From Hyphomicrobiales bacterium (lineage in GTDB: Bacteria > Pseudomonadota > Alphaproteobacteria > Rhizobiales > Rhizobiaceae), in assembly GCA_900473805.1 (NCBI GenBank), contig UCMS01000008.1:1-64000 (forward strand): a stretch of DNA of 64,000 bases, in the 5' to 3' direction. The position numbers were made by a program, and so were the translations under genes. Below, piece by piece: positions 1 through 64,000 of this stretch; the first letter of the stretch is position 1; each line of letters starts with the position of its first letter. The notes under the pieces were generated by a model. The model saw only the letters and a program-made list of their open reading frames with translations, did no database searches and was not told where the DNA came from.

Positions 1-363
1 CCTTTGAAATCATGTGAGAATCCGGGCTCCCCAGCCAATTCTCCCAAAAAGCGCTAATTATCACGTTTTTCCGTCGTGCCGGATCCCGTTTTGGCGTCAT
101 CGGCGACCTGATGCTCAAGCCGAAATCGGCACGGGGTGACGTTCCGGCCTGATACAGGGTGGCTGCGTCATGGTAATCCGCCACAAGGTCCAAAATCTCA
201 TCCGCCGGGGGGACATTTTCTACCGGCGAGGCTTTCTTCAAGCCGGCTCCACACAGTTGGTGGAGCCGGCACCGGCTCTGCTTCTCTTGTGACAAGACCG
301 AGCTAGCTTGCTCAGGGAACTGGTTGCAGTTGTCCGCAATTCGTCGGCGGGGCACCGCAGGGG
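1..363. other. Non-coding stretch at window start
   Basis: I see no convincing reading frame in these 363 bases on either strand. The only clear structure is the stem-loop at 242-270. The gene to the left lies outside the window. Confidence 0.5.
242..270. terminator. Strong stem-loop, possible terminator of the phosphatase/ABC operon
   Basis: An 11-bp perfect stem (242-252 with 260-270) encloses a 7-nt loop. It lies about 95 bp downstream of the minus-strand phosphatase gene, the last gene of that operon. There is no clean T-run on either side, so it may be a Rho-independent terminator of poor quality or an RNA-stabilising hairpin. Confidence 0.4.
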
Positions 364-1167
364 TCAAAGATTGGCAAGATGAAGCTGCAAGAGTTCATCG
401 TAGCAGGACTGGTTTGCGGCAAGAACGGGATGCCCGTTCAGAAACTCGGGACCGCTTCCAGGGAAAGCGAGGTTCTTGCCGCCGGCTTCGCGGACGAGGC
501 AGAAACCGGCCATGCAGTCCCAGGCGCGCATATGCGGCTCATAATATCCAACCAGGCGACCGGCGGCGACATAGGCCAGCATCAGCGCGCCCGACCCGTT
601 GCGAATGAAATTGCCGCCCCGGGCCATGAGGCCGGTGATGATCGCACCGACCCGTTCGGGGGTGACGTAGTTGTTGCAACCGATGCCCGTCATGGCGTTC
701 TGCAGATTGCGGCTGGGATCGAGGCGCAGGGGCTTGTCGTTCAAGGTCGCACCAAGGCCATGGGCCGCGGCATAGAGTTCGTCCGAGCAGGGTACATGGA
801 TCACGCCCACGACCGGCTCCCCATTCCGGACGATCGCCACGGAGACACACCAGGTCGGCATGCCGTTGACGAAGGGTGCGGTGCCGTCGATCGGATCGAC
901 GACCCAGGTGAAGCCGGAGGAGCCTTCGTCGTGGCCGAACTCTTCTCCCAAGAACCCGTCATTCGCATAGATTTCCGCAACGCGCTGCTTCAGGAAGATT
1001 TCGACATTGCGGTCGGCGGCAGACACCACGTCCTGGAGGTCTCGCTTGGTCTCGATGACAAGGGTGTCGCGCCGGTTGAAATAATCGAGTGCCATGGCTC
1101 CCGCTTCCGCTGCCAGCGTTTTGGCCAGGGCAAAACGCGCTGCGAGGGCCGTATCATTCACTGTCAT
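364..1167 (-). CDS. Inositol-monophosphatase-family phosphatase
   Basis: A 267-aa cytoplasmic protein of normal length for the Mg2+-dependent, Li+-sensitive phosphatase family (inositol monophosphatase, histidinol phosphatase, CysQ). The metal-binding motifs are visible: GEEFG near residue 74, DPIDGT near residue 92, and the C-terminal AWDCMAG motif. The start is ATG with AAGGA eight bases upstream. It is the last gene of a minus-strand operon, 32 bp after the ABC ATPase. That position suggests it dephosphorylates the phosphorylated compound imported by the transporter (inference). The substrate cannot be read from the sequence; histidinol phosphate, sugar phosphates and inositol phosphate are alternatives. 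Confidence 0.85.
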   Translation of the reverse strand: MTVNDTALAARFALAKTLAAEAGAMALDYFNRRDTLVIETKRDLQDVVSAADRNVEIFLKQRVAEIYANDGFLGEEFGHDEGSSGFTWVVDPIDGTAPFVNGMPTWCVSVAIVRNGEPVVGVIHVPCSDELYAAAHGLGATLNDKPLRLDPSRNLQNAMTGIGCNNYVTPERVGAIITGLMARGGNFIRNGSGALMLAYVAAGRLVGYYEPHMRAWDCMAGFCLVREAGGKNLAFPGSGPEFLNGHPVLAANQSCYDELLQLHLANL

Positions 1168-1199
1168 TCTCTTATTCCTTCATCTTCTTCAAAAAATCA

Positions 1200-2258
1200 T
1201 CAGCCGCTGATGACGGCAATGCCACGGTTCTTGAACGCCAATGTGACGTCGCTTGCGGCGACATGGGCATGATCGACATCGTGATCGATGACGAAGAGCG
1301 TGCCGACATCGGTTTCGACCTCATATTCGACATGGCCGCCGAGATAGGCGGAGTGAAGGACGCGGCCCTTCAACCCTTCTGTGCCAGCAGACCCTATCCG
1401 GATGGCACCGGGTCGGACCGCGAGTTTGGCTGGCCCCTGGCCCGCCTTGGACTGCAGGCGGTGCTCGATAGTGCTGACACGTACCAGGACTTGGCCACCT
1501 TCAGATTGGACCACCTCACAGGGAAGCACATTCGCCTCCCCCATGAAGTCGGCGATGAAGGGCGAAGCCGGGGCTTCATAGAGTTCGCGCGGTGCTCCCG
1601 ACTGGGCGATTTCGCCATCCTTCATCACGATGATCCGGTCAGAGACCGCCAGCGCCTCGTCCTGATCGTGGGTGACATAGACGGCGGTGAAACCAAGCCG
1701 CTGCTGGAGGTCGCGGATCTCCGTGCGGACCCGACGGCGCAGCCTTGCATCGAGGTTGGAAAGCGGCTCGTCAAGCAGCAGAACCTGCGGCTCCAGAACG
1801 AGCGCACGGGCGACGGCGACGCGCTGTTGCTGGCCGCCAGAAAGTTCGGCCGGCAGGCGATGGCCCATGCCTGCGAGGCCAACGAGTTTCAGACCTTCTT
1901 CGGCCTTTTCGCGCGCTTCCTTCTTGCCCATGCCCGACGACTGCAAGCCGTAGGCGACGTTTTCCAGCGATGTCATATGCGGAAAGAGCGCATAGGACTG
2001 GAAGACCATGGACACGTCGCGCTCATTGGCCGGCAGCATGGTGACATCCTTGCCGCCGATCAGGATCTTTCCGGAGGTCGGATGTTCGAGTCCGGCCAGC
2101 ATGCGCAGCGTCGTGGTCTTGCCGCAGCCGGAGGGGCCGAGAAGTGTCACCAGCGTTCCCGGTTCGATGGTGAGCGAGAGATCGTGGATGGCGGTGAAGG
2201 CGCCGAAGGTCTTGCGGACGTTCTGGAAGGTGACGGATCCGGCTTTGACGGTGATCAT
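1200..2258 (-). CDS. ABC transporter ATP-binding protein (Fbp/Pot/Afu type)
   Basis: A 352-aa ATPase with Walker A GPSGCGKTT, signature LSGGQQQR, Walker B LLLDEP followed by the D-loop SNLD, and an H-loop in VTHDQDEA. The last ~110 residues form a TOBE-like domain, as in FbpC/PotA/MalK-type subunits. Its ATG overlaps the TGA of the permease gene (ATGA, 4 nt), so the two are translationally coupled. It energises import of the solute captured by the two upstream binding proteins. No close paralogue lies in the window, so it could also serve transporters lacking an ATPase, but nothing shows that. Confidence 0.93.
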   Translation of the reverse strand: MITVKAGSVTFQNVRKTFGAFTAIHDLSLTIEPGTLVTLLGPSGCGKTTTLRMLAGLEHPTSGKILIGGKDVTMLPANERDVSMVFQSYALFPHMTSLENVAYGLQSSGMGKKEAREKAEEGLKLVGLAGMGHRLPAELSGGQQQRVAVARALVLEPQVLLLDEPLSNLDARLRRRVRTEIRDLQQRLGFTAVYVTHDQDEALAVSDRIIVMKDGEIAQSGAPRELYEAPASPFIADFMGEANVLPCEVVQSEGGQVLVRVSTIEHRLQSKAGQGPAKLAVRPGAIRIGSAGTEGLKGRVLHSAYLGGHVEYEVETDVGTLFVIDHDVDHAHVAASDVTLAFKNRGIAVISG

Positions 2259-4486
2259 GCGGTTTTCTCCTGACCGAGAGGAACGGGACTGTTGTTGCCG
2301 AGGCCGGCGACACGATTTTCGCGGCGGAGCCTGCGTTCGCCGACGAGGAGCTGGAAGCCCGCGATGATGGTGATCATCACGACGATCAGCATCGAGGAGT
2401 AGGCGATGGCCACACCGTATTCGCCGTTTTCGACAAGGCCGACGATGTAGGAGGTCGCCATGTTGTGTTCGGCGCTGACAAGGAAGATCACGGCGCTGAT
2501 CGAGGTAATGGCACGGACGAAGGAGTAGACGAGCGCTGCCGTGATTGCCGGGCGCAGCAGCGGTAGGATGATCTTGCGCACCGTGCGGAAGCTGTTTGCC
2601 CGCAGCGTCAGCGACGCTTCGTCCAGGCTCTTGTCGAGCTGGCTCATTGCCGCAATCCCGCCGCGTACGCCGACCGGCATGTTGCGGAAGACGAAGCAGG
2701 CGATCAGGATCAGGGCAGAGCCCGTCATTTCAAGCGGCGGCAGGTTGAAGGCCATGATATAGCTGACGCCGATGACCGTTCCCGGAATGGCGAAGCTCAT
2801 CATCAGGGCGAACTCAAAGAGGTTCCGGCCGGCGAATTTCTGTCGGACGATGATGTAGGCGGTCAGCAGACCAACAGCTGCGGTCAGCGGCGCGGAGATG
2901 AGCGCGATCTCCATCGTCGTCCAGAAGGAATTCCACGCGACGCCGGTCCAGGCGATCGAGCCGTTTTCCATGCTGACGGAGAAGGCACGGGCGTAGTGGC
3001 TGAGCGTCAGCGTGCTATCGAGGCCCCAGGTGGTGACGAAGCCGCCGACGAGGATCATGCCGTATACGACGACGGTGAAGATCATCCAGGGAATGACGAT
3101 GGCATGGACCGCAATGGAAAGGCCGCGCGGCAAGGCGATGTGGGCGCCGCTATCTCCCTTGCCGGTGACGGTGGCGAAGTTCTTGCCCGACAGCCAGACG
3201 CGCTGCGCAAGGAAGGCCGAAAGGGTGAAGAAGAGCAGGACGAGCGCCAGCACGGCCGCCCGCGAGGGATCATTCTGCGAGCCGACCACGGCAAAGAAGA
3301 TTTCGGTCGAAAGCACGCCATTGCTGCCGCCGAGTACCAGCGGATTGCCGAAATCGGCCATGCTTTCAATGAAGCCGATCAGGAAGGCATTGGCGAGGCC
3401 AGGCTTCATCAGCGGCAGAGAAACGCGCCAGAAGGTGCGCCACCGATCGGCGCGCAGCGTCTGCGAGGCCTCTTCCATCGATGGGCTGACGCCCTCGACG
3501 ACACCGATCAGGACGAGAAACGATATCGGGGTGAAGGACAGGACCTGAGCGATCCAGATGCCGGTTAGGCCGTAGAGCCAGCGGCCAGGCTCGATGCCGA
3601 ACAGGCCGGACAGCGTCTCGGTGACCACGCCGGCGCGACCGAAGAGTAGAACGAGCGCAAGGCCGATGACGAAGGGCGGCGTGATGATCGGCAGGACGGT
3701 GAGAAGGCGCAGGCCCTTCTTGAATGGGAAACGTGTGCGGGTGGCGACGAGCGCGAAGGCGAGCCCCAGCAGGGTGGAGGCGGACGCCGTCATGATGGCG
3801 AGCGTGAAGGTGCGCCAGGCGACGCCGCAACGTCCGTCGCCGATCAGGCAGCTGAGGCTCCAGATGCCGGGATCCTGCAGATTTTTGATAAACCCGTCCG
3901 GCTTGAATGAGCCATCGAAATCCTGGACGGCCGCCACCAGCATGCTGCCGATCGGATAAAAGACGAAGACGAAGACGAGGAATACGAGCAGCGATATCGA
4001 TCCGACGACGAAGGCATCCCCCTTCATCACGCCGCGCTCGACGAGACCGAAGGCGAACATGAGAACGAAGACAATCGCCATGGTGACGGCGCCGGCTCCC
4101 ATGGAGGGTTGGCCGTCGGACAATGGTCCGAAAAGGGCTTCGCTGATCCCCCAGGTCCAACCGGAGAAACCGACCGCCAGTCCCTGCAGGCAGAGATAGA
4201 CGAGCCCTGCAGCGCCGGCAGCCGCGAAGAAGGCACCCCGACGCATCGGGTCGGCGATGAAACGGGCCGCGAGACCGAGGCCGAAGAAGAGGACGACACC
4301 TAGAAGGCAGAGGCGGTCGTGGCCGACGAGCTGCAACATGCCCGGTGCGGATTCCGTCGAAAAGGGAAAATCGCGGAGCCAGGTCAGACCGAAAAAACCG
4401 GTCTCCTGCCTATACCAGGGAAGCAAAATGAAGGATGCGGCTCCAAACGCCAGCAACAGGTCCAGTCTGCGGTTGCCATGTCTCAT
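2255..4486 (-). CDS. ABC transporter permease with two fused permease domains (FbpB/AfuB type)
   Basis: A 743-aa inner-membrane protein made of two homologous permease halves, as in FbpB/AfuB/SfuB. Each half has an EAA-type loop (EEASQTLRADRWRTFWRVSLP and EASLTLRANSFRTVRKIILP). Many hydrophobic segments are evident, with an extra hydrophobic N-terminal region of about 190 residues. I chose the ATG at 4486 because it has GAGG seven bases upstream; the ATG at 4498 has no Shine-Dalgarno. It lies downstream of two binding-protein genes and overlaps the ATPase gene. It forms the channel of the importer. Confidence 0.9.
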   Translation of the reverse strand: MRHGNRRLDLLLAFGAASFILLPWYRQETGFFGLTWLRDFPFSTESAPGMLQLVGHDRLCLLGVVLFFGLGLAARFIADPMRRGAFFAAAGAAGLVYLCLQGLAVGFSGWTWGISEALFGPLSDGQPSMGAGAVTMAIVFVLMFAFGLVERGVMKGDAFVVGSISLLVFLVFVFVFYPIGSMLVAAVQDFDGSFKPDGFIKNLQDPGIWSLSCLIGDGRCGVAWRTFTLAIMTASASTLLGLAFALVATRTRFPFKKGLRLLTVLPIITPPFVIGLALVLLFGRAGVVTETLSGLFGIEPGRWLYGLTGIWIAQVLSFTPISFLVLIGVVEGVSPSMEEASQTLRADRWRTFWRVSLPLMKPGLANAFLIGFIESMADFGNPLVLGGSNGVLSTEIFFAVVGSQNDPSRAAVLALVLLFFTLSAFLAQRVWLSGKNFATVTGKGDSGAHIALPRGLSIAVHAIVIPWMIFTVVVYGMILVGGFVTTWGLDSTLTLSHYARAFSVSMENGSIAWTGVAWNSFWTTMEIALISAPLTAAVGLLTAYIIVRQKFAGRNLFEFALMMSFAIPGTVIGVSYIMAFNLPPLEMTGSALILIACFVFRNMPVGVRGGIAAMSQLDKSLDEASLTLRANSFRTVRKIILPLLRPAITAALVYSFVRAITSISAVIFLVSAEHNMATSYIVGLVENGEYGVAIAYSSMLIVVMITIIAGFQLLVGERRLRRENRVAGLGNNSPVPLGQEKTA

Positions 4487-4524
4487 GGTCGACCTCATTC
4501 AAAGATATTAGGGAGAGCAGAAGG

Positions 4525-4550
4525 GGGCGGCAGCCTGAAGGCTGCCGCCC
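4525..4550. other. Intercistronic stem-loop after binding-protein gene
   Basis: An 11-bp perfect GC-rich stem (4525-4535 with 4540-4550) with a TGAA tetraloop. It lies between the stop of the first binding-protein gene and the start of the permease gene. There is no T-run. Such hairpins commonly stabilise upstream mRNA so that binding protein is made in excess of permease (known for ABC operons; the role here is inferred). Confidence 0.7.
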
Positions 4551-4564
4551 GTACGAAGCAAAGG

Positions 4565-5590
4565 TCAGTTTGCGACGGCACCAATTTCACGATCCCAGCG
4601 CTCGAGCAGCGCCTTGCGCTTTTCCGGATCGCCATAGGTCTTGAAGTCATAATCGATCAGCTTGATGTCCTCGAAGCGCGGCGCTTCCTTGGGGATCTCC
4701 GCAGTCTTGTTCGAGGGAAGCTGGAAGGACTTGGCATCCTTCATCCGCGACTGCACCTCGGGCTTCAGCGACCAGTCGTACCAGGTCTTGGCATTGTCCA
4801 TGTTGCGAGCGCCCTTGACGATCGACATGGAGCCGATCTCGTAGCCAGTGCCTTCGCAAGGTGCGATCGACTTGACCGGGAAGCCCTCGGCCGTCTGGGC
4901 CACCGCATCATGCATGAAGACGATACCGAGGCCGGTCTCGCCGCGGGCCGCCGCCTTCACTGGCGCGGAACCGGATTTGGTGTATTGCGAGATATTGGCG
5001 TTGAGCGACTTCAGATATTCGAAGGCCTTGTCTTCACCCATGATCTGCACGAGCGAGGCGAGCGCCGTATAGGCGGTGCCGGAGGAGTTGGGGTTCGCGA
5101 TCTGGATCTCGCCCTTCAGTTCGGGCGCCAAAAGGTCGGCCCAGCAGACCGGCTCCTTGTAGCCCTTCTGCTTGAAGATCTCGGTGTTGTAGCCCCAGCC
5201 GAGCGCGCCGGCATAGACGCCGACGGTCTTGAAGCCCGAACTTTCGGCCTGGTTCTTTGCCCAATCTTGCAGCTGGTCCAACATCGGCGACTTGTACTCT
5301 TCCGTCAGGCCTTCGGACGCGGCCTGAAGATGGGGGTCGCCGGTGCCGGCCCACCAGAGATCAGTCTTGGGGTTGCGGGCTTCGGCGCGGATCTTGGCAT
5401 AGGCCTCGCCCGAGGACATGCGGACCATGTTGACCTTGATGTCATGAGCCTTCTCGAAATCGCCTTTCATCTGTTCGCAGATGACGACATCGGCGGCGCA
5501 GATGAGGTTGAGCTCGCCGGCAGCCATGGCCGAACCGGCAGCCAGGCTCGTGCCGGCAAAGAGCAGAGTGGAAAGCACTGTCAGTCGCAT
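4565..5590 (-). CDS. Periplasmic solute-binding protein of the AfuA/FbpA family (copy 1)
   Basis: A 341-aa secreted protein. The N-terminus is a Sec signal peptide ending near AMAAGE. The ATG at 5590 is preceded by GGAGG at normal spacing, so longer frames are rejected. The mature part matches the extracellular solute-binding family 1/AfuA type: WWAGTG near residue 78, GALGWGYN near 129, NSSGTAY near 168, MHDA near 226 and CEGTGYEIG near 244. The tandem Tyr pair used by ferric-binding FbpA is absent, which argues against iron. It is a clear paralogue of the next gene upstream, with the same motifs in the same order. Both serve a single permease/ATPase. The ligand may be a phosphorylated sugar or similar (inference). 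Confidence 0.88.
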   Translation of the reverse strand: MRLTVLSTLLFAGTSLAAGSAMAAGELNLICAADVVICEQMKGDFEKAHDIKVNMVRMSSGEAYAKIRAEARNPKTDLWWAGTGDPHLQAASEGLTEEYKSPMLDQLQDWAKNQAESSGFKTVGVYAGALGWGYNTEIFKQKGYKEPVCWADLLAPELKGEIQIANPNSSGTAYTALASLVQIMGEDKAFEYLKSLNANISQYTKSGSAPVKAAARGETGLGIVFMHDAVAQTAEGFPVKSIAPCEGTGYEIGSMSIVKGARNMDNAKTWYDWSLKPEVQSRMKDAKSFQLPSNKTAEIPKEAPRFEDIKLIDYDFKTYGDPEKRKALLERWDREIGAVAN

Positions 5591-5651
5591 GGGTATCCTC
5601 CTGTTGCTTGCGTCTGATGGAAGTCGAAGAAATGGGACAAGCCTTCGGCGG

Positions 5652-5670
5652 CGGTGCCGAGAGGGCACCG
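5652..5670. other. Intercistronic stem-loop between the two binding-protein genes
   Basis: A 7-bp stem, CGGTGCC (5652-5658) with GGCACCG (5664-5670), in the 108-bp gap between the two minus-strand binding-protein genes. On the minus strand there is no T-run after it, so it is unlikely to stop transcription completely. It probably tunes or stabilises mRNA. Confidence 0.5.
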
Positions 5671-5698
5671 TTTTCGGGATCGTCCGGTTGTCGGAAAA

Positions 5699-6721
5699 TC
5701 AGTTGGTCGGGTTGATCTCGCGATCGAAGCGGCTCAAGAGCCGACTTCCCTGTTCGGGTGATCCGAAGGTGGCGAAGTCATAGTCCACCATCTTGATCAT
5801 CGAAATGTCGGGAGCGGCAGGCGGAAGCATCGCCCGGGCATTGGATGGCACCTGATTCTGTCCGGCGATGGCACCGGTTGCCTGTCCCTCGGGGCTCAGC
5901 GCAAAATCGACGAAGCGCCGCGCCGCGTCCAGATTGCGGCTGCCCTTGACGATGCTGACCGCTCCGATTTCGTAGCCGGTGCCCTCGCAGGGCGCGACGA
6001 TCACGAGGGGAGCGCCCGCCTCCTTTTGCGTGACGGCATCATGCATGAAGGAGATGCCGATCGTGATCTCTCCCCTGCCCGCCGCCTTGACCGGCTCGGC
6101 ACCGGCCTTCGTGTATTCGGTGATGTTGCGGCCGAGCTCGCGCATATAGGCGAAAGCCTCGTCTTCGCCGAGCAGCTGCACCAGCGTCACCAGGGTCGTG
6201 AAGGCGGTGCCCGAGGAATGCGGATTGCCCGACAGGATGTGGCCGCGATAGATCGGCTTGGCGAGATCCTTCCAGCAGTTGGGCGCCGGCAATCCTTCAG
6301 ACGAGAGAAGGTCCGCATTGTAGGCGAAGCCGAGCGCACCGGCATAAAGGCCGACAGATGTGCCACCAGACAAAGAGAAGAAGTTCCGAGCCCAGGGCAG
6401 AAGGTCTGCTTCCTGTTGGGGACGATAGGGTTCGAGCAGGCCTTCATAGGCAGCCTGCAGGTGTGTGACGCCGGTCCCGCCCCACCAGACATCGACCGTT
6501 GGCGCATCCTTCTCGGCCCGAACCCGGTCGAGGATCTCTCCGGTGCTCATCCGCGGCATGTTGATGGCAAGGCCGGTCTTCGCCTCGTAGGTCTTCTCCA
6601 TGACGGCGCACCAAACCTCGTCGACACCGCAGAGAATGTTCAGCGTGTCTGCTGCCTGGGAACCAGTAGCCGTGGCGAGGGTCACAAGTACCCCGGCGCC
6701 GATGGCGGTCAATAACTTCAC
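5699..6721 (-). CDS. Periplasmic solute-binding protein of the AfuA/FbpA family (copy 2)
   Basis: A 340-aa secreted binding protein with signal peptide (cleavage near SQAAD). It starts with GTG at 6721, with GGAGG five bases upstream. Conserved blocks: CGVDEVWC near residue 31, RMSTGE near 57, WWGGTGVTHLQ near 79, NPHSSGTAF near 166, MHDA at 226-229 and CEGTGYEIG near 245. No Tyr-Tyr iron ligand pair is seen. It is the first gene of the operon and is transcribed away from the response-regulator gene. Having two binding proteins with one permease suggests two related ligands, or a sensing and a transport version. It might be the partner that informs the adjacent histidine kinase (inference). 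Confidence 0.88.
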   Translation of the reverse strand: MKLLTAIGAGVLVTLATATGSQAADTLNILCGVDEVWCAVMEKTYEAKTGLAINMPRMSTGEILDRVRAEKDAPTVDVWWGGTGVTHLQAAYEGLLEPYRPQQEADLLPWARNFFSLSGGTSVGLYAGALGFAYNADLLSSEGLPAPNCWKDLAKPIYRGHILSGNPHSSGTAFTTLVTLVQLLGEDEAFAYMRELGRNITEYTKAGAEPVKAAGRGEITIGISFMHDAVTQKEAGAPLVIVAPCEGTGYEIGAVSIVKGSRNLDAARRFVDFALSPEGQATGAIAGQNQVPSNARAMLPPAAPDISMIKMVDYDFATFGSPEQGSRLLSRFDREINPTN

Positions 6722-6935
6722 GTCGTCCTCCCTTGGAACCTCCCCGTTCCAATGACTGAAGCATGTCCATATCAGCCCGGGCTGACAACCCGGAGAATGG
6801 TTACCGATCTTTCACTGCGACGTCGTCACCCGTTGCAGAGATTGCAAATATTACAATTGTGACGTTGGCCGATAACCACCAAGTCTTTGGCGTTTTTGCC
6901 CTGCCCGGTTATGATGCCGCCGGGAGGAATGCAAC
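6722..6935. promoter_or_regulatory. Divergent promoter region with 9-bp direct repeats and a palindrome
   Basis: This 214-bp region separates the importer operon (minus) from the two-component genes (plus). At 6833-6859 three tandem 9-mers share the form TTRCANNNN (TTGCAGAGA, TTGCAAATA, TTACAATTG), followed by TGACG. Tandem direct repeats are typical sites of OmpR-family regulators, although their usual period is 10-11 bp. At 6772-6785 there is a perfect 14-bp palindrome, TCAGCCCGGGCTGA. Both are candidates for control by the neighbouring regulator. Confidence 0.5.
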
Positions 6936-7676
6936 GTGTTGAACCAGAAGGTGAAAATTCTGATCGTCGAAGACGATCCGGATATGGCGGAGCTTATCTG
7001 CGATCTGGTGGAGGCAGAGGGTTGGATACCCGTGACGGCGCCCTCCGCCGAGGCCGCGCAAGATCGATTGCTGCACGAGACGGTTCAACTGGTTCTGGTC
7101 GACCACAATCTGCCGGGTCTCTCCGGCCGAGCCTTTGCGCAGCGTTTGAGGGCGCAGACCGATGTCGGCATTGTCATGGTGACGGCAGCGGGAAGCGCGA
7201 CGGATCGGGTGCTGGGGCTGGAGACGGCTGCGGACGACTACGTGGTCAAACCGTTCGAACCCAACGAACTCACTGCCCGGATCAAGGCGGTTCTCCGTCG
7301 TACCCATCCCCAGCTACGCCACGACAGGGAGAGTGAGCGCGAACAGCCGTCAACGGCGCTCAGGCTCGGCGAATGGGCCGTGGATCTCGGTCAACGCCGC
7401 GCCGTTTGCCTCGCCGATCCAACGAAGACGCTGACGTCCGCCGAATTCGCCTTGCTGGAAATCCTCGCCGAGACCCCGAATACGCCTGTCAGCCGCGCAC
7501 AGATCCTCGACCGCATGGGGGCCGACTCCGATCGTTTTGTGGATCGAAACGTCGATGTTCTGGTCCTGCGGCTCAGGCGTAAGATCGAGCGCAACCCCGA
7601 TCTGCCCCGCCATATCCAAACGCGACGCGGCAAAGGTTATGTGCTGCATACCGATGAAGCCGGATTATCGCCTTGA
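6936..7676 (+). CDS. OmpR/PhoB-type two-component response regulator
   Basis: A 246-aa cytoplasmic regulator. The receiver domain (about 8-120) has the acidic pair EDD, phospho-acceptor Asp in LVDHNLPG near residue 55, and Lys in VVKPF near residue 106. A winged-helix DNA-binding domain follows (about 145-240; SRAQILDRMG, VDRNVDVLVLRLRRKIE, IQTRRGKGYVL). It starts with GTG with GGGAGGA upstream. Its stop overlaps the TTG start of the histidine kinase (TTGA), so they are co-translated. Divergence from the ABC operon predicts it controls that importer. Confidence 0.92.
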   Translation: MLNQKVKILIVEDDPDMAELICDLVEAEGWIPVTAPSAEAAQDRLLHETVQLVLVDHNLPGLSGRAFAQRLRAQTDVGIVMVTAAGSATDRVLGLETAADDYVVKPFEPNELTARIKAVLRRTHPQLRHDRESEREQPSTALRLGEWAVDLGQRRAVCLADPTKTLTSAEFALLEILAETPNTPVSRAQILDRMGADSDRFVDRNVDVLVLRLRRKIERNPDLPRHIQTRRGKGYVLHTDEAGLSP

Positions 7677-9811
7677 TCAACCGCGCCTTCCTCTCCTCCA
7701 TCGCCTTCCGATTGCCTTTCGCAATCGCCTTCATCTGCGTCTCGGTTCTCCTTCTGTCGACCGTCGCCATCTACGGCCTGCAAAGGGCGCGCAGTGAAAT
7801 GGCGGCCTACAGCGTGCAGGCCTTTTCAAGCCTCGCCAAGGCCTCGCTGGTATCGAGGCAAGTTTCCGACCTTGTTTCGAGCGCGCCATTCCTGATGAAT
7901 GCCACGTCTCCCTATCGTGTTTCGAGCGAAAGCCGCGCGGTGGTCGCGCAGGTCGAGACACTTCTGGAGACCATGGCACCGGATAAGCAAGGCGCTGCCA
8001 TGCCAGGCACCGGCGCGTACAGAATCATCGAACTGCTTGAGAACATCGAGGCCCAAACACTGGCACTTGCGGCGAATGCAGATTCCGCACAGGCACACAA
8101 GGCCGAAGCGGCCGTTGCACTCGGAGAGATCGCGACCGCTCGCGCCATTCAGGATCAGGAGCTGCGGCAGCGCCTGAACGACATCGCACAATCAGCCTCC
8201 ACGTCGGACAGTCTCTTCCAGCTTGGCGAACTGCAACGACGCTTCGTTGCGGAAACGACCGCCCGGATGTTGGTGCCGGGTCCCGACCTGCGCGTTTCGC
8301 CCCAACAGCTGGAACCATATCGGCGGATCTTCGAGGCGCAGACACGCTACCTCCTCGAGATGTTCACCATCCGCGCATCGGTCTCACGGCTGCACACAGT
8401 CTCGCGCGATCTCTCGCACGCGACCGAAACCCAGAGCGCATTCGTTGCCAGCGCGCTGAACAAAAATCTCGAAGCCACCTCCAGCGCGTTGCGTCAGCTG
8501 CTCGTCATGATCGTGCTTGCATCCTTCGCGGTCGTTATCCTCGCTATTCTGTCAATTCGCTCAGTGATGCGCGTTTCGCACGGAATAGGTGACCTCTCGC
8601 GCGGCATGAATGCGCTGGCTCGCGGTGAGGAGAACGTCGGGCCGCCCGTTTATGCCGGGACGGAAACGGAGCTGATCCGCTTGCTTGACGCCTTTCGCGC
8701 TTTCAAGGAGAGCGTCGATCGTGTGTCCCGTCTGAGACGTACGGCAGAAGCTGCGGCTCGGACGATCCGATCCACTTTCCGGACGATGAATGAAGGCATC
8801 GCCCTCTTCGATCCGACAGGTCGGCCGATCACCATGAACCGCCGCATCATCGAACTGATGCGGCAGACAGGGTCCTCGCGAAAAATGCCGCTGCGCCGGT
8901 TCGTAGGAACGGTTCCGGAGATCGATCCCCTTCTCATGCCCACCGAAAACGACAGCGGCTCGCTTGTCGAGCGTCAGATGCTGCGGCACCGGTTTGTTGA
9001 CGACCAGGTCGTGGAGATTTCCGCATCAAGGCAACCTGACGGCGGCGTGGTCCTGCTCGCCCGCGACGTGACGGCCATGGATCGCCAGGAGATCGAGGCG
9101 GCCCGCGCCCAGCGCCTGGATGTGGTCATGCGCATGACGCATCAGGTAAGCCACGAGGTCGGTAACATGATCGGGATCATCACCGGAAGCCTTGGCCTAC
9201 TGGAGCGCGAACCGGACTTCACCGAACGCCAGAAGCGGCACCTCGGGCGGATACGAAAGGCCGCTGAACGAGGGCGCGCACTCGCCTCCAGCATGTTATC
9301 CGTCGGCAGCCAGCAGCAGATACGGCCAGCCTCGATAGATATCGCCACAATCCTTCAAGGGATGGCTGATGTTCTGGAAATGGCAATTGGCGCCCGCAAT
9401 CGACTGGAGCTGGAGCTCGCAGCCAATCTGCCAACGGTCAGCCTTGATCCTGCCCTGCTCGAGCAATCCATTCTCAACCTTTGCCTCAACGCGTCGGCCG
9501 CCATGCCGGATGGCGGGACAGTCCGAATTGAAGCGCGGGGGGAGGTGAACACGGTCACCATCGCCGTCATCGACGAAGGCGTCGGTATGTCGCCCGAAGT
9601 CCTCGACCAAGCGATGGAGCCCTACTTCACCACGAGATCGAAAACCGGAGGATCTGGCCTCGGGCTCGCCATGGTCTATGGGTTCGTGCGCCAGTCTGGT
9701 GGTGAAGTCAGAATCACCTCTCGTCTGGGGGAAGGCACACGCGTCGAGCTTTGTTTCCTTCCGTCGAAGTCCGATGCAACGCCATGGAAGGCTGAACACG
9801 AGCGGGTCTGA
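7673..9811 (+). CDS. Membrane sensor histidine kinase
   Basis: A 712-aa inner-membrane sensor. TM1 lies at about 12-32, followed by a mostly helical periplasmic domain to about 270. TM2 (about 274-297) leads into HAMP (about 298-350), then a PAS-like domain (about 355-465), a HisKA H-box with His494 in SHEVGN, and a HATPase domain with N-box NLCLNASAAMPDGG, DEGVGMS and GSGLGLAM. The start is TTG overlapping the regulator's stop. It is the cognate kinase of the adjacent OmpR-type regulator. The long periplasmic domain could sense the transporter's solute, directly or via one of the binding proteins (inference). Confidence 0.9.
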   Translation: MINRAFLSSIAFRLPFAIAFICVSVLLLSTVAIYGLQRARSEMAAYSVQAFSSLAKASLVSRQVSDLVSSAPFLMNATSPYRVSSESRAVVAQVETLLETMAPDKQGAAMPGTGAYRIIELLENIEAQTLALAANADSAQAHKAEAAVALGEIATARAIQDQELRQRLNDIAQSASTSDSLFQLGELQRRFVAETTARMLVPGPDLRVSPQQLEPYRRIFEAQTRYLLEMFTIRASVSRLHTVSRDLSHATETQSAFVASALNKNLEATSSALRQLLVMIVLASFAVVILAILSIRSVMRVSHGIGDLSRGMNALARGEENVGPPVYAGTETELIRLLDAFRAFKESVDRVSRLRRTAEAAARTIRSTFRTMNEGIALFDPTGRPITMNRRIIELMRQTGSSRKMPLRRFVGTVPEIDPLLMPTENDSGSLVERQMLRHRFVDDQVVEISASRQPDGGVVLLARDVTAMDRQEIEAARAQRLDVVMRMTHQVSHEVGNMIGIITGSLGLLEREPDFTERQKRHLGRIRKAAERGRALASSMLSVGSQQQIRPASIDIATILQGMADVLEMAIGARNRLELELAANLPTVSLDPALLEQSILNLCLNASAAMPDGGTVRIEARGEVNTVTIAVIDEGVGMSPEVLDQAMEPYFTTRSKTGGSGLGLAMVYGFVRQSGGEVRITSRLGEGTRVELCFLPSKSDATPWKAEHERV

Positions 9812-9968
9812 GCTACCCAATGCAGCCATCTCGCCCTCGGAACTCGTGTTGCCGTATCGCTGGAGGTCTGCGCGGTGTCCAAGAATCTTTAACATCCTTG
9901 CCCTGCCAGCCTTTGATCTTGCTCCACGAGAATGAAGAAGCGGGGCGGCAGCACTTGCGCCGCTGATT

Positions 9969-12900
9969 TCAGACTGCCGTCTTGTGTCGAACTGGCAGCG
10001 AAAATGTAAATGTGGTCCCAGCGCTCGTCGCGGTAGCGTTCAACATGCCCTCATGCGCGTCGATGATCGATTTGCAGATCGCAAGGCCCATGCCCATGCC
10101 AGACGCTTTGGTCGTGAACATGGGTTCGAAGATCTGAGATGCGATCTCCGGGGGGATCCCGCTGCCGAAGTCTCGTACGGTCACGACGATCTCGGTTTCG
10201 GTATATGTAGAGGTAATCTCGATCTTGCGTCTTTGGCGGGGAAGTTCGTTCATCGCCTCCATGCCATTGTGCACGAGATTCAAAACCACCTGCTTAAGCT
10301 GCGTCGCATCACCCAGCACCGTGGCTCCGCTGGCAGACAGGTCGAGACGGATTTCGGTTCCGTGACGCTCGACCTCGGATCGTGCGATGCGCAACACCTC
10401 CAGAATGACCTCGTTGACGTCGACAATCTCCTCGACCTTCGGGGCTTGTTTGGAGAGCGCCCGCAAAGCGCGGATGATGTCATGGGCACGCGAGACGCTG
10501 GTCTCGATTTCGGTCAGCACGCTCAGGGTTTCCGCGATATCCGGTTCGGCGCGGCTCAGCCAGCGGAGGCCGGCGCCGGCGTTTGAGGCAATGGCGGAAA
10601 GTGGCTGGCCGAGCTCGTGCGTGACGGAGGCGGCGATGCCGCCGAGAAGGGTCAGGCGGGCGTTCTTCTCGAGTTCGGCTCGGGCGCCGGCAAGCGCCTG
10701 CTCGCTGCGTGCGCGAAGCTCGTTTTCCTGCAGCAGCTTTGTATAGAGCCTCGCGTTCTCCAGAGAGATTGCCGCCTGCGAAGCCAGGAGCTTGAGGAGT
10801 GCCACGGTGTCCGCGGCAAAAACCCCCTCAAGATAATCGTTCTGGAGGCAGAGCAGACCAGTGAGTTCACCACGGCGCAGAAGCGGGACGCAGAGGATCG
10901 AGCGCCCGGCGGCGGACTGTTTGTCGGCGGCCCAGGCTCCGAAGTCGGAGCCTGAAATCACGAAGGGGGTTCGCGTCTGGAGCGCGCGGTCGATCACCGA
11001 ATAGGGTGGGCTCAGGCCATAGCGATCCGGATTGAGGGTGCTGACGCGGACGCTACCGCCTTCGGTCCAGGCGGACGCTTCTGCCTCCAACTTGCCATCG
11101 GCGATCTTCAGCAGCAGCCCGCGAGTAGCGCCGGCATGCACCAGCATGCGTGTCATCAGCGTTTCGATCACCCGATCGAGAACAATCTCTTCCGAGAGCG
11201 CAAGCGACGTTCCCAGGACTGTCTCCAGGTCGCCGGCGGCCGTCGCAAGGCCAGAGCCGGCAGCCGGACGCCGCTCCGAATCGACGGCAAAAGACGTTCT
11301 CAGGCTTCTTGCCTTGTGCCTCGCGCCCCAGCGCTCATAGGCTTCTGACGCAAGCGACAAGTAGGCATTGGCACTGATGGGGTTGCTCATCTCCAGGCAG
11401 CAGGCCCCGGCACGTTCAAGCGACAGCGCATGCTCATGCTCGAAGCGGGAGGAGCGCGCCGCGGCGGCGGCTTTTTCGTAAAGGACAAGCGCCTCGGCGT
11501 AATTTCCGTTTCTGCGGGCAATCTCGGCATCGAGGAGCAGCAGCTTGTCAGCAAAGTTCAGGGGATTGAGGTCTGCCCAGAGCGCGAGACGGGAGCGGAC
11601 TTCGTCGAGACGGGCATCGTCGAATCTCTCTGCGGATGCGTCTCGTCTGCCGGCGGCAAGAGCGAGGCCGAGATAGAATTTGCAGAAGCCCGTATCGATA
11701 TGGGCAAGCAGGAAGATGCTCAATGCGTCGGCGGCCATCAGTTTATCGACCGCTTCCGAATAGGCACCGTTGTAGTAGAGCGAGGTGCCCTCATAGAAGG
11801 CAACCCAGAAAGCCGTGGTCGGTGAAACCACAGGTGCCGTCTGCGCGAGGCTTTCTGACGATTGCACTGCGCCCTGCCCTTCGGCGAGGTCGACGACAAG
11901 ACGGAGCTGTGCCGCCAGAATATGCTCGATGTCAGTGTAGCCGAAGCGGCGGGTGACCGCGATCGACTCCTCCGCCTCTCGCCGGATAGTCGGGATCTCT
12001 TCACCCATGGCAATCAGGTCGGAAACAAGGTGGTTGCGTGCGTAACACATCCAGCCAACATCACCCGCCGCATGAGCCGCATCGAGGGCTTCGCGCACGC
12101 GCTCCAGGGCATAAGGCATCGAGCGGGTCCAAGGGGCAACCTGATCCACCGCCAGCAAGACCGAGGTTCGATGCTCTTCGAAACCGTATTTGTCGACCAA
12201 TGCTCGGGCGGCGAGGCTGAAGCTCAGACCATCGGCATAAGCATCGTATTTGTCGGAGATCATGGCGCCGAACCAGGCGAGGCCATGGGTGGATTCCGGG
12301 CTTGCCCCATAATCGAGCGTGAGTTCGACCATCTTGGCAAGATGCATGAAGCGCAGCCCATCCGTCGTGAAAACCGATGAGATGAGAGGCGCCAGCAGCG
12401 ACATGGCCGCACGGATGCGCGGATCCTCCATGAGAGGTATGTGTTCGAGATCGGAGATCTGTCTGCCGTCCAGTCGTCGGCGGATGGCGCGATAGACTTC
12501 ATCCTGCTCTGCTTCGCTCGCCCCGCGTGCGAGCTTCACGCCGAGTTCGTCAAGACCCAGCAACGCTTCGTCGATTGCGCCATCATAATCTGATTTCAGC
12601 GTCAGCAGATTGGCCCGGAGGCGGAAGACAGCGCTTCTATCGAGCGCCGACCGAGCATATCGAAGGAGTTCATTGAGCCGGCGCTCTGCAGCCTCGAGTG
12701 AGGCTGATCCGAGCAGAGCCTCACACAGTTGGGTATGCGCACGGACCGCGAGGCCGTAGTCGTCTCCCCAAAGGTCGTCCCGGATGAGCTTGACCGCCGT
12801 CTCGCCATAGCGGACCGCCTGACCGAAGGCTGCTGAACGCCTTGCATGGGAGAGAGCGGCCAGAAGCGCCTCAATGAACAGCTTTCGTTTTTCGAGCGGC

Positions 12901-15047
12901 AGATCTTCGGCCCGAGATTGCTCGATCTGATTGGCGATGGCGAAGGCAGCAGCATTGGTGCCGCTGTCCCATATCGACATCATCACATCGACCAGGTGAC
13001 GATGGCGATCACGCCTCGTCGCCTCGTCCATCAGCGAATAGGCGGCCTCCTGAATGCGGTCATGGGTGAAGCTGAGTTTCGCAGGCGACAGCACGACGAA
13101 GCCCGAACGCGCCAATGGGGCTGCAAGTTGTTGCAGGTTTTCGTCTGACAGACCAAGCGCCCTGGCGAGGACGGCCTTTTCTGCGTCAGGACCGATGCAG
13201 GCCATCGTCTGGAGAAGACCGAGTGCCTCAGAGCCCTCCTTCTCAAGACGGGCCGTTACGAAGGAGATGATGTTTTCGCTGGCAGGATAACGAGCGACAT
13301 CTTCAACCCGGCATAGCCAAGCCTTCTCAGCCGGCGAGAAATAGACGACGCCATCCTGAACGAGTGCCTGCAGCAGTCTTCGAAGGTAGAAGGGATTTCC
13401 TCCTGTCTTCTCATGCAGCGTTTCAGCCAGATCGGTGAGACCATCCGGGGCATCGGAAAAGATCGTTTCGAGCATCTGCCGTGTGGACTGGAGAGAGAGC
13501 GGCCGCAGATAGAGTTCTGCGAGCTCAGCCATCGAGACGCGTGCCTCTGCCATCAAGCGGTCGGACAGGGCTTGGGCTTCGCCGGACTGCTCGCGCCGGG
13601 CAACGATCAGAAGAAGCCCGGTGACCGGTTCGTTCACCAGGACCGACAGGAAGGAGCGCGTCGCTTCATCGGCCCATTGAATATCGTCGAGAAACAGGAC
13701 AAGCGGGCTGATCGTCGCTGCCGCGACGGAGAGCACCGCGCGCAAGGCCCGCTGCAAGCGGACTTGGACCATCGGCCCCGGTATTTCGATCCGGCTCGCC
13801 TGGGGTCCGGTCAGTATTTCCACCGCTGGCAGGAGATCGACCAGCAAGGATGCATTGCCCTGAAGCTCACGGGCAAGTGCTTTTCGAAGCGATGCCAAGG
13901 TCACATGATCCGCACGGACGGCTTCGTCGATGAAGGCGCCAATGGCCTGCACGATGGGCCCATAGGGGACTTCCGACTGATGCTGATCACTCTTGCCCTG
14001 GATGAACAGGGCTCTTTCACCGGCGATCTTGGCAAGGCTCTGGACGAGGCTCGACTTGCCGACGCCGGGCTGGCCATGCACCGCTATCATCGACGGCTTG
14101 CCATGAACCAAGAAGCGATCGAGTACATTGCCGAGAATCTGTTCCTCTTCCCCTCGACCGAAGAGCGAAGAGGTCAAGAGCTGAGCGAAAGGCGCGTCGA
14201 CGCGTCCGATCTCGAATTGGCTGATCGCGCCATTCTCGCGCCATTCCTGGTCGCAGCGCGCAAGGTCAAGCTCCAGTGCCAGGGCGGACTGATAGCGCGC
14301 AGCCGGCTCTTTCGCGAGTAGGCGCTTGAGGATCTGCCCGATCACCGGCGGCAGATCTGCGAACATGCTGCTGGCATCCATCGGTGCCAGTGCCAGATGG
14401 GCATGACGCCATTCGACCGGCGAGTTGGCTGCCAGCGGGAAGATGCCCGTCAGATGCCTGAAGAGGATCATGCCGAGCGCGTAAAGATCGCTCCTGCTGT
14501 CGCACTGCGGGGCAACCGGTCGCAACTGCTCCGGCGCCCGGTAGATGATCTCGTCGATCACGCCGAGTGTCTGGGCGGAGGCCGTGGCGGGCATCGCTCG
14601 CAAACGGACCGTACCCTTTTGATCGATGGCAAAATCGATCGGATGCAGAGAGCCGAGCGGTGCGCCATCAGCATGGGCTGCGGCAAGCGAACGAACCATG
14701 GAGAGCGCCCGTGGCAGGAACTCCTGCAGCGGAACGGGCGAAGGCGACAACAATCCAAGCAAGATGCTTGTTGTATCGAAGACAAGTACCCGGTGTTCGT
14801 CTTCTTCGAGAATGGCGGCAGGTGTATCGAGCCAGATCTCGGCATTTGCATAGCGACGCAGGCGCAGGTCGGCTTGAGGTGAGCGCACCGGCTCCCTGGA
14901 TCGGGGAAGAAAGAGCGCATCCCATTCTCCACCGTCCTGCGACAGCCGATAGAAGCTCGCCCCGGCAGACTGCCAGACAAGAGTCTGATTGCAGGCTCGA
15001 AGCCACGCTCGATCGAACATTCCGCTATCTCTGGCTACCTGGAACAT
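9969..15047 (-). CDS. Giant hybrid: degenerate Ser/Thr-kinase domain, AAA ATPase, helical repeats, GAF, histidine kinase
   Basis: About 1692 aa, soluble. Numbering from ATG 15047: a protein-kinase-like region (about 60-270) keeps YRAPEQL and SDLYALG. Where HRDLKP is expected it has GSLHP, and where DFG is expected it has RAM, so it looks like a pseudokinase. An AAA/STAND ATPase follows with Walker A GQPGVGKSS (325-333) and Walker B LFLDD (about 451-455). Next is a long alpha-helical, TPR-like region (about 650-1260), a GAF domain (about 1273-1436), HisKA with His1477 in THELGQP, and a HATPase (HNGMEAM, DFGSGIPP, GMGMGLAICKS). No receiver or membrane segment is seen. The frame is open to a GTG at 15176, but that leaves no room for a promoter. 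ATG 15047 has GGGTGA upstream; ATG 15020 is an alternative. The output partner is unknown. Confidence 0.85.
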   Translation of the reverse strand: MFQVARDSGMFDRAWLRACNQTLVWQSAGASFYRLSQDGGEWDALFLPRSREPVRSPQADLRLRRYANAEIWLDTPAAILEEDEHRVLVFDTTSILLGLLSPSPVPLQEFLPRALSMVRSLAAAHADGAPLGSLHPIDFAIDQKGTVRLRAMPATASAQTLGVIDEIIYRAPEQLRPVAPQCDSRSDLYALGMILFRHLTGIFPLAANSPVEWRHAHLALAPMDASSMFADLPPVIGQILKRLLAKEPAARYQSALALELDLARCDQEWRENGAISQFEIGRVDAPFAQLLTSSLFGRGEEEQILGNVLDRFLVHGKPSMIAVHGQPGVGKSSLVQSLAKIAGERALFIQGKSDQHQSEVPYGPIVQAIGAFIDEAVRADHVTLASLRKALARELQGNASLLVDLLPAVEILTGPQASRIEIPGPMVQVRLQRALRAVLSVAAATISPLVLFLDDIQWADEATRSFLSVLVNEPVTGLLLIVARREQSGEAQALSDRLMAEARVSMAELAELYLRPLSLQSTRQMLETIFSDAPDGLTDLAETLHEKTGGNPFYLRRLLQALVQDGVVYFSPAEKAWLCRVEDVARYPASENIISFVTARLEKEGSEALGLLQTMACIGPDAEKAVLARALGLSDENLQQLAAPLARSGFVVLSPAKLSFTHDRIQEAAYSLMDEATRRDRHRHLVDVMMSIWDSGTNAAAFAIANQIEQSRAEDLPLEKRKLFIEALLAALSHARRSAAFGQAVRYGETAVKLIRDDLWGDDYGLAVRAHTQLCEALLGSASLEAAERRLNELLRYARSALDRSAVFRLRANLLTLKSDYDGAIDEALLGLDELGVKLARGASEAEQDEVYRAIRRRLDGRQISDLEHIPLMEDPRIRAAMSLLAPLISSVFTTDGLRFMHLAKMVELTLDYGASPESTHGLAWFGAMISDKYDAYADGLSFSLAARALVDKYGFEEHRTSVLLAVDQVAPWTRSMPYALERVREALDAAHAAGDVGWMCYARNHLVSDLIAMGEEIPTIRREAEESIAVTRRFGYTDIEHILAAQLRLVVDLAEGQGAVQSSESLAQTAPVVSPTTAFWVAFYEGTSLYYNGAYSEAVDKLMAADALSIFLLAHIDTGFCKFYLGLALAAGRRDASAERFDDARLDEVRSRLALWADLNPLNFADKLLLLDAEIARRNGNYAEALVLYEKAAAAARSSRFEHEHALSLERAGACCLEMSNPISANAYLSLASEAYERWGARHKARSLRTSFAVDSERRPAAGSGLATAAGDLETVLGTSLALSEEIVLDRVIETLMTRMLVHAGATRGLLLKIADGKLEAEASAWTEGGSVRVSTLNPDRYGLSPPYSVIDRALQTRTPFVISGSDFGAWAADKQSAAGRSILCVPLLRRGELTGLLCLQNDYLEGVFAADTVALLKLLASQAAISLENARLYTKLLQENELRARSEQALAGARAELEKNARLTLLGGIAASVTHELGQPLSAIASNAGAGLRWLSRAEPDIAETLSVLTEIETSVSRAHDIIRALRALSKQAPKVEEIVDVNEVILEVLRIARSEVERHGTEIRLDLSASGATVLGDATQLKQVVLNLVHNGMEAMNELPRQRRKIEITSTYTETEIVVTVRDFGSGIPPEIASQIFEPMFTTKASGMGMGLAICKSIIDAHEGMLNATATSAGTTFTFSLPVRHKTAV

Positions 15048-15218
15048 GGTCGTCACCCGACATGGTTGCCCATTTTGCTGTCGTAGCATCGACAAGCCAA
15101 GGCTGTCTTTGCCCCACGTGCTGTCGTACATGCCGAGTTTGCTGCGCATGCGAAAACTTGGCATTGCGAACAGCACATCGGAGTTTTATGATAATTGCTT
15201 ATAGAGGGGCAAAGGCGC

Positions 15219-16115
15219 ATGTCGTCACTACACGATCATGGCATTTTCAAATTCCCTCAGGCGGGTGTCATCAACTCTTCTGTGGATCGGCGGTGGCGTA
15301 ATCTGGGCGCGGAAGTGCGTGCGCATCCAGCCTGCGAGATACCCGATATTTGCAGCACCCAGATGGAGATTACCCTGGCTCTCCAGGGAACGCCGACGGG
15401 CTTCGTGCACCGCCGGGGAGACGGTCGATTTCAGTCGACGGCGGTACGCAGCGGCACGCTCTGGTTCTGCCCGATCGGTGTCCAGGAAGATTCCATCAGG
15501 ATCACCGAGCCATTGCCCGAGATCCTGCATCTCTATCTCCCCGAGCACCAGTTCGCCACGGTCGGTGAGCTGACATCGCAGCCCGTCGCATCCGGCGACA
15601 TCGCTTATCTGGCCGATGTGGCCGATGAATTTGTCCGGCAGATCTGTGTCCGCGTCCTTCAGGAAATGCGCCATGAAACGGCAGCGGGGGACTTGCTCGT
15701 GGAACAGCTCTCCATGGCGCTCACCCTGCATCTGCTCTCGCGGTATTCGGGAAATAGCCTGGCAGTCACGTCGGCCGACGTGAACGGCGCCTTGAGCCCG
15801 GCCCGGCGGAAGAGGGTCATCGACTATGTCGAGGAAAACCTGGAAGCCGATCTGACGGTGGCGGAGCTTGCCGAAGTCGCCTGTCTCAGCCGCTATCATT
15901 TTGCCCGGTCATTCAAGGCAGCGCTCGGGCAGTCCCCGTCGGAATATGTCGCCAATCGACGGCTGCTGCTTGGGCAGCAACTCCTGGAAGACCCGACCCT
16001 CACGCTTGCTGAAATCGCCTTCCGTTGCCGTTTCTCCTCGCAGGCCGCTTTCGGGCGTGCGTTCCGGCGCCATACCGGCATGTCCCCCGGCGACTATCGC
16101 CGGCACAGGAACTGA
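15219..16115 (+). CDS. AraC-family transcriptional regulator
   Basis: A 298-aa DNA-binding protein. The C-terminal ~100 residues hold the two HTH motifs of AraC/XylS (LTVAELAEVACLSRYHFARSFK and LTLAEIAFRCRFSSQAAFGRAFRR, ending MSPGDYRR). The N-terminal ~180 residues are a cupin-like effector domain. ATG 15219 is chosen because GAGGGG precedes it; an in-frame TTG at 15195 lacks a site. The gene is 150 bp upstream of the isochorismatase-amidohydrolase operon on the same strand, so it probably activates that operon. It is also divergent from the giant kinase gene, which it might control. Confidence 0.88.
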   Translation: MSSLHDHGIFKFPQAGVINSSVDRRWRNLGAEVRAHPACEIPDICSTQMEITLALQGTPTGFVHRRGDGRFQSTAVRSGTLWFCPIGVQEDSIRITEPLPEILHLYLPEHQFATVGELTSQPVASGDIAYLADVADEFVRQICVRVLQEMRHETAAGDLLVEQLSMALTLHLLSRYSGNSLAVTSADVNGALSPARRKRVIDYVEENLEADLTVAELAEVACLSRYHFARSFKAALGQSPSEYVANRRLLLGQQLLEDPTLTLAEIAFRCRFSSQAAFGRAFRRHTGMSPGDYRRHRN

Positions 16116-16266
16116 ACGCACTCCGGTTCATCAACACGTCGTATCAAGGGTAACCGCTGGAGATCAGCGAAACGTCCAAAACGGCTGAGTAACCGACAAG
16201 AGACCGACGGGCCGACAAGGCATTCTCTCCTCGTCACTGCTTCTCCCAAGCACCGAGGAAATGAAA

Positions 16267-16923
16267 ATGACCATTCAAGCCAATGCCGCACCCGGCGCAA
16301 AACTTCTGAACGCCGCCGATCATACCCTGATCATGATCGACTTTCAGTCCCAGATGGCCTTTGCCACAAAGAGCATCGATGCCGTCAACCTGCGCACCAA
16401 TGCAGCGCTTGTTGCCAATGCCGCGAAGACCTTCAACGTCTCGACGATCCTGACCACCGTTGCCGAGAAGAGCTTTTCCGGCCCGATGTTCGATGAGATC
16501 ACCAGCACCTTCTCCGGTCAGCCGATGCTCGACCGCACGTCGATGAACACCTGGGAAGACGCGGCCGTGATCGCCGATGTCAACCGGATTGCCAAGAAGC
16601 GCATCGTGCTTTGCGGCCTCTGGACGAGCGTCTGCATCGTCGGCCCGGCCCTTTCGGCGCTCGACCAGGGTTTCGAGGTCTACGTGATCGCCGACGCCTG
16701 CGGCGATGTCAGCACGGAGGCGCATGACCGCGCCATGGACCGCATGGTGCAGGCCGGTGCCCAGCCGATGACCTCACTCCAGTATCTCCTTGAACTGCAG
16801 CGCGACTGGGCTCGGGCCGAGACCTATGAGGCAACCACCGGGATCGCGAAGAAGCTCGGCGGCGCCTACGGCCTCGGCGTCACCTACGCCAAGACGATGT
16901 TCAACGCGGTCGAGGGCCACTGA
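16267..16923 (+). CDS. Isochorismatase-family (YcaC-like) cysteine hydrolase
   Basis: A 218-aa cytoplasmic hydrolase. The catalytic Asp is in MIDFQ near residue 23 and the nucleophilic Cys in GLWTSVCIVG near residue 121, as in the isochorismatase-like/YcaC fold. The Lys of the triad is not securely placed by eye. GAGGA at 16255 is one base from the ATG at 16261 and seven from that at 16267, so the latter is preferred. It leads an operon of XapX, amidohydrolase, DoxX, alpha/beta hydrolase and MFS. Family substrates include N-carbamoyl compounds, nicotinamide and isochorismate; the actual substrate here is unknown. Confidence 0.85.
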   Translation: MTIQANAAPGAKLLNAADHTLIMIDFQSQMAFATKSIDAVNLRTNAALVANAAKTFNVSTILTTVAEKSFSGPMFDEITSTFSGQPMLDRTSMNTWEDAAVIADVNRIAKKRIVLCGLWTSVCIVGPALSALDQGFEVYVIADACGDVSTEAHDRAMDRMVQAGAQPMTSLQYLLELQRDWARAETYEATTGIAKKLGGAYGLGVTYAKTMFNAVEGH

Positions 16924-16936
16924 CCCCGTCCCCGCC

Positions 16937-17009
16937 GGTCGTTCCGCGTCCCGCCTCCCAACCGGAACGACCAACCACGCCTGGCGCGGCTCCCCTCCCG
17001 CGCCAGGCG
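16937..17009. other. Two tandem intercistronic stem-loops
   Basis: The gap between the hydrolase and the XapX gene holds two perfect inverted repeats: a 10-bp stem (16937-16946 with 16963-16972) and a 12-bp stem (16978-16989 with 16998-17009, 8-nt loop). Neither is followed by T residues. They probably protect the 3' end of the first cistron's mRNA or partly attenuate the operon. Confidence 0.65.
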
Positions 17010-17073
17010 TAGGTGGACGACACGTTCGCAGCACCACCGCATGCATTCGATCTCACGCCGAAAGGAAACGGTG

Positions 17074-17331
17074 ATGAAACTCTACCTCATCTCACTCGCA
17101 GCAGGGCTGCTCGTCGGCGTGATCTACGGGATCCTCAACGTGCGCTCGCCTGCCCCGCCGGTTATCGCGCTGGTCGGCCTGCTCGGCATTCTGATCGGCG
17201 AACAGATCGTGCCACTCGCCAGAGGCGCTCTCGTTCGGCAACCGATCACGACATCGCTCCCGAAGCCGAGCGAAACGCGGACAACGACCGACCTCAGCGA
17301 GACCCGCAGACCGCAGGACCGGACGGGCTGA
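17074..17331 (+). CDS. XapX-domain small membrane protein
   Basis: An 85-aa protein. Residues 1-52 match the XapX domain: two short hydrophobic segments (LYLISLAAGLLVGVIYGIL and VIALVGLLGILIGEQ) linked by NVRSPAPP. The C-terminal ~30 residues are polar and look unstructured. ATG 17074 has AAAGGA upstream; a GTG lies one codon before. XapX proteins are small inner-membrane proteins of unknown role, often next to amidohydrolases and hydrolases. Here it precedes a YtcJ-like amidohydrolase by 50 bp. Confidence 0.8.
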   Translation: MKLYLISLAAGLLVGVIYGILNVRSPAPPVIALVGLLGILIGEQIVPLARGALVRQPITTSLPKPSETRTTTDLSETRRPQDRTG

Positions 17332-17381
17332 ACTCCTCGCCCGCGAACCGAAGCCCTCTCAATTCAGAAGGAAACACTGTG

Positions 17382-19259
17382 ATGGATGCCGACCTCATCC
17401 TCTACCACGGACTCGTGACCACGCTTGACCGCTCCAATCCGTCGGCGACGGCGATTGCGATCAAGGATGGCAAGTTTCTTGCTGTCGGCAGCAACGCCGA
17501 GATCATGAAACATGCCGGTCCGCAGACCAAGACCGTCGACTTGCGCGGCAAACGCGTTCTGCCTGGCCTGAACGACAATCACACCCATGTCGTCCGCGGC
17601 GGGTTGAACTTCAACATGGAACTGCGCTGGGACGGCATTCGCTCACTGGCCGATGCCATGGACATGCTGCGGCGCCAAGTGGCAGTGACGCCTGCCCCCC
17701 AATGGGTGCGGGTAATTGGCGGCTTCACCGAGCATCAGTTCGTCGAGAAGCGGCTGCCGACGATCGACGAGATCAATGCGATCGCGCCAGACACGCCCGT
17801 CTTCCTGCTGCATCTCTATGATCGCGCCCTCCTCAATGCCGCCGCCGTTCGCGCTGTCGGCTTCACCAAGGACACCAAGGATCCGCCGGGTGGCGAGATC
17901 ACGCGTGATGCTGTCGGCAATCCGACCGGGTTGCTGCTCGCCAAACCCAATGCTGGCATTCTCTATGCGACGCTCGCCAAGGGACCGAAGCTTCCCTTCG
18001 ACTACCAGGTGAACTCGACGCGCCATTTCATGCGTGAGCTCAACCGGCTCGGCGTCACGGCCGTCATCGATGCCGGCGGTGGTTTTCAGAACTATCCGGA
18101 TGATTATGCCGTCATCCAGAAGCTGGCGGACGAGGACCTGCTGACGGTTCGGCTCGCCTACAATCTCTTCACCCAGAAGCCGAAGGAGGAGAAGGAAGAC
18201 TTTCTCCGCTGGACCTCCTCGGTCACCTACAAACAGGGCACCGACTACTTCCGCCACAATGGAGCTGGCGAGATGCTGGTCTTCTCCGCCGCCGATTTTG
18301 AGGATTTTCGCCAGCCACGTCCGGACATGCCGCCGGAGATGGAAGGCGATCTTGAAGAGGTCGTGCGGGTGCTTGCCCAAAACCGCTGGCCCTGGCGCAT
18401 GCACGCGACCTATGACGAGACCATCTCGCGGGCGCTCGACGTCTTCGAAAAGGTGAACCGCGATACGCCGCTTGATGGCATCAACTGGTTCTTCGACCAC
18501 GCGGAAACGATTTCCGACCGTTCGATCGACCGCGTGGCGGCTCTCGGTGGTGGCGTCGCGGTTCAGCACCGCATGGCCTATCAGGGCGAGTATTTCGTCG
18601 AGCGATACGGCCATGGTGCCGCCGAAGCCACGCCGCCGATTGCCAAGATGCTCGATCGCGGCGTGCATGTTTCGGCGGGCACGGATGCGACCCGTGTTGC
18701 CTCCTACAACCCCTGGGTCTCGCTCTCCTGGATGATCACCGGCAAGACCGTTGGCGGCATGAACCTCTATCCGCGGCAGAACTGCCTGGACCGGGAAACG
18801 GCGCTCAGGATGTGGACCGAGAAGGTCCAGTGGTTCAGCAATGAGGAGGGCCGCAAAGGCCGCATCGAGGCCGGTCAGTTCGCTGACCTGATCGTGCCGA
18901 GCAAGGACTACTTCTCCTGCCCGGAAGACGAGATCTCCTTCCTGACCTCCGACCTCACCATCGTCGGCGGTAAGGTCGTCTACGGCGCCGGGGACTTCAG
19001 CGGCATTGATGCGCCGCCCCTTCCTCCTGCCATGCCCGACTGGTCGCCGGTCAGAACCTTCGGTGGTTATGCCGGCTGGGGCGAGCCGCAAGGGGCTGGC
19101 AAGAACTCGCTGCGCCGCCACGCGATCTCATCCTGCGGCTGTGCCAACGACTGCGGCCTGCATGGTCACGACCATGCCGGCGCCTGGACCGCCAGCCTGC
19201 CCATCAGCGATCTCACGGGCTTTTTCGGTGCGCTCGGCTGCTCCTGCTGGGCCGTTTAG
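17382..19259 (+). CDS. YtcJ/amidohydrolase-3-family metal-dependent hydrolase with Cys/His-rich tail
   Basis: A 625-aa protein. The N-terminal strand LILYHGLVTTLD and the metal-binding DNHTHV motif (about residues 65-70) are typical of amidohydrolase family 3. Further candidate ligands are in DHAET (about 377-381) and SAGTDATR (about 430-437). The last ~45 residues form an unusual tail with Cys in CGCANDC and CSC, plus HGHDH, which is not part of the normal fold and could bind metal. Start ATG 17382 with AGAAGGAAA upstream (GTG one codon before). The substrate is unknown; N-acyl or formamide compounds are usual in the family. It sits in an operon with an isochorismatase-like hydrolase and an exported alpha/beta hydrolase. 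Confidence 0.85.
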   Translation: MDADLILYHGLVTTLDRSNPSATAIAIKDGKFLAVGSNAEIMKHAGPQTKTVDLRGKRVLPGLNDNHTHVVRGGLNFNMELRWDGIRSLADAMDMLRRQVAVTPAPQWVRVIGGFTEHQFVEKRLPTIDEINAIAPDTPVFLLHLYDRALLNAAAVRAVGFTKDTKDPPGGEITRDAVGNPTGLLLAKPNAGILYATLAKGPKLPFDYQVNSTRHFMRELNRLGVTAVIDAGGGFQNYPDDYAVIQKLADEDLLTVRLAYNLFTQKPKEEKEDFLRWTSSVTYKQGTDYFRHNGAGEMLVFSAADFEDFRQPRPDMPPEMEGDLEEVVRVLAQNRWPWRMHATYDETISRALDVFEKVNRDTPLDGINWFFDHAETISDRSIDRVAALGGGVAVQHRMAYQGEYFVERYGHGAAEATPPIAKMLDRGVHVSAGTDATRVASYNPWVSLSWMITGKTVGGMNLYPRQNCLDRETALRMWTEKVQWFSNEEGRKGRIEAGQFADLIVPSKDYFSCPEDEISFLTSDLTIVGGKVVYGAGDFSGIDAPPLPPAMPDWSPVRTFGGYAGWGEPQGAGKNSLRRHAISSCGCANDCGLHGHDHAGAWTASLPISDLTGFFGALGCSCWAV

Positions 19260-19270
19260 GAGAGAAGACG

Positions 19271-19723
19271 ATGACTACAATCACACGTTTTGAACAGACC
19301 ACTCTGCCGACGCGCCGCAATGCGCTCAACGGGTCGACGGCAAAAGTCCTGATGCTGAGCGCGCTGTGCTCGGCCTATATCCAGGGTGCCTTGACGAAGC
19401 TCTTCGACTTCGAAGGCGCCATTCAGGAAATGACCCATTTCGGCCTCCTGCCCGCGCCCCTCTTCGCAGCCGGCGTGATTGCCTTCGAGCTCGTGACTTC
19501 AGCCATGGTCATCACGGGCTTTCAACGCCGCGCCGGAGCGCTTGCGCTCGCTGCCTTCACGCTCGCGGCGACCTTCATCGCCCTGCAGTTCTGGACAATG
19601 CCGGAAGGGCCGGCACGAACGGGTGCCACCAACGCCTTCTTCGAGCATCTCGGCCTGGTCGCCGCCTTCCTTCTCGTCGCCGGCATGGATGCGAGCGGTC
19701 AAACGTCCAAAAAACCGGCCTAG
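19271..19723 (+). CDS. DoxX-family membrane protein
   Basis: A 150-aa inner-membrane protein with about four hydrophobic segments (around residues 22-42, 60-82, 88-106 and 122-142) and the DoxX-like pattern of a charged EMTHFGLLPAP loop after TM1. Start ATG with GGAGAG upstream, 11 bp after the amidohydrolase. The family includes thiosulfate:quinone oxidoreductase subunit DoxD and many proteins of unknown function; no function is assigned here. Confidence 0.8.
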   Translation: MTTITRFEQTTLPTRRNALNGSTAKVLMLSALCSAYIQGALTKLFDFEGAIQEMTHFGLLPAPLFAAGVIAFELVTSAMVITGFQRRAGALALAAFTLAATFIALQFWTMPEGPARTGATNAFFEHLGLVAAFLLVAGMDASGQTSKKPA

Positions 19724-19786
19724 GCGACAAGAGCGGTGCGCACCCAGGCCCTAGTCTCCGATCATCCAATCAGCAGGAACCAAGCA

Positions 19787-20764
19787 ATGGATCAGAAACA
19801 CGAATTCCTCTTGTCCCGGCGGCAGGCACTGCTCGCGGGCGCCACCCTTTCGCTGGCAACGACACTCCCGGTCTTTGCCTCGGAAACCCTCAACGCACTT
19901 CAACAGGAAGGAACGATACCAATGACAGAGAATTATGTGACCACCAAGGACGGCGTCGACATCTTCTACAAGGACTGGGGTCCGAAGGATGCGCAGCCGA
20001 TCGTCTTCCATCACGGCTGGCCGCTGTCTTCAGACGACTGGGACGCGCAGATGCTGTTCTTCCTCCTGAACGGCTACCGCGTGATCGCCCATGACCGCCG
20101 TGGCCATGGCCGCTCGCAGCAGGTGAGCGAAGGTCACGATCTTGACCACTATGCTGCCGATGCCTCGGCCGTTTTCGAGAAGCTCGACCTGCGCAATGCC
20201 GTTCATATCGGTCACTCCACCGGTGGCGGCGAAGTGGCGCGTTATGTCGCAAGCTTCGGCGAACCGCAGGGCCGTGTGGCGAAAGCTGTCCTGGTCGCAG
20301 CCATCCCGCCGATCATGGTGAAGACGGAAGCCTATCCGGGCGGCCTGCCGATCGAAGTGTTCGACGGTTTCCGTTCGGCTCTCGCTGCCAACCGTGCGCA
20401 GTTCTTCCGCGACGTGCCGGCCGGCCCGTTCTACGGTTTCAACCGGGAAGGTGCGACCGTGCATGAAGGCGTGATCCAGAATTGGTGGCGCCAGGGCATG
20501 ATGGGCGGGGCCAAGGCCCATTACGACGGCATCAAGGCCTTCTCGGAAACCGACCAGACCGAGGACCTGAAGAACATCTCGGTGCCGACGCTCGTGATGC
20601 ATGGCGACGACGACCAGATCGTTCCGATCGCCGCTTCTGCCGAGATTTCGGTGAAGCTTCTGAAGAACGGCACGCTGAAGGTCTACAAGGGCTTCTCGCA
20701 CGGCATGCTGACCGTCAATGCCGACGTCATCAATCCGGATCTGCTGGCCTTCGTGAAGAGCTGA
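19787..20764 (+). CDS. Exported alpha/beta hydrolase (non-heme chloroperoxidase/esterase family)
   Basis: 325 aa. The hydrolase domain (residues 46-325) has oxyanion-hole HHGWP, nucleophile Ser in GHSTGG, acid in MHGDDDQIVP and His in GFSHGM, as in cofactor-free haloperoxidases and related esterases. In front is a 45-residue leader starting MDQKHEFLLSRRQALLAG, a twin-Arg (Tat-like) signal. ATG 19787 has AGGAA upstream. A second in-frame ATG at 19922 begins exactly where cytosolic homologues start and has its own AGGAAGGAA site, so two products may be made. True halogenation in vivo is doubtful for this family; esterase or perhydrolase activity is more likely. Confidence 0.85.
   Translation: MDQKHEFLLSRRQALLAGATLSLATTLPVFASETLNALQQEGTIPMTENYVTTKDGVDIFYKDWGPKDAQPIVFHHGWPLSSDDWDAQMLFFLLNGYRVIAHDRRGHGRSQQVSEGHDLDHYAADASAVFEKLDLRNAVHIGHSTGGGEVARYVASFGEPQGRVAKAVLVAAIPPIMVKTEAYPGGLPIEVFDGFRSALAANRAQFFRDVPAGPFYGFNREGATVHEGVIQNWWRQGMMGGAKAHYDGIKAFSETDQTEDLKNISVPTLVMHGDDDQIVPIAASAEISVKLLKNGTLKVYKGFSHGMLTVNADVINPDLLAFVKS
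19905..19924 (+). promoter_or_regulatory. Internal ribosome-binding site and alternative start in the alpha/beta hydrolase gene
   Basis: AGGAAGGAA lies about eight to nine bases before the in-frame ATG at 19922. Translation from here gives a 280-aa protein without the Tat-like leader, equal to the whole hydrolase domain. The leader may have been added upstream of an older start site (inference). Confidence 0.55.
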
Positions 20765-20781
20765 GCCGGCGTGTGCCTCAG

Positions 20782-20808
20782 AGGCCGCCGCCTGACCCGC
20801 GGCGGCCT
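20782..20808 (+). terminator. GC-rich hairpin after the alpha/beta hydrolase gene
   Basis: A 10-bp perfect stem (20782-20791 with 20799-20808) with loop CTGACCC, 17 bp after the hydrolase stop codon. The downstream sequence is only moderately T-rich, so it may be a partial terminator that lowers expression of the following MFS gene. Confidence 0.5.
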
Positions 20809-20879
20809 TCGTGTGTCTACACCCTGCCCGTTTCGCAGCAGGTCTCTCCGTCGCACCGAACCTTCGAGAGGTGATCGTC

Positions 20880-22496
20880 ATGACCCAAGTGCAGCCTGAC
20901 AACGCGGAGGCCGGCAGTGCGCTCGCTCCGTTCCACCATATGGCCTTCGCTGTCCTCTGGACCGCAACCGTCATCGGCAATACCGGCACCTATATGCGCG
21001 ATGTCGCGAGTGCGTGGCTCGTCGCCGATCTTTCCGCTTCTCCGGGTGCCGTGGGCCTGATCCAGGCCGCAGGGACACTGCCGATCTTCGTGCTGGCGCT
21101 GCCGGCGGGGGTGCTGGCCGACATTCTCGACCGGCGCAAACTGCTGATGGCGATGCAGGTCGTGCTGCTTGCCGTCAGCCTTGCCCTTACGCTGCTTGCC
21201 TGGCGCGGGCTGATTACCGTCGAGCTCCTGATCGGCCTCACCCTTGTCGGCGGAACGGCCGCAGCCATTGCCGGTCCCGCGTGGCAATCGATGGTGCCGG
21301 ATCTCGTTCCGAGATCCCAGTTGCGCAACGCGATCGCGCTGAACTCCGTCGGGATCAATGTGTCACGGTCGATCGGCCCGGCGGTTGGCGGCATCCTGCT
21401 CGGCGCCTTCGGTGCGGCCATTGCCTACGCAGCGGATCTGGCCACCTATCTCTTCGTAATCGGCGCGCTTCTCTGGTGGCAAAGCCCACGGGCCGAGGGC
21501 AGCCATATCCCCGAGCACTTTTTCGGCGCCTTTCGCGCGGGGCTGCGATATGCCCGTTCAAGCCGCAAGCTGCATGTCGTGCTTTTGAGGGCTGGCGTCT
21601 ATTTTATCTTCGCCAGCGCCACCTGGGCGCTTCTCCCCCTCGTCGCCAAGGATCTGCTGGGGGGTGGGGCGAGCTTCTTCGGTCTGCTGCTCGGCGCGGT
21701 CGGCGCCGGGGCCATCGGCGGGGCAACCATCCTGCCGAGACTGCGCAACCGTCTCGATTCCGATGCCATTCTCCTGGGATCTGCGATCCTGAGCGCCGGT
21801 GTCATGGTTGTGCTCACCTTTGCACCGCCGCAGTGGATGGCCTTCCTTTGCCTTTTCCTACTGGGCAGCGCGTGGATCGCGGCGCTCACCGTTCTCAATG
21901 GTGTTGCCCAGGCTGTGCTGCCCAACTGGGTGCGCGGACGTGCACTCGCGGTCTACCTCACCGTCTTCAACGGGGCGCTGACGGTGGGCAGCATCGCCTG
22001 GGGCATCACAGCCGAGTCGATGGGTCTAACAACGACATTGCTGATTGCGGCCGCCGGCCTGGCGTTGACAGCACTTCTCATGCATCGACTTAGACTGCCG
22101 CTGGGAGAGGATGATCTTTCAGCGTCCCACCACTGGCCAGAGCCCATTGTAGCGGATAGCGTTGCCCATGATCAGGGGCCTGTCATGGTGCAGATCGAGT
22201 ACACGGTTACCGCAGCCGATCGCCCCGCATTCCTGCGGATGCTCAACCTGCATGCCGAAGCGCGACGAAGAGACGGCGCCTATCTCTGGGGCGTGAGCGA
22301 GGATGCGGCCAGGCCAGAGCAGATTATCGAATGGTTCTTCGTCGAATCCTGGGCCGAGCATCTGCGACAGCATGAACGCGCATCGCACGCGGACGCTGAG
22401 ATCCACGGCCAGCTCATCGGCTATCACCAAGGCGAAGGGCGACCGACTGTACGGCACCTCATTGCCATTCCGGCGAGAACTCGGCTTGTGAAATAG
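20880..22496 (+). CDS. MFS_3-family exporter with C-terminal soluble domain
   Basis: A 538-aa inner-membrane transporter. Residues 1-400 hold about 12 hydrophobic segments with the MFS loop motif GVLADILDRRKLL after TM2, as in the EntS-like MFS_3 group. Residues ~430-538 are soluble and begin MVQIEYTVTAADRPAFL; they look like an antibiotic-biosynthesis-monooxygenase/dimeric alpha-beta-barrel domain, a known tail of this subfamily. Start ATG 20880 with GAGAGGTGA upstream. It is the last plus-strand gene of the hydrolase operon and may export a substrate or product of the pathway (inference). Confidence 0.85.
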   Translation: MTQVQPDNAEAGSALAPFHHMAFAVLWTATVIGNTGTYMRDVASAWLVADLSASPGAVGLIQAAGTLPIFVLALPAGVLADILDRRKLLMAMQVVLLAVSLALTLLAWRGLITVELLIGLTLVGGTAAAIAGPAWQSMVPDLVPRSQLRNAIALNSVGINVSRSIGPAVGGILLGAFGAAIAYAADLATYLFVIGALLWWQSPRAEGSHIPEHFFGAFRAGLRYARSSRKLHVVLLRAGVYFIFASATWALLPLVAKDLLGGGASFFGLLLGAVGAGAIGGATILPRLRNRLDSDAILLGSAILSAGVMVVLTFAPPQWMAFLCLFLLGSAWIAALTVLNGVAQAVLPNWVRGRALAVYLTVFNGALTVGSIAWGITAESMGLTTTLLIAAAGLALTALLMHRLRLPLGEDDLSASHHWPEPIVADSVAHDQGPVMVQIEYTVTAADRPAFLRMLNLHAEARRRDGAYLWGVSEDAARPEQIIEWFFVESWAEHLRQHERASHADAEIHGQLIGYHQGEGRPTVRHLIAIPARTRLVK

Positions 22497-22526
22497 GCCA
22501 GAAAAGCGGGGCGCCTCGGCGCCTCG

Positions 22527-22937
22527 TCAGGTCTGCGGCTGGACGCTGATTGCCCGCTCGATACAGGCGATCAGGGCTTCCGCCTGATAGGGCTTCTGAA
22601 GCACGCAGACGGGCGCCTCGATGTGCTGACGCACAGGGGCTTCGGCAAAGGCGGTGATGAAGATGACCGGGACAGGGTCCTGGCGTTGTCTCAGCGCCGC
22701 AAAGAGCTCGATCCCGCTCATGCCCGGCATCTGGACATCAGAGATCAGACAGGCCGAGCGGCCGTTGCTGGGCGAATGGAGGAAATCTTCAGCGGAAGAA
22801 TAGGTCGCGACGTCGAAGCCGCAGGATCGCAAGAGGCTGCTCGTGGCACGAAGGACTTCGACTTCGTCGTCGATCACTGAAATAAGCCGGGGAGCATGCA
22901 CCTTGATCTGCCAATCTCCGGTCGGGACCGGGTTCAC
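22527..22937 (-). CDS. Single-domain response regulator (receiver only)
   Basis: About 136 aa. A receiver domain with the acidic pair IDDE, phospho-acceptor Asp in ISDVQMPG, Thr/Ser position in FITAF and Lys in LQKPYQ. There is no output domain. The start is uncertain: GTG 22937 has AAGG directly abutting it, and a GTG 12 codons later is possible. It lies 51 bp downstream of the FixJ-like regulator and is probably co-transcribed. It may act as a phosphate sink or relay for the same kinase. No kinase gene is adjacent. Confidence 0.82.
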   Translation of the reverse strand: MNPVPTGDWQIKVHAPRLISVIDDEVEVLRATSSLLRSCGFDVATYSSAEDFLHSPSNGRSACLISDVQMPGMSGIELFAALRQRQDPVPVIFITAFAEAPVRQHIEAPVCVLQKPYQAEALIACIERAISVQPQT

Positions 22938-22988
22938 CTTGCATGCAGTAATAGCCGTATTTCATAACTTTATCGACTATACCTGAGT

Positions 22989-23624
22989 TTATCGGCCTGC
23001 CGATGTCCCCTGGTTTCGCGCGATGGCCTCGGACATCTTCACCAGATCGGCAAAGGTTTTCGCCATCATCTTGCGCATGATCTTGCCGCGATGGATCTTG
23101 ACAGTGATCTCGCTCAGATCGAGCTCACCCGCGATCTGCTTGTTCATCAGGCCGCTCGTTGCCATTTCCATGATCTGGCGCTCGCGCGGGGTAAGCGAGG
23201 AAAACCGCTCCTTCAGCTCAGCCTCGAGCTTGGTCTCGCCCTTAGCCGCAGCCCGCGTCAGGCAGGCGGCAGCGACAGCGTCGAGCATGTCCTGATCTCG
23301 AAAGGGTTTTGGCAGAAAGTCCGCAGCTCCGGCCTTCATGGCCCTTACCGACATCGGTATATCGCCATGGCCTGTTACGAAAACGATCGGGATTTCGACG
23401 CCCATTTCCGAGAGTTTCTGCTGGAAATCCAACCCGCTCGTGAAGGGAAGACGGACATCAAGGATCAGGCAGTCGGCTTCTTCCAGGCATTGTACGTCGC
23501 GGCAGAGATCCAGTGGCGTGGCATAGGACTTCACCCGATAGCCGACCGAGCGCAGCAAACTATCGACGGAACTGCGGACGATTTGCTCGTCATCGACGAC
23601 CAGAACGAGAGGGCTCACGGACAT
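22989..23624 (-). CDS. FixJ/NarL-type response regulator
   Basis: A 211-aa regulator. The receiver (about 5-120) has VDDE, Asp in ILDVRLPFTSG near residue 56, Thr in VFVTGHGDIPMSV and Lys in LPKPF. A LuxR/FixJ HTH follows (about 138-200; LTPRERQIMEM, NKQIAGELDLSEITVKIHRGKIMRKM). The strong resemblance to FixJ is typical of rhizobial genomes. It is divergent from a short AraC-family gene across 182 bp and may control it. No partner kinase is in the neighbourhood; the large kinases at 7.7-15.0 kb are not obviously paired with it. Confidence 0.88.
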   Translation of the reverse strand: MSVSPLVLVVDDEQIVRSSVDSLLRSVGYRVKSYATPLDLCRDVQCLEEADCLILDVRLPFTSGLDFQQKLSEMGVEIPIVFVTGHGDIPMSVRAMKAGAADFLPKPFRDQDMLDAVAAACLTRAAAKGETKLEAELKERFSSLTPRERQIMEMATSGLMNKQIAGELDLSEITVKIHRGKIMRKMMAKTFADLVKMSEAIARNQGTSAGR

Positions 23625-23806
23625 CCTTCGCCTTCCAGGAATTGTAAGTGTTCCGCTTTTTTAAAACCGGCTGCGATGCTCCGGCAACTATACGTGGGTA
23701 TGCGAGGCTAGCACTGCAGTCTGACGCTTATCAATTCCCGTACAATATTCTTGAATCGCCGTTCGCCCGAAGATCACCCCATAAACCAAGACCAATGGGG
23801 ATCGTC

Positions 23807-24358
23807 ATGTCAGCACTTCCATTCCAGATCGACGACAGCCTTCACCGGGCGCCTGCGGGCGCGGTTTCGCTTGCGTCGCAGCACCACCAGCTCACCCGCC
23901 TGCTCGCCCAAGCCATGTCGCTTGCCGAGCAGAACGAAAACGACGCCATGGACCTGATCCGCAGAGCGTCAGCACTTGTCGGCAACTCCGACGTCGAAGA
24001 GTGGCCCGAGCCCCCGACACGGGGGGGACTGGCGCCCTGGCAGGCAAGACGGGTGAGGCGGTATATCGAGAAGGCGTTTTCCGAACGGATCAACATCGAT
24101 GAGTTGGCCGAGATCACACGGCTCAGCACCAGCTATTTCTCCGCTGCCTTCCGCGCCACGTTCGGGACGTCCCCGCACGATTATATCTCGCGGCGGCGCA
24201 TCGATCATGCCAAGCAGTTGATGCTCAACACCGACACGCCGCTCTGCGAAATCGCGCTTGATTGCGGCTTTGCCGACCAGTCGCATCTTTGCCGTGTCTT
24301 CCGTCGCTTTACCGGACAGACACCCGCGACCTGGCGGCGCAACAGACGGATTGCCTGA
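23807..24358 (+). CDS. Short AraC-family transcriptional regulator
   Basis: 183 aa from ATG 23807 (GGGGAT upstream); longer in-frame starts at 23795 and 23648 exist but lack ribosome sites. The C-terminal ~100 residues are an AraC/XylS HTH domain (INIDELAEITRLSTSYFSAAFRATFG, LCEIALDCGFADQSHLCRVFRRFTGQTPATWRR). The N-terminal ~75 residues are too short for a cupin sensor. Divergent from the FixJ-type regulator, so output of that system may pass through it (inference). Confidence 0.85.
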   Translation: MSALPFQIDDSLHRAPAGAVSLASQHHQLTRLLAQAMSLAEQNENDAMDLIRRASALVGNSDVEEWPEPPTRGGLAPWQARRVRRYIEKAFSERINIDELAEITRLSTSYFSAAFRATFGTSPHDYISRRRIDHAKQLMLNTDTPLCEIALDCGFADQSHLCRVFRRFTGQTPATWRRNRRIA

Positions 24359-24537
24359 GGCAGACATCCCACTTCAATGACTTGAAAGCGCCCGGCATGC
24401 GGCACACCCCTTCAGCCGCGCACCTGGCGCTTCCAGTTTTCCATCTAGGGCTCTCTCAAACTTTTGACCGCAGTCGACGACACGATGTCCGTTGCTGCGG
24501 TCTTTGTCGTTCTTGAGAGCGCGGGCCGGAAAAGAAG

Positions 24538-24569
24538 CGGGACCGGACCATGGTTCTGGTCCAGTCCCG
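24538..24569 (-). terminator. Terminator of dps
   Basis: Imperfect inverted repeat: CGGGAC (24538-24543) pairs with GTCCCG (24564-24569) and GGACCA (24545-24550) with TGGTCC (24557-24562). On the minus strand it follows the dps stop by 45 bp and is followed by a CTTCTTTTCC tract, as expected for an intrinsic terminator. Confidence 0.65.
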
Positions 24570-24613
24570 TTCGATTGTCGGCTGCGCGGACCGCGCCCGC
24601 TTTCCAATGAATG

Positions 24614-25132
24614 CTACTGCGTATTCCGGCAGATCTCGAAGAGAAACCAGACACGCTGCTCTCCCTCGTCGATCCACTGTTCAAGCAGGCTGGTTGAGGC
24701 AACATCGCCATGCTCGGCACAGAGCCCATGCGTCTGGCGGGCAAAGGACACGAAACGCTCGTTGTCGTCCCGGAGCTCGGCCAGCATATCCTGTGGGGTC
24801 ACATAGGCTGCATCGTTGTCCAGCAACCGCTGGAGCCTGGCGATATGGCCGCTCGAGCGGATTGTCGTGCCGCCGAGTTTGCGGACGCGCTCGGCAATCG
24901 CATCCGTCATCGAGAAGATCTGGCTCGCCTGCTCGTCGAGGAGCAGGTGATAATCGCGGAAGGACGGCCCACTCATGTGCCAGTGGAAGTTCTTGGTCTT
25001 GAAATAGAGCGCGAAGGTATCGGCAAGCAGGCCGGTGAGCGCGGCCGATATGTCGTTCACGGCTTCGGGTGGAAATCGGGACGGGGTATTAAGGGCGGCC
25101 TTGCGGCGCGCCTCAACTGCGAGAGGCTCCAT
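24614..25132 (-). CDS. dps: Dps-family DNA-binding ferritin-like protein
   Basis: A 172-aa protein of the usual Dps length. The ferroxidase motif is clear: KTKNFHWHMSGPSFRDYHLLLDEQ (about residues 45-68), with the second-subunit ligands following in QIFSMTDAIAERVRKLGG. The N-terminus carries Arg/Lys residues that could bind DNA. Dps forms a dodecamer that oxidises and stores iron and protects DNA from peroxide. Start ATG 25132 with GGAGA upstream. It stands alone, with its own terminator. Confidence 0.93.
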   Translation of the reverse strand: MEPLAVEARRKAALNTPSRFPPEAVNDISAALTGLLADTFALYFKTKNFHWHMSGPSFRDYHLLLDEQASQIFSMTDAIAERVRKLGGTTIRSSGHIARLQRLLDNDAAYVTPQDMLAELRDDNERFVSFARQTHGLCAEHGDVASTSLLEQWIDEGEQRVWFLFEICRNTQ

Positions 25133-25646
25133 GGGTCATCTCCTGTTCGCGATACAGTGGGTGCTGGGTCTCCGAGAGACGCCTCCGGCGCCGGCCCGGC
25201 CCGCATGGCAAGTCTACGCCGCACGCAAAATGCAACCCATCAGCCGCTGGTATGCTCGCCCCTATACATGGGGATGGTGTGGGAGGATTGGCATCTGCTG
25301 CCGGGCCAGCAAATTCGGGCATTTCGTGCTCGGGTGCGATCCGATCTCGCCAAGGTATTGGAATGCGCCCCTCCCCGATCGATGCCCTAACCCAAACCTT
25401 GGGTCATCCCGGTCCTGCCTTGGGCATCGCTCAATCATACCAATGTTGGAGGCGAGCGAACTCAGGTTCAATGGAACCTCATCCCCCTCGCTGTCACTCT
25501 GAACTCGCTGATCAACCACGCATTCTTCTCCTCCCGGATGTGAGATCAGCACCCCCAGGCCTCCCGCCAGAGACCTGTCTTGCAGCAGCAATTCAATGAA
25601 ACCGGCCGAAGATCGGCCCTCACTCAACCCTTGAAGGAACACGACC
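25133..25646. other. 514-bp intergenic region
   Basis: No supported gene. The frames here on both strands are continuations or mirrors of dps and the small secreted gene and have no ribosome sites. It must hold the promoters of dps (minus) and the small secreted gene (plus). Only a short inverted repeat, ACCCAA/TTGGGT at 25390-25404, stands out. Confidence 0.5.
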
Positions 25647-25904
25647 ATGAAAACCATTCTGACAGCCCTCTCCGCCACCCTGATCTCGTTCGCAGCAGGC
25701 ACGGCCGCTTTCGCCAGCGTCCAGCCGATCCCGGGCTCGATCACCTACGACGACGCCAACGTCCAGCTCGAAAAGGCTCCCGCTGGTTCGACCTTCTTCC
25801 ACACCTTCTCCAACGGTGACGGTCGCGATGTCCGCGAAGTCTACAAGGTCAATGCTGACAAGTCGGTCAGCCTCGTCAGCCGTTCGATTTCGAACGCTTC
25901 CTGA
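25647..25904 (+). CDS. Small secreted protein of unknown function
   Basis: An 85-aa protein with a clear Sec signal peptide (positive start, hydrophobic stretch, cleavage near AAFAS at residues 20-24). The mature part of about 60 residues is polar, with SITYDDANVQLEKAPAGSTFFHTF and a C-terminal DKSVSLVSRSISNAS. ATG 25647 is preceded by AAGGAA. I do not recognise a family. It could be periplasmic or secreted. It is followed 124 bp later by a second small secreted protein. Confidence 0.7.
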   Translation: MKTILTALSATLISFAAGTAAFASVQPIPGSITYDDANVQLEKAPAGSTFFHTFSNGDGRDVREVYKVNADKSVSLVSRSISNAS

Positions 25905-26028
25905 GCCAGCCAGCTGGTTCACGACGCAAGATCGGCCGGGTTTCTCCGGCCGATCCGGCGCCACCTCCATGCCCGTAGACTGGGCCGACTGTGCGCCACA
26001 TCAACATACCCTGAGAAGGAGCGAGACA

Positions 26029-26268
26029 ATGCGAACCATGATACTGGCCTTTGCCGCAGCTTCCGTCAGCCTGATCGGCGCCTATGCGAGCCTGCCTCCG
26101 GCAAAGGAACTCACACAGGGCGAATTCCTCTGGCCTGAGCAAGGAGAGGTGCAACCGGAGCCCATGCCACTGTGCTCCCTGCCAAAACCACCCTCTGACA
26201 TTGTGATGCCAACGATCCAGATCCAAAAGTCGGGCAGGCTCGAAACAAGACCGGTGGCTAACTGGTAG
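26029..26268 (+). CDS. Small secreted proline-rich protein of unknown function
   Basis: A 79-aa protein. The signal peptide spans about residues 1-20 (ILAFAAASVSLIGAYA). The mature part is rich in Pro and Glu, has a single Cys and ends VANW. ATG 26029 has AAGGAG upstream at good spacing. No family is recognised. Confidence 0.65.
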   Translation: MRTMILAFAAASVSLIGAYASLPPAKELTQGEFLWPEQGEVQPEPMPLCSLPKPPSDIVMPTIQIQKSGRLETRPVANW

Positions 26269-26418
26269 TGTGGCCATCAACGATCCCACCTCGTGCCTGA
26301 GGCTGCTTTGACCTATGCCGCCCCCTCGTCCACGGACGCTTACGGGCTCATCCCTCCGAAGATGTCGGCAGGTCGCTGCCGAAGGAGACATCCTAGCCCG
26401 ACGCGCGGCCGCGCCCTC

Positions 26419-27702
26419 TCAGCCCGCGAGGCGCGGTCGGATCAGGATCGCGCGGAAGTCATTCACGTTGGTCAATGTGGGCCCTGTGACCACCTGAGCA
26501 TCAAGGGCGGCGAAGAACGAATGGGCATCGTTCCGCTCAAGCGCATGCCGTGGATCGATGCCGATCTTGGCTGCAGCCTTGAGAATATCCGGCCCGACAA
26601 CAGCCCCTGCGACTTCGGCGGCCCCATCCACACCGTCGGTGTCGCAGGCCAGGGCATGAATGCCTTCGGCCCCCTCGAGTGCCAGGGCCAGCGCAAGGCA
26701 GAACTCGGAATTGGGGCCACCGATGCCGTTGCCTCGACGGGTGACGGTCAATTCGCCGCCGGAGAGGAGAAGGATCGGCGGATCGCCCGGCTTCATGGCG
26801 GCCTGCAGAGCCAGCGCTTTCTTAGCCTGCTCTGCGGCAACGTCCCGCGCCTCGCCCTCCAGCGCATCTCCCAGCACCTGCACGTCGCAACCGGAACCCT
26901 CCGCCAGCTCCGCAGCCGCCTGCAGCGATTGGCGTGGGGCGGCATAGATGACGTTTCGGGTCCGCGCGAGGCGAGGATCGTCGGGCTGGACAACGCCCGA
27001 GCCATGAGACAGCGCCTCTCGAAGCGACACCGGCACCTCGACTTTCCACCGATCGATTACGGCCAGCGCATCAGCCGGTGTCGAGAGGTCGCCGACGGTC
27101 GGACCGGAGCCGATAAAGGCAGGATCGTCGCCCGGTACGTCCGAAATGATCAGTGAAAGCAGTTCAGCCGGCCAGGCTGCGGCCGCCAGTTGGCCGCCTT
27201 TCACCCGGCTCAGATGCTTGCGTACCATGTTCATACGGTCAATCGGTGCGCCCGAGGCGAGAAGTGCGTGGTTGACGGCCTGCTTCTCGGCAAGCGAGAC
27301 GCCTATAGCGGGCTGCACCAGCAATGCCGATGCTCCACCCGAGATCAGCGCAAGGACAAAGTCCTCCTCGTCCGCAGCCTCCATCAGCGAAAGCATGCGG
27401 GCGGTCGCATCAAGACCGGCCTGGTCCGGCACCGGGTGGGCTGCCTCGACGATCTCGATTCCCTGACACGGCCGCGCATAGCCATAACGCGTGACGACAA
27501 GGCCTTCACACGCCCCCCAGACTGCTTCGACGGCCTCGGCCATGCGCGCGCTCGCCTTGCCGGCACCGACTACGATCACGCGGCCCTTCGGTTTTTCCGG
27601 CAGGAAATCCTTGAGAGACCGCATGGGGTCGGCGACTTCGACTGCCCGATCGAACAGGCGTCGGAGAAAAAGATCCGGTCGATCGATCATGACCTGTCCC
27701 AT
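26419..27702 (-). CDS. Glycerate 2-kinase (MOFRL/GckA family)
   Basis: A 427-aa cytoplasmic kinase. It matches the DUF4147 + MOFRL architecture of glycerate 2-kinases (older name TtuD, hydroxypyruvate reductase): VVGAGKASARMAEAVE near residues 41-58, LISGGASALL, SDVPGDDPAFIGSGPT, LLLSGGELTVT, GGPNSEFCLALA and CDTDGVDGAAEVAG. It converts D-glycerate to 2-phosphoglycerate, feeding lower glycolysis. It is the last gene of the minus-strand catabolic cluster, so the pathway probably yields glycerate. Start is 27702 or the ATG four codons later (27690). A 420-bp gap separates it from the SDR gene, so it may have its own promoter. Confidence 0.88.
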   Translation of the reverse strand: MGQVMIDRPDLFLRRLFDRAVEVADPMRSLKDFLPEKPKGRVIVVGAGKASARMAEAVEAVWGACEGLVVTRYGYARPCQGIEIVEAAHPVPDQAGLDATARMLSLMEAADEEDFVLALISGGASALLVQPAIGVSLAEKQAVNHALLASGAPIDRMNMVRKHLSRVKGGQLAAAAWPAELLSLIISDVPGDDPAFIGSGPTVGDLSTPADALAVIDRWKVEVPVSLREALSHGSGVVQPDDPRLARTRNVIYAAPRQSLQAAAELAEGSGCDVQVLGDALEGEARDVAAEQAKKALALQAAMKPGDPPILLLSGGELTVTRRGNGIGGPNSEFCLALALALEGAEGIHALACDTDGVDGAAEVAGAVVGPDILKAAAKIGIDPRHALERNDAHSFFAALDAQVVTGPTLTNVNDFRAILIRPRLAG

Positions 27703-28122
27703 AGGCTATTGGTGCCGCTGATGTGGTGGCGCTTCATCAAACACGCGACGTCCTGCACCAAAGAAAATTCTCCGCGGGCCGGACGAAGAGCTCCACCTTG
27801 GAGGCTGTTCTGCGGAGCATGGCTGCCGGCGGATCTGGAGGCTCTCGCCACGCTTGTCTGATCCCCTATCGCCAGCCGTCGTTTCGTATCCGCCATGCCT
27901 CCTCCCCAGTTCCTGCAAGGCCTGCATCCTTCTCACGGCAAGCCTGCGCCGGGCAAGCCGATTTGCCTGCCGGCCCCACACCTGACCTCCGCGTGATGGA
28001 CGATGTCGCGACCCTGCAGCGGGTCGCAGCACGATGAAAGAATACTGGTCCGCCTTTCACCGGACGGGAGCGCGGCTCAGCCTTGTCGGCGTCGGGTCGA
28101 TTTCAGACCTCACGCCTGGGGA
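27703..28122. other. 420-bp intergenic region
   Basis: Located between two minus-strand genes. No frame with a ribosome site or family resemblance is seen. It could contain a promoter for the glycerate kinase. None of the three SorC-like operator sites of this cluster is repeated here. Confidence 0.45.
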
Positions 28123-28908
28123 TCACGACATGATCAGTCCGCCGTCGACGTTGATCGTCTGGCCGGTGATATAGGCCGCGTCCGCCGAGGCCAGGAAGGC
28201 GACGAGGGCGCCGACTTCGGCGGGCGTGCCGGCGCGGCCCATCGGGATGCCCTCGACCCATTCCGCCATCAGTTCGCCAGGCGCATAGTCCCCAAGCATC
28301 TTGCCCCAAACGCGGTCGTTGTAGTCCCACATTTCGGTATGGATGATGCCCGGGCAGATCGCGTTGACGGTGATGCCTTCTTTCGCCAGTTCCTTGGCGA
28401 GGCTCTGTGTCAGGCCGACGACACCGAATTTCGATGCGGCATAGTGGGGCGTGTAGATGAAGCCTTGGCGGGCCTGGCCGGATGCCGTGTTGATCAAGCG
28501 TCCCTTGGTGCCACTGGCGCGGAAACGGGCCACCGCCTCCTGGCAGCAGAGAAAGACACCCTTCGTATTGACGTCGAGGTTCAGGTCCCATTCCCGCTCG
28601 CTCAGATCCTCGACCTTGGCGATGGTAATGACCCCGGCATTCTGAACGGACACGCTGAGCGGACCAAGACGGGCTTCCGCCTCGGCATAAGCCTCCCGGA
28701 CAGCGGACGCGTTGGTGACGTCGAGTTGTAACCCCAACACCTGCGCACCCGTATCCTCGGACAGTCGCAAGGCCACATCGCCAGTGTCGGCTTCGATGGC
28801 CGCAATCGCAACCTTGGCCCCCTCTTCGGCGAAACGGCGTGCGATGCCGAGGCCGATCCCCTTGTTGCCACCCGTGACGAAGACGGTCTGTCCGGAAAAA
28901 CGCTGCAT
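28123..28908 (-). CDS. SDR-family polyol/sugar dehydrogenase (1)
   Basis: A 261-aa classical short-chain dehydrogenase. NAD(P)-binding TGGNKGIGLG at residues 12-21, NAG motif at QNAGV (about 89-93), catalytic Ser region NTASG, and YAASK (Tyr/Lys pair, about 155-160). The C-terminus ends GQTINVDGG. An acidic residue (AAIEADTG) near the end of beta-2 suggests NAD preference. Start ATG 28908 with GGAGGAG upstream. It is the gene after the SorC regulator and probably oxidises a polyol or sugar acid in the pathway. The exact substrate is not readable. Confidence 0.87.
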   Translation of the reverse strand: MQRFSGQTVFVTGGNKGIGLGIARRFAEEGAKVAIAAIEADTGDVALRLSEDTGAQVLGLQLDVTNASAVREAYAEAEARLGPLSVSVQNAGVITIAKVEDLSEREWDLNLDVNTKGVFLCCQEAVARFRASGTKGRLINTASGQARQGFIYTPHYAASKFGVVGLTQSLAKELAKEGITVNAICPGIIHTEMWDYNDRVWGKMLGDYAPGELMAEWVEGIPMGRAGTPAEVGALVAFLASADAAYITGQTINVDGGLIMS

Positions 28909-28961
28909 GGTCTACTCCTCCAATTTGCAGCCGATTCGACAGTCCGCCCCTTCCGGGACAA

Positions 28962-29912
28962 TCAGGCTGTCAGTCGCGCTGCTGTAAACTTGTCCGTGAC
29001 GAGCACGTCGATGATGCCCATTCTGAGCGCCCCGGCGATCGCCTCGGTCTTCGATTCTCCGCCGGCCAGCGCCATCACCCGGTCGGCCTTGCGCAGATCC
29101 TCGAGCGAGATGCCGATGACCCGATCATTGAGCGGGGTTTCGACCGGCTTGCCGTCGCGGTCGTAGAAGCGGAACGATATCTCGCCGACGGCCCCTGCAT
29201 CGTGGAGCATTGCCATTTCCTGGCGCGAAAAGACGTTGCCGGAGCGAGCCAGGAGTTCCGATGGCTCCACGGCGCCAATGCCGATGATGGCGAGCGTCAG
29301 CCGGCCGAAAAGATCCATGGTGCCGCGAACCACGGGGTCTGCGAGCATCACGAGCTTGGCTTCGCGTGACGAGGTGATGCCCTGGACGAGCAGCAACCGC
29401 GGCTCGCCGCCAGTCAGTTTTGCCAGTCGGGCGGTCAATTGGGTCGCATGCGTCTGGACCGATGCCTCTCCCATGCCGCCCAGGATCTGGACGATGTATT
29501 TGGCGCGGCCGGTCTTCAGCGGGTGAATGTTGTCGACCATGCGCAGGATGGTCTGGCTCCAGCTGGACACGCCGATGATCTCGTCCTGCTGCAGGGTAAC
29601 CTCGACGAAATGGGCGGCGGCCTCGCCGATGCGGGCCATGATCGCGCCGTCGCGATCTTCCGAACAATCGATGACGATCGCCTCGGTCAGGCCGTAACGG
29701 TCGCGAAGTGCGGTTTCGAGATCGGCGAAGGTCCCCGGCGGCGGAATGATCGTGGTGCGCACGATCCCCTCCATCTCGGCGCGTTTCAACATCCGGGACA
29801 CGGTGGCCTGCGACATGTGCATGATCTCGGCGATCTCTGCCTGGCGCTTGCCCTCCGCGTGGTACATCTGCGCGACGCGGGCAATCAGTCGAAGCTCGTT
29901 GAGGCGTCCCAT
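28962..29912 (-). CDS. SorC/DeoR-type sugar-binding transcriptional regulator
   Basis: 316 aa. An N-terminal HTH (about 5-50; LIARVAQMYHAEGKRQAEIAEIMHMSQATVSRMLKRAE) is followed by the SorC sugar-phosphate-binding domain (GVSSWSQTI, GRLTLAIIGIGAVEPS, DRVIGISLEDLRKADRVMALAGGESKTEAI). ATG 29912 has GGAGGG just upstream; an in-frame GTG at 29942 overlaps the kinase stop and lacks a site. Proteins of this family bind a phosphorylated intermediate and release their operator. It lies inside the cluster 22 bp after the FGGY kinase and next to an inverted repeat, so it probably controls the whole island. Confidence 0.9.
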   Translation of the reverse strand: MGRLNELRLIARVAQMYHAEGKRQAEIAEIMHMSQATVSRMLKRAEMEGIVRTTIIPPPGTFADLETALRDRYGLTEAIVIDCSEDRDGAIMARIGEAAAHFVEVTLQQDEIIGVSSWSQTILRMVDNIHPLKTGRAKYIVQILGGMGEASVQTHATQLTARLAKLTGGEPRLLLVQGITSSREAKLVMLADPVVRGTMDLFGRLTLAIIGIGAVEPSELLARSGNVFSRQEMAMLHDAGAVGEISFRFYDRDGKPVETPLNDRVIGISLEDLRKADRVMALAGGESKTEAIAGALRMGIIDVLVTDKFTAARLTA

Positions 29913-29924
29913 GGTCCCTCCGGT

Positions 29925-29944
29925 GGGTGAATTTTTATTCACCC
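29925..29944. promoter_or_regulatory. Perfect inverted repeat before sorC, candidate operator
   Basis: GGGTGAAT-TTTT-ATTCACCC: 8-bp arms with a 4-nt spacer, lying over the FGGY stop codon and ending 12 bp from the SorC ATG. The core TGAAT-N4-ATTC resembles the ATGAAT-N4-ATGC sites at 33264 and 33405. It is either a SorC autoregulatory site or an RNA hairpin. Confidence 0.55.
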
Positions 29945-31404
29945 ATAGATGAAGTCACGGGAACGGTCGAGCGGAAGATTGCGTCCTGCCAGGTGGCCAG
30001 GCGTGAAGTCGTATCTGTCGGTTTCGGCGGGAGGCTTTCGGTCTTGCGCGGCAGCGCTCTTACCGCTTCGAGGTCGCTCCAGAGACCGAGCGTCAGGCCG
30101 GCGAGATAGGCCGCCCCGAGCGCTGAGGCTTCTGCGGCGTCACACTGGATCACCGGGTGAGCGAGCATGTCGGCGACGCACTGCATCAGGAAGGTGTTCT
30201 TGCTGGGGCCGCCATCGACGAACAACCTGCCGAGCGGCGTCGGCGACTGGGCGGCCATGGCCTTGAAGACGTCGTGCACCTGGAAGGCGATCGAATCCGT
30301 CACGGCGCGCGCCATCTGTGCCCGGGTCGTATTGAACGTGATGCCAGAGAAGAGTGCCCGCGCGTCGGCATGCCAATGCGGCGCGCCGAGACCGACGAAT
30401 GCGGGGACGAAACCGGGCCCCTGTGGCTCAGCCGTCTCAGCGAGGTCGATCAAAGCCTGCACATCGGGCAGACCGAGAATATCGACCATCCAGGGCAGCG
30501 AGGCGGCGGAGACCAGGATATTGCCTTCGAAAGCATAGGTCGGCTGGCCATCGATCGACCAGGCGATGGTCGTCGTAATGCCGTTTCGTGGCGCGATGAA
30601 AAGCGGCAGGGTCGTCATGATCGACGAGCCGGTCCCGAAGGTCACTTTGCCGTCACCTGGGGCGAAGGCACCATGGCCGAAGAGAGCTGCGTGGCTGTCG
30701 CCGATCGCAGCGGCAACCGGTATTCCGTCGGGCAAGCCTGGAACACCCAGCGTCTCGCCGAAGCGCGAAGCACTGTCGCGGACCTCCGGCAGAAAGGCTT
30801 TCGGCACGCCGAAGAGATCGCAAAGCTCATCGCTCCAGGCTTTCTTGTTCAGATCAAGAAGCTGGCTTCGGGCGGCATTGGAGGCGTCGCAGGCGTGGAC
30901 CTTGCCGCCGGTGAAGCAGTGGATGAGCCAGGAATCGATCGTGCCGAGCCGCAAGGGACGTCCCCCGGGCGCCCGGTCGAGCAGCCATTTCATCTTGGGG
31001 CCGGGGAACATCGGGTCGATCGGCAGACCGGTCAATGCCTCGACCCGGGCAGAATGGCCTGATGCATTGAGTTCGGCACAGACGGGTGCGCTGCGGCGGC
31101 ATTGCCAGCTGACGACGGGGCCCAGCGGTTCTCCGGTTTCACCATCCCAGATCGTGACGGATTCGCGCTGGTTGGAAATGGCGATCCCGGCGATGGACAC
31201 CGTCTTTGCCGCAGCAAGACACGCGCCGATGGCCTCCAGCACGGACTGCCAGACACGCTTCGGATCCTGCTCGACCCAGCCCGGCTGCGGGTGGGAGATG
31301 CCAACGGGTGAAGAGCCCCGGGCCAGAATCTCGCCATCGGCCGAGACGAGCACGGCCTTCGAATTCGTGGTTCCCTGGTCGATCGCGAGTATGGCGGTGG
31401 TCAT
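29935..31404 (-). CDS. FGGY-family carbohydrate kinase
   Basis: 489 aa, normal for FGGY kinases. N-terminal phosphate-binding DQGTTNSKAVL (residues 8-18), the WVEQDP motif, FGTGSSIM, GLGAPHW and the C-terminal DGGPSKN and AEASALGAAYLAG of the ATP site. Start ATG 31404 with GGAG upstream. It sits between the SorC regulator and a two-subunit transketolase. That order matches the apulose kinase-transketolase pair of D-apiose catabolism (established pathway), so apulose or another ketose is a reasonable guess. Glycerol kinase-like and xylulokinase-like relatives are alternatives. Confidence 0.9.
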   Translation of the reverse strand: MTTAILAIDQGTTNSKAVLVSADGEILARGSSPVGISHPQPGWVEQDPKRVWQSVLEAIGACLAAAKTVSIAGIAISNQRESVTIWDGETGEPLGPVVSWQCRRSAPVCAELNASGHSARVEALTGLPIDPMFPGPKMKWLLDRAPGGRPLRLGTIDSWLIHCFTGGKVHACDASNAARSQLLDLNKKAWSDELCDLFGVPKAFLPEVRDSASRFGETLGVPGLPDGIPVAAAIGDSHAALFGHGAFAPGDGKVTFGTGSSIMTTLPLFIAPRNGITTTIAWSIDGQPTYAFEGNILVSAASLPWMVDILGLPDVQALIDLAETAEPQGPGFVPAFVGLGAPHWHADARALFSGITFNTTRAQMARAVTDSIAFQVHDVFKAMAAQSPTPLGRLFVDGGPSKNTFLMQCVADMLAHPVIQCDAAEASALGAAYLAGLTLGLWSDLEAVRALPRKTESLPPKPTDTTSRLATWQDAIFRSTVPVTSSMGE

Positions 31405-31473
31405 GTCGGCTCCGAATGCTGGAAGATGCCGCCGAGACGTCAACGGCGGCACCCAAATTGGGGTCTGCAGCCG

Positions 31474-32442
31474 TTAGCTGCGGCCGCTCTTGCGCGCCAG
31501 AAGTTCCTCAGCCGCATTGGCCATGGCTTCCGGCGCCATGCCGAACTCGTCGAGCAGGAACTCGGCGGAGCCGGTCGGGGCGAAGATGCCGGGCACGCCG
31601 AGGATCTTCATCGGCACAGGCGCTTCTGCGACGACGACCTCCGCCACGGCGGAGCCCAGACCACCATAGACCGAATGTTCTTCCGCCGTCAGGATGGCGC
31701 CGGTATCACGCGCCGCGGCCACGATGCTGTCCACATCGATCGGGCGGACAGTCGCCATGTTCAGGACACGGGCTTCAATGCCGCGGCCGGACAGGATCGC
31801 CGCTGCCTTCATCGCACGGTGAGTTAAGGTGCCGTTGGCGATCAGCGTGATCGCGTCACCGTCGCGCAGGCGGTTTGCCTTGCCCGGCTCGAAGACGTGG
31901 CCGGTCGACAGAAGATCCGGTACGCCGACGCGCGATAGGCGCAGGAAGACCGGCCCTTCGTAACGGGCCGCCCACTCGACAGCCGCTGCGGTTTCGATCG
32001 AGTCGCAAGGCGCAATCACCGGGAGATTGGGCAGCACCCGCATCCAGGCAAAATCCTCGATGGAGTGGTGGGTCGGGCCGAGCTCGCCATAGGCCATGCC
32101 CGAGGAGATGCCGACGAGTTTCACATTCGCGTTCGAATAGGCGATGTCGGCCTTGACCTGTTCGAGCGAGCGCCCGGTCAGGAAGCAGGAGGCACCACAG
32201 ACGAAGGGAAGCAGGCCGCCATTGGCGAGACCGGCACCGACGCCCACCATGTTCTGTTCGGCGATCCCGACATTCACCAGCCGTTCCGGCCATTTCGACT
32301 TGAAGCCGCCGAGCTTGGAGGAGCCGACAGAGTCGTTGCAGACGGCAACGACCTTCGAGTTCTCGGCGCCGAGGCGCTCAAGCACGGAAACGAAGGCATC
32401 ACGGCAGTCGTGGAGTTTTTCAGTCATGGTCACGGCGTTCAT
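31474..32442 (-). CDS. Transketolase, C-terminal subunit
   Basis: A 322-aa protein equivalent to the pyrimidine-binding and C-terminal domains of transketolase. The catalytic Glu lies in NVGIAEQNMVG (about residues 57-67). GPTHHSIEDFAWMRVLPN and VAPCDSIETAAAVEWA are typical. The ATG at 32442 shares its A with the TGA of the N-subunit gene (TGATG), so synthesis of the two halves is coupled. With the other subunit it would transfer a two-carbon unit between ketose and aldose phosphates. Split transketolases of this kind are known for apulose 4-phosphate cleavage; here the substrate is inferred from context only. Confidence 0.9.
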   Translation of the reverse strand: MNAVTMTEKLHDCRDAFVSVLERLGAENSKVVAVCNDSVGSSKLGGFKSKWPERLVNVGIAEQNMVGVGAGLANGGLLPFVCGASCFLTGRSLEQVKADIAYSNANVKLVGISSGMAYGELGPTHHSIEDFAWMRVLPNLPVIAPCDSIETAAAVEWAARYEGPVFLRLSRVGVPDLLSTGHVFEPGKANRLRDGDAITLIANGTLTHRAMKAAAILSGRGIEARVLNMATVRPIDVDSIVAAARDTGAILTAEEHSVYGGLGSAVAEVVVAEAPVPMKILGVPGIFAPTGSAEFLLDEFGMAPEAMANAAEELLARKSGRS

Positions 32443-33251
32443 CACAGCACCTCCGAGAGTTCGGCGAGGGCAATCTTGTATTGCTCGGCATTGGGCACCT
32501 TGTGATGCCAATCCACCTTGTCCTGCATGAAGGAGATGCCGTGGCCCTTGTTGGTGTGGGCGACGATGCAGTGCGGGCGACCCGACCGGTGTTGCAGCGC
32601 CGGGACGATCTCATCCATGGCGTTGCCGTTGATCTCCGTGACGTCCCAGCCGAAGGCCTGGAGCTTGGAGCCGAAGGGCGCCATGTTGTTGGTGTCGCTC
32701 AAGGCTGCACCCTGCTGGAAGCGGTTGTGGTCGATGATCAGTGTCAGATTATCCAGGCCGAACTGTGCCGCTGACGAAATCGCTTCCCAGTTCGAGCCTT
32801 CCTGCATCTCGCCATCACCGGTCAGCACGTAGGTATGATAGGCAGCGCCCGTCAGCTTGGCGGCCTTTGCCATGCCGACGGCCACGGGAAGACCATGGCC
32901 GAGCGGGCCAGTGTTGGTCTCGACGCCGGGAACCTTGTTGCAGTTCGGGTGTCCGTTGAGGCGCGAATGGGGCTTGAGGAAGGTGGAAATCTCCTCCTCC
33001 GGAAAAAATCCACGCTTGGCCAGCGTTACATAAAACGCCAGGGCCACATGGCCTTTTGACAGCACGAAACGATCGCGGTCCGGATGCTTCGGCTGATCGG
33101 GCCAGATCCGCAAAACCTGGAAATACAGAGCTGTCAGAATGTCGATCGCCGACATTTCACCGCCGATATGGCCAGCGCCCGCTTCGTAAACCGCCTGGAG
33201 ATCGCGAAGGCGTATCTGCCTTGCGATGCGATCAAGATCATTCGGCTGCAT
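32442..33251 (-). CDS. Transketolase, N-terminal (thiamine diphosphate-binding) subunit
   Basis: 269 aa. TPP/Mg motif GDGEMQEGSNWEA (about 144-156) with DHNRFQQG following; His in GAGHIGGEMS near residue 27 and KGHVALAFY and TGPLGHGLPVAVGMA are characteristic. Start ATG 33251 with GAGG upstream. It is the first gene of the minus-strand operon (tkN, tkC, FGGY kinase, SorC, SDR, glycerate kinase), facing the ABC importer operon across a 202-bp divergent promoter region. Confidence 0.92.
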   Translation of the reverse strand: MQPNDLDRIARQIRLRDLQAVYEAGAGHIGGEMSAIDILTALYFQVLRIWPDQPKHPDRDRFVLSKGHVALAFYVTLAKRGFFPEEEISTFLKPHSRLNGHPNCNKVPGVETNTGPLGHGLPVAVGMAKAAKLTGAAYHTYVLTGDGEMQEGSNWEAISSAAQFGLDNLTLIIDHNRFQQGAALSDTNNMAPFGSKLQAFGWDVTEINGNAMDEIVPALQHRSGRPHCIVAHTNKGHGISFMQDKVDWHHKVPNAEQYKIALAELSEVL

Positions 33252-33263
33252 GGAAACCTCATT

Positions 33264-33277
33264 ATGAATAAATATGC
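33264..33277. promoter_or_regulatory. Candidate SorC operator, transketolase side
   Basis: ATGAAT-AAAT-ATGC, 12 bp before the transketolase N-subunit start on the minus strand. It shares its flanks (ATGAAT, ATGC) and 4-nt spacer with the site at 33405-33418 on the other side of the divergent promoter region. Binding here would block the early transcript or ribosome site. Confidence 0.55.
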
Positions 33278-33404
33278 TGCTGTCGATATAATTGCACGTG
33301 CTCCGCCTGTGTCAAGCCGGAGCCCCCAAATTAAATCTGCATTCGAGCATCGCGAGGGCAGTTGACAGCCTGTGGAAGCCTGGGCTACGAATTTACACAC
33401 AGCA

Positions 33405-33418
33405 ATGAATATTTATGC
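33405..33418. promoter_or_regulatory. Candidate SorC operator, importer side
   Basis: ATGAAT-ATTT-ATGC, 35 bp before the start of the ABC permease gene and identical to the 33264 site except for two bases in the spacer. The two sites are 141 bp apart in the divergent promoter region, an arrangement that allows looping or independent control of both operons. Confidence 0.55.
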
Positions 33419-33453
33419 CGTTCTGATTAGAGCGGACAGCATGGGAGGAATGG

Positions 33454-34428
33454 ATGTCGGTGTCAGCGACAGACCAGGATCGAGGGACCGGAGCCAGCGC
33501 GCTGTCGGCATTAAGGGGAACGACCGGTCCATTGATCGGGCTGATCCTGCTGTGCATCTTCCTCTCGTTTGCCACCGACAAGTTCATGTCGGCGCGCAAT
33601 CTGCTCAACGTGCTCGACCAGATCACGGTGCTCGGCATCATGGCCGTCGGCATGACGATGGTGATCCTGATCGGCGGCATCGACCTTGCCGTCGGCTCGG
33701 TGCTGGCGCTGACGATGATGGTCATGGGTTACCTGGCCAACCAGGTGGGCCTTCCCCTGCCCGTGGGCATTCTCATCGCGCTCGGCGTTGCCGCTGCGAC
33801 GGGGGCGATTTCGGGGCTCCTGATAACGGCCTTGGGCGTGCCGGCCTTCATCGCGACACTGGCGATGATGTCAGTGGCGCGCGGCCTCGCAAACATGATC
33901 ACCGACGGCCAGCAGATCGTCGGCTTTCCCTCCTGGTTCAGCCTGCTCGCCTACACGCGCTATGGCGGCTTCCTGACGCTGACCGTGGCCGTGATGCTCG
34001 TCGTCTTCGTGCTCGGCTGGATCTATCTGCGCTACACCTCGGGCGGTCGCTCGCTCTACGCGATCGGCGGCAACCAGGAAGTCGCGCGCCTCGCCGGCAT
34101 CAATGTCAACCTCTACACGGTCGGCGTCTATGTCGTGTCCGGACTGCTTGCAGGCCTTGCCGGCGTCGTTCTCGCAATGCGCCTCGACTCGGTCCAGCCG
34201 ACCGCCGGCGTCTCCTATGAACTCGACACGATCGCCGCAGTCGTTATCGGCGGGACGAGCCTCAATGGCGGCAAAGGCGGCATTCTCGGAACCATCATCG
34301 GCGTGCTGATCATCGGCGTGCTGCGCAATGGCCTAAACCTTTTGGGCGTCTCGCCCTTCACGCAGGCCGTCGTGATCGGCGTCGTCATCGCACTCGCCGT
34401 CGCAGCCGAAGCCATCAAGAGGAAGTGA
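33454..34428 (+). CDS. Ribose-type sugar ABC transporter permease (RbsC family)
   Basis: A 324-aa inner-membrane protein with about 8-10 hydrophobic segments. Family landmarks: GGIDLAVGSVLAL (about 69-81), YAIGGNQEVARLAGIN and GGTSLNGGKGGILGTIIG. Start ATG 33454 with GGGAGGA upstream. It leads a plus-strand operon of permease, binding protein, ATPase and SDR; permease-first order is unusual, as the binding protein normally leads. Predicted to import the sugar or polyol degraded by the divergent operon. Confidence 0.92.
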   Translation: MSVSATDQDRGTGASALSALRGTTGPLIGLILLCIFLSFATDKFMSARNLLNVLDQITVLGIMAVGMTMVILIGGIDLAVGSVLALTMMVMGYLANQVGLPLPVGILIALGVAAATGAISGLLITALGVPAFIATLAMMSVARGLANMITDGQQIVGFPSWFSLLAYTRYGGFLTLTVAVMLVVFVLGWIYLRYTSGGRSLYAIGGNQEVARLAGINVNLYTVGVYVVSGLLAGLAGVVLAMRLDSVQPTAGVSYELDTIAAVVIGGTSLNGGKGGILGTIIGVLIIGVLRNGLNLLGVSPFTQAVVIGVVIALAVAAEAIKRK

Positions 34429-34547
34429 CGCTTCGGCCACGCATCCAGTTTGGCGGGAAGCCGCCAGTTCAACGCCGGGCAGAATGCCAGGCAAAACTTC
34501 GGTCCTGCGGTGGTAGCAGGGTCCCGAAACAACGGAGGAGATCTACC

Positions 34548-35483
34548 ATGAAATTCAAGACCATGCTTCTGGCCGCCGCAGCACTGGCGACGACTGCCCT
34601 CAATCCGCTCGGCGCGTCTGCCGCAGACGTGAAGAAGATCGGGCTCGCCGTTTCGAACCTGCAGGCCGACTATTTCAACCAGATCAAGATCGGTGTGGAA
34701 TCCTATGCCAAGGAGAAGGGCATCGAGGTCATCACCGTCGACGCAAAGAACGATAGCGCGACCCAGGTGAGCCAGGTTCAGGATCTGCTGACCCAGGGCA
34801 TCGACGCCTTCATCTACATTCCGGCCGGTGCCGCTGCCGCCGCTGTCCCGACGCGCCTCGCCAAGGAAGCCGGCATCCCGGTCGTCAACGTCGACCGCAA
34901 TGCCGACGACGCTCCGGGCGACACCTTCATCGCTACCGACAACGCCACTTCGGCCTATGAAGTCTGCAAGCACATCATCGGTCTCGCCGGCGGCAAGGGC
35001 AAGATGATCATGATCCACGGCCAAAAGGGCACGACGCCGGAAGTCGAGCGCACTAAGGGCTGCATGAAGGCGATCGGCGAGAATTCCGGTGTGGAACTGG
35101 TTGCAGAACAGTGGAGCGAACAGTGGTCGCAGGCTGAAGGCCTCAACATCGGCCAGAACCTGTTGCAGGCGAACCCGGATGTCTCGCTGATCTTCGCCCA
35201 GGCCGATGGTCTGGCCCTCGGTGCAGCTCAGGCTGTGAAGGTATCGGGCGTCTCGCAGCGCGTTTACGTCGGCGGCTTCGACGGCGACACGACGGCTCTT
35301 CCGATCCTTGCGCAGGGCGGTTTCGACGCCACGGCGACCCAGCAGGTACGCGGCATCGGTCGTCTGGCCGTCGACAGCGCGATCAAGCTCGCTGCCGGCG
35401 AAAAGCTCCCGGCCGAACAGCTGCTTCCGGGCTTCCTGACGACGCCGGAGACCGCGCCGAAGTTCGTCGCCGAGCATCCCTGA
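34548..35483 (+). CDS. Periplasmic sugar-binding protein (RbsB-like, Peripla_BP_4)
   Basis: 311 aa with a Sec signal peptide (MKFKTMLLAAAALATTALNP, cleavage near ASAAD, residue 25). The mature protein has the ribose-binding pattern IGLAVSNLQADYFNQIKIGVE, DAKNDSATQVSQVQDLL, NVDRNAD (ligand-contacting region), GKGKMIMIHG and FAQADGLALGA with a late GGFDGD. GGAGGAG precedes ATG 34548. The 119-bp gap after the permease gene contains a small GGCGG/CCGCC hairpin. The ligand is unknown; pentose, apiose-like sugar or polyol fit the operon. Confidence 0.92.
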   Translation: MKFKTMLLAAAALATTALNPLGASAADVKKIGLAVSNLQADYFNQIKIGVESYAKEKGIEVITVDAKNDSATQVSQVQDLLTQGIDAFIYIPAGAAAAAVPTRLAKEAGIPVVNVDRNADDAPGDTFIATDNATSAYEVCKHIIGLAGGKGKMIMIHGQKGTTPEVERTKGCMKAIGENSGVELVAEQWSEQWSQAEGLNIGQNLLQANPDVSLIFAQADGLALGAAQAVKVSGVSQRVYVGGFDGDTTALPILAQGGFDATATQQVRGIGRLAVDSAIKLAAGEKLPAEQLLPGFLTTPETAPKFVAEHP

Positions 35484-35504
35484 TCCCATCCGGAAGACAG
35501 CGCC

Positions 35505-36998
35505 ATGACTGCCAATGACCTCCCTCCCATCCTCTCGCTCCGGCAGATCCGCAAGGTCTACGGATCGCTCGAGGTCCTGCATGGCATCGACCTCGATGTG
35601 AGAGCGGGTGAAGTCGTGGCGCTGCTCGGTGAAAACGGTGCCGGGAAATCGACCCTGTCCAGGATCATTTCCGGCGCCGTTCAGCAGACGTCCGGAACCA
35701 TGACATGGCTCGGCGCGCCCTATGCGCCAGCCACCCCACGTGCCGCCATGGATGCCGGCGTCGGCATGATCCATCAGGAACTGAAACTGCTTCCGCAATT
35801 GTCGATCGCGGAGAATGTCTTCGTCGGCCGCTATCTCAAGAAAGGCGGGCGCATCGATCGACAGGCCATGGAGGACCGCGCCTACGCGGGCTTGCAGAGA
35901 CTTGGCCTCGACATCTCGCCCCGCCGCCTGGTCGAAGGCCTTTCAACCGCCAAGCAGCAGCTGATCGAAATCGCAAAGGCGATGACGCTGAACGCTAAAC
36001 TGCTGATCCTTGACGAACCGACAGCAGCGCTCGGTGGCGAGGAAACGCAACTCCTGTTCCGGCAGATCGAAAGGCTCAAGGCCGACGGTGTCGGGATCAT
36101 CTACATTTCCCATCGCCTCGAAGAGATCCGGCAGATCGCAGACCGGATCGTGGTCATGCGCGATGGCGCCAAGGTCCAGGAATTCGATCGCGGCGACGTG
36201 CCGATCCGGACCATTGTCGAAGCCATGGTGGGCCGGTCGTTGGACCGCATGTTCCCGGCAGTCCCCGCCCCTGCGGACGACGTGATGCTGGAAGTGCGTG
36301 GGCTCTCATCGCCAACGGGTACATTCCGCAACATCGATTTCGCGGTAAAGCGTGGAGAAGTTTTCGGGATTGCCGGCCTCGTCGGTGCTGGGCGCACCGA
36401 GCTCGTGAGGGCGATCACTGGCGCCGACCCGATCGCTTCCGGCGACGTGGTGCTCAACGGCAAAGTGATTACGCCGCGCTCTCCTCGGGATGCGATCCGC
36501 AACGGCGTCGTTCTGGTGCCGGAGGATCGCAAGCTCCAGGGCCTCGTTCTCGAACACTCGATCACCGAAAACATCGGTTACGCCAATTTTGACGCCGTTT
36601 CGAAAACCGGATTGATGACCTCAAAACGGCTCGGTGCATTCGCCGACGGCTATATCAAGAAATTCGGGGTCAAAGGTCGTGGCGAGCAGAATGCTGGCGA
36701 GCTCTCTGGCGGCAACCAGCAGAAGGTGGTTCTCGCGAAATGGCTGGCCCGCAATCCCAAGGTCGTGGTGCTGGACGAACCGACCCGCGGTATCGATGTC
36801 GGCGCCCGCTCGTCGATCTACGACACCATCATGGAACTCGCCCGCCAGGGCATCGCCGTCATCGTGGTCAGCTCGGACCTCGAGGAGGTGCTCGGCGTCT
36901 CCAACCGGATCATGGTGATGGCACAGGGAAAACAGGCCGGCATTCTCGACCGGGCCGATGCGAATGACGTATCGGTCATGGAACTGGCCACGAGCTGA
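35505..36998 (+). CDS. Sugar ABC transporter ATP-binding protein (RbsA-like, two ATPase domains)
   Basis: 497 aa with two ABC cassettes. The first has Walker A GENGAGKST (about 45-53), signature VEGLSTAKQQ and Walker B LLILDEPTAALGG. The second has a degenerate Walker A (GLVGAGRTEL), signature ELSGGNQQKV and Walker B VVVLDEPTRGID, as expected for RbsA-type proteins. Start ATG 35505, 21 bp after the binding-protein gene. It energises the adjacent permease. Confidence 0.94.
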   Translation: MTANDLPPILSLRQIRKVYGSLEVLHGIDLDVRAGEVVALLGENGAGKSTLSRIISGAVQQTSGTMTWLGAPYAPATPRAAMDAGVGMIHQELKLLPQLSIAENVFVGRYLKKGGRIDRQAMEDRAYAGLQRLGLDISPRRLVEGLSTAKQQLIEIAKAMTLNAKLLILDEPTAALGGEETQLLFRQIERLKADGVGIIYISHRLEEIRQIADRIVVMRDGAKVQEFDRGDVPIRTIVEAMVGRSLDRMFPAVPAPADDVMLEVRGLSSPTGTFRNIDFAVKRGEVFGIAGLVGAGRTELVRAITGADPIASGDVVLNGKVITPRSPRDAIRNGVVLVPEDRKLQGLVLEHSITENIGYANFDAVSKTGLMTSKRLGAFADGYIKKFGVKGRGEQNAGELSGGNQQKVVLAKWLARNPKVVVLDEPTRGIDVGARSSIYDTIMELARQGIAVIVVSSDLEEVLGVSNRIMVMAQGKQAGILDRADANDVSVMELATS

Positions 36999-37016
36999 TT
37001 TGCAGGAGAACGACCC

Positions 37017-37805
37017 ATGTCGGAAATAACTTTGAACGCCCCGAAACTCTTCGATCTTTCGGGCAATGTGGCGCTCGTGACGGGCGCCGGCAGCGGCATC
37101 GGCCAGCGGATCGCGATCGGGCTTGCCCAGTGCGGCGCGGACGTGGCCCTGCTCGACCGCCGCACGGATGACGGTCTGGCGACAACCGCGCGCCACGTGC
37201 AGGCAGCAGGTCGCCGCAGCATCGAAATCGCCACTGACGTGACGCAGTCCGCTGCTCTGAACGATGCGGTCGCCCGCACGGAGGCCGAGCTTGGACCGCT
37301 GACGCTCGCCGTCAACGCCGCCGGCATCGCCAACGCCAATCCGGCGGAGGAGATGGAGGAGGCTCAGTTCCAGACGATGATGGACATCAATCTGAAGGGC
37401 GTCTTCCTCTCCTGCCAGGCCGAAGCCCGCGCCATGCTCAAGAACGGTCGGGGCTCGATCGTCAACATCGCCTCGATGTCCGGCGTCATCGTCAATCGCG
37501 GCCTGAACCAGTGCCACTACAACGCCTCCAAGGCCGGCGTCATCCACATGACGAAGTCGATGGCGATGGAATGGGTCGGTCGCGGCATTCGCGTCAACAC
37601 GATCAGCCCGGGCTATACGGCGACACCGATGAATACGCGGCCCGAAATGGTTCACCAGACGAAACTGTTCGAAGAACAGACCCCGATGCAGCGGATGGCA
37701 ACCGTCGACGAGATGGTTGGCCCCGCCGTCTTCCTGCTGTCCGGCGCATCCAGCTTCGTCACCGGCGTCGATCTTCTGGTCGATGGCGGCTTCTGCTGCT
37801 GGTAA
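37017..37805 (+). CDS. SDR-family polyol/sugar dehydrogenase (2)
   Basis: 262 aa. TGAGSGIG at residues 22-29, NAAGIAN (about 99-105), catalytic Ser in NIASMSG and YNASK (about 165-169). Asp in LLDRRTDD near residue 48 at the end of beta-2 suggests NAD(H). The C-terminus is VDGGFCCW, with an unusual Cys-Cys pair. GGAG precedes ATG 37017, 18 bp after the ATPase gene. As the last gene of the importer operon it probably performs the first oxidation of the imported compound, giving the ketose used by the FGGY kinase (inference). Confidence 0.87.
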   Translation: MSEITLNAPKLFDLSGNVALVTGAGSGIGQRIAIGLAQCGADVALLDRRTDDGLATTARHVQAAGRRSIEIATDVTQSAALNDAVARTEAELGPLTLAVNAAGIANANPAEEMEEAQFQTMMDINLKGVFLSCQAEARAMLKNGRGSIVNIASMSGVIVNRGLNQCHYNASKAGVIHMTKSMAMEWVGRGIRVNTISPGYTATPMNTRPEMVHQTKLFEEQTPMQRMATVDEMVGPAVFLLSGASSFVTGVDLLVDGGFCCW

Positions 37806-37835
37806 CCCCCGCCTCACAAAAGGCCTCCCAAGCCT

Positions 37836-37866
37836 GCACGGTGCCATGCGCACCGTGCTTTTTTTG
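37836..37866 (+). terminator. Intrinsic terminator of the importer operon
   Basis: A 9-bp stem GCACGGTGC (37836-37844) with GCACCGTGC (37850-37858) is followed by a run of seven T. It lies 30 bp after the SDR stop codon. A textbook Rho-independent terminator. Confidence 0.9.
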
Positions 37867-37972
37867 TTTCGCGCCCATGTCAGCAGCAATTGCGACATCC
37901 GCGTCGATTTTTGCTGCACATGCTCAGTTTGCCCTTGAAAAACCGGTGGATTCTCCCCTACTCTTTCCATGT

Positions 37973-38108
37973 TCTCAGGGCGGGGTGAAACTCCCCACCG
38001 GCGGTATCCGGCTTTGCCGGGAGCCCGCGAGCGCTTTCACTCCGGTGAAAGGCAGCAGATCCGGTGCGATGCCGGAGCCGACGGTTAAAGTCCGGATGAA
38101 AGAGAGCA
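37973..38108 (+). promoter_or_regulatory. FMN riboswitch (RFN element)
   Basis: All conserved parts are readable in order: AGGGCGGGGTGAAACTCCCC, ACCGGCGGTA, AGCCCGCGAGC, a variable hairpin, GCAGATCCGGTG, GCCGGAGCCGACGGTTA, AAGTCCGGATGAAAGAGA. It ends 120 bp before ribB. FMN binding is expected to shut off ribB. A CCCTT/AAGGG pairing near 38122-38136 could be part of the expression platform. Confidence 0.95.
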
Positions 38109-38227
38109 TCGGCTATTGCGGCCCCTTGCGAAAGGGAGGCGCTGTGCTGTGTTCGCCCAAGGGATGGAATGGCGACCGTCAGGTCGTGTTTTGACCGCTC
38201 ACGCGGTAACCCTTGAAAGGCACTGGA

Positions 38228-38857
38228 ATGACACTTTCGAAAATTGAAGACGCATTGGAAACACTGGCGCGTGGCGGCATGGTCGTGGTCGTCGATGACG
38301 AGGACCGCGAGAACGAAGGCGATATCATCATCGCCTCGGACCACGTGACCCCTGAAACCATCGCATTCATGATGAAGCATGCCCGCGGGCTTGTGTGCAT
38401 CGCCATGGAAGGCGATCGACTGGATGCCCTCGACATCCCGCTGATGGTTCCCAACAATACGGAATACCTGAAGACGGCATTCACGGTTTCGGTCGATTAC
38501 ATTCACGGAACAACCACAGGCATCTCGGCTGCGGATCGTGCTGCCACCGTCCGTGCCCTGATGGACCCGAACGCCTCTGCGGACGATTTCGCCCGGCCCG
38601 GCCACATCTTCCCGCTGCGCGCGCATCCGTCCGGCGTCCTGGGACGGCCTGGCCATACGGAAGCGGCCGTGGATCTTGCACGTCTGATCGGCGCCCAACC
38701 CTCCGGTGTGATCTGCGAGGTCGCCAACGACGACGGCACGATGGCGCGGTTGCCCGATCTCATCGCGTTCTGCAAGTTGCATGACCTGCCGCTCATATCG
38801 ATCGAGGATCTGATCCGATACAGGGCGGCCCATCAGGCAGCTGCAGCCGCGGCCTGA
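38228..38857 (+). CDS. ribB: 3,4-Dihydroxy-2-butanone 4-phosphate synthase
   Basis: 209 aa, the length of a stand-alone RibB without a GTP cyclohydrolase II domain. Catalytic DDEDRENEGD at residues 25-34, ARGLVC, RPGHIFPLRA (about 121-130), GHTEAAVDL and GVICEV. It converts ribulose 5-phosphate to 3,4-dihydroxy-2-butanone 4-phosphate and formate for riboflavin synthesis. ATG 38228 with AAAGG upstream; an in-frame TTG at 38213 is less likely. Controlled by the FMN riboswitch just upstream. It stands alone, apart from other rib genes. Confidence 0.95.
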   Translation: MTLSKIEDALETLARGGMVVVVDDEDRENEGDIIIASDHVTPETIAFMMKHARGLVCIAMEGDRLDALDIPLMVPNNTEYLKTAFTVSVDYIHGTTTGISAADRAATVRALMDPNASADDFARPGHIFPLRAHPSGVLGRPGHTEAAVDLARLIGAQPSGVICEVANDDGTMARLPDLIAFCKLHDLPLISIEDLIRYRAAHQAAAAAA

Positions 38858-38881
38858 ACCCACGCAGGGGGCTCTGCCCCC

Positions 38882-38904
38882 GAACACGGTTTGAGCCCGT
38901 GTTC
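38882..38904. terminator. Hairpins between convergent ribB and pseudoazurin genes
   Basis: GAACACGG (38882-38889) pairs with CCGTGTTC (38897-38904); just before it a GGGGGC-TCT-GCCCCC hairpin occurs at about 38867-38881. They lie in the 92-bp gap between convergent genes. T-runs are lacking, so termination is only plausible. Confidence 0.45.
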
Positions 38905-38949
38905 AGTGGCGGATGCGGATCCCCCCATTGCGGGCGGTAGAGACCTTGA

Positions 38950-39393
38950 TCACTTCGCCGCGGCAACGGCCGCGTCGATCCGCTCACGCGCCTTCTTCGG
39001 CAGCTTCACTGCGTTAAAGGCATCCAAATTGGCGGCCGGAGCATCGCCGACGAGGATGGCCGCCACCATGCCCATGCCGACATGCGGTGCGCATTTGACG
39101 CCGTAGAGACCGGGCACGTCGAAGGTCACCTTGATCTGTTCGTTCATCTTGCCCTTGAACTCGGTCGCGCCGTCCGGGATCATTCCCTTGATGGATTCGG
39201 CATTGTGGCCCTTGTCGGTCGGGATGAAGGTGACGGTATCACCGGCTGCGATCTTCAGGCCGGACGGTTCGAAGACCATGGCACCATCGGCGCCCTTGTT
39301 CAGCAGTTTCACCTCGAAATCGGCCGCAGCGGCGATGCAGGGAAGTGCCAGTGCGAGGGCTGCAACGGCGGCGATCATGCTTGGATATCTCAT
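38950..39393 (-). CDS. paz: Pseudoazurin, periplasmic blue-copper electron carrier
   Basis: 147 aa with a Sec signal peptide ([14 protein letters not shown], cleavage near residue 23-24). The cupredoxin domain has type-1 copper ligands His in KGHNAES, then Cys, His and Met in [14 protein letters not shown] 39393 has AGGAG upstream. Pseudoazurin donates electrons to copper nitrite reductase (NirK), which is encoded 1.9 kb away. A TTG-N8-CAA box lies at 39466-39479, about 75 bp before the start, indicating NnrR/FNR-type control. Confidence 0.93.
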
Positions 39394-39465
39394 TGTCAGT
39401 CTCCTGTGTGCGGGAACGCTGTCGTTCCGTTGAGACAGACATAGGCGCCCCGAAGGCCGGCTTCT

Positions 39466-39479
39466 TTGCGCAAAATCAA
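39466..39479. promoter_or_regulatory. NnrR/DNR-type box upstream of pseudoazurin
   Basis: TTG-CGCAAAAT-CAA. It fits the TTG-N8-CAA half-sites of Crp/Fnr-family denitrification regulators and is placed 73-86 bp before the pseudoazurin start. Confidence 0.6.
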
Positions 39480-39510
39480 GTAGCCGGGCAGTCGTTGCAC
39501 GCCGCGGCAC

Positions 39511-40212
39511 TCACTTCCGTTCGGCTGTGGCTGTCGCGAGCTGCTCGAGTGCGGTCAGGTTGGTGACAAGGAGTTTCTGGCGCCCGCCCTCAATCAGTCC
39601 CTTGCCCTCCCAAGCGCTGAAGATGCGCGAGACTGTGTGCAGGGTGGTGCCGGTCATCTCGGCAATGTCCTGCCGGGAGATGGGGAAATCGATGCGCAGA
39701 CCCGAAGGCTCGGCGCGACCGGCCTTTTTCGCCAGCCGAACGACCGTATGGGCGACCCGGCGCTCGACCTCCTGGGTCGACATTTCCCGGATGCGAACAT
39801 GGGCTTCTTCCAGTCTCTGGCCGATCGTCTCCATGGCGCTGACGGCAAGACGGGGATTGTGCTCGACGAAGTTCGGCCAGAGATCCGTCGGCCAGCACAG
39901 CGTGACGCTGTCGACGGCAGCAATCGCTGTGCCGGGATAGTCGGCGCGCTGGAGGGCCTTGGCAAAGCCGAAGAGATCACCGGGATGGACCATGCGCACG
40001 ATAATCTGCTGACCATCGGCCGTCACCTGCGTGACCTTCAAACGGCCATGCAACAGCAGAAAGAAGTTCTGCGCCGGCTCACCCTGCTCGAACACGGTTT
40101 CACCGATCGGCACGCGTCTCGACTGGGCCGGTACGAGCAGACGGTCGAGCTCGTCATCGGTCATGCGATCGAAGAGAGGCAGCGATTTGATGATCGTCCG
40201 GTCGAGTTTCAA
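39511..40212 (-). CDS. nnrR: Crp/Fnr-family regulator of denitrification (NnrR type)
   Basis: 233 aa. An N-terminal cyclic-nucleotide-like sensory fold (about 10-125) and a C-terminal HTH with ISRQDIAEMTGTTLHTVSRIFSAWE (about 172-196). The cysteines needed for an FNR iron-sulfur cluster are absent, which fits the NnrR/DNR group that senses NO via heme. Start TTG 40212 with AAGGA upstream. It lies between nirV and pseudoazurin, as in other Rhizobiaceae denitrifiers. Six TTG-N8-CAA boxes in the surrounding promoters are its predicted targets. Its own upstream region has none, so it may be co-transcribed with nirKV. Confidence 0.8.
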   Translation of the reverse strand: MKLDRTIIKSLPLFDRMTDDELDRLLVPAQSRRVPIGETVFEQGEPAQNFFLLLHGRLKVTQVTADGQQIIVRMVHPGDLFGFAKALQRADYPGTAIAAVDSVTLCWPTDLWPNFVEHNPRLAVSAMETIGQRLEEAHVRIREMSTQEVERRVAHTVVRLAKKAGRAEPSGLRIDFPISRQDIAEMTGTTLHTVSRIFSAWEGKGLIEGGRQKLLVTNLTALEQLATATAERK

Positions 40213-40310
40213 AACGGCTTCCTTCGCCCAGGCGCATGTCGCATCGGCCAGGTCGGAAACCGGCCGCTTCGCGATGAGAAGGCGCTCATGCGAAGCGGGG
40301 GCAAGCTACA

Positions 40311-41204
40311 TCAATGCGGCTGAAGAGCAAAGAGGAAGGAGGCATACCAGCGGGTGTCCTTGACCAGCCGGAAGCCGACGTGATCCGGCGGCACGCCCAC
40401 GGCACAGCCGCCGCTTTTCGGGTCGCGGATGAAGGAGCTCAGCGGCGCGCGATGCTTGCCCGACGCAATGTAGACACCACAGCTTTCCACGGCGTTCGCC
40501 TTGCCGTTGGCAGCCAGATCGACGCGCCGATTGCAGGTCGAGGTCCATTCCCAGACGTTGCCGGCGAAATCGGCAAGACCCGACCTGTTCTCGCCAAAGC
40601 TGCCATAGGGCATGGGTTCGGGATCGCGGGAGCGCTTGCGGGCCGCCTCGCGTTCATAATCGGCAAGCCAGCGCAGCGCGGGATTGCCGCTGTCGGCATC
40701 TATGCCAAGGGCATCATCGGGAAAATCCTCGGCAGCGGCAAAGGCGAGTTCGCGATCCTCGGGCAATCGCCAGAGCGAGCCCGTCTTCTCTGTCAGCCAC
40801 TTTGCATAGAGGGTCGCATCGTCGTAGCTCACGCCCGTGACCGGCATGTCGGCGCGCGACGCCGTCGTTGTTTCGCGGGCAGGGCAGGCTCCATCAGCCG
40901 TACAGGCGTCGTAGTCCAGAGTGCTCACCTGGTACTTCATGATGGTCAGCGGACGTCCTACCGTCTCATCTGCCTTTGGGCCGTCGACTGCAAATCCACC
41001 GCGATAAAATTCGCCCGGCTGGCGGTAGGCAAATGTGCCGGGCTCAACGGTGATCACGGACGGTTCCGGCAGCGCGGAGGGAGCAATACGGACGAGGCCC
41101 GCCTGCAGAACGACTGCTGCGGAAAGAGCGGCGATCAAGCCCATCGGCAAGAGGAGCGAAGTGATGGCCTTGTGCGGCAAGGGGGCGGATATCGAGGTGA
41201 GCAT
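40311..41204 (-). CDS. nirV: NirV, formylglycine-generating-enzyme-like protein
   Basis: 297 aa. An N-terminal hydrophobic segment (about 12-35) suggests export or membrane anchoring. The rest is an FGE-sulfatase/SUMF1 domain: GTFAYRQPGEF, DMPVTGVSYDDATLYAKWL, WRLPEDRELAFAA, LADFAGNVWEWTSTC and VGFRLVKD. NirV accompanies nirK in many denitrifiers, but its role is unclear; it is not required for nitrite reductase activity in tested strains (established). It is 68 bp after nirK on the same strand, so co-transcribed. Confidence 0.9.
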   Translation of the reverse strand: MLTSISAPLPHKAITSLLLPMGLIAALSAAVVLQAGLVRIAPSALPEPSVITVEPGTFAYRQPGEFYRGGFAVDGPKADETVGRPLTIMKYQVSTLDYDACTADGACPARETTTASRADMPVTGVSYDDATLYAKWLTEKTGSLWRLPEDRELAFAAAEDFPDDALGIDADSGNPALRWLADYEREAARKRSRDPEPMPYGSFGENRSGLADFAGNVWEWTSTCNRRVDLAANGKANAVESCGVYIASGKHRAPLSSFIRDPKSGGCAVGVPPDHVGFRLVKDTRWYASFLFALQPH

Positions 41205-41272
41205 TGAGCAATCCTCACGGAGCGCGGGCAGGGTCGAAGGGCGCCTTTCGCGGGCGCCCTCCGGCAGTTCGA

Positions 41273-42412
41273 TCAGCTTTCCGGCTTCACCACGGCGGTC
41301 ATCAGATCGTCGTTCCAGTCACCGGTGACCTTGAAATGGGCGGCCGCGCCCTTTTCGAAGGCCTCGATCAGGTTGTGGTTGACATAGGCGTAGATGCCGG
41401 GCTGCTGGAATGTGTAGTAGGCAGCACCAGCCGCCCCGCCGGGAATGAACCAGGTTTCCTGGTCGAGTTCCGGGGGATTGGCGAACTTGCCGGTCGCCCA
41501 GACATAGTCGCCATGACCGCCGATCAGGTGCGGGCGGGTGTCGCGGTTTGCCTGCGAGTGGACGATGAGGACGCGGTCGCCGACTTCTGCCGTCATCGCG
41601 TTGTCGCCGGTCAGAGCTCCCACCGCACCGTTGAAGACGATGTGGCTCGGGGTGAGTGTGTTCATGACTTCAAGCACATCCGCATAGGCGTCGCCGGCGC
41701 TTTCGTATTTCTTGTAGTTGCCGTCGGCATCCTTGGGCACATAGAAGTCCTGCTCACCGACATAGTAGATCTTGTCGTAAGCCAGCTCATTGCCCTTGTG
41801 ATCCGTCAGCCCTTCCCGCGGCAGGACCATGATCGCGCCGTTCATGCCCGAGGTGACGTGCCAGGGAACCATCCCGGGAGGTGCGCAGTGATAGACGAAG
41901 ACGCCGGCCTTCGTCGCCTTGAAACGCAAGACCGCCTTCTCCCCAGGATTGACCAGCGTCAGCGCACCGCCGCCGAGCGCACCGGTGGCCGAGTGGAAGT
42001 CGATGTTGTGCTGGAGTGTATTGGTATCCGGATTGATCAGCGTCAGTTCCACATAGTCGTTCTGGTGCACGACCATCAGCGGGCCGGGAACAGAGCCGTT
42101 GAAGGTCATGGCGTGCACCTCGGTCCCGGCATCGTCGACGACGATCTTCTTTTCTTCGATCGTCAACGTGAACTCGACAACTTTCGGGGCGCCTTCGGCC
42201 TTCTGTGCATGGGCATGGACAAAAGGCGGACGGACGAGGTCGACCTTTACCCGTTCGAGTTTGGCGATATCTGCGGCGACGGCGGCGGCGTCGGTCTTGA
42301 TGGCTCCGCCCTCGGCACGCGCCACGGTCGAAGCGAAGAGCGGCGCAAGGGCTCCGGCGATCGCGGCTCCCGTCAGCATCGTGCGGCGTGTGAGTGTGAG
42401 GCTCTGGGTCAT
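41273..42412 (-). CDS. nirK: Copper-containing nitrite reductase
   Basis: 379 aa. A Tat leader ([16 protein letters not shown]) gives a periplasmic enzyme. Two cupredoxin domains: the first has type-1/type-2 copper ligands in [27 protein letters not shown]; the second supplies the inter-subunit His ([10 protein letters not shown] and later [11 protein letters not shown]). It reduces nitrite to NO using electrons from pseudoazurin. The ATG at 42412 has AGGAG eight bases upstream; an upstream GTG overlaps the site. Two TTG-N8-CAA boxes lie upstream. nirV follows directly. Confidence 0.97.
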
Positions 42413-42490
42413 GTCAGTCACTCCTGTGGAAAGAGCGAAGCGTCAACCGCTCCGTTGCTTTCCGTTGTACGACCAAACCGACGTTTCTAT

Positions 42491-42504
42491 TTGTTGCGGA
42501 ACAA
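42491..42504. promoter_or_regulatory. NnrR-type box, proximal, upstream of nirK
   Basis: TTG-TTGCGGAA-CAA, 79-92 bp before the nirK ATG, a distance suited to class II activation. Confidence 0.65.
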
Positions 42505-42563
42505 ATTCGGAAGGAAATGCGCCACCTCATGCTTCCGATCGACAAGAATAAATTCGCATGCTG

Positions 42564-42577
42564 TTGATGTGGATCAA
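42564..42577. promoter_or_regulatory. FNR/FixK-type box, distal, upstream of nirK
   Basis: TTGAT-GTGG-ATCAA, a perfect FNR/FixK consensus palindrome, 152-165 bp before the nirK ATG. It differs from the other boxes by the extra AT/AT, so a second regulator (FnrN/FixK) may bind it. Confidence 0.7.
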
Positions 42578-42694
42578 GACAATCTCAAAAGTAGGCAGCA
42601 GGGCTCTCTCGCGCACGCAAACACGCCCGGACGCGGCGCCCGGAAAACTCGGAAATGGTGTCATGTCTTCGAAGAGTGCCCCGGGATGGGAGCG

Positions 42695-43210
42695 TCAGTG
42701 GCCGCCGACCCGGATCAGCATCCGGTAATTCGAACCGTTCATATCCGGCTTTCCGACCCACTGGTGACCAAGCTTCTCGAGTTCCGGCATCAGAAACACG
42801 GGTTCGTCGGAGAAGAGCGCGAAAAGGACTTCACCCGGCTCCATGAGATCGATGCGGGACAGGACCTTCTCCATCGGAACCGGTGGTTCCTGCCCGACGA
42901 GATCGAGTTGCCACAAGGGGTCGGGCCAGCCGGCCGCTTCCTCGGCTCCGGTCGATACGGCGATGTTGCCGGCAGCGCTCGGGATGGGAGAGAACAGGAC
43001 TTCCCAGTCGCCGTGATCCAGTTCGTTGATTTCGGCATCAAAGCCGCGTCTCGCCATGACGGTCAGCAGCGGTGTCGGGCGGAAGGTCGCCAGCAGGCGC
43101 AGTCCTTCGCCCGGCTGAAGGGCCTGCACCGCCTGCATGATCGCCGGAAAGGGCTCGCCGCCCTCTTTCAGGATCGGTCGGACATCGAGGTCCTTGAAAC
43201 GTGACGACAT
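42695..43210 (-). CDS. DUF2249-domain protein
   Basis: 171 aa with one or two DUF2249/SirA-like units (LDVRPILKEGGEPFPAIMQAVQALQPGEGLRLLATFRPTPL near the start, a second LVGQEPPVPMEKVLSRIDLMEPGEV half later). Such proteins often accompany denitrification and NO genes and resemble TusA-like folds. No catalytic Cys is seen. It lies 91 bp after another DUF2249 gene that has an NnrR box, so probably belongs to that operon. Function unknown. Confidence 0.8.
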   Translation of the reverse strand: MSSRFKDLDVRPILKEGGEPFPAIMQAVQALQPGEGLRLLATFRPTPLLTVMARRGFDAEINELDHGDWEVLFSPIPSAAGNIAVSTGAEEAAGWPDPLWQLDLVGQEPPVPMEKVLSRIDLMEPGEVLFALFSDEPVFLMPELEKLGHQWVGKPDMNGSNYRMLIRVGGH

Positions 43211-43301
43211 CGGCTTTCCCTCCTCCGGAACCGGCGTCCGCAGCGCTTACCGTCCGGTTCCCATCAGGCGCGACATGGCGGGCACGTCGCGCCTTTCTTC
43301 T

Positions 43302-43583
43302 TCAATGACTACCGCCGCAATTGCAATTGCAGCTTTCGTGCTTTTCCCGTGTGATCCGGACCTGCCAGATCTCCGGTCCACGCTCCAGGTATTCCCAGCC
43401 GAAGAGGCCGGAGAAATGCATCTCGAGATGATAGTAGAGCGGCAAGGGATCGTGGTCGACGGTCAAGGTCACACCGCGACCCGGCTGAAGCGAATTCAGC
43501 ATGCCGAAAATGCGCGGATGCCGTTCGGGGCGGGGAATGGTACGGACGTCGAGTGCCAGATGGTCTGTATCGGGTGCTGTCAT
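43302..43583 (-). CDS. Small DUF2249 protein with Cys/His tail
   Basis: 93 aa. LALDVRTIPRPERHPRIFGMLNSLQPGRGVTLTVDHDPLPLYYHLEM is a typical DUF2249 unit. The C-terminus ends CNCNCGGSH, a Cys/His cluster able to bind metal. ATG 43583 has AGGAA upstream. A TTG-N8-CAA box at 43672-43685 lies about 90 bp upstream, so it is predicted to be NnrR-controlled with nir and nor. Role unknown; metal or NO handling is possible. Confidence 0.82.
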   Translation of the reverse strand: MTAPDTDHLALDVRTIPRPERHPRIFGMLNSLQPGRGVTLTVDHDPLPLYYHLEMHFSGLFGWEYLERGPEIWQVRITREKHESCNCNCGGSH

Positions 43584-43671
43584 AGAATATTCCTGTCGAA
43601 AGACGATGGGCCGATCCGCGACCTGCAGGCCGGCGTGCAACCCCATTTGAGCCAGAGTGCTGGCAGCGTCG

Positions 43672-43685
43672 TTGTGCTGCGACAA
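43672..43685. promoter_or_regulatory. NnrR-type box upstream of the DUF2249 pair
   Basis: TTG-TGCTGCGA-CAA, 89-102 bp before the small DUF2249 gene, in the gap after norD. It links the DUF2249 genes to the denitrification regulon. Confidence 0.55.
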
Positions 43686-43767
43686 AGAACGGCAGAGGTC
43701 TCCCACGGACGGCAAGAGGCCCGAGCCGATTTCGCGACCCGGGCCTCTCAGATCGCGCGTTCGCGGA

Positions 43768-45666
43768 TCAGCGGACGAGCGCGCGGTAGATCTGTGGCAG
43801 GGCGGCCGGCAGACGTCGGATATCCGGGACTACGGCATAGCCGTGATGGCCAAAGACGGCGGGAACGTAGGTTTTCGCCTCCTGATCGACGGTCACGCCA
43901 AAGACATGGACGCCACGACGGCGCGCCTCGCTCACGGCCCGGCGAGTGTCTTCGAGCGCAAAACGGCCTTCGTAATGATCGACGTCGTTTGGCTTGCCGT
44001 CGGTCAGAACCAGCAACAGGTGCTTTCGGTTGGGACGTTCCGCAAGCTTTGCCGTCGCGTGGCGAACGGCAGCACCCATGCGGGTGTAGTAGCCGGGCTT
44101 GAGAGAGGCGATCCGATTGCGGACCGCTGCGCTCATCGGTTCGTCGAAGTCTTTGATGGTTTCCAGCCGTACCCAATCGCGCCGCCTCGATGTGAAGCTC
44201 AGGATGGAATGTGTGTCGCCGCAGGCGGATAGTCCTTCTGCCAGTACCAACAAGGCTTCCTTCTCGACGTCGAGAACCCGGCGGTCGTTGAACCAGGCAT
44301 CCGTGGAGAGGGAGACATCGACCAGCAAGGTCACGGCGAGATCATGGACCTGTGGACGGCTTGCGAGGTGGATGCGGTCGGAGCATTCGCCGCTGGCGGC
44401 CAGTTCGGTGCGGCTGCGCACCACCGCATCGAGGTCGAGATCGACGCCATCCACCTGCGCCCGCAGCAGTTCGTGGCGCGGGCGCATCGCTTCGAACTGG
44501 CGTCTGACCCGGCGCGTCAGCGCCTTCATGTCCTCCGACGGCACCATTGGTGAACTGTGCTCCGAAGCGGGAGCGGCAATCACCCGGCAATGATCCTTCA
44601 GATAAATCCCGCGCCTGTAGTCCCATTCCGGATAGGTCAAATCGGCCTCAAGTGCAGAATGAACGCGTGCTTCCGGCGGAAGATCCAGGTCGAAGCGGAA
44701 CCTGGCCGACGGGCGACCCTTGCGTTCTCCCAGCACCATTTCGTCGAGTTCGTCTGCGGCGGCAGAATCGTGGTCGTCGCTGTCATCACCGGGCCGGTCG
44801 ACATTGACAATCTCGGCCATGGCGAGGATTTTTTCAAAGCGGTTCAGGATGAAGGGGCTGCGCTCCCCCTTGATGGCGGAATCCTTCTCGCGGGTCGCGA
44901 CATGGCGGCCGGCGGCCTGCGCTTCCCGCCGGCCTTGACCGATCGGTTCATCCCGGTCCTCTCGCCCGTGCCACTCGTCTCGTATCAGCGCCTGCGGCCA
45001 AAGCGGTACGGGCAGGATGGGCAGGTATCCCGCGGGCGCTTGCAAAGGGAATTCCCCGCCCGTCGAGAGTGGCGCCAGACCTGCGCCATGGCGGAGAAGA
45101 TCGATGATCCTGTCTTCAAGAAGGCCTTCGACCCGGGGCAGCGACCCACGCCTGCGTTCCGAGAGGAGCGCAGAACACAGCCTGCGATAGCGTTCGGCGA
45201 GACCAGGGAAGGCTTGAAGCACCCGGGCTTCGAGATCGGATGCGGCCTGTAGCAGAGCGAGATCGGCCCTCAGCGGATCGGTCTCCGTAACCGGCTTGAG
45301 CGGCATCACGGCCATGGCAGCTGCCAGCCACATATAGAGATCGCGATTGAGGGATGGCTCCGGCATCAGGTCAAGCACGGGAGGCAGCATCACGCTCGCC
45401 TCGTCACGCGCTGGATGGACGAGCTTTTCCTCGCCAAGACCGAGCCGCTGCCGAAGCTTCAGCCGATGCTGCGAGGTCTTTGCCCGCGCCGGCACCAGTT
45501 GCACGGTTCTCTCTCCGCCAAATCCTCGGAAGCAGACGGACAGGACCGGCAGCATTTCCTCGAGCGTGACAACTGCCTGGGGGTAACGCGGCCAGGTTCG
45601 GGTATCGCCGGCCAGCCTGTGCCAGGCGCGTCCAACCGTCTCTTCTAGCTCCAGAAAGTCCAGCAT
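43768..45666 (-). CDS. norD: NorD, von Willebrand factor A protein of NO reductase activation
   Basis: 632 aa. The C-terminal ~190 residues are a VWA domain with an imperfect MIDAS (LLVDVSLSTDAW near residue 440, TRMGAAVRHA, LVLTDGKPND). The N-terminal part is a long NorD/CbbO-like region; an acidic stretch (DRPGDDSDDHDSAAADELDE) lies near residue 300. With NorQ it forms a MoxR-VWA chaperone pair that matures the NO reductase. ATG 45666 has AGGAG upstream, 10 bp after norQ. Confidence 0.92.
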   Translation of the reverse strand: MLDFLELEETVGRAWHRLAGDTRTWPRYPQAVVTLEEMLPVLSVCFRGFGGERTVQLVPARAKTSQHRLKLRQRLGLGEEKLVHPARDEASVMLPPVLDLMPEPSLNRDLYMWLAAAMAVMPLKPVTETDPLRADLALLQAASDLEARVLQAFPGLAERYRRLCSALLSERRRGSLPRVEGLLEDRIIDLLRHGAGLAPLSTGGEFPLQAPAGYLPILPVPLWPQALIRDEWHGREDRDEPIGQGRREAQAAGRHVATREKDSAIKGERSPFILNRFEKILAMAEIVNVDRPGDDSDDHDSAAADELDEMVLGERKGRPSARFRFDLDLPPEARVHSALEADLTYPEWDYRRGIYLKDHCRVIAAPASEHSSPMVPSEDMKALTRRVRRQFEAMRPRHELLRAQVDGVDLDLDAVVRSRTELAASGECSDRIHLASRPQVHDLAVTLLVDVSLSTDAWFNDRRVLDVEKEALLVLAEGLSACGDTHSILSFTSRRRDWVRLETIKDFDEPMSAAVRNRIASLKPGYYTRMGAAVRHATAKLAERPNRKHLLLVLTDGKPNDVDHYEGRFALEDTRRAVSEARRRGVHVFGVTVDQEAKTYVPAVFGHHGYAVVPDIRRLPAALPQIYRALVR

Positions 45667-45676
45667 GACCTTGCTC

Positions 45677-46480
45677 CTAGCGGATAATCGCCTGCGCCAG
45701 TTCGAGGAGGGCGGCGCGCACATCCGGCTCGTCGGTCAACGGTTCGATCATGGCTGCACGTATGGCATCGCGTGGGGCAAGACCGGCGTCGATAAGGCTC
45801 GCGCAATAGACGAGCAGCCGGGTCGAGACGCCTTCCTCGAGATCGTGACCCTTCAGAGCCCGCAGCCTCCGCGCCAGTTCGACCAGCGGCTCCACCGTGG
45901 CCACCGGAAGACCGCTTTCTGCGGAGACGACCTCGATCTCGCGCGCCTTGGGCAGGAAATCGAATTCGATGGCAACGAAGCGCTGGCGGGTCGAGGGCTT
46001 CAGCGCTTTCAACAGGCTCTGATAGCCGGGATTGTAAGAGACGACGAGCATGAAGGAGAGCGGGGCTTCCAGCTCTTCGCCGGTGCGTTCCAAGGGCAGG
46101 ATACGTCGGTCGTCGGTGAGCGGATGCAGGACGACGGCAACGTCCTTGCGCGCCTCGACCACTTCGTCGAGATAGCAGAGGCCGCCCTCACGCACGGCGC
46201 GGGTCAGCGGGCCGTCGACCCAGACCGTCTCCCCGCCCTTCAGAAGAAAGCGGCCGGTGAGATCGGCTGCGGCCAGATCGTCGTGGCAGGATACGGTGGT
46301 GAGCGGGAGGCCGAGCTTTTCGGCCATGTGGCTGACGAAGCGGGTCTTGCCGCAGCCGGTCGGACCTTTCAGCAGAAGAGGAAGTTGCCGCGTCCAGGCG
46401 GTCTCGAACAGGGCACATTCGTTCCCGGCGGGAGCATAGGCCGGGATATCGGGCTGCAGATTGCGGGCGATGATGTTCAT
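45677..46480 (-). CDS. norQ: NorQ, MoxR-type AAA+ ATPase
   Basis: 267 aa. Walker A GPTGCGKTRF (about 39-48), Walker B LCYLDEV (about 101-107), sensor-1 VVSYNPGY and arginine-finger region STRQRFVAIEFD. It works with NorD in insertion of the non-heme iron of NorB (established for homologues). ATG 46480 has AAGGA upstream, and 68 bp separate it from norB. Confidence 0.94.
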   Translation of the reverse strand: MNIIARNLQPDIPAYAPAGNECALFETAWTRQLPLLLKGPTGCGKTRFVSHMAEKLGLPLTTVSCHDDLAAADLTGRFLLKGGETVWVDGPLTRAVREGGLCYLDEVVEARKDVAVVLHPLTDDRRILPLERTGEELEAPLSFMLVVSYNPGYQSLLKALKPSTRQRFVAIEFDFLPKAREIEVVSAESGLPVATVEPLVELARRLRALKGHDLEEGVSTRLLVYCASLIDAGLAPRDAIRAAMIEPLTDEPDVRAALLELAQAIIR

Positions 46481-46548
46481 GGATCTGATCCTTGAGATGG
46501 GATGAGCCACCCCGCCTCCCCCGATGCCGAGGGCGGCGGGGCTGGGCC

Positions 46549-47895
46549 TCATTCGGCGGGTTCGGCAAGGGCCGTGATGCGCGCTTCTGGCTGCCTGCCA
46601 GGCACGAAAAGAGCCCAGAGGAACATCAGCGCGGAGATGAGCACGACGACACCCGAGCCGAGACGGATCCAGTAGAAGAAGGCGAGTTGATCCTGGACGG
46701 CCATGTAGCTTTCGCCAAGGATCCGCTGCAGATGAACCTGGATGACGCCGGCGAAGGTGAGCGCGAAGGTCATGACGGACATCGCCGTGCACATCATCCA
46801 AAAGCTCGCGATCGAAAGCCACTGATTGTAGGGCGCGCGGCCACGAATTTCAGGCACCGCATAGGCCATGATCGCGAGGTTCAGCATCACATAAGCCCCG
46901 AAGAAGGCGAGATGCCCGTGGGCTGCGGTCACCTGGGTGCCATGGGTATAATAGTTCACCGAGGACAGGGTGTGCAGAAAGCCCCAGACGCCGGCACCGA
47001 AGAAAGCCATGACCGAGCAGCCGATCGACCAGAGAAGTGCGGCGCGGTTCGGATGCTTGCGGCCGGCTTTCCAGGTCATCACGAAAGTGAAGATCACCAT
47101 GGTGAAGAAGGGGGCGACTTCGAGCGTCGAGAAAAGCGACCCGATCCACTGCCAGTAGCCCGGCGCACCGATCCAGTAATAGTGGTGGCCCGTGCCGAGG
47201 ATGCCGGAGAAAAGCGCCAGACCGATGATGACGTAGAGCCACTTCTCGACCACTTCGCGGTCGATGCCGTTGAGCTTGATCATCAGGAAGGCGAGGACCG
47301 ACGCCATGATCAACTCCCAGACGCCTTCGACCCAGAGGTGGACGACATACCACCAGTACATCTTGTCGAGCGCGAGATTGATCGGATTGTAGAAGGCGAA
47401 GAGGAAGAAGATCGCCACACCCCAGAGACCGAAGAGCAGGATGTTGGTGACGACCGTCTTGCGTCCCTTGAGCGACGTCATCGTGACGTTGAACAGGAAC
47501 ATCAGGCAGACGATGACGATGCCGACCTTGATGGCGAAAGGCTGCTCGAGGAATTCGCGCCCCTCGTGGATGTGGAACATGTAGCCGACGACCGCGACGG
47601 CGGCGGCGATCAGGAAGATCCAGAACTGCGCGATTGCGATCTTCGGGCTGTAGAGTTCCGTCTCGGCTTCTTCGGGAAGCAGGTAATAGGTGGCCCCCAT
47701 GAAACCGATCAGCAGCCAGACGATCAACGAGTTGGTGTGGATCATGCGAACGATATTGAAGGGCAGGAGCTCGGAGAGTGTGTTCGGCAGCACGTAGATC
47801 GTGCCGGCCAGGACGCCGAAGAGCAGCTGGGCGAGAAAGAGGCCGAGCGCGCCGTAAAAATACAGCATCGCGACCTTCTGGGTTTGGTATTTCAT
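46549..47895 (-). CDS. norB: Nitric oxide reductase, catalytic subunit NorB
   Basis: 448 aa, with about 12 membrane segments, in the heme-copper oxidase superfamily. Heme/FeB His ligands appear in IHTNSLIVW (TM2), the ELIMASVLAF segment with HLWVEG(V)WE, GTGHHYYWIG, and AAHGHLAFFGAYVMLN. It is the short cytochrome-c-dependent form, without the N-terminal extension of quinol NorZ, consistent with a norC partner. It reduces 2 NO to N2O. ATG 47895 is eight bases after AAGGAG; the ATG at 47901 is too close to that site. Confidence 0.96.
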   Translation of the reverse strand: MKYQTQKVAMLYFYGALGLFLAQLLFGVLAGTIYVLPNTLSELLPFNIVRMIHTNSLIVWLLIGFMGATYYLLPEEAETELYSPKIAIAQFWIFLIAAAVAVVGYMFHIHEGREFLEQPFAIKVGIVIVCLMFLFNVTMTSLKGRKTVVTNILLFGLWGVAIFFLFAFYNPINLALDKMYWWYVVHLWVEGVWELIMASVLAFLMIKLNGIDREVVEKWLYVIIGLALFSGILGTGHHYYWIGAPGYWQWIGSLFSTLEVAPFFTMVIFTFVMTWKAGRKHPNRAALLWSIGCSVMAFFGAGVWGFLHTLSSVNYYTHGTQVTAAHGHLAFFGAYVMLNLAIMAYAVPEIRGRAPYNQWLSIASFWMMCTAMSVMTFALTFAGVIQVHLQRILGESYMAVQDQLAFFYWIRLGSGVVVLISALMFLWALFVPGRQPEARITALAEPAE

Positions 47896-47923
47896 GGTCA
47901 TGTCTCCTTGGGTCACGAAGGGC

Positions 47924-48376
47924 TCAGCCGGCCTCGTTCGGCGGCCAGTTCTGCGTCTTGATCTTGCTGGTCCATTCGAGGAAGTCGGCAAGATCGTTGA
48001 TCTCGTCGTCAGTCAGGTTGAACTGCGGCATCTGCCGGCGGCCCTCGACGCCGGAAGGCTGCGCTGCCATCCAAGCACGCAACGTCTCACGCGCGCTGTC
48101 CCGGTCCTCCTGGCCGCCCCAGCGGGTCCAGACATTGCCGAGCTCCGGGGCGAAATACGCGCCCTCCCCCAGCAGCGTATGGCAGTTGATGCAGGCGTTT
48201 TTCTCCCAGACGTGTTTGCCGCGGGCGACGCTGTCGGTCAGCGTCGCCTCATCCGTCGAGGTGGTGCGCATGTAATAATGGCTATGGGCTGTCAGCCCCA
48301 CGAAGATTGCAAAAAAGAATATGGAGCCGCCGTAGAAGACGTTGCGCGCTCCGGTCTTGGTCAGGCGCTCAGCCAT
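47924..48376 (-). CDS. norC: Nitric oxide reductase, cytochrome c subunit NorC
   Basis: 150 aa. One N-terminal membrane anchor (about 13-32, NVFYGGSIFFFAIFVGLT) and a periplasmic c-type heme domain with CINCH (about 65-69) and distal Met in RRQMPQF. Passes electrons to NorB. ATG 48376 with AAGGA upstream, 28 bp before norB. The TTG-N8-CAA box at 48501-48514 gives norCBQD its own promoter, separate from norEF. Confidence 0.95.
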   Translation of the reverse strand: MAERLTKTGARNVFYGGSIFFFAIFVGLTAHSHYYMRTTSTDEATLTDSVARGKHVWEKNACINCHTLLGEGAYFAPELGNVWTRWGGQEDRDSARETLRAWMAAQPSGVEGRRQMPQFNLTDDEINDLADFLEWTSKIKTQNWPPNEAG

Positions 48377-48500
48377 GCCTTTGTCCTTCTGTCTGCCGGT
48401 GTTTGAGGTGCCGGTCGTTGAGATCGCCGCGATGCGCCGGTGCTTGCTGTGGTCGTCATGGCGGGACGGTCCGTTTGTAGCGACTGGTGAGAAGCCTTCT

Positions 48501-48514
48501 TTGCGCATCGACAA
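48501..48514. promoter_or_regulatory. NnrR-type box upstream of norCBQD
   Basis: TTG-CGCATCGA-CAA, in the 150-bp gap between norF and norC, 125-138 bp before the norC start. Confidence 0.65.
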
Positions 48515-48526
48515 AGAGCGTGGCGA

Positions 48527-48802
48527 TCATCCGGTGAAGGCGACCGCCAGCGAGCGGGCAGAGGCGGCACCGAGCAACAGCGCGGGCCAAGTCATGAGGG
48601 CAAGCCGCATCGGATGCGCCACGCCTCGAAGCTCGAGAAAATCGAGGATCACGAGGCGCCCTTTGGCATAGGCGATTGCCAGTGCGGCGAGGATGGGGAC
48701 CACCGTTGCGCCGGCAAGGGCCGCGATGATCGCCGCCCCAACCGCGCAGGTTACCAGCATAGCAAGCACGCCCAAGAGTTCTTCCTGTTGTCTGCGGGTC
48801 AT
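48527..48802 (-). CDS. norF: NorF, small cytochrome-oxidase-subunit-IV-like membrane protein
   Basis: 91 aa with three hydrophobic segments (around 8-27, 29-48 and 66-88), and KGRLVILDFLELRG in the middle loop, as in NorF/COX4-like proteins. The GTG at 48814 overlaps the norE stop (GTGA); the ATG at 48802 has GAGG upstream and is preferred. NorEF are not essential for NO reductase but raise activity in Paracoccus (established). Confidence 0.88.
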   Translation of the reverse strand: MTRRQQEELLGVLAMLVTCAVGAAIIAALAGATVVPILAALAIAYAKGRLVILDFLELRGVAHPMRLALMTWPALLLGAASARSLAVAFTG

Positions 48803-48810
48803 GGCGGGCC

Positions 48811-49356
48811 TCACGCGAGATAGAGAATGGGGAAGATGACGAGCCAGACGAGGTCGATCACATGCCAGAGCGTGGCGATCAGGGTCACGTTCTCCCGGGC
48901 CGGTCGCCAGGCGACGAGCAAAAGAATGATCGCCCCGAAGGCGACATGCAGGAGGTGAAAGCCGGTGATGATGAAATAGAGCTCGAAGAAGGTATCGAGC
49001 GTGGCATCTGCGGCAAAGCGGATCTCACCCCAGTATTCGAACAGCTTCACGGCAACGAAGCAGAACCCGAGCATCGCTGAGACCGTCAGCGGCCGCCTTA
49101 CGGCTGCGAGATCATCGCGCTGCCGCATCGCCACAGCGACGAAATAGCCACTGATGAGCAGGATCAACGTGTTGGCTCCCGCTATTCCCGGCCGCAGATG
49201 CAGACGGGCGAGCCCGAAAGCCTCTGCCTGGAAAGTCGAGACGACGAGAAAACCCAGGATCAGGATCCCGAAGGCGATGAGTTCGCTCCACACCAGGATC
49301 CAGAGCAGCAGCTGGTCGTCCTTTGCCTCCGGCCGGAGGCTCGTTTGATAGGCCAT
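48811..49356 (-). CDS. norE: NorE, cytochrome-oxidase-subunit-III-like protein
   Basis: 181 aa with five hydrophobic segments, of the COX3/NorE family (ILVWSELIAFGILILGFLV, LLISGYFVAVAMRQRDD, FELYFIITGFHLLHVAFGA, TLWHVIDLVWLVIFPILYL). ATG 49356 with GGGAGA upstream. It is the first gene of the nor series and shares a divergent promoter region, with one TTG-N8-CAA box, with the small membrane protein gene. Confidence 0.92.
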   Translation of the reverse strand: MAYQTSLRPEAKDDQLLLWILVWSELIAFGILILGFLVVSTFQAEAFGLARLHLRPGIAGANTLILLISGYFVAVAMRQRDDLAAVRRPLTVSAMLGFCFVAVKLFEYWGEIRFAADATLDTFFELYFIITGFHLLHVAFGAIILLLVAWRPARENVTLIATLWHVIDLVWLVIFPILYLA

Positions 49357-49411
49357 GGTCGCATCTCCCGTTGGTCAGCCCCGCTTCTAGAAGAGCGAAG
49401 CCCCTTCCTCT

Positions 49412-49425
49412 TTGTGGAAGCGCAA
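49412..49425. promoter_or_regulatory. NnrR-type box in the norE/small-protein divergent promoter
   Basis: TTG-TGGAAGCG-CAA, extended to CTTTG-N8-CAAAG. It lies about midway between norE (start 49356) and the small gene (start 49480), so it could serve both directions. Confidence 0.6.
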
Positions 49426-49479
49426 AGAAGCCTGACGAAAGGCAAGGCAGAGTGTCGGCACAACGAAAGGAAGACCGAC

Positions 49480-49635
49480 ATGACGGATGCACAGATTGGC
49501 CTCGTCGTCGCCACGCCCGTGATCATGGGCTTTGCGCTCATGCTTCATCGCATGGGCGTTCTCCAGCTGACCGGCACCATTTCCGCCATCGCAGCCTCTG
49601 GCGTGATCGCAGCCATCCTGTTTTTCGGACAGTAG
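49480..49635 (+). CDS. 51-aa membrane protein in the denitrification cluster
   Basis: A tiny protein with two hydrophobic segments (about 6-22 and 29-49) separated by HRMGVLQ. ATG 49480 has AAGGAAG at good spacing and the stop is 9 bp before the hemerythrin-like gene, so it is a real translated gene. I do not recognise a named family. Position opposite norE and before nnrS suggests a role in NO respiration or protection. Confidence 0.7.
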   Translation: MTDAQIGLVVATPVIMGFALMLHRMGVLQLTGTISAIAASGVIAAILFFGQ

Positions 49636-49644
49636 GAGATTCGG

Positions 49645-50121
49645 ATGCCTACAAACGACTGCATCACGGCCGCGCAGGTCAGCCTTCTCGAGGACCGGCA
49701 TTTTGAACTGCTCGCGCTCTGCCTGGAACTCGAGGAACTCGCGGCAGATCTCGATGGCGGGGATATCCCCGCCAAGGTCGCCACACTCGCCGCCCGCGTG
49801 GAGCCTCTGCTGACGGAGGCGCAAAGGCTGGAAGAGGAGAGTTTCTATCCTCGCCTCGAAGAAAACGCCGGCTCCTGTTTCGGTTCGTTGATGATTGCCC
49901 AGATCAAATCTGAACACCGGCTTGATCGCCGGGCGGCCCATGAACTGGCCATGACGCTTAATGCGCTTGGCCACCGTCGTTGTTCGCTGTCGCTGGAGAC
50001 GGTGGCGCTCATGGTGCGGGGGTTCCAGGAATATCTCCGGCGCCATGTGTGCGCAGAACAGATCTTGATCGACAGCCTTCTGGCCGCGACGGGCGACGCT
50101 GCCCCAGCCGCCGCCCAGTGA
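49645..50121 (+). CDS. Hemerythrin-like (HHE-domain) protein
   Basis: 158 aa, all helical. Candidate di-iron ligands: His in EDRHFELL (residue 19), Glu in EEESFYPRLEE (about 73-82), His in IKSEHRLDRR (near residue 93) and His in EYLRRHVCAEQIL (near residue 132). The pattern fits hemerythrin/HHE domains, which in NO clusters are linked to iron-sulfur repair or NO binding. ATG with AGGAG upstream. Middle of a three-gene plus-strand operon with nnrS. Confidence 0.75.
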   Translation: MPTNDCITAAQVSLLEDRHFELLALCLELEELAADLDGGDIPAKVATLAARVEPLLTEAQRLEEESFYPRLEENAGSCFGSLMIAQIKSEHRLDRRAAHELAMTLNALGHRRCSLSLETVALMVRGFQEYLRRHVCAEQILIDSLLAATGDAAPAAAQ

Positions 50122-50201
50122 TCATACGCGTTCCCTTCCCCGGCGATCGAGCCAGCTCGGCTTCCGGGGCCTCGATTGTTTCCGCCTCGAAAGGCATTGG
50201 C

Positions 50202-51392
50202 ATGCACCGTCTTCCCCCTCAACCACTCGTTCAAACACTGCTGGCTGGAGGTTTTCGCCTGTTCTTTCCGGCTGGCGCGCTCATGGCCGCACTCGTCATC
50301 GCCATCTGGGTGCCCTGGTATCTTGGCCTGCTGGACATGCCATCCGCACTTCCGCCGCTTGCGTGGCATCAGCACGAATTGCTGTTCGGTTTCGTCCCGT
50401 GTGTGGTCGCCGGCTTTCTGTTGACTGCGGTGCCCAACTGGACCGGCCGACCGGCCATCTCTGGAAAGCCGTTGCTCTGGCTCTTCCTGCTCTGGCTTGC
50501 CGGGCGGGTTGCCATTCTTCTATCCGGCTGGATCGGTCTCGCCCTTGCCATTCCGATGGCGCTTGCCTTCCTACCGGTCTTCACTGTCGTGATCGGGCGT
50601 GAACTCAAGGCTGCGGGCAACCGGCGCAACTACAAGATCCTGATTATCCTGGCGCTTCTCAGCCTGGCGCAGTTCTCGTTCTATATCGAACTGCAGACCG
50701 TCGGCGATGTCCTCGTCTCCAGCCGGCTCGCGCTCTCGGTCATCCTGTTGATGATCTGCCTTGTTGCCGGGCGTATCGTGCCCGCCTTTACCGGCAACTG
50801 GCTGAAGCCCCGTAAGCCAGGGAGACTCCCTGTGCCGTTCTCACGCTTCGATGCGGCCGTCATCGTGTTGTCTGCACTCACCCTCGGTTCCTGGGTGATG
50901 CAGGCGCGGGCACCCTTTGAAATGACAGTGCCGGTCGGCATGCTGATGGTGGCGGGCGCTTTGGCCCATCTCGTCCGTCAAATCCGCTGGTGTCCCGAAC
51001 GGACCTGGGGTGAACCGCTCCTCTTCATTCTGCATCTTGGCTATTTCTTCGTGCCGGCAGGTTTCCTCCTGACGGGGCTCTCACTCCTGCTTGAAGAGCC
51101 CAGCCTTTCAGCGGCCGGTATCCATGCCTGGACGGCCGGGGCGATCGGAATCATGACGCTCGCCGTGATGACACGGGCAACGCGGGGACACAGTGGTCAA
51201 GCGCTCCACGCTCCTTGGTCAACCGTCTGCTTTATCTATGCGCTCGCCATCATTTCGGCGCTGGCCCGCATCGTCGCCGCCCTTCTCTCGGTCAACACCA
51301 CGGCTCTCCTGTCAATCGCCGGCCTTGCCTGGGTCGGAGCCTTTCTCGGTTTCGTCTTCCTCTACGCTCCGGCTGGAGGTTCACGGCGGTGA
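50202..51392 (+). CDS. nnrS: NnrS-family heme-copper membrane protein
   Basis: 396 aa with about 12 hydrophobic segments. Family features: LAGGFRLFFPAGAL at the start, WHQHELLFGFVPCVVAGFLLTAVPNWTG (about 51-78), AGRIVPAFTGNWL and MTLAVMTRATRGHSG near the end. NnrS binds heme and copper and relieves nitrosative stress (established in Rhodobacter and Vibrio). ATG 50202 with AAAGG upstream. It is the third gene of the operon starting at 49480, under the norE-side box. Confidence 0.92.
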   Translation: MHRLPPQPLVQTLLAGGFRLFFPAGALMAALVIAIWVPWYLGLLDMPSALPPLAWHQHELLFGFVPCVVAGFLLTAVPNWTGRPAISGKPLLWLFLLWLAGRVAILLSGWIGLALAIPMALAFLPVFTVVIGRELKAAGNRRNYKILIILALLSLAQFSFYIELQTVGDVLVSSRLALSVILLMICLVAGRIVPAFTGNWLKPRKPGRLPVPFSRFDAAVIVLSALTLGSWVMQARAPFEMTVPVGMLMVAGALAHLVRQIRWCPERTWGEPLLFILHLGYFFVPAGFLLTGLSLLLEEPSLSAAGIHAWTAGAIGIMTLAVMTRATRGHSGQALHAPWSTVCFIYALAIISALARIVAALLSVNTTALLSIAGLAWVGAFLGFVFLYAPAGGSRR

Positions 51393-51436
51393 TCGAGGGG
51401 GCGTATTATTGGCAACCCGAGTCGGCCTGATCCGGC

Positions 51437-51769
51437 TCAACCGCCCGCACCAAAGGGTCCGTTTTTGGCCATCTCCGGATACTGCACGGTCTCGCGTGTG
51501 TCACGTTCGAGAGAGCTTGACGTCGGCACGGTGAGGCGGATTCCTACACCGCCGGCGGCACTCGTTGTCCGCTCGGCGATGAAGGTTACCCCTGCCCTCT
51601 CCAGAGCTGCGGTCACGGCGGCCATCTCGACGTCATCCTCAGGGAGATCGACGGAGCCTGCCTCAAGATCTTCGATCACGACAAGCGATCTGCCGGCCCG
51701 ATCGGCGAGATCAGCAGCGCTCATTCCGAGCAGAGCACGCGCTGCCGCGATCTGTTTTCCGGTGACCAT
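51437..51769 (-). CDS. Small XRE-type helix-turn-helix protein
   Basis: 110 aa. An N-terminal HTH (MVTGKQIAAARALLGMSAADLADRAGRSLVVIEDLEAG, residues 1-38) is followed by a beta-rich tail. ATG 51769 with GGAGGG upstream. This form is common in rhizobia as a stand-alone regulator of unknown target. Convergent with nnrS. Confidence 0.75.
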   Translation of the reverse strand: MVTGKQIAAARALLGMSAADLADRAGRSLVVIEDLEAGSVDLPEDDVEMAAVTAALERAGVTFIAERTTSAAGGVGIRLTVPTSSSLERDTRETVQYPEMAKNGPFGAGG

Positions 51770-52115
51770 AGGGGGCTCCCTCCTGCTTGGTCGCTACTGC
51801 GACATCATCATCCGCAATCACCGGGGAAACGCCGCAACAGCGATCGAGGTCCCCGATCGGAGGATGAAGGCTGCGGATTTCGTCCCAGCCACGGCGGCGA
51901 CCCCCAACTGATTTTTGGACACCCCGCGGGTTGAGTTGTCTGACGAACCGACACGTTCTCCCGCCATCACGAAAGCAGATGACTGGATCAGCTTTTTTCA
52001 TACGGCATGTCCGGCCTTACAGATTGACAGTTTCGAATTCATGGCATCAACTGACATTGTCAGACATCTTACATATACAGGGAACAGTGTCTGTTCGTCT
52101 TACAGGAGGAATGCC
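51770..52115. other. 346-bp divergent promoter region
   Basis: No supported gene. It holds the promoters of the HTH gene (minus) and the binding-protein gene (plus). The right end carries GntR-type operator sequences at 52057-52067, with a weaker copy (TCGTCTTACAG) at 52095-52105 overlapping the ribosome site. Confidence 0.55.
52057..52067. promoter_or_regulatory. Candidate GntR operator upstream of the binding-protein gene
   Basis: TTGTCAGACAT, matching the 11-mers found before the GntR gene and the deglycase gene. Variants ACATCTTACAT (52064-52074) and TCGTCTTACAG (52095-52105) follow, so several dimers could bind. Confidence 0.55.
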
Positions 52116-52943
52116 ATGAAGAAGTTCATCACCGGCTTGGCCCTGGGGGCCGCTGTCCTTGCAATGACGTCTGCGGCGCATGCCGGTTCGACACTTGATC
52201 GCGTCATGGGGAAAAAGGCGATGGTCGTCGCCACCAACAGCGGCTGGCCGCCGCAGAGCTATCTCGACGACAATAACGAGATGGTCGGTTTCGACATCGA
52301 CGTTTCCAAGGAAATCGCCAAGCGGCTCGGCGTCGAGGTCAGCTTCGAAACACCGGAATGGGCAACCCTGACGGGCGGGCGCTGGCAAGGGCGCTACGAT
52401 CTCGGCGTTGGCTCCGTCACGCCGACCAAAGCCCGCGCACAGGTGATCGACTTCGTCGGCATCTATTATTTCAGCCCCTATGTCTATGTGCTGCACAAGG
52501 ACAGTACGGCAAAATCGGTCGAGGATCTGAACGGGAAGGTCATCGGCGTGGAGACGGCCACAACCTCGGAAGATTTCATCAATCGAAAACTTGAAATCGA
52601 CGCTCCCGGCCTGCCACCGATCGAATACAAGCTCGAGCCAGGTGAAGTGCGTACCTTCGCCGATTCCATGTTGCCCTTCGATGACCTCCGCCTCGGCGAC
52701 GGCGTTCGCCTTGATGCCGTGATCGCCCCTGAACAGACGGCGCTCAATGCGATCAAGAACGGCTATCCGCTGCGGATCCTTGAAGGCGAATACGCATTCC
52801 GGGAGCCTCTGGTGGTCATCGCAGAAAAGGTCGATCCGGAATGGACCGCCAAGGTCGGCGGCATCATCGAGGAGATGAAGAAAGACGGTACTTTGTCCGC
52901 CCTGACCACCAAGTGGTACGGCAAGGACTACAGCGCCAACTGA
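52116..52943 (+). CDS. Amino-acid-type ABC transporter substrate-binding protein
   Basis: 275 aa, Sec signal peptide (cleavage near AAHAG, residue 23), then a family 3 solute-binding fold: VVATNSGWPPQSYLDDNNEMVGFDIDVSKEIAKRLG, RYDLGVGSVTPTKAR, NGKVIGVETATTSEDF and a C-terminal MKKDGTLSALTTKWYGKDY. GGAGGA precedes ATG 52116. It is the first gene of an operon with an FAD oxidoreductase, a permease and an EamA transporter. In this context (FrlB/FrlD nearby) the ligand may be an Amadori compound such as deoxyfructosyl-amino acid (inference), as for SocA of Agrobacterium. Confidence 0.88.
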   Translation: MKKFITGLALGAAVLAMTSAAHAGSTLDRVMGKKAMVVATNSGWPPQSYLDDNNEMVGFDIDVSKEIAKRLGVEVSFETPEWATLTGGRWQGRYDLGVGSVTPTKARAQVIDFVGIYYFSPYVYVLHKDSTAKSVEDLNGKVIGVETATTSEDFINRKLEIDAPGLPPIEYKLEPGEVRTFADSMLPFDDLRLGDGVRLDAVIAPEQTALNAIKNGYPLRILEGEYAFREPLVVIAEKVDPEWTAKVGGIIEEMKKDGTLSALTTKWYGKDYSAN

Positions 52944-52994
52944 CCTGCCGGCGTGGAGACAGGTTCTCCACGCCCAACCGCCTCCGGTGCCCCC

Positions 52995-54275
52995 ATGAAC
53001 TATCCCGACACTTATTATTCCAGGACGCTCACCGACCGGACCGAGCGGCCGGCGCTCTCAGGCGACATCACCTGTGACACGGTCGTCATTGGCGGTGGCC
53101 TCGCCGGCATTACCACGGCCTTGCAACTGTCGCGCGGCGGGCAGAAGGTGGTCGTCCTCGAGGCAAAGTCGATCGGGTTCGGCGCCTCGGGGCGCAATGG
53201 CGGTTTCGTCAGTGCCGGTTATGCGACCGATGTCGAACAGATATCCGGGATCGCCGGCCGAGAGGCGGCACACCGTCTCTATCTGATGTCGATCGAAGGC
53301 GTCGATTTCGTCAGAGACTCGATTTCAGGACTTAGCATCGCCGGCGCCGATCCGGTCGACGGCGTCACAAGCGTGATGCGCTATGATGACGGCGACGGTC
53401 TGCGGACCTATGCCACCGAGGCGCGCCAAAGATACGGGCAAGACCTGGAATATCTCGACACCGCCCGCGTTCGGCGGGAACTGAAATCCACGCGCTATTT
53501 TCACGGCGTCCGGGATCGGAAGGCATTTCACATCCATCCGCTGAACTACCTGCGGGGTCTCGCGGCCGAAATCGAGCGGCTGGGCGGTGTGATCTGCGAA
53601 AACTCGAATGCAATCGCCACCGAACTCAACGCTGGCAACAAGACGGTGCGTACAGCGGGTGGCACGGTAACCGCCCGAACCGTCGTCTTCTCGACCGGCG
53701 GATACACAGACCAACTGAACCCACGGCTCCGACGGGCGATGCTGCCGATCGCGACTTATGTCATGGTCACCGAGGAGGCCCCGGAGCTGATTGCCACGGC
53801 AATCACCACCCGAGATGGTATCGGCGACAACCGCCGGGCCGGTGACTACTACCGCCTGGTCGATGGCGGCAAACGGCTTCTATGGGGTGGGCGAATTACG
53901 ACGCGCGCCGCCTCCATGTCCGGCCTGGTCCACGAACTGCGGCGGGAGATGACGGGTACTTATCCGCAGCTGCGCGACCTCAAGACAGAATTGGCGTGGT
54001 CGGGGCTCATGGCCTATGCCCGGCACCTCATGCCCCAGATCGGTGAAATGCAGCCGGGGGTCTGGCATTGCACTGCCTTCGGCGGTCACGGCCTGAACAC
54101 GACAGCGATCGGGGGCAAGGTGGTTGCCGAAGGGATCCTTGGCGAAAGTGAACGGTACAAGTTGTTTGCCCCTTTCGGCCTGGTCTGGGCTGGCGGCATG
54201 GCGGGTCTGGCAGCCGCACAACTCACGTATTGGAAGCTCCAGGCACAAGACTGGTGGCGCGAACGAGCGGCCTGA
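52995..54275 (+). CDS. FAD-dependent amine/amino-acid oxidoreductase (DAO family)
   Basis: About 426 aa. Dinucleotide-binding motif VIGGGLAGITTALQLSRGGQKVVVLE (about 31-57), then GASGRNGGFVSAG, typical of PuuB/DAO enzymes, and a C-terminal FAD segment AFGGHGLNTTAIGGKVVAE. The related SocD is an amadoriase that oxidatively releases the amine from deoxyfructosyl amino acids (established); gamma-glutamylputrescine oxidase is another relative. The start is uncertain: ATG 52995 has only a weak site, GTG 52953 is possible. It lies between binding protein and permease, so it acts on the imported compound. Confidence 0.85.
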   Translation: MNYPDTYYSRTLTDRTERPALSGDITCDTVVIGGGLAGITTALQLSRGGQKVVVLEAKSIGFGASGRNGGFVSAGYATDVEQISGIAGREAAHRLYLMSIEGVDFVRDSISGLSIAGADPVDGVTSVMRYDDGDGLRTYATEARQRYGQDLEYLDTARVRRELKSTRYFHGVRDRKAFHIHPLNYLRGLAAEIERLGGVICENSNAIATELNAGNKTVRTAGGTVTARTVVFSTGGYTDQLNPRLRRAMLPIATYVMVTEEAPELIATAITTRDGIGDNRRAGDYYRLVDGGKRLLWGGRITTRAASMSGLVHELRREMTGTYPQLRDLKTELAWSGLMAYARHLMPQIGEMQPGVWHCTAFGGHGLNTTAIGGKVVAEGILGESERYKLFAPFGLVWAGGMAGLAAAQLTYWKLQAQDWWRERAA

Positions 54276-54287
54276 AAGGACAGCAGA

Positions 54288-55259
54288 ATGATCGGTCGTC
54301 TTATTCTTACCTATCCGGAGGCCTCCCGGCGCGTCGGCGGCTTGCTGATCCTCGTGCTCATTGCGCTGTCCCTTTACGCTCTGGGCATCAGTGGTGCCTG
54401 GATCGGCCGGCTGGTTCCTGCGGCCGATGCCGTTCTTGCCGACCATCCGGCGACCGCGAGAGCGTTGTCCGCAGCCCTGATCGCCATCATCATGGCCCTC
54501 AACTGGAAGCTCCTGCACCTTTTGAAGCGCAGTCATCAGATCGTCGCGGTCTGGCTGGAGCTCTTCGGCCTGCTGATGGTCTTCTTCTACTCCTTCGACC
54601 TCTCCTTTGCCTTCATCGCCAAGAAGATCGGCTTCCTGATCACCCAGGGCGTCACGACGACGTTGTTCATCTCGGCGATTTCGATCGTCATCGCGACCGC
54701 AATCGCGCTGGCCGGAGCGATTGCCAAGCTTTCCCGCAACGGCGTGATCTATGGGCTTGCGACTTTCTATACCTCGCTTTTCCGTGGCCTCCCGCTGCTC
54801 ATGCAGATCTACATCATCTATCTCGGCCTGCCACAGGTCGGTTATGTCATCGGGGCTATCCCGGCCGGCATCCTGGCGCTTTCCCTATGCTACGGCGCCT
54901 ATATGACTGAAATCTTCCGGGCCGGCATCGAGAGCATTTCGCGTGGTCAGACAGAGGGTGCGACAGCACTCGGCCTCTCCCCCAGCCAGACAATGGGACT
55001 GGTGATCCTGCCACAGGCCATGCGGGTGATCATCCCGCCGACGGGCAACCAGTTTATCGCGATGCTGAAGGATTCCTCCCTCGTATCGGTCGTCGGTGTC
55101 TGGGAGATCATGTATCTTGCCAGGACCCAGGGGCAGACCGAGTTCCGCCATATCGAGATGCTGATCACCGCCTCGATGATCTACTGGCTTCTGTCGATCG
55201 GTCTCGAGTTCCTGCAGGCCCGCATCGAGGAACGGTTCGGTCGCTTCAATGTCCGCTGA
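54288..55259 (+). CDS. Amino-acid-type ABC transporter permease
   Basis: 323 aa. An N-terminal extension of about 115 residues with three hydrophobic segments precedes a HisM/GlnP-type permease domain (GVTTTLFISAISIVIATAIALAG, SLFRGLPLLMQIYIIYLG, EIFRAGIESISRGQTEGATALGLS as the EAA loop). AAGGA precedes the ATG. Only one permease is present and no ATPase gene follows, which is unusual. The missing ATPase must come from elsewhere. Confidence 0.9.
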   Translation: MIGRLILTYPEASRRVGGLLILVLIALSLYALGISGAWIGRLVPAADAVLADHPATARALSAALIAIIMALNWKLLHLLKRSHQIVAVWLELFGLLMVFFYSFDLSFAFIAKKIGFLITQGVTTTLFISAISIVIATAIALAGAIAKLSRNGVIYGLATFYTSLFRGLPLLMQIYIIYLGLPQVGYVIGAIPAGILALSLCYGAYMTEIFRAGIESISRGQTEGATALGLSPSQTMGLVILPQAMRVIIPPTGNQFIAMLKDSSLVSVVGVWEIMYLARTQGQTEFRHIEMLITASMIYWLLSIGLEFLQARIEERFGRFNVR

Positions 55260-56130
55260 CTGCGTATGCGACACCGGAGGCGGCCGCGCGTCGCGCAACC
55301 GTCGAGGTGTCGTGCTCACACTGTTGGCCTTCGCCGTGTTTTCGGGGACGGATGCGATCGTCAAGCTCAGCACTGCGCGACTACCGGCACCCCAGGTCAC
55401 GCTTCTGGTCACGATCGCAGCCTTCGTCGTCCTCTGCCTCTATGCCGCCTTGACCGGCAACACACGTCGGCTCATGCCCCGACAGCCAAAGACCGCATTT
55501 TTGCGTGCGGTGCTGCTTGCGGGCGACACGGTGCTGATCCACTACGCCTTCGCACTGTTGCCCCTGTCGGAAGCCTATCTTCTGGCCTTTCTCACGCCCA
55601 TCCTGGTGGCCGTGATATCCTTTGTCCTCCTCGGCGAGCGGCTTTCGGTCACCGGCTGGGCGGGTGTCATCCTCGGCTTTGCCGGTGTGGCGGTGGCGCT
55701 GCAACCGGGGTCTGCCGAGATCAACCTCGGCCATCTGGCAGCGCTTGGTTCGGCCGTGCTGTTTGCGCTCTCGCTCCTCCTGTTGCGCAGGACAAAGATC
55801 GAGGAGAACGATGAGGCCTTGCTGTCCTCCCTGTTCGTCGTGCTGATCCCGCTCGCGCTGGCGGTCGCGTCGGCCCATGAGGGCCTGGTCTCCTTACGCC
55901 CGTTGGACGTCGCCCTGGTGGTGGCGGGGGGCATCCTGCTTCTCGCCGGTCACGGGCTGCTGATCCGTGCTTTCCGGATTGCGGAGGCATCGGTGGTGGC
56001 CCCGTTCCAGTACAGTCAAATCATCTGGGGCTGTCTCTACGGAGCACTTCTGTTTTCGGCGCCGATTGAGATGCACACCCTTTTGGGGGCGGCCATCATC
56101 ATCGTTTCTGGGTGGCTGGTTCTTAAATAG
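55249..56130 (+). CDS. EamA/DMT-family transporter
   Basis: 293 aa with ten predicted membrane segments in two EamA repeats (about 20-145 and 155-292; first ends FVLLGERLSVTGWAGVILGFAGVAVAL, second ends AIIIVSGWLVL). Its ATG overlaps the last 11 bp of the permease gene. Ribosome site is weak, so translation is probably coupled. It may export a product or import a related metabolite; the family covers many metabolites. Confidence 0.88.
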   Translation: MSADCVCDTGGGRASRNRRGVVLTLLAFAVFSGTDAIVKLSTARLPAPQVTLLVTIAAFVVLCLYAALTGNTRRLMPRQPKTAFLRAVLLAGDTVLIHYAFALLPLSEAYLLAFLTPILVAVISFVLLGERLSVTGWAGVILGFAGVAVALQPGSAEINLGHLAALGSAVLFALSLLLLRRTKIEENDEALLSSLFVVLIPLALAVASAHEGLVSLRPLDVALVVAGGILLLAGHGLLIRAFRIAEASVVAPFQYSQIIWGCLYGALLFSAPIEMHTLLGAAIIIVSGWLVLK

Positions 56131-56153
56131 CAGCCGACCTGCAGGGGTTGCGC

Positions 56154-56885
56154 CTATTTGCGGACCAGGCTGAAGGTGAAATGGCTGCCTCGATGATAGT
56201 CCAGCGCATAATTGACCGGCTTGCCCGCCGCGTCGAAACAGGTCTCCGCAATCAGCAGGGACGGACCAAAATCGCGCAGATCGTGACGCTCCACGACGTC
56301 CGAGGGCAAAAGGACCGAAGAGACTGTCGCCGCCGACATGCGCGGCCGGTGGCGATATTGCTCCAGCAGATTGAGCAGCGAGCCACTCCAGTCGATGTCG
56401 TAGACCTTGGCAGGAATGATCGTACGCGGGATGTAGTCGATGCAGTAGAGAATTGGCTCCTCGTCATGGAGGCGCAAACGTTCGATCCTGATTACGCGCG
56501 CCTTGCTCTCCAGACCGAGCTTTTCCGCCACCAGAGCCGGCGCATCTTCCTCGCTGATCGAGAGGACCTTGTTCACCGGCCGATAGCCATAGTGTTGCGC
56601 CATGTCGGTGACGCTTTCGAACACGGTGATCGGTCTGTCGACCTGGACCGCCGACATCGCCGATATGAATCGACCCCGGCCGTGCTCGACATAAATGATA
56701 TCGTCCTGCTCGAGAAGTTTCAGTGCCTCTCGAAGAGCCGGACGAGAGATACGGAACCGCTGGGTCAGCTGAGCTTCGGTCGGCAGCTTGTCGCCGGGCT
56801 TGAGCCCCTCGGCGCGAATGAGCTCTGCGATCCGGTCCCGAAGCTGGATCGCCAGGGTTCTGGAATCACGGATCGGATCGTCCAC
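56154..56885 (-). CDS. GntR/HutC-family regulator with UTRA domain
   Basis: 243 aa from GTG 56885 (GAGGTG upstream); the frame extends to 56945, but that would include the operator region. A winged-helix HTH (about 10-75; GDKLPTEAQLTQRFRISRPALREALKLLEQDDIIYVEHGRGRFI) is followed by a UTRA ligand-binding domain. Related FrlR/SocR proteins control Amadori-compound genes. It lies between the two target operons: the transporter operon ends convergent to it and frlBD begins divergent from it. The 11-bp sites TTGTC-T-KACAM before all three units are the likely operators. Confidence 0.88.
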   Translation of the reverse strand: MDDPIRDSRTLAIQLRDRIAELIRAEGLKPGDKLPTEAQLTQRFRISRPALREALKLLEQDDIIYVEHGRGRFISAMSAVQVDRPITVFESVTDMAQHYGYRPVNKVLSISEEDAPALVAEKLGLESKARVIRIERLRLHDEEPILYCIDYIPRTIIPAKVYDIDWSGSLLNLLEQYRHRPRMSAATVSSVLLPSDVVERHDLRDFGPSLLIAETCFDAAGKPVNYALDYHRGSHFTFSLVRK

Positions 56886-56899
56886 GGCCACCTCGCAGT

Positions 56900-56926
56900 T
56901 TGTCTTACACCGTTCTTGTCTGACAA
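56900..56926. promoter_or_regulatory. Two GntR operator-like sites before the regulator gene
   Basis: TTGTCTTACAC (56900-56910) and TTGTCTGACAA (56916-56926), centres 16 bp apart, 15 bp upstream of the GTG start of the GntR gene. Suggests autorepression. Confidence 0.6.
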
Positions 56927-57038
56927 AGGCTGCAAGGTCAAGCATCGTGCCGGTTCGTTACAGCCGCTACGAACGTTGAGAAACTCGCCGAGCCCTCCCT
57001 CCCCTCATCACCTTGACGCAGAGCGATAATGATGTCAG

Positions 57039-57049
57039 TTGTCTTACAA
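57039..57049. promoter_or_regulatory. GntR operator-like site before the deglycase gene
   Basis: TTGTCTTACAA, extended as AGTTGT-CTT-ACAACT (57037-57051), an inverted repeat 43 bp before the FrlB-like start. Confidence 0.62.
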
Positions 57050-57093
57050 CTTAGTGCGCCATGTATAGCCTAACCTCATGGATGGAGAGCCGA

Positions 57094-58107
57094 ATGCTTA
57101 ATTTCGACGAAAACCGTTTCCTCACGATCCAGGGCGGTGCGGTCGCCTTGCGCGACCGTCTGGACCGCGTGGTTTCCGACTGCCTGACAGCCGGCGCTGA
57201 AAACATCTATTTCCTCGGCACGGGTGGTGCCGCCATCCTGATGCAGCCCGCAGCCCAGTTGCTTCAGCGTCGCTCCCGCTTTCCCGCCTTCATCGACATG
57301 CCAGCGGAATTGATCCTCACGGGATCCGCCAATCTCTCGTCCAAATCCATCGTCGTGATCCCGTCCCTTTCGGGGACCACGAAGGAGAGCGTTGCCCTTC
57401 TGGAAAAATTGAAGGAGATCGGAGCGACCGTAATCACGCTGGTCGGCCATGCCGAGACGCCGCTCGGCCAAGGCGGAGACCATGTGTTCGTCAACTTCGC
57501 CGAGGACGACACGTCCTGTGAATCCTTCTATCTGCAATCGCTGTTCATCGCCCTGTCTGTCATGCGCCACCGCGGCGAAATCTCGAACTATGCCGAAATC
57601 GCCAGCGAACTGGACCGCCTTCCGGCCCTGCTGCTCGAGGTGAAACGCGCTTTTGAGCCTCAGGCGGAAGCCTTCGCACGGAAGCTGGCGGCGGCCGATT
57701 ACCACATCATCACCGGCGCCGGAAATGTGTGGCCGGAGGCCTTTTATTACGGCATGTGCATTCTGGAAGAGATGCAGTGGATCCGCACCCGCCCCGTGCA
57801 TGCCTCCGACTTCTTCCACGGCACTCTGGAGCTCATTGAAAAAGGCGTCAGCCTGATCCTCTTCAAAGGCGAAGACGAGTTGCGGCCGCTGGCCGAACGT
57901 GTCGAGAAATTCGCCCCGACCTATACCGACTCCATGACGGTCCTGGATACGGCGGAGTTCGAGCTTCCGGGGATCTCTTCCGAGGTTCGCAAGCTGATCT
58001 CGCCTGTTCTGCTGGCTACCGTGCTCGAGCGGATCAGTGCCCATCTCGAGGTCATGCGTAATCATCCGCTTACAACACGCCGTTACTACAAACGCGTCGC
58101 CTACTAA
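57094..58107 (+). CDS. frlB: FrlB-like SIS-domain sugar isomerase/deglycase
   Basis: 337 aa with two SIS domains. First: NIYFLGTGGAAILMQPAAQLLQ (about 36-57) and IPSLSGTTKES (about 87-97); second begins near ADYHIITGAG. ASDFFHGTLELIEKG contains the His/Glu region used by FrlB and GlmS-like isomerases. FrlB cleaves fructoselysine 6-phosphate to glucose 6-phosphate and lysine. ATG 57094 has GGAGAG upstream; earlier in-frame ATGs lack sites. It precedes the FrlD-like kinase, whose product it would use. The exact amino acid part of the substrate is unknown. Confidence 0.82.
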   Translation: MLNFDENRFLTIQGGAVALRDRLDRVVSDCLTAGAENIYFLGTGGAAILMQPAAQLLQRRSRFPAFIDMPAELILTGSANLSSKSIVVIPSLSGTTKESVALLEKLKEIGATVITLVGHAETPLGQGGDHVFVNFAEDDTSCESFYLQSLFIALSVMRHRGEISNYAEIASELDRLPALLLEVKRAFEPQAEAFARKLAAADYHIITGAGNVWPEAFYYGMCILEEMQWIRTRPVHASDFFHGTLELIEKGVSLILFKGEDELRPLAERVEKFAPTYTDSMTVLDTAEFELPGISSEVRKLISPVLLATVLERISAHLEVMRNHPLTTRRYYKRVAY

Positions 58108-58180
58108 GACGACAGAACGGAAGGGATCGCGCCGCGACGCTTGCGCGATCCCGTCGTGCACGGCATGAAGGGGGATGACC

Positions 58181-58984
58181 ATGCTCAGATTTGCCGCAGT
58201 CGGTGACAACTGCATCGATCGCTTCCGCCCCTCGGGCCTGTCGCTGATCGGCGGCAATGCAGTGAACGTCGTCGTGCAGCTGGCGCGGCTCGGTCACCAG
58301 GCCCACTATTTCGGTGCGGTCGGCGAAGATGCCGACGGCCATCGTACGATCGCGGCCCTTGCCGCACATGGCGTGAAGGTCGGCAACGTCCAGCGCAAGC
58401 CCGGCCACACCGCCTTCACCGACATCGACGTTCTCCCCTCTGGCGAACGCGTCTTCGCCTATGAAGATTTCGGCGTCTGCGCCGGCTATCGCCCGACATT
58501 GGCGGAGGTCGAGATGCTGAAAACCATGGACCACGTGCATATCGGATGGATGGACGACCACGGGGCGCTCAAAGAAGAGCTTTGTCGGGCCGGCGTCTCG
58601 GTTTCACAGGACATATCCGTGAATGCCCACCCGGAAAACCTGCTCGTATCCGGTCTTTCGGTTGCCTTCGGATCGGCGGGCGAAGATGCTGGCCTGGCCG
58701 ACATCATGCTGCGCCGACTGATCGCAGAGGGAGCGAAGCTGGCCGTCGTCACGCGCGGCGCCGACGGCGCTTGTGTCAGTGATGGCGAACAGACGATCGC
58801 GGCGGGTGCCCAGCCGGTCGACGTCATCGATACGACGGGAGCGGGTGACAGCTTCATCGCAGGATTTCTCTCTGCCTACCGCGCGGGATCTGGCTGGGAA
58901 ACGTGCCTGGAGGCGGGCCAGAGGCTCGCCGCGCAAACCTGCGGCCATCTTGGCGGTTTTCCGCAGGCAGAGCAGGTCCGATAG
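58181..58984 (+). CDS. frlD: FrlD-like PfkB-family kinase
   Basis: 267 aa. The start FAAVGDNCIDRF and SLIGGNAVNVVVQLARLG match fructoselysine 6-kinase FrlD closely. The C-terminal ATP/base motif DTTGAGDSFIAGFL with catalytic Asp (near residue 223) is intact. It phosphorylates an Amadori compound at C6 for the deglycase. ATG 58181 is eight bases after AGGGG; ATG 58175 lies inside the site. 73 bp after the deglycase gene. Confidence 0.85.
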   Translation: MLRFAAVGDNCIDRFRPSGLSLIGGNAVNVVVQLARLGHQAHYFGAVGEDADGHRTIAALAAHGVKVGNVQRKPGHTAFTDIDVLPSGERVFAYEDFGVCAGYRPTLAEVEMLKTMDHVHIGWMDDHGALKEELCRAGVSVSQDISVNAHPENLLVSGLSVAFGSAGEDAGLADIMLRRLIAEGAKLAVVTRGADGACVSDGEQTIAAGAQPVDVIDTTGAGDSFIAGFLSAYRAGSGWETCLEAGQRLAAQTCGHLGGFPQAEQVR

Positions 58985-59029
58985 CCAAGCGGGGCCGTTC
59001 GAGCGACAGTCCCGGCCTTCAGGGTGGGA

Positions 59030-60016
59030 TCAGGCAGGCAGGGCATTTCGCATCTGACCCGGCGTCTTTCCGTGCACGCTCTTGAACACGCGGTTGAAAT
59101 GCGAGGTGTTCTCAAAGCCGACCTGAAGGGCGATGTCGATCAGCGAGGCATCCGTCTGGGCGACGAGCATTTTCGCCCGCTCCATGCGCAGCCGCATATA
59201 GACCTTGGCGGGAGAGGCCTTCAGTTCCTGGGCGAAAAGCCGTTCGAGCTGGCGGCGGGAGAGGCCCACCGAGCGTGCAAGCTGATCGATCGTAAGCTCG
59301 CTTTCAAGCGTCTGCTCCATCAGGATGAGCACGGCCTTCAGTCGCGGATCCTCACATTCGATGGTCAGCGGGCGGCGCACCTGGATATCTCGGTTCGACC
59401 GGGCGCGCTCGATCTGCAGCACCTCCAAAGCATTTCGCTCGGCATCGTGGCCGAGATACTGGCGCACGATGAAGGCCGCGAGATCGGCAGAACTGCTGCC
59501 GCCGGCGCAGGAACCGCGTCGCCGGTCAAGATTGAAGAGCCTGTCCGAGCGGACATCGAGATCCGGGAAGCGTTCCCGAAACGCCTGATAATGGAGCCAA
59601 CTGACGCAACTCTGATGACCCTTCATCAGGCCTGCATCCGCGAGAATGAAGGTGCCCGTGCACAATCCGATCAAAGGCACCTTCTGCGCATCCGCACGGC
59701 GCAGGAACTGGACAGTCTCCGCATCCACCGCTGCCTGCTGGCCGAGCAGGCCACCGACCACAACGATGTAGTCGAAACGGCTCGGATCGACGAAATCGCT
59801 GGTGGGCGCCACCTGGACCCCGCAACTGGATGTGATCAGGTGGCGCGTGCTGCCAAGCACCTGCCAATCGGCATTGACCCGGCCGGACCGATCGAACTCG
59901 TCACTGGCAAGACGGATGGTATCGACAAAAAGAGCAAAGGCCGACAGCGTGAAGGCGCGCGACAGCACGAAGGCGATCTTCAATTGCGGTTTCGTGTTGC
60001 GCTCCGCAGTAGCCAT
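59030..60016 (-). CDS. GlxA-family transcriptional regulator (DJ-1/PfpI + AraC HTH)
   Basis: 328 aa. A DJ-1/PfpI-like N-terminal domain (about 12-185) with nucleophile-elbow-like GLCTGTFILADAGLM (near residue 118), then an AraC HTH domain (ELTIDQLARSVGLSRRQLERLFAQELKASPAKVYMRLRMERA and DIALQVGFENTSHFNRVFKSVHGKTPGQMR). The family often activates amine or quaternary-ammonium catabolism (GbdR, ArgR/OruR types). It is convergent with frlBD and might respond to an amine derived from that pathway. ATG 60016. Confidence 0.88.
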   Translation of the reverse strand: MATAERNTKPQLKIAFVLSRAFTLSAFALFVDTIRLASDEFDRSGRVNADWQVLGSTRHLITSSCGVQVAPTSDFVDPSRFDYIVVVGGLLGQQAAVDAETVQFLRRADAQKVPLIGLCTGTFILADAGLMKGHQSCVSWLHYQAFRERFPDLDVRSDRLFNLDRRRGSCAGGSSSADLAAFIVRQYLGHDAERNALEVLQIERARSNRDIQVRRPLTIECEDPRLKAVLILMEQTLESELTIDQLARSVGLSRRQLERLFAQELKASPAKVYMRLRMERAKMLVAQTDASLIDIALQVGFENTSHFNRVFKSVHGKTPGQMRNALPA

Positions 60017-60329
60017 GCGTTTCGAGATCCCGGCCTGTTCCGTTCGTGCAGTCTTAGCCGATCCGACGCCCCGATCCTAGGAGAGCCTGTCTTGCATCTA
60101 TGGGTTTTTATAGCGTGATCAGAGCTTCGCAATTCCTGAAGATGGCGGGCGTTTGCCCGACCATCCTTGTTCGCGCCGACCTCGGCCCTATATCCATAGA
60201 TAGTGGCGTCGACGAAAGAGGCCATTTCGTGACGACGCACTCGCCGGACAATCCGCACCGGCAAAGAAAGACATGAATTGTCTACCCCCCGAGATGTCTC
60301 GTCAATCAACGCTCAGCAAGGAACCGCAC
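60017..60329. other. 313-bp intergenic region
   Basis: Promoter region of the GlxA-type regulator (minus) and the 67-aa protein (plus). No supported gene and no clear repeat. Confidence 0.45.
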
Positions 60330-60533
60330 ATGCCGATCCATCGCTTCACCGTCGGCCAAGCCGTACGGCTGACCAGTCTGGCCACCCTCACACCCAAGGC
60401 GGCATCGACCTATACCGTTGAGGCTGCTCTGCCACCCTACGACAACAGCCCGCAATATCGGCTGTACAACGCCGAACTCAAGCAGGGACGCGTGGCCATG
60501 GAACGGGATTTGGAGCCGTATTTCGTTTCCTGA
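60330..60533 (+). CDS. 67-aa conserved-looking protein of unknown function
   Basis: A small soluble protein (IHRFTVGQAVRLTSLATLTPKAASTYTVEAALPP near the start, QYRLYNAELKQGRVAMERDLEPYF at the end), beta-rich by appearance. It resembles small rhizobial proteins whose Tyr-x-Leu-Tyr and 'E.D.EP' ends look like a short SH3-like barrel; this is only an impression. AAGGAA precedes ATG 60330 and a strong terminator follows, so it is a monocistronic gene. Confidence 0.7.
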   Translation: MPIHRFTVGQAVRLTSLATLTPKAASTYTVEAALPPYDNSPQYRLYNAELKQGRVAMERDLEPYFVS

Positions 60534-60554
60534 CGCCACTGCATCTGGTTTCGA

Positions 60555-60600
60555 CATCAAAGCACCGGCCGAAGTTCTCGACCGGTGCTTTGATGCTTTT
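60555..60600 (+). terminator. Strong intrinsic terminator after the 67-aa gene
   Basis: A 14-bp perfect stem (60555-60568 with 60582-60595) with a 13-nt loop, followed by CTTTTGCTTT. It lies 22 bp after the stop and separates this unit from the convergent giant gene. Confidence 0.88.
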
Positions 60601-60646
60601 GCTTTCTGAAGGATGACCGTCCGGAGATGTCTCTGTCCTCTCAGGA

Positions 60647-63600
60647 TCAACCCGTTCCGCCGCCCAGGAAGGCTGCGATGACGGCCGCGACCTGATCGGA
60701 ATTCATCGCTCCCATCTGGTGATCCATGAGTGCGCCCAACTGGGTGCTGGAGAGATGGGTGATGTCGTCCGTCGAAAGGCCGGCAATGCCGCTTTGACTG
60801 AAGGCGGCGATATCTTCGGCAGAGAAGGTCGCGAGATCTTCCTGTTCCAGCGCCGCGACCTGGGTGGAGGTGAGTGCTGCAACCTGCCCTGGCTTCAACA
60901 CCTCCGCCTGCGCCGTGCTCAGGGCGGCAATCACCTGCGTGCTCAACCCGGCGATGGCGCTGGAACTCAAGGCCGCGATCTTCTCCGTCGAGAGCAGGGC
61001 GATGTCGTCGGTTCCGAGACCGGCAGCCTGGACAGCGCCCATGGCTCCGATCTGGGCCAGAGAAAGAGCCGCCACCTGGGCCGTGCTCATTGCCGCCATC
61101 TGATTGTAGGTCAGACCTGCAATCTGGCCTGTCGACAGTCCTGCAATATCACCGGTGGAGAGGGCAGCAATAACTGCCGTCGACAGTCCCTTGATGGCCG
61201 TCGCACCGATTGCCGCCAGATCGCCGGGCGACAGCGCGGCGAGATCCTGGGTGTCAAGGCCGGCAAGACCATTCGCGCTCAGGGCGGCAATCTGCGTCGA
61301 CGAGAAGGCTGCGACTTGATCCACGCTCAACGCTGCGACCTGAGCGCTGGACAGACCCGACACGCTCGCCGTGCTCAAGGCTGCGACCGCACTCGTGGTC
61401 AGGCCGGCGATAAAATCGGTCGAAAGGCCGGCGATCCCCGCCGAACTGATTGCGGCAATTTCGGCGGCGGAAAAGCCTTCCAGATCCGAAATGCTGAGAC
61501 CGGACAGAGCGCCGGAACTCAGCGCCGCAATCTGGGAAATCGACAGGGCGGCAATCTGCTCGACGCTCAAGGCGGCCATCTGCGTACCGGTCAGACCCGC
61601 GATCCCTGTCGCACTGATTGCGGCAATCTGGGCGGTCGAGAACGATCCGAGATCGTCCGTACCCAGGGATTCGATCTGGCGCGAGGTCAAGGCCGCGACC
61701 TGTGTCGTGCTCAGCGAGTCGATCTGCTCCGAGCTCAACGCGGCCAGCTGCGTGGTGCTCAGGGCCGCGACGGCAGCTGTACTCAGGGCACCGACCTGCG
61801 CCGGCGTGAGGCTCGCAATCATCGTGGTCGACATTCCCTCCATCGCGCCGGCGCTGATCGCAGCGATGTCGGCAGAGGAGAAGACGTCGAGATCATCGGT
61901 GCCGAGCACCGCGATCTGGCGCGAGGCGAGAGCGGCAACCTGCTTGGGGGTGAGCGCTTCGATCTGATCGATACTCATGGCAGTAATCTGCGCCGTCGAC
62001 AGACCGGCGATACCGGTCGCTCCAAGCGCTGCGATCTGATTCGTGGAGAAGGCTGCGATCATGGCCGTCGACAGACCGGAAATGGCGGACGAACTGATGG
62101 CAGCCATGTCGGCGGTCGAGAAGGTCTCGATGGCGTCGATTGTCAAGACGGCAATCTGCGCCGAGGTGAGAACCGCCACCTGCCCCGACGTAAAGGCTTC
62201 GATCTGATCGATGCTCAAGGCCGCGATCTGTGCGGTCGAGAGGTTGGCGACACCAGCTGTGGCGAGAGATGCGATCTTGGCGGTCGAGAGCACCGCGAGG
62301 TCATCGGTTCCCAAGGCTGCGATTTGCCGCGAGCCGAGTGCTGCGACCTGGAGGGTGGTCAGCGCCTCGACCTGCAGGGTGCTCAAAGCCGCAATCTGCG
62401 CTGTCGACAGACCGCTGACCCCTCCGGTGCCGAGGGCAGCAATCTGTTCGGTCGAAAGCGAGGCAATGGTACCCGTCGAGAAACCGGTCACCGCGCTTGA
62501 GCTGATTGAGGCGATGTCGGCGGTCGAGAACATGTCGAGATCATCCGTCGTGAGAACGGAGATCTGGGCCGAGGTCAGAGCGGCCACCTGAGCCGTGGTC
62601 AGCGCCTCCATCTGCTCGGAACTCAAAGCGACGAACTGCGTGGTGGTCAGCGCATTGATGGCAGCGGTGCTCAATGCAGCGACTTGCGCTGTGGTCAAGG
62701 CGGACAGATCGTCGGTTCCCAGCACCGCGATCTGACGGGTTGTGAGAGCAGCAACCTGATCCGTGCTCATCGCACCGATCTGCAGCGTGCCCAAAGCGCT
62801 TATCTGAAGCGTTGAGAGACCCGACATCGCAGCTGCGCTGAATGCCGAGATCTGGTCGGGGGAAAGCGCGACGAGCACCGCGGTCGGAATGCCCGCAATC
62901 GCCCCCGTCGCGATTGCCGCGAGATCGGCATCGCTGAAGACACCGAAATCGGCCGTGTCGAAGGCTGCGATCTGGGTTGAGCTTAAGGCGGCGATCTGGC
63001 CTGGGGTCAAGGCTTCAACCTGATCCGACAGAAGCGCCTGTATTTGTGTGGCCGACAGTCCCGCCACACCCGTGGCGCTGATGGCGGCAATCTGTTCGGT
63101 CGACAGGACTGCCAGGTCATCTGTGCCGAGAACACCGATTTGGCGCGAGCCAAGCGCAGCGATCTGAGCCGTCGTCAAGGTATCGACCTGTGCGACACTC
63201 AGGGCTGCGACCTGGACGGTGGACAAACCGGCGACCACACCGGTGCTCAGCGCCATGATCTGGTCGGCAGAGAGAGCCGCGATCAGTCCGTTCGACAAGC
63301 CCGCGACGGCGGCCGTGTTGATTGCGGCGATGTCTGCGGTGGAGAAGACGGCGATGTCGTCGGACCCGAGTGCTGCAAGCTGGCGCGAGCTGAGAGCGGC
63401 GACCTGAGCCGTGGTCAGGGCTTCCACCTGACCGGTGCTCAAAGCGCCGATCAGGGCCGTGGACAGACCAGCAACGCCTTGGGCACTGATGGCAGCAATC
63501 TGCGTGGTGGAGAATGCGGCGATGCTCGTGGTTGTGATGGCCGCGATCTGGCCGGAACTCAGCGCTGCAATCTGCGCGGTGGTCAATTCCGCGACCTGGG

Positions 63601-64000
63601 CCGGCGTGAGGCCACTCAATTGGGTGGTCGACAGACCGCCGACGCCGCCAGCACTGAAGGCTGCGAGCTGGTCTGCCGAGAGTGCACCGATCAACTCCGA
63701 TGTCATGCCCGTCACAGCACTGGCACTGATGGCCGCGATATCGGCGGTCGAGAAGACTGCGATGTCATCCGTTCCAAGCGCGGCTATCTGTTTCGAGCTG
63801 AGCGCAGCGACCTGGGCCGTCGTCAAGGCTTCCACCTGGACCGTGTTCAATGCCACGATCTGCGTTGTGGAGAGGCCGCTGATGCCTGCAGCTGTGAGTG
63901 CCATGACCTGTCCCGTGGACAGTAGCGCGATCTTGTCAGTGCCGAGCGCTGCCACCTGAGACGAGGAGAGTGCTGCGATCTGCGGCGAGTTCAGAGCGGC
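60647..64000 (-). CDS. Giant octapeptide-repeat protein (3' part; N-terminus outside the window)
   Basis: 1117 codons are visible and the frame stays open to the window edge. Apart from the last ~14 residues (VAAVIAAFLGGGTG), the whole sequence is unbroken octapeptides of the form [IV]-A-A-L-[ST]-T-A-Q: I/V/L at position 1, L/F/I/M at 4, S/T/G at 5, Q/D/G/A at 8. I count 136 full octads from residue V (codon 63955) plus two more at the edge. S/T-x-x-Q is a helix N-capping-box pattern, so each octad could be a short helical turn in a solenoid. No Cys and almost no aromatic residues are present. I do not recognise a named family. The likely location is the cell surface or secreted, but no signal is visible. 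Confidence 0.75.
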   Translation of the reverse strand, partial: AALNSPQIAALSSSQVAALGTDKIALLSTGQVMALTAAGISGLSTTQIVALNTVQVEALTTAQVAALSSKQIAALGTDDIAVFSTADIAAISASAVTGMTSELIGALSADQLAAFSAGGVGGLSTTQLSGLTPAQVAELTTAQIAALSSGQIAAITTTSIAAFSTTQIAAISAQGVAGLSTALIGALSTGQVEALTTAQVAALSSRQLAALGSDDIAVFSTADIAAINTAAVAGLSNGLIAALSADQIMALSTGVVAGLSTVQVAALSVAQVDTLTTAQIAALGSRQIGVLGTDDLAVLSTEQIAAISATGVAGLSATQIQALLSDQVEALTPGQIAALSSTQIAAFDTADFGVFSDADLAAIATGAIAGIPTAVLVALSPDQISAFSAAAMSGLSTLQISALGTLQIGAMSTDQVAALTTRQIAVLGTDDLSALTTAQVAALSTAAINALTTTQFVALSSEQMEALTTAQVAALTSAQISVLTTDDLDMFSTADIASISSSAVTGFSTGTIASLSTEQIAALGTGGVSGLSTAQIAALSTLQVEALTTLQVAALGSRQIAALGTDDLAVLSTAKIASLATAGVANLSTAQIAALSIDQIEAFTSGQVAVLTSAQIAVLTIDAIETFSTADMAAISSSAISGLSTAMIAAFSTNQIAALGATGIAGLSTAQITAMSIDQIEALTPKQVAALASRQIAVLGTDDLDVFSSADIAAISAGAMEGMSTTMIASLTPAQVGALSTAAVAALSTTQLAALSSEQIDSLSTTQVAALTSRQIESLGTDDLGSFSTAQIAAISATGIAGLTGTQMAALSVEQIAALSISQIAALSSGALSGLSISDLEGFSAAEIAAISSAGIAGLSTDFIAGLTTSAVAALSTASVSGLSSAQVAALSVDQVAAFSSTQIAALSANGLAGLDTQDLAALSPGDLAAIGATAIKGLSTAVIAALSTGDIAGLSTGQIAGLTYNQMAAMSTAQVAALSLAQIGAMGAVQAAGLGTDDIALLSTEKIAALSSSAIAGLSTQVIAALSTAQAEVLKPGQVAALTSTQVAALEQEDLATFSAEDIAAFSQSGIAGLSTDDITHLSSTQLGALMDHQMGAMNSDQVAAVIAAFLGGGTG
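60690..64000 (-). repeat. 24-bp tandem coding repeat with alternating 7- and 10-unit blocks
   Basis: DNA period 24 bp, no insertions. Counting octads from 63955, GTDD-type units (or degenerate TTTS, DTAD, TTDD, TIDA, ISD, TQD, QED) occur at numbers 1, 8, 18, 25, 35, 42, 52, 59, 69, 76, 86, 96, 103, 113, 123, 130. Steps are 7,10,7,10,7,10,7,10,7,10,10,7,10,10,7. Each block starts GTDD, then FSTAD, IAAIS, xGLST, ALSxxQ; the 10-unit block adds a three-octad insert (AGG/GLSTTQ/LTPAQ type) before the closing LTTAQ and SSxQ units. Confidence 0.85.

Follow-up and report, generated by a model that had tools for sequence, protein, structure and literature searches.

The window, the whole 64,000-nucleotide stretch that was analysed (contig UCMS01000008.1, from a member of the Rhizobiaceae), contains two plus-strand operons separated by a gntR gene on the minus strand. 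The genes and sites of the locus are as follows.

51936..51946, plus strand: auxiliary operator-like site TTGTCTGACGA, one mismatch, 121 bp upstream of the 52057 site
52024..52052, plus strand: importer-operon promoter (TTGACA, 17 bp, TCAACT), with a putative -10 box and start site
52057..52073, plus strand: operator 1, TTGTCAGACATCTTACA (11-mer 52057-52067, 16-mer 52058-52073), near the predicted transcription start
52116..52943, plus strand: substrate-binding protein (SBP), SBP_bac_3 (Pfam, 107.5 bits)
52995..54275, plus strand: DAO-family flavoenzyme of the pipecolate/glycine/proline oxidase-dehydrogenase type, not SocD
54288..55259, plus strand: amino-acid ABC permease with an N-terminus about 100 residues longer; BPD_transp_1 at residues 141-317
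55249..56130, plus strand: EamA/DMT transporter, optional (present in 21 of 34 loci)
56154..56885, minus strand: GntR/HutC (UTRA) regulator (Pfam: UTRA 103.7 bits, GntR 56.8 bits)
56913..56941, minus strand: gntR promoter, TTGACC (56941-56936) and CAAGAA (56918-56913)
56926-56916, minus strand: operator 2, TTGTCAGACAA, between and over the gntR promoter boxes
57013..57049, plus strand: SIS-kinase operon promoter with operator 3; TTGACG at 57013-57018
57033-57048 (16-mer) and 57039-57049 (11-mer), plus strand: operator 3, in the SIS-kinase promoter
57094..58107, plus strand: candidate SIS-domain deglycase, FrlB/Gfr-like
58175..58984, plus strand: PfkB-family sugar kinase, FrlD-like by its NF007321 score

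The importer operon (52116-56130) has the order SBP, DAO flavoenzyme, permease and EamA transporter, and has no ATPase gene of its own; only 23 bp separate the EamA gene from the end of gntR. The NCBIfam matches to the permease begin only at about residue 105-118. The gntR start is very likely the GTG at 56885 rather than 56945, which places the 56916 site upstream of the gene; annotated relatives of the regulator are 243 amino acids long. The protein contains both a GntR helix-turn-helix and a UTRA domain (Pfam), the combination that defines the HutC subfamily.

An 11-bp site, TTGTCNKACAW, had been proposed in the preliminary description to join the two operons, and it is present exactly at 52057 (TTGTCAGACAT), 56916 (TTGTCTGACAA, a palindrome around a single central base) and 57039 (TTGTCTTACAA). 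The further site claimed at 56900..56910 on the plus strand (TTGTCTTACAC) has one mismatch and, of the 34 unique loci with this GntR, occurs in that of the window alone; it does not stand as described. A longer 16-mer, TGTCWGWYRWCTKACA, is common to both operon promoters. The auxiliary site at 51936 was absent from the earlier list; a site with zero or one mismatch lies at -120 to -122 bp from the main site in 7 of 32 relatives examined (this comparison covers 33 of the 34 GntR-containing loci, with L038 left out). In the window's clade either array has an operator spacing of about 121 bp; looping was considered as its meaning but finds no wider support, since the gntR-SIS spacing ranges over 109-143 bp (a range that omits L048, with its divergent SIS-side site).

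The 11-mer alone is weak evidence against chance. With one mismatch allowed, the window has 16 matches versus 6.7 expected, a number reached by 1 of 100 shuffles, and the source genome has 13+13 matches versus 9+14 for the reversed control; lacking an excess over that control, the 11-mer was rejected as a genome-wide regulon finder and the 16-mer used instead. Further 11-mer places occur in five members of the genus, among the matches listed; L118 and L119 are the same locus, and L120-L122 have no flavoenzyme, SIS gene or gntR of this type. It is position and conservation that raise the operator above chance. Of 63 genomes of the same genus, the 13 with the locus, and no others, have two copies of the 16-mer; eight further genomes have it at one unrelated place each, and its reversed form has no match. 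Because the degeneracy of the 16-mer was derived from the sites themselves, the informative part of this result is its absence elsewhere. There is no third 16-mer in the source genome, which leaves this importer as the only candidate importer in the regulon.

Conservation was counted over 34 unique loci with this GntR, after three duplicates (L146, L157 and L162) were dropped; loci without an SBP at 48% or a flavoenzyme at 43%, such as L050, L151, L039 and L040, are not in the count. The importer operon is preceded by the 16-mer in 32 of the 34 and, at no more than 350 bp from the importer gene, by the strict 11-mer, also in 32, so that all 34 have one or the other, while both are missing before the importer in all 14 loci that keep the importer and flavoenzyme and have no such GntR. 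On the SIS side both sequences are present in 31 of 31 loci, and on the gntR side the 11-mer is exact in 30 of 34 and has one mismatch in the other four. The regulon had been said to fall if the motif were not conserved in homologous loci, and it is co-conserved there.

A TTGAC box is located upstream of the operator in every locus counted (importer, 34/34; gntR, 34/34; SIS, 31/31), so that repression through promoter blocking is likely, as judged from this arrangement, and the GntR protein would bind the 11-mer. HutC operators usually have four nucleotides between GT and AC, although exceptions are known (excerpted text of PMC4494728), whereas the conserved 11-mer has three; this spacing counts against the interpretation that we prefer below.

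The genes are coupled as well. The SIS protein (at least 81%) and the flavoenzyme (at least 71%) are confined to the same 13 of 63 genomes of the genus, and in a draw of 151 genomes of the family this GntR (E 1e-50) occurs in the nine that have an SIS protein at 76% or more, and additionally in G070 (SIS 69%). The locus is found on plasmids of Sinorhizobium, Ensifer, Shinella and Rhizobium; in Sinorhizobium meliloti strain Ak57 this plasmid is pSymB. The mutual arrangement of the two operons differs in many loci, with operators kept at both. A second SIS subfamily (58-60%) is joined to the importer-flavoenzyme trio in L069, L160 and L161, and an SIS gene of either subfamily is present in 33 of the 34 loci. 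The flavoenzyme is present in 34 of 34 (partly forced, as it was required for a locus to be counted), the EamA gene in 21 and an ATPase gene in 17. Among the loci examined, L050 alone combines SIS and a GntR of this type with the lack of such a flavoenzyme, and it is also missing the importer; every examined locus that contains SIS, this GntR and this importer has the flavoenzyme too. With operators that are shared, occur only where this gntR is present, are specific genome-wide and lie next to TTGAC boxes, the proposal of a single GntR regulon over both operons is supported.

The importer-flavoenzyme trio also exists without the GntR and SIS genes in other proteobacteria, and among six genomes of the family that have the importer and flavoenzyme without the kinase and deglycase, five are without an SIS relative (E 1e-20). 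As a pointer to the substrate the neighbours of the trio gave little: by Pfam, no shared partner was found in such loci (10 of 44 listed neighbours), and ten neighbours from six further loci comprise one class III aminotransferase, three proteins without a family, and others that are mutually unlike. In a Pseudomonas a class III aminotransferase adjoins the trio, and in a Shinella a diaminopropionate ammonia-lyase is near it; these contexts point toward plain amines and count against our preferred explanation.

The flavoenzyme had been called SocD-like, but only 48 N-terminal residues, those of the nucleotide-binding motif, align with the pAtC58 gene taken as SocD (E 2.5e-5), and at E 1e-5 the complete pAtC58 record gave no match to the flavoenzyme. 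Identity with SocD is thus refuted as homology, since the similarity is not full-length, and agreement could remain in activity alone. Among curated families the flavoenzyme scores best with L-pipecolate oxidase AmaA (NF050086; 162.1 bits, below the cut-off of 600), and glycine oxidase ThiO, which is SocD's own best curated family, scores 72.4 bits (cut-off 250.8). The nearest solved folds, among the matches listed, are glycine oxidase and L-proline dehydrogenase, with sarcosine oxidase types as well; no amadoriase (fructosyl amino acid oxidase) is among the fold matches listed, an absence that excludes nothing. By sequence, then, the enzyme groups with pipecolate, glycine and proline oxidases and dehydrogenases. 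An opine oxidase encoded on the octopine Ti plasmid was also considered as nearest relative and rejected, as the plasmid record gave a single match of 47 residues. Clusters of a second type have a different DAO enzyme (26-29% identical) near SIS and kinase genes, suggesting more than one origin of the pairing.

FrlB is a deglycase and FrlD a kinase, and the claimed resemblance of the second operon to this pair is borne out as a likeness, with both proteins under the curated cut-offs. The SIS protein scores 84.9 bits against the FrlB family NF008481 (cut-off 430), and the kinase 166.7 bits against fructoselysine 6-kinase NF007321 (cut-off 247; next family 75.8). The SIS protein nevertheless has the wider features of SIS-type fructosamine-6-phosphate deglycases, namely the SIS domain, a near-full-length solved match and the Glu/His spacing. 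The best solved sequence match is 2a3n, which we take to be a Salmonella Gfr deglycase (243 bits over residues 1-336), and 3eua, named as a putative fructose-aminoacid-6-phosphate deglycase, gives 141 bits over 29-337. Glu226 and His242, 16 residues apart and presumably the catalytic pair as in FraB, are invariant in 11 of 11 sequences; a paper searched for this pair makes no mention of it. We infer from these likenesses that the kinase phosphorylates, and the SIS protein deglycates, a fructosamine.

In the SBP, Pro205 replaces an Asp of the solved relatives among the matches listed; without this acidic residue, the SBP may bind something other than a standard amino acid. No SBP position separates the 34 loci with GntR from seven near ones without it at thresholds of 90% and 80% agreement, and the only such flavoenzyme position is 352 (M/L, conservative). 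The near-absence of separating positions suggests that the ligand is the same with and without the deglycase.

The best explanation of the whole, which we favour tentatively and with somewhat less than even confidence, is GntR-controlled use of fructosamines, with the flavoenzyme as a complementary branch. A GntR/HutC-type repressor would block three promoters, via operators that overlap the promoter core: that of gntR itself, that of the amino-acid-type importer and DAO flavoenzyme, and that of the SIS deglycase and PfkB kinase. The probable inducer would be an N-glycated amino acid of the fructosamine type, either as such or phosphorylated. The importer would take up this ligand and, having no ATPase of its own, would draw on a shared ATPase, perhaps the one belonging to the general amino-acid transporter; the kinase would phosphorylate the ligand, and the deglycase would then cleave it to hexose phosphate and amine. 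The flavoenzyme, which is not SocD, would oxidise the C-N bond of this imported ligand itself or of closely related N-substituted compounds. It counts against this explanation that, by Pfam, the two operons contain no SocC-like oxidoreductase for a freed dicarbonyl sugar. The retention of the flavoenzyme in 34 of 34 loci, while the EamA and ATPase genes vary, argues against a dispensable branch and fits an obligatory step better.

Such a step is provided by sequential use, which we consider possible but doubtful: after import, phosphorylation and deglycation of a fructosyl-X compound, the flavoenzyme would oxidise the freed amine or amino acid X, and the cell would gain the sugar as well as the nitrogen. 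It would account for an enzyme retained where EamA and ATPase are lost and never missing from loci with SIS, this GntR and this importer; the nearest families and folds act on free small amino acids (pipecolate, glycine, proline), and the second cluster type likewise has a DAO enzyme near SIS and kinase. However, the importer and flavoenzyme survive without kinase and deglycase, in genomes mostly without an SIS relative, and as SBP residues do not split the two groups, one pocket must accept both X and fructosyl-X. The flavin step might instead come first, with the flavoenzyme cutting the fructosamine, once taken up, on the side of the amino acid to give a keto acid and 1-amino-1-deoxyfructose, from which kinase and SIS protein would produce hexose phosphate and ammonia; we think this very improbable, but if true, the two routes would be one fructosamine pathway.

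It is unlikely that the operons share regulation alone, the importer and flavoenzyme being an ancestral catabolic unit for an unrelated amine, the kinase and deglycase clearing intracellular glycated amino acids, and the repressor sensing a shared signal. The presence of the trio in other proteobacteria, where GntR and SIS do not accompany it, is consistent with this, as is an SBP whose ligand may be non-standard, but SIS in 33 of 34 loci is a tighter association than a loose metabolic tie predicts. The combination originally proposed, a SocD-type amadoriase and FrlBD under one operator, is hardly credible: the two flavoenzymes have in common the nucleotide-binding motif of the DAO superfamily and no full-length similarity, and the LacI-family regulator, fused permease-ATPase and Gfo/Idh/MocA enzyme of soc have no equivalents in the operons of the window.

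Among the matches listed (for part of them the best 20 of 2,009, of 219 and of 755), no earlier description of the locus was found in the open-licence literature. The B. subtilis frlBONMD-frlP/FrlR and E. coli frl systems are fructosamine operons with deglycase and kinase genes, whose curated FrlB and FrlD cut-offs are unreached by the window proteins. The Salmonella Gfr deglycases resemble the SIS protein through 2a3n, provided that 2a3n is one of them. According to the available excerpt of PMC12675984, a phosphotransferase system both takes up and phosphorylates the Gfr substrates, whereas the window encodes a kinase instead. B. subtilis frl, in the portion of PMC12632257 available, uses ABC import and the repressor FrlR, and the shared ATPase MsmX can power the importer; MsmX and FrlP, though, power sugar-type importers, while that of the window is of the amino-acid kind, and no DAO flavoenzyme is named for frl in that portion. 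The AmaA/ThiO branch, with scores among the highest curated ones for the flavoenzyme and glycine oxidase as nearest fold among the matches listed, is likewise approached from far under its cut-offs.

The soc operon of pAtC58 is also a plasmid-borne Amadori system of the Rhizobiaceae, for deoxyfructosyl-glutamine, with an enzyme of the DAO superfamily (PMC4231840, in part). This Amadori compound is reported there from decaying plant material, so plant-associated bacteria encounter such compounds. The soc binding protein is distantly similar to the SBP (22.6% over 235 residues). Otherwise soc has a LacI regulator, a permease fused to its ATPase and a Gfo/Idh/MocA enzyme, where the operons of the window have GntR/UTRA, an ATPase-less permease and no Gfo/Idh/MocA protein, and unlike them it has no kinase or SIS gene. 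The question of substrate is testable, as the operator would serve as an inducer reporter and a comparison is offered naturally by genomes that have or lack the deglycase half. Set beside these systems, the locus unites kinase/deglycase chemistry, an amino-acid importer, a flavoenzyme and a very specific operator.

The locus is composed of one regulator and two operons, as follows (L and G numbers below denote loci of relatives and genomes compared, respectively; G000 is the window's own genome).

52116-52943, + strand: SBP_bac_3 binding protein, importer operon
52995-54275, + strand: DAO flavoenzyme, importer operon
54288-55259, + strand: amino-acid permease, importer operon
55249-56130, + strand: EamA transporter, importer operon
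56945 (ORF as called) to 56154, - strand: GntR/UTRA regulator
57094-58107: SIS protein, SIS-kinase operon
58175-58984: PfkB kinase, SIS-kinase operon
59030-60016: AraC-type regulator, convergent with the kinase gene and adjoining it

The gntR gene very likely starts at GTG 56885 rather than 56945, because annotated relatives have 243 residues and the extra stretch holds the gntR promoter and operator. In L143:7209-8086 and L148:7783-8241 the EamA gene is matched in two separate pieces only, with most of the gene gone in L148, so that in some relatives it is apparently undergoing decay. A second DAO-family gene (G000:C58:81663-82829), 36% identical to the flavoenzyme, lies approximately 23 kb downstream of the locus.

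Four sites for one GntR operator (the 11-mer TTGTCNKACAW) had been proposed in the preliminary description. Three are exact (52057, 56916 and 57039), while that at 56900 has one mismatch and is absent from the relatives compared. The 11-mer is not rare, with 26 matches in the window's genome versus 23 for a reversed control. We collected 51 loci with importer and flavoenzyme genes (the trio), 48 of them unique; 34 of the 48 have this GntR (at least 55% identity; GntR+), and 14 do not (GntR-). In 32 of the 34 GntR+ loci the strict 11-mer lies no more than 350 bp from the binding-protein gene, and 32 have, before the same gene, the 16-mer TGTCWGWYRWCTKACA, a longer operator motif common to both operon promoters; all 34 have one or the other. 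Both motifs precede the SIS gene (at least 66% identity) in 31 of 31 cases, and neither is found in the 14 GntR- loci (for the 16-mer, Fisher p 2.5e-10, with kinship ignored and the GntR- loci generally less closely related to the window). Upstream of gntR, 30 of the 34 GntR+ loci have TTGTCAGACAA unchanged, and the other four (L061, L066, L068 and L160) differ from it by a single letter. The importer operator TGTCAGACATCTTACA and the SIS operator TGTCAGTTGTCTTACA are variants of one composite, with the 11-mer at the left in the former and at the right in the latter, so that each can be read as a palindrome with one additional half-site. The spacing between the gntR and SIS operators is 121-123 bp in eight loci, and 109 to 143 bp in the others. 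The same eight loci have an extra operator-like site, which in the window is TTGTCTGACGA (51936-51946), 121 bp above the importer operator; sites with 0-1 mismatch at an offset of 120-122 bp occur in 7 of 32 relatives examined (L037, L141-L145 and L148; 8 of 33 counting the window), and that of L148 is exact (L148:4466-4476).

Of the 63 genus members searched, 13 have exactly two copies of the 16-mer each, always at the importer and SIS places, and these are exactly the genomes among the 63 that carry both SIS (at least 81%) and flavoenzyme (at least 71%); the reversed 16-mer gave no match in the 63. The 16-mer regulon within the genus is therefore the importer and SIS operons, and gntR joins it via its own 11-mer. 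Eight genus members without the locus (G173, G174, G160, G214, G215, G216, G218 and G219) each have TGTCTGTCAACTGACA at one place, with all 16 letters identical. Motif position, relatives and 16-mer specificity thus bear out the proposal of one regulon over both operons, which is real and sharply bounded. The adjoining AraC-type gene has no 16-mer (only the importer and SIS copies exist in its genome) and no link to the regulon; its product is closest to GbdR of choline metabolism (223 bits; cut-off 480).

A TTGAC box, counted by script, stands ahead of the operator in 34 of 34 loci for the importer operon, 34 of 34 for gntR and 31 of 31 for SIS. In the window, the importer promoter (TTGACA 52024, TCAACT 52047; -10 box and start by eye) has its operator at about the expected transcription start, the gntR promoter (TTGACC 56941, CAAGAA 56918; -10 box by eye) has it between and over the boxes, and the SIS promoter (TTGACG 57013; -10 by eye) has it over the -10 region. 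This layout, as read from the sequence, likely reflects repression by obstruction of RNA polymerase. The UTRA domain places the regulator in the HutC type. HutC operators usually have 4 nt between GT and AC, according to an excerpt of PMC4494728, whereas there are 3 here, like the FadR group.

The flavoenzyme had been called SocD-like, which is wrong, since it has in common with SocD only 48 residues of nucleotide-binding motif. Beside repABC, pAtC58 carries a DAO-type gene, a Gfo/Idh/MocA gene, a permease-ATPase, a binding protein and a LacI regulator, which we take, by their order, to be SocD, C, B, A and R, respectively; an excerpt of PMC4231840 places the soc genes next to repABC of this plasmid. 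The best curated family for the flavoenzyme is L-pipecolate oxidase (162.1 bits; cut-off 600), followed by putative aminophosphonate oxidoreductase (111.8 bits; cut-off 632.8). Its predicted structure is confident (mean pLDDT 90.3), and among the matches listed the closest fold is glycine oxidase (Z 38.6, rmsd 2.7, 351 aligned), with L-proline dehydrogenase slightly further (Z 36.4, rmsd 3.0, 354 aligned); the top scores are close together, and a flavin opine dehydrogenase (7fgp, Z 33.2) is among the matches as well.

For the other operon, the FrlD/FrlB label is fair, as these are the closest families, both below cut-off: fructoselysine 6-kinase for the kinase (166.7 bits; cut-off 247) and fructoselysine 6-phosphate deglycase for the SIS protein (84.9 bits; cut-off 430). 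Solved sequences matched by the SIS protein include 2a3n (243 bits, residues 1-336) and 3eua, named putative fructose-aminoacid-6-phosphate deglycase (141 bits). All 11 relatives compared, down to 58% identity, keep its Glu226 and His242, which lie 16 residues apart and presumably form the catalytic pair, as in FraB.

The locus is found on plasmids of Sinorhizobium, Ensifer, Shinella and Pararhizobium. Another plasmid gene group (L039:800-10880, SIS deglycase 77% identical; L040:937-10014, 70%) has asparaginase, an amino-acid ABC transporter, an MmgE/PrpD protein and an annotated argininosuccinate lyase as partners, and resembles iminodisuccinate degradation; this group is a possible third route, with glycated aspartate or asparagine as substrate. 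A second cluster type, with SIS of 57-62% and a PfkB kinase, occurs in L041, L051-L055, L152 and L153. A different DAO flavoenzyme is present in seven of these eight loci, with none seen in L055, which lies close to the end of a contig; against putative aminophosphonate oxidoreductase (cut-off 632.8) the form in L052 reaches 425 bits, and L041 has a sugar-type ABC transporter in its cluster.

Whether the two operons represent one system or two was weighed from their distribution. Gene linkage and co-occurrence of importer/flavoenzyme and SIS count for one system, as does the presence of the flavoenzyme in 34 of 34 GntR+ loci (partly by choice, as loci were picked for having it) versus 21 for EamA and 17 for the ATPase. 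Among 151 family genomes, GntR (E 1e-50) is in all nine with SIS of at least 76%, and also in G070, which has SIS of 69% and no importer trio. Among the loci in hand, only L050 has SIS and this type of GntR without the flavoenzyme, and there the importer is absent too. In three loci (L069, L160 and L161) the trio is joined to another SIS subfamily (58-60%); in L160 and L161 a further DAO gene and a kinase lie in that stretch. Counting for two systems, the trio also occurs without GntR and SIS (L110-L115 and others), and no SIS relative was found at E 1e-20 in five of the six family genomes from which L110-L115 come. L061 keeps trio, GntR and operator, with SIS absent from the 19 kb covered. 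A diaminopropionate ammonia-lyase gene (L061:13718-14926) lies near this trio, and a PALP-family gene (L114:11429-12703) adjoins a lone one.

When the 34 GntR+ loci were compared with seven near GntR- loci (thresholds of 90% and 80% agreement in the two groups, respectively), no position of the binding protein split them, and only position 352 (M/L) of the flavoenzyme did so. These residues suggest that the ligand would be the same with and without this GntR, and so speak for a flavoenzyme whose substrate would be the imported compound itself. On this ground we rate complementary branches as only slightly more probable than sequential use.

The window's binding protein has Pro205 where three solved relatives, among the matches listed, have Asp, as does the pAtC58 binding protein; Asp at this position usually holds the alpha-ammonium group. 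An ATPase gene is in the locus in 17 of 34 relatives, often as the last gene of the importer operon; the window has 23 bp there. The closest ATPase in its genome (74% identical) follows permease genes on another contig, which together look, by eye, like a general amino-acid transporter. In B. subtilis, according to an excerpt of PMC12632257, an ATPase is shared for fructosamine import, and this is a precedent for an importer without its own ATPase gene, as in the window.
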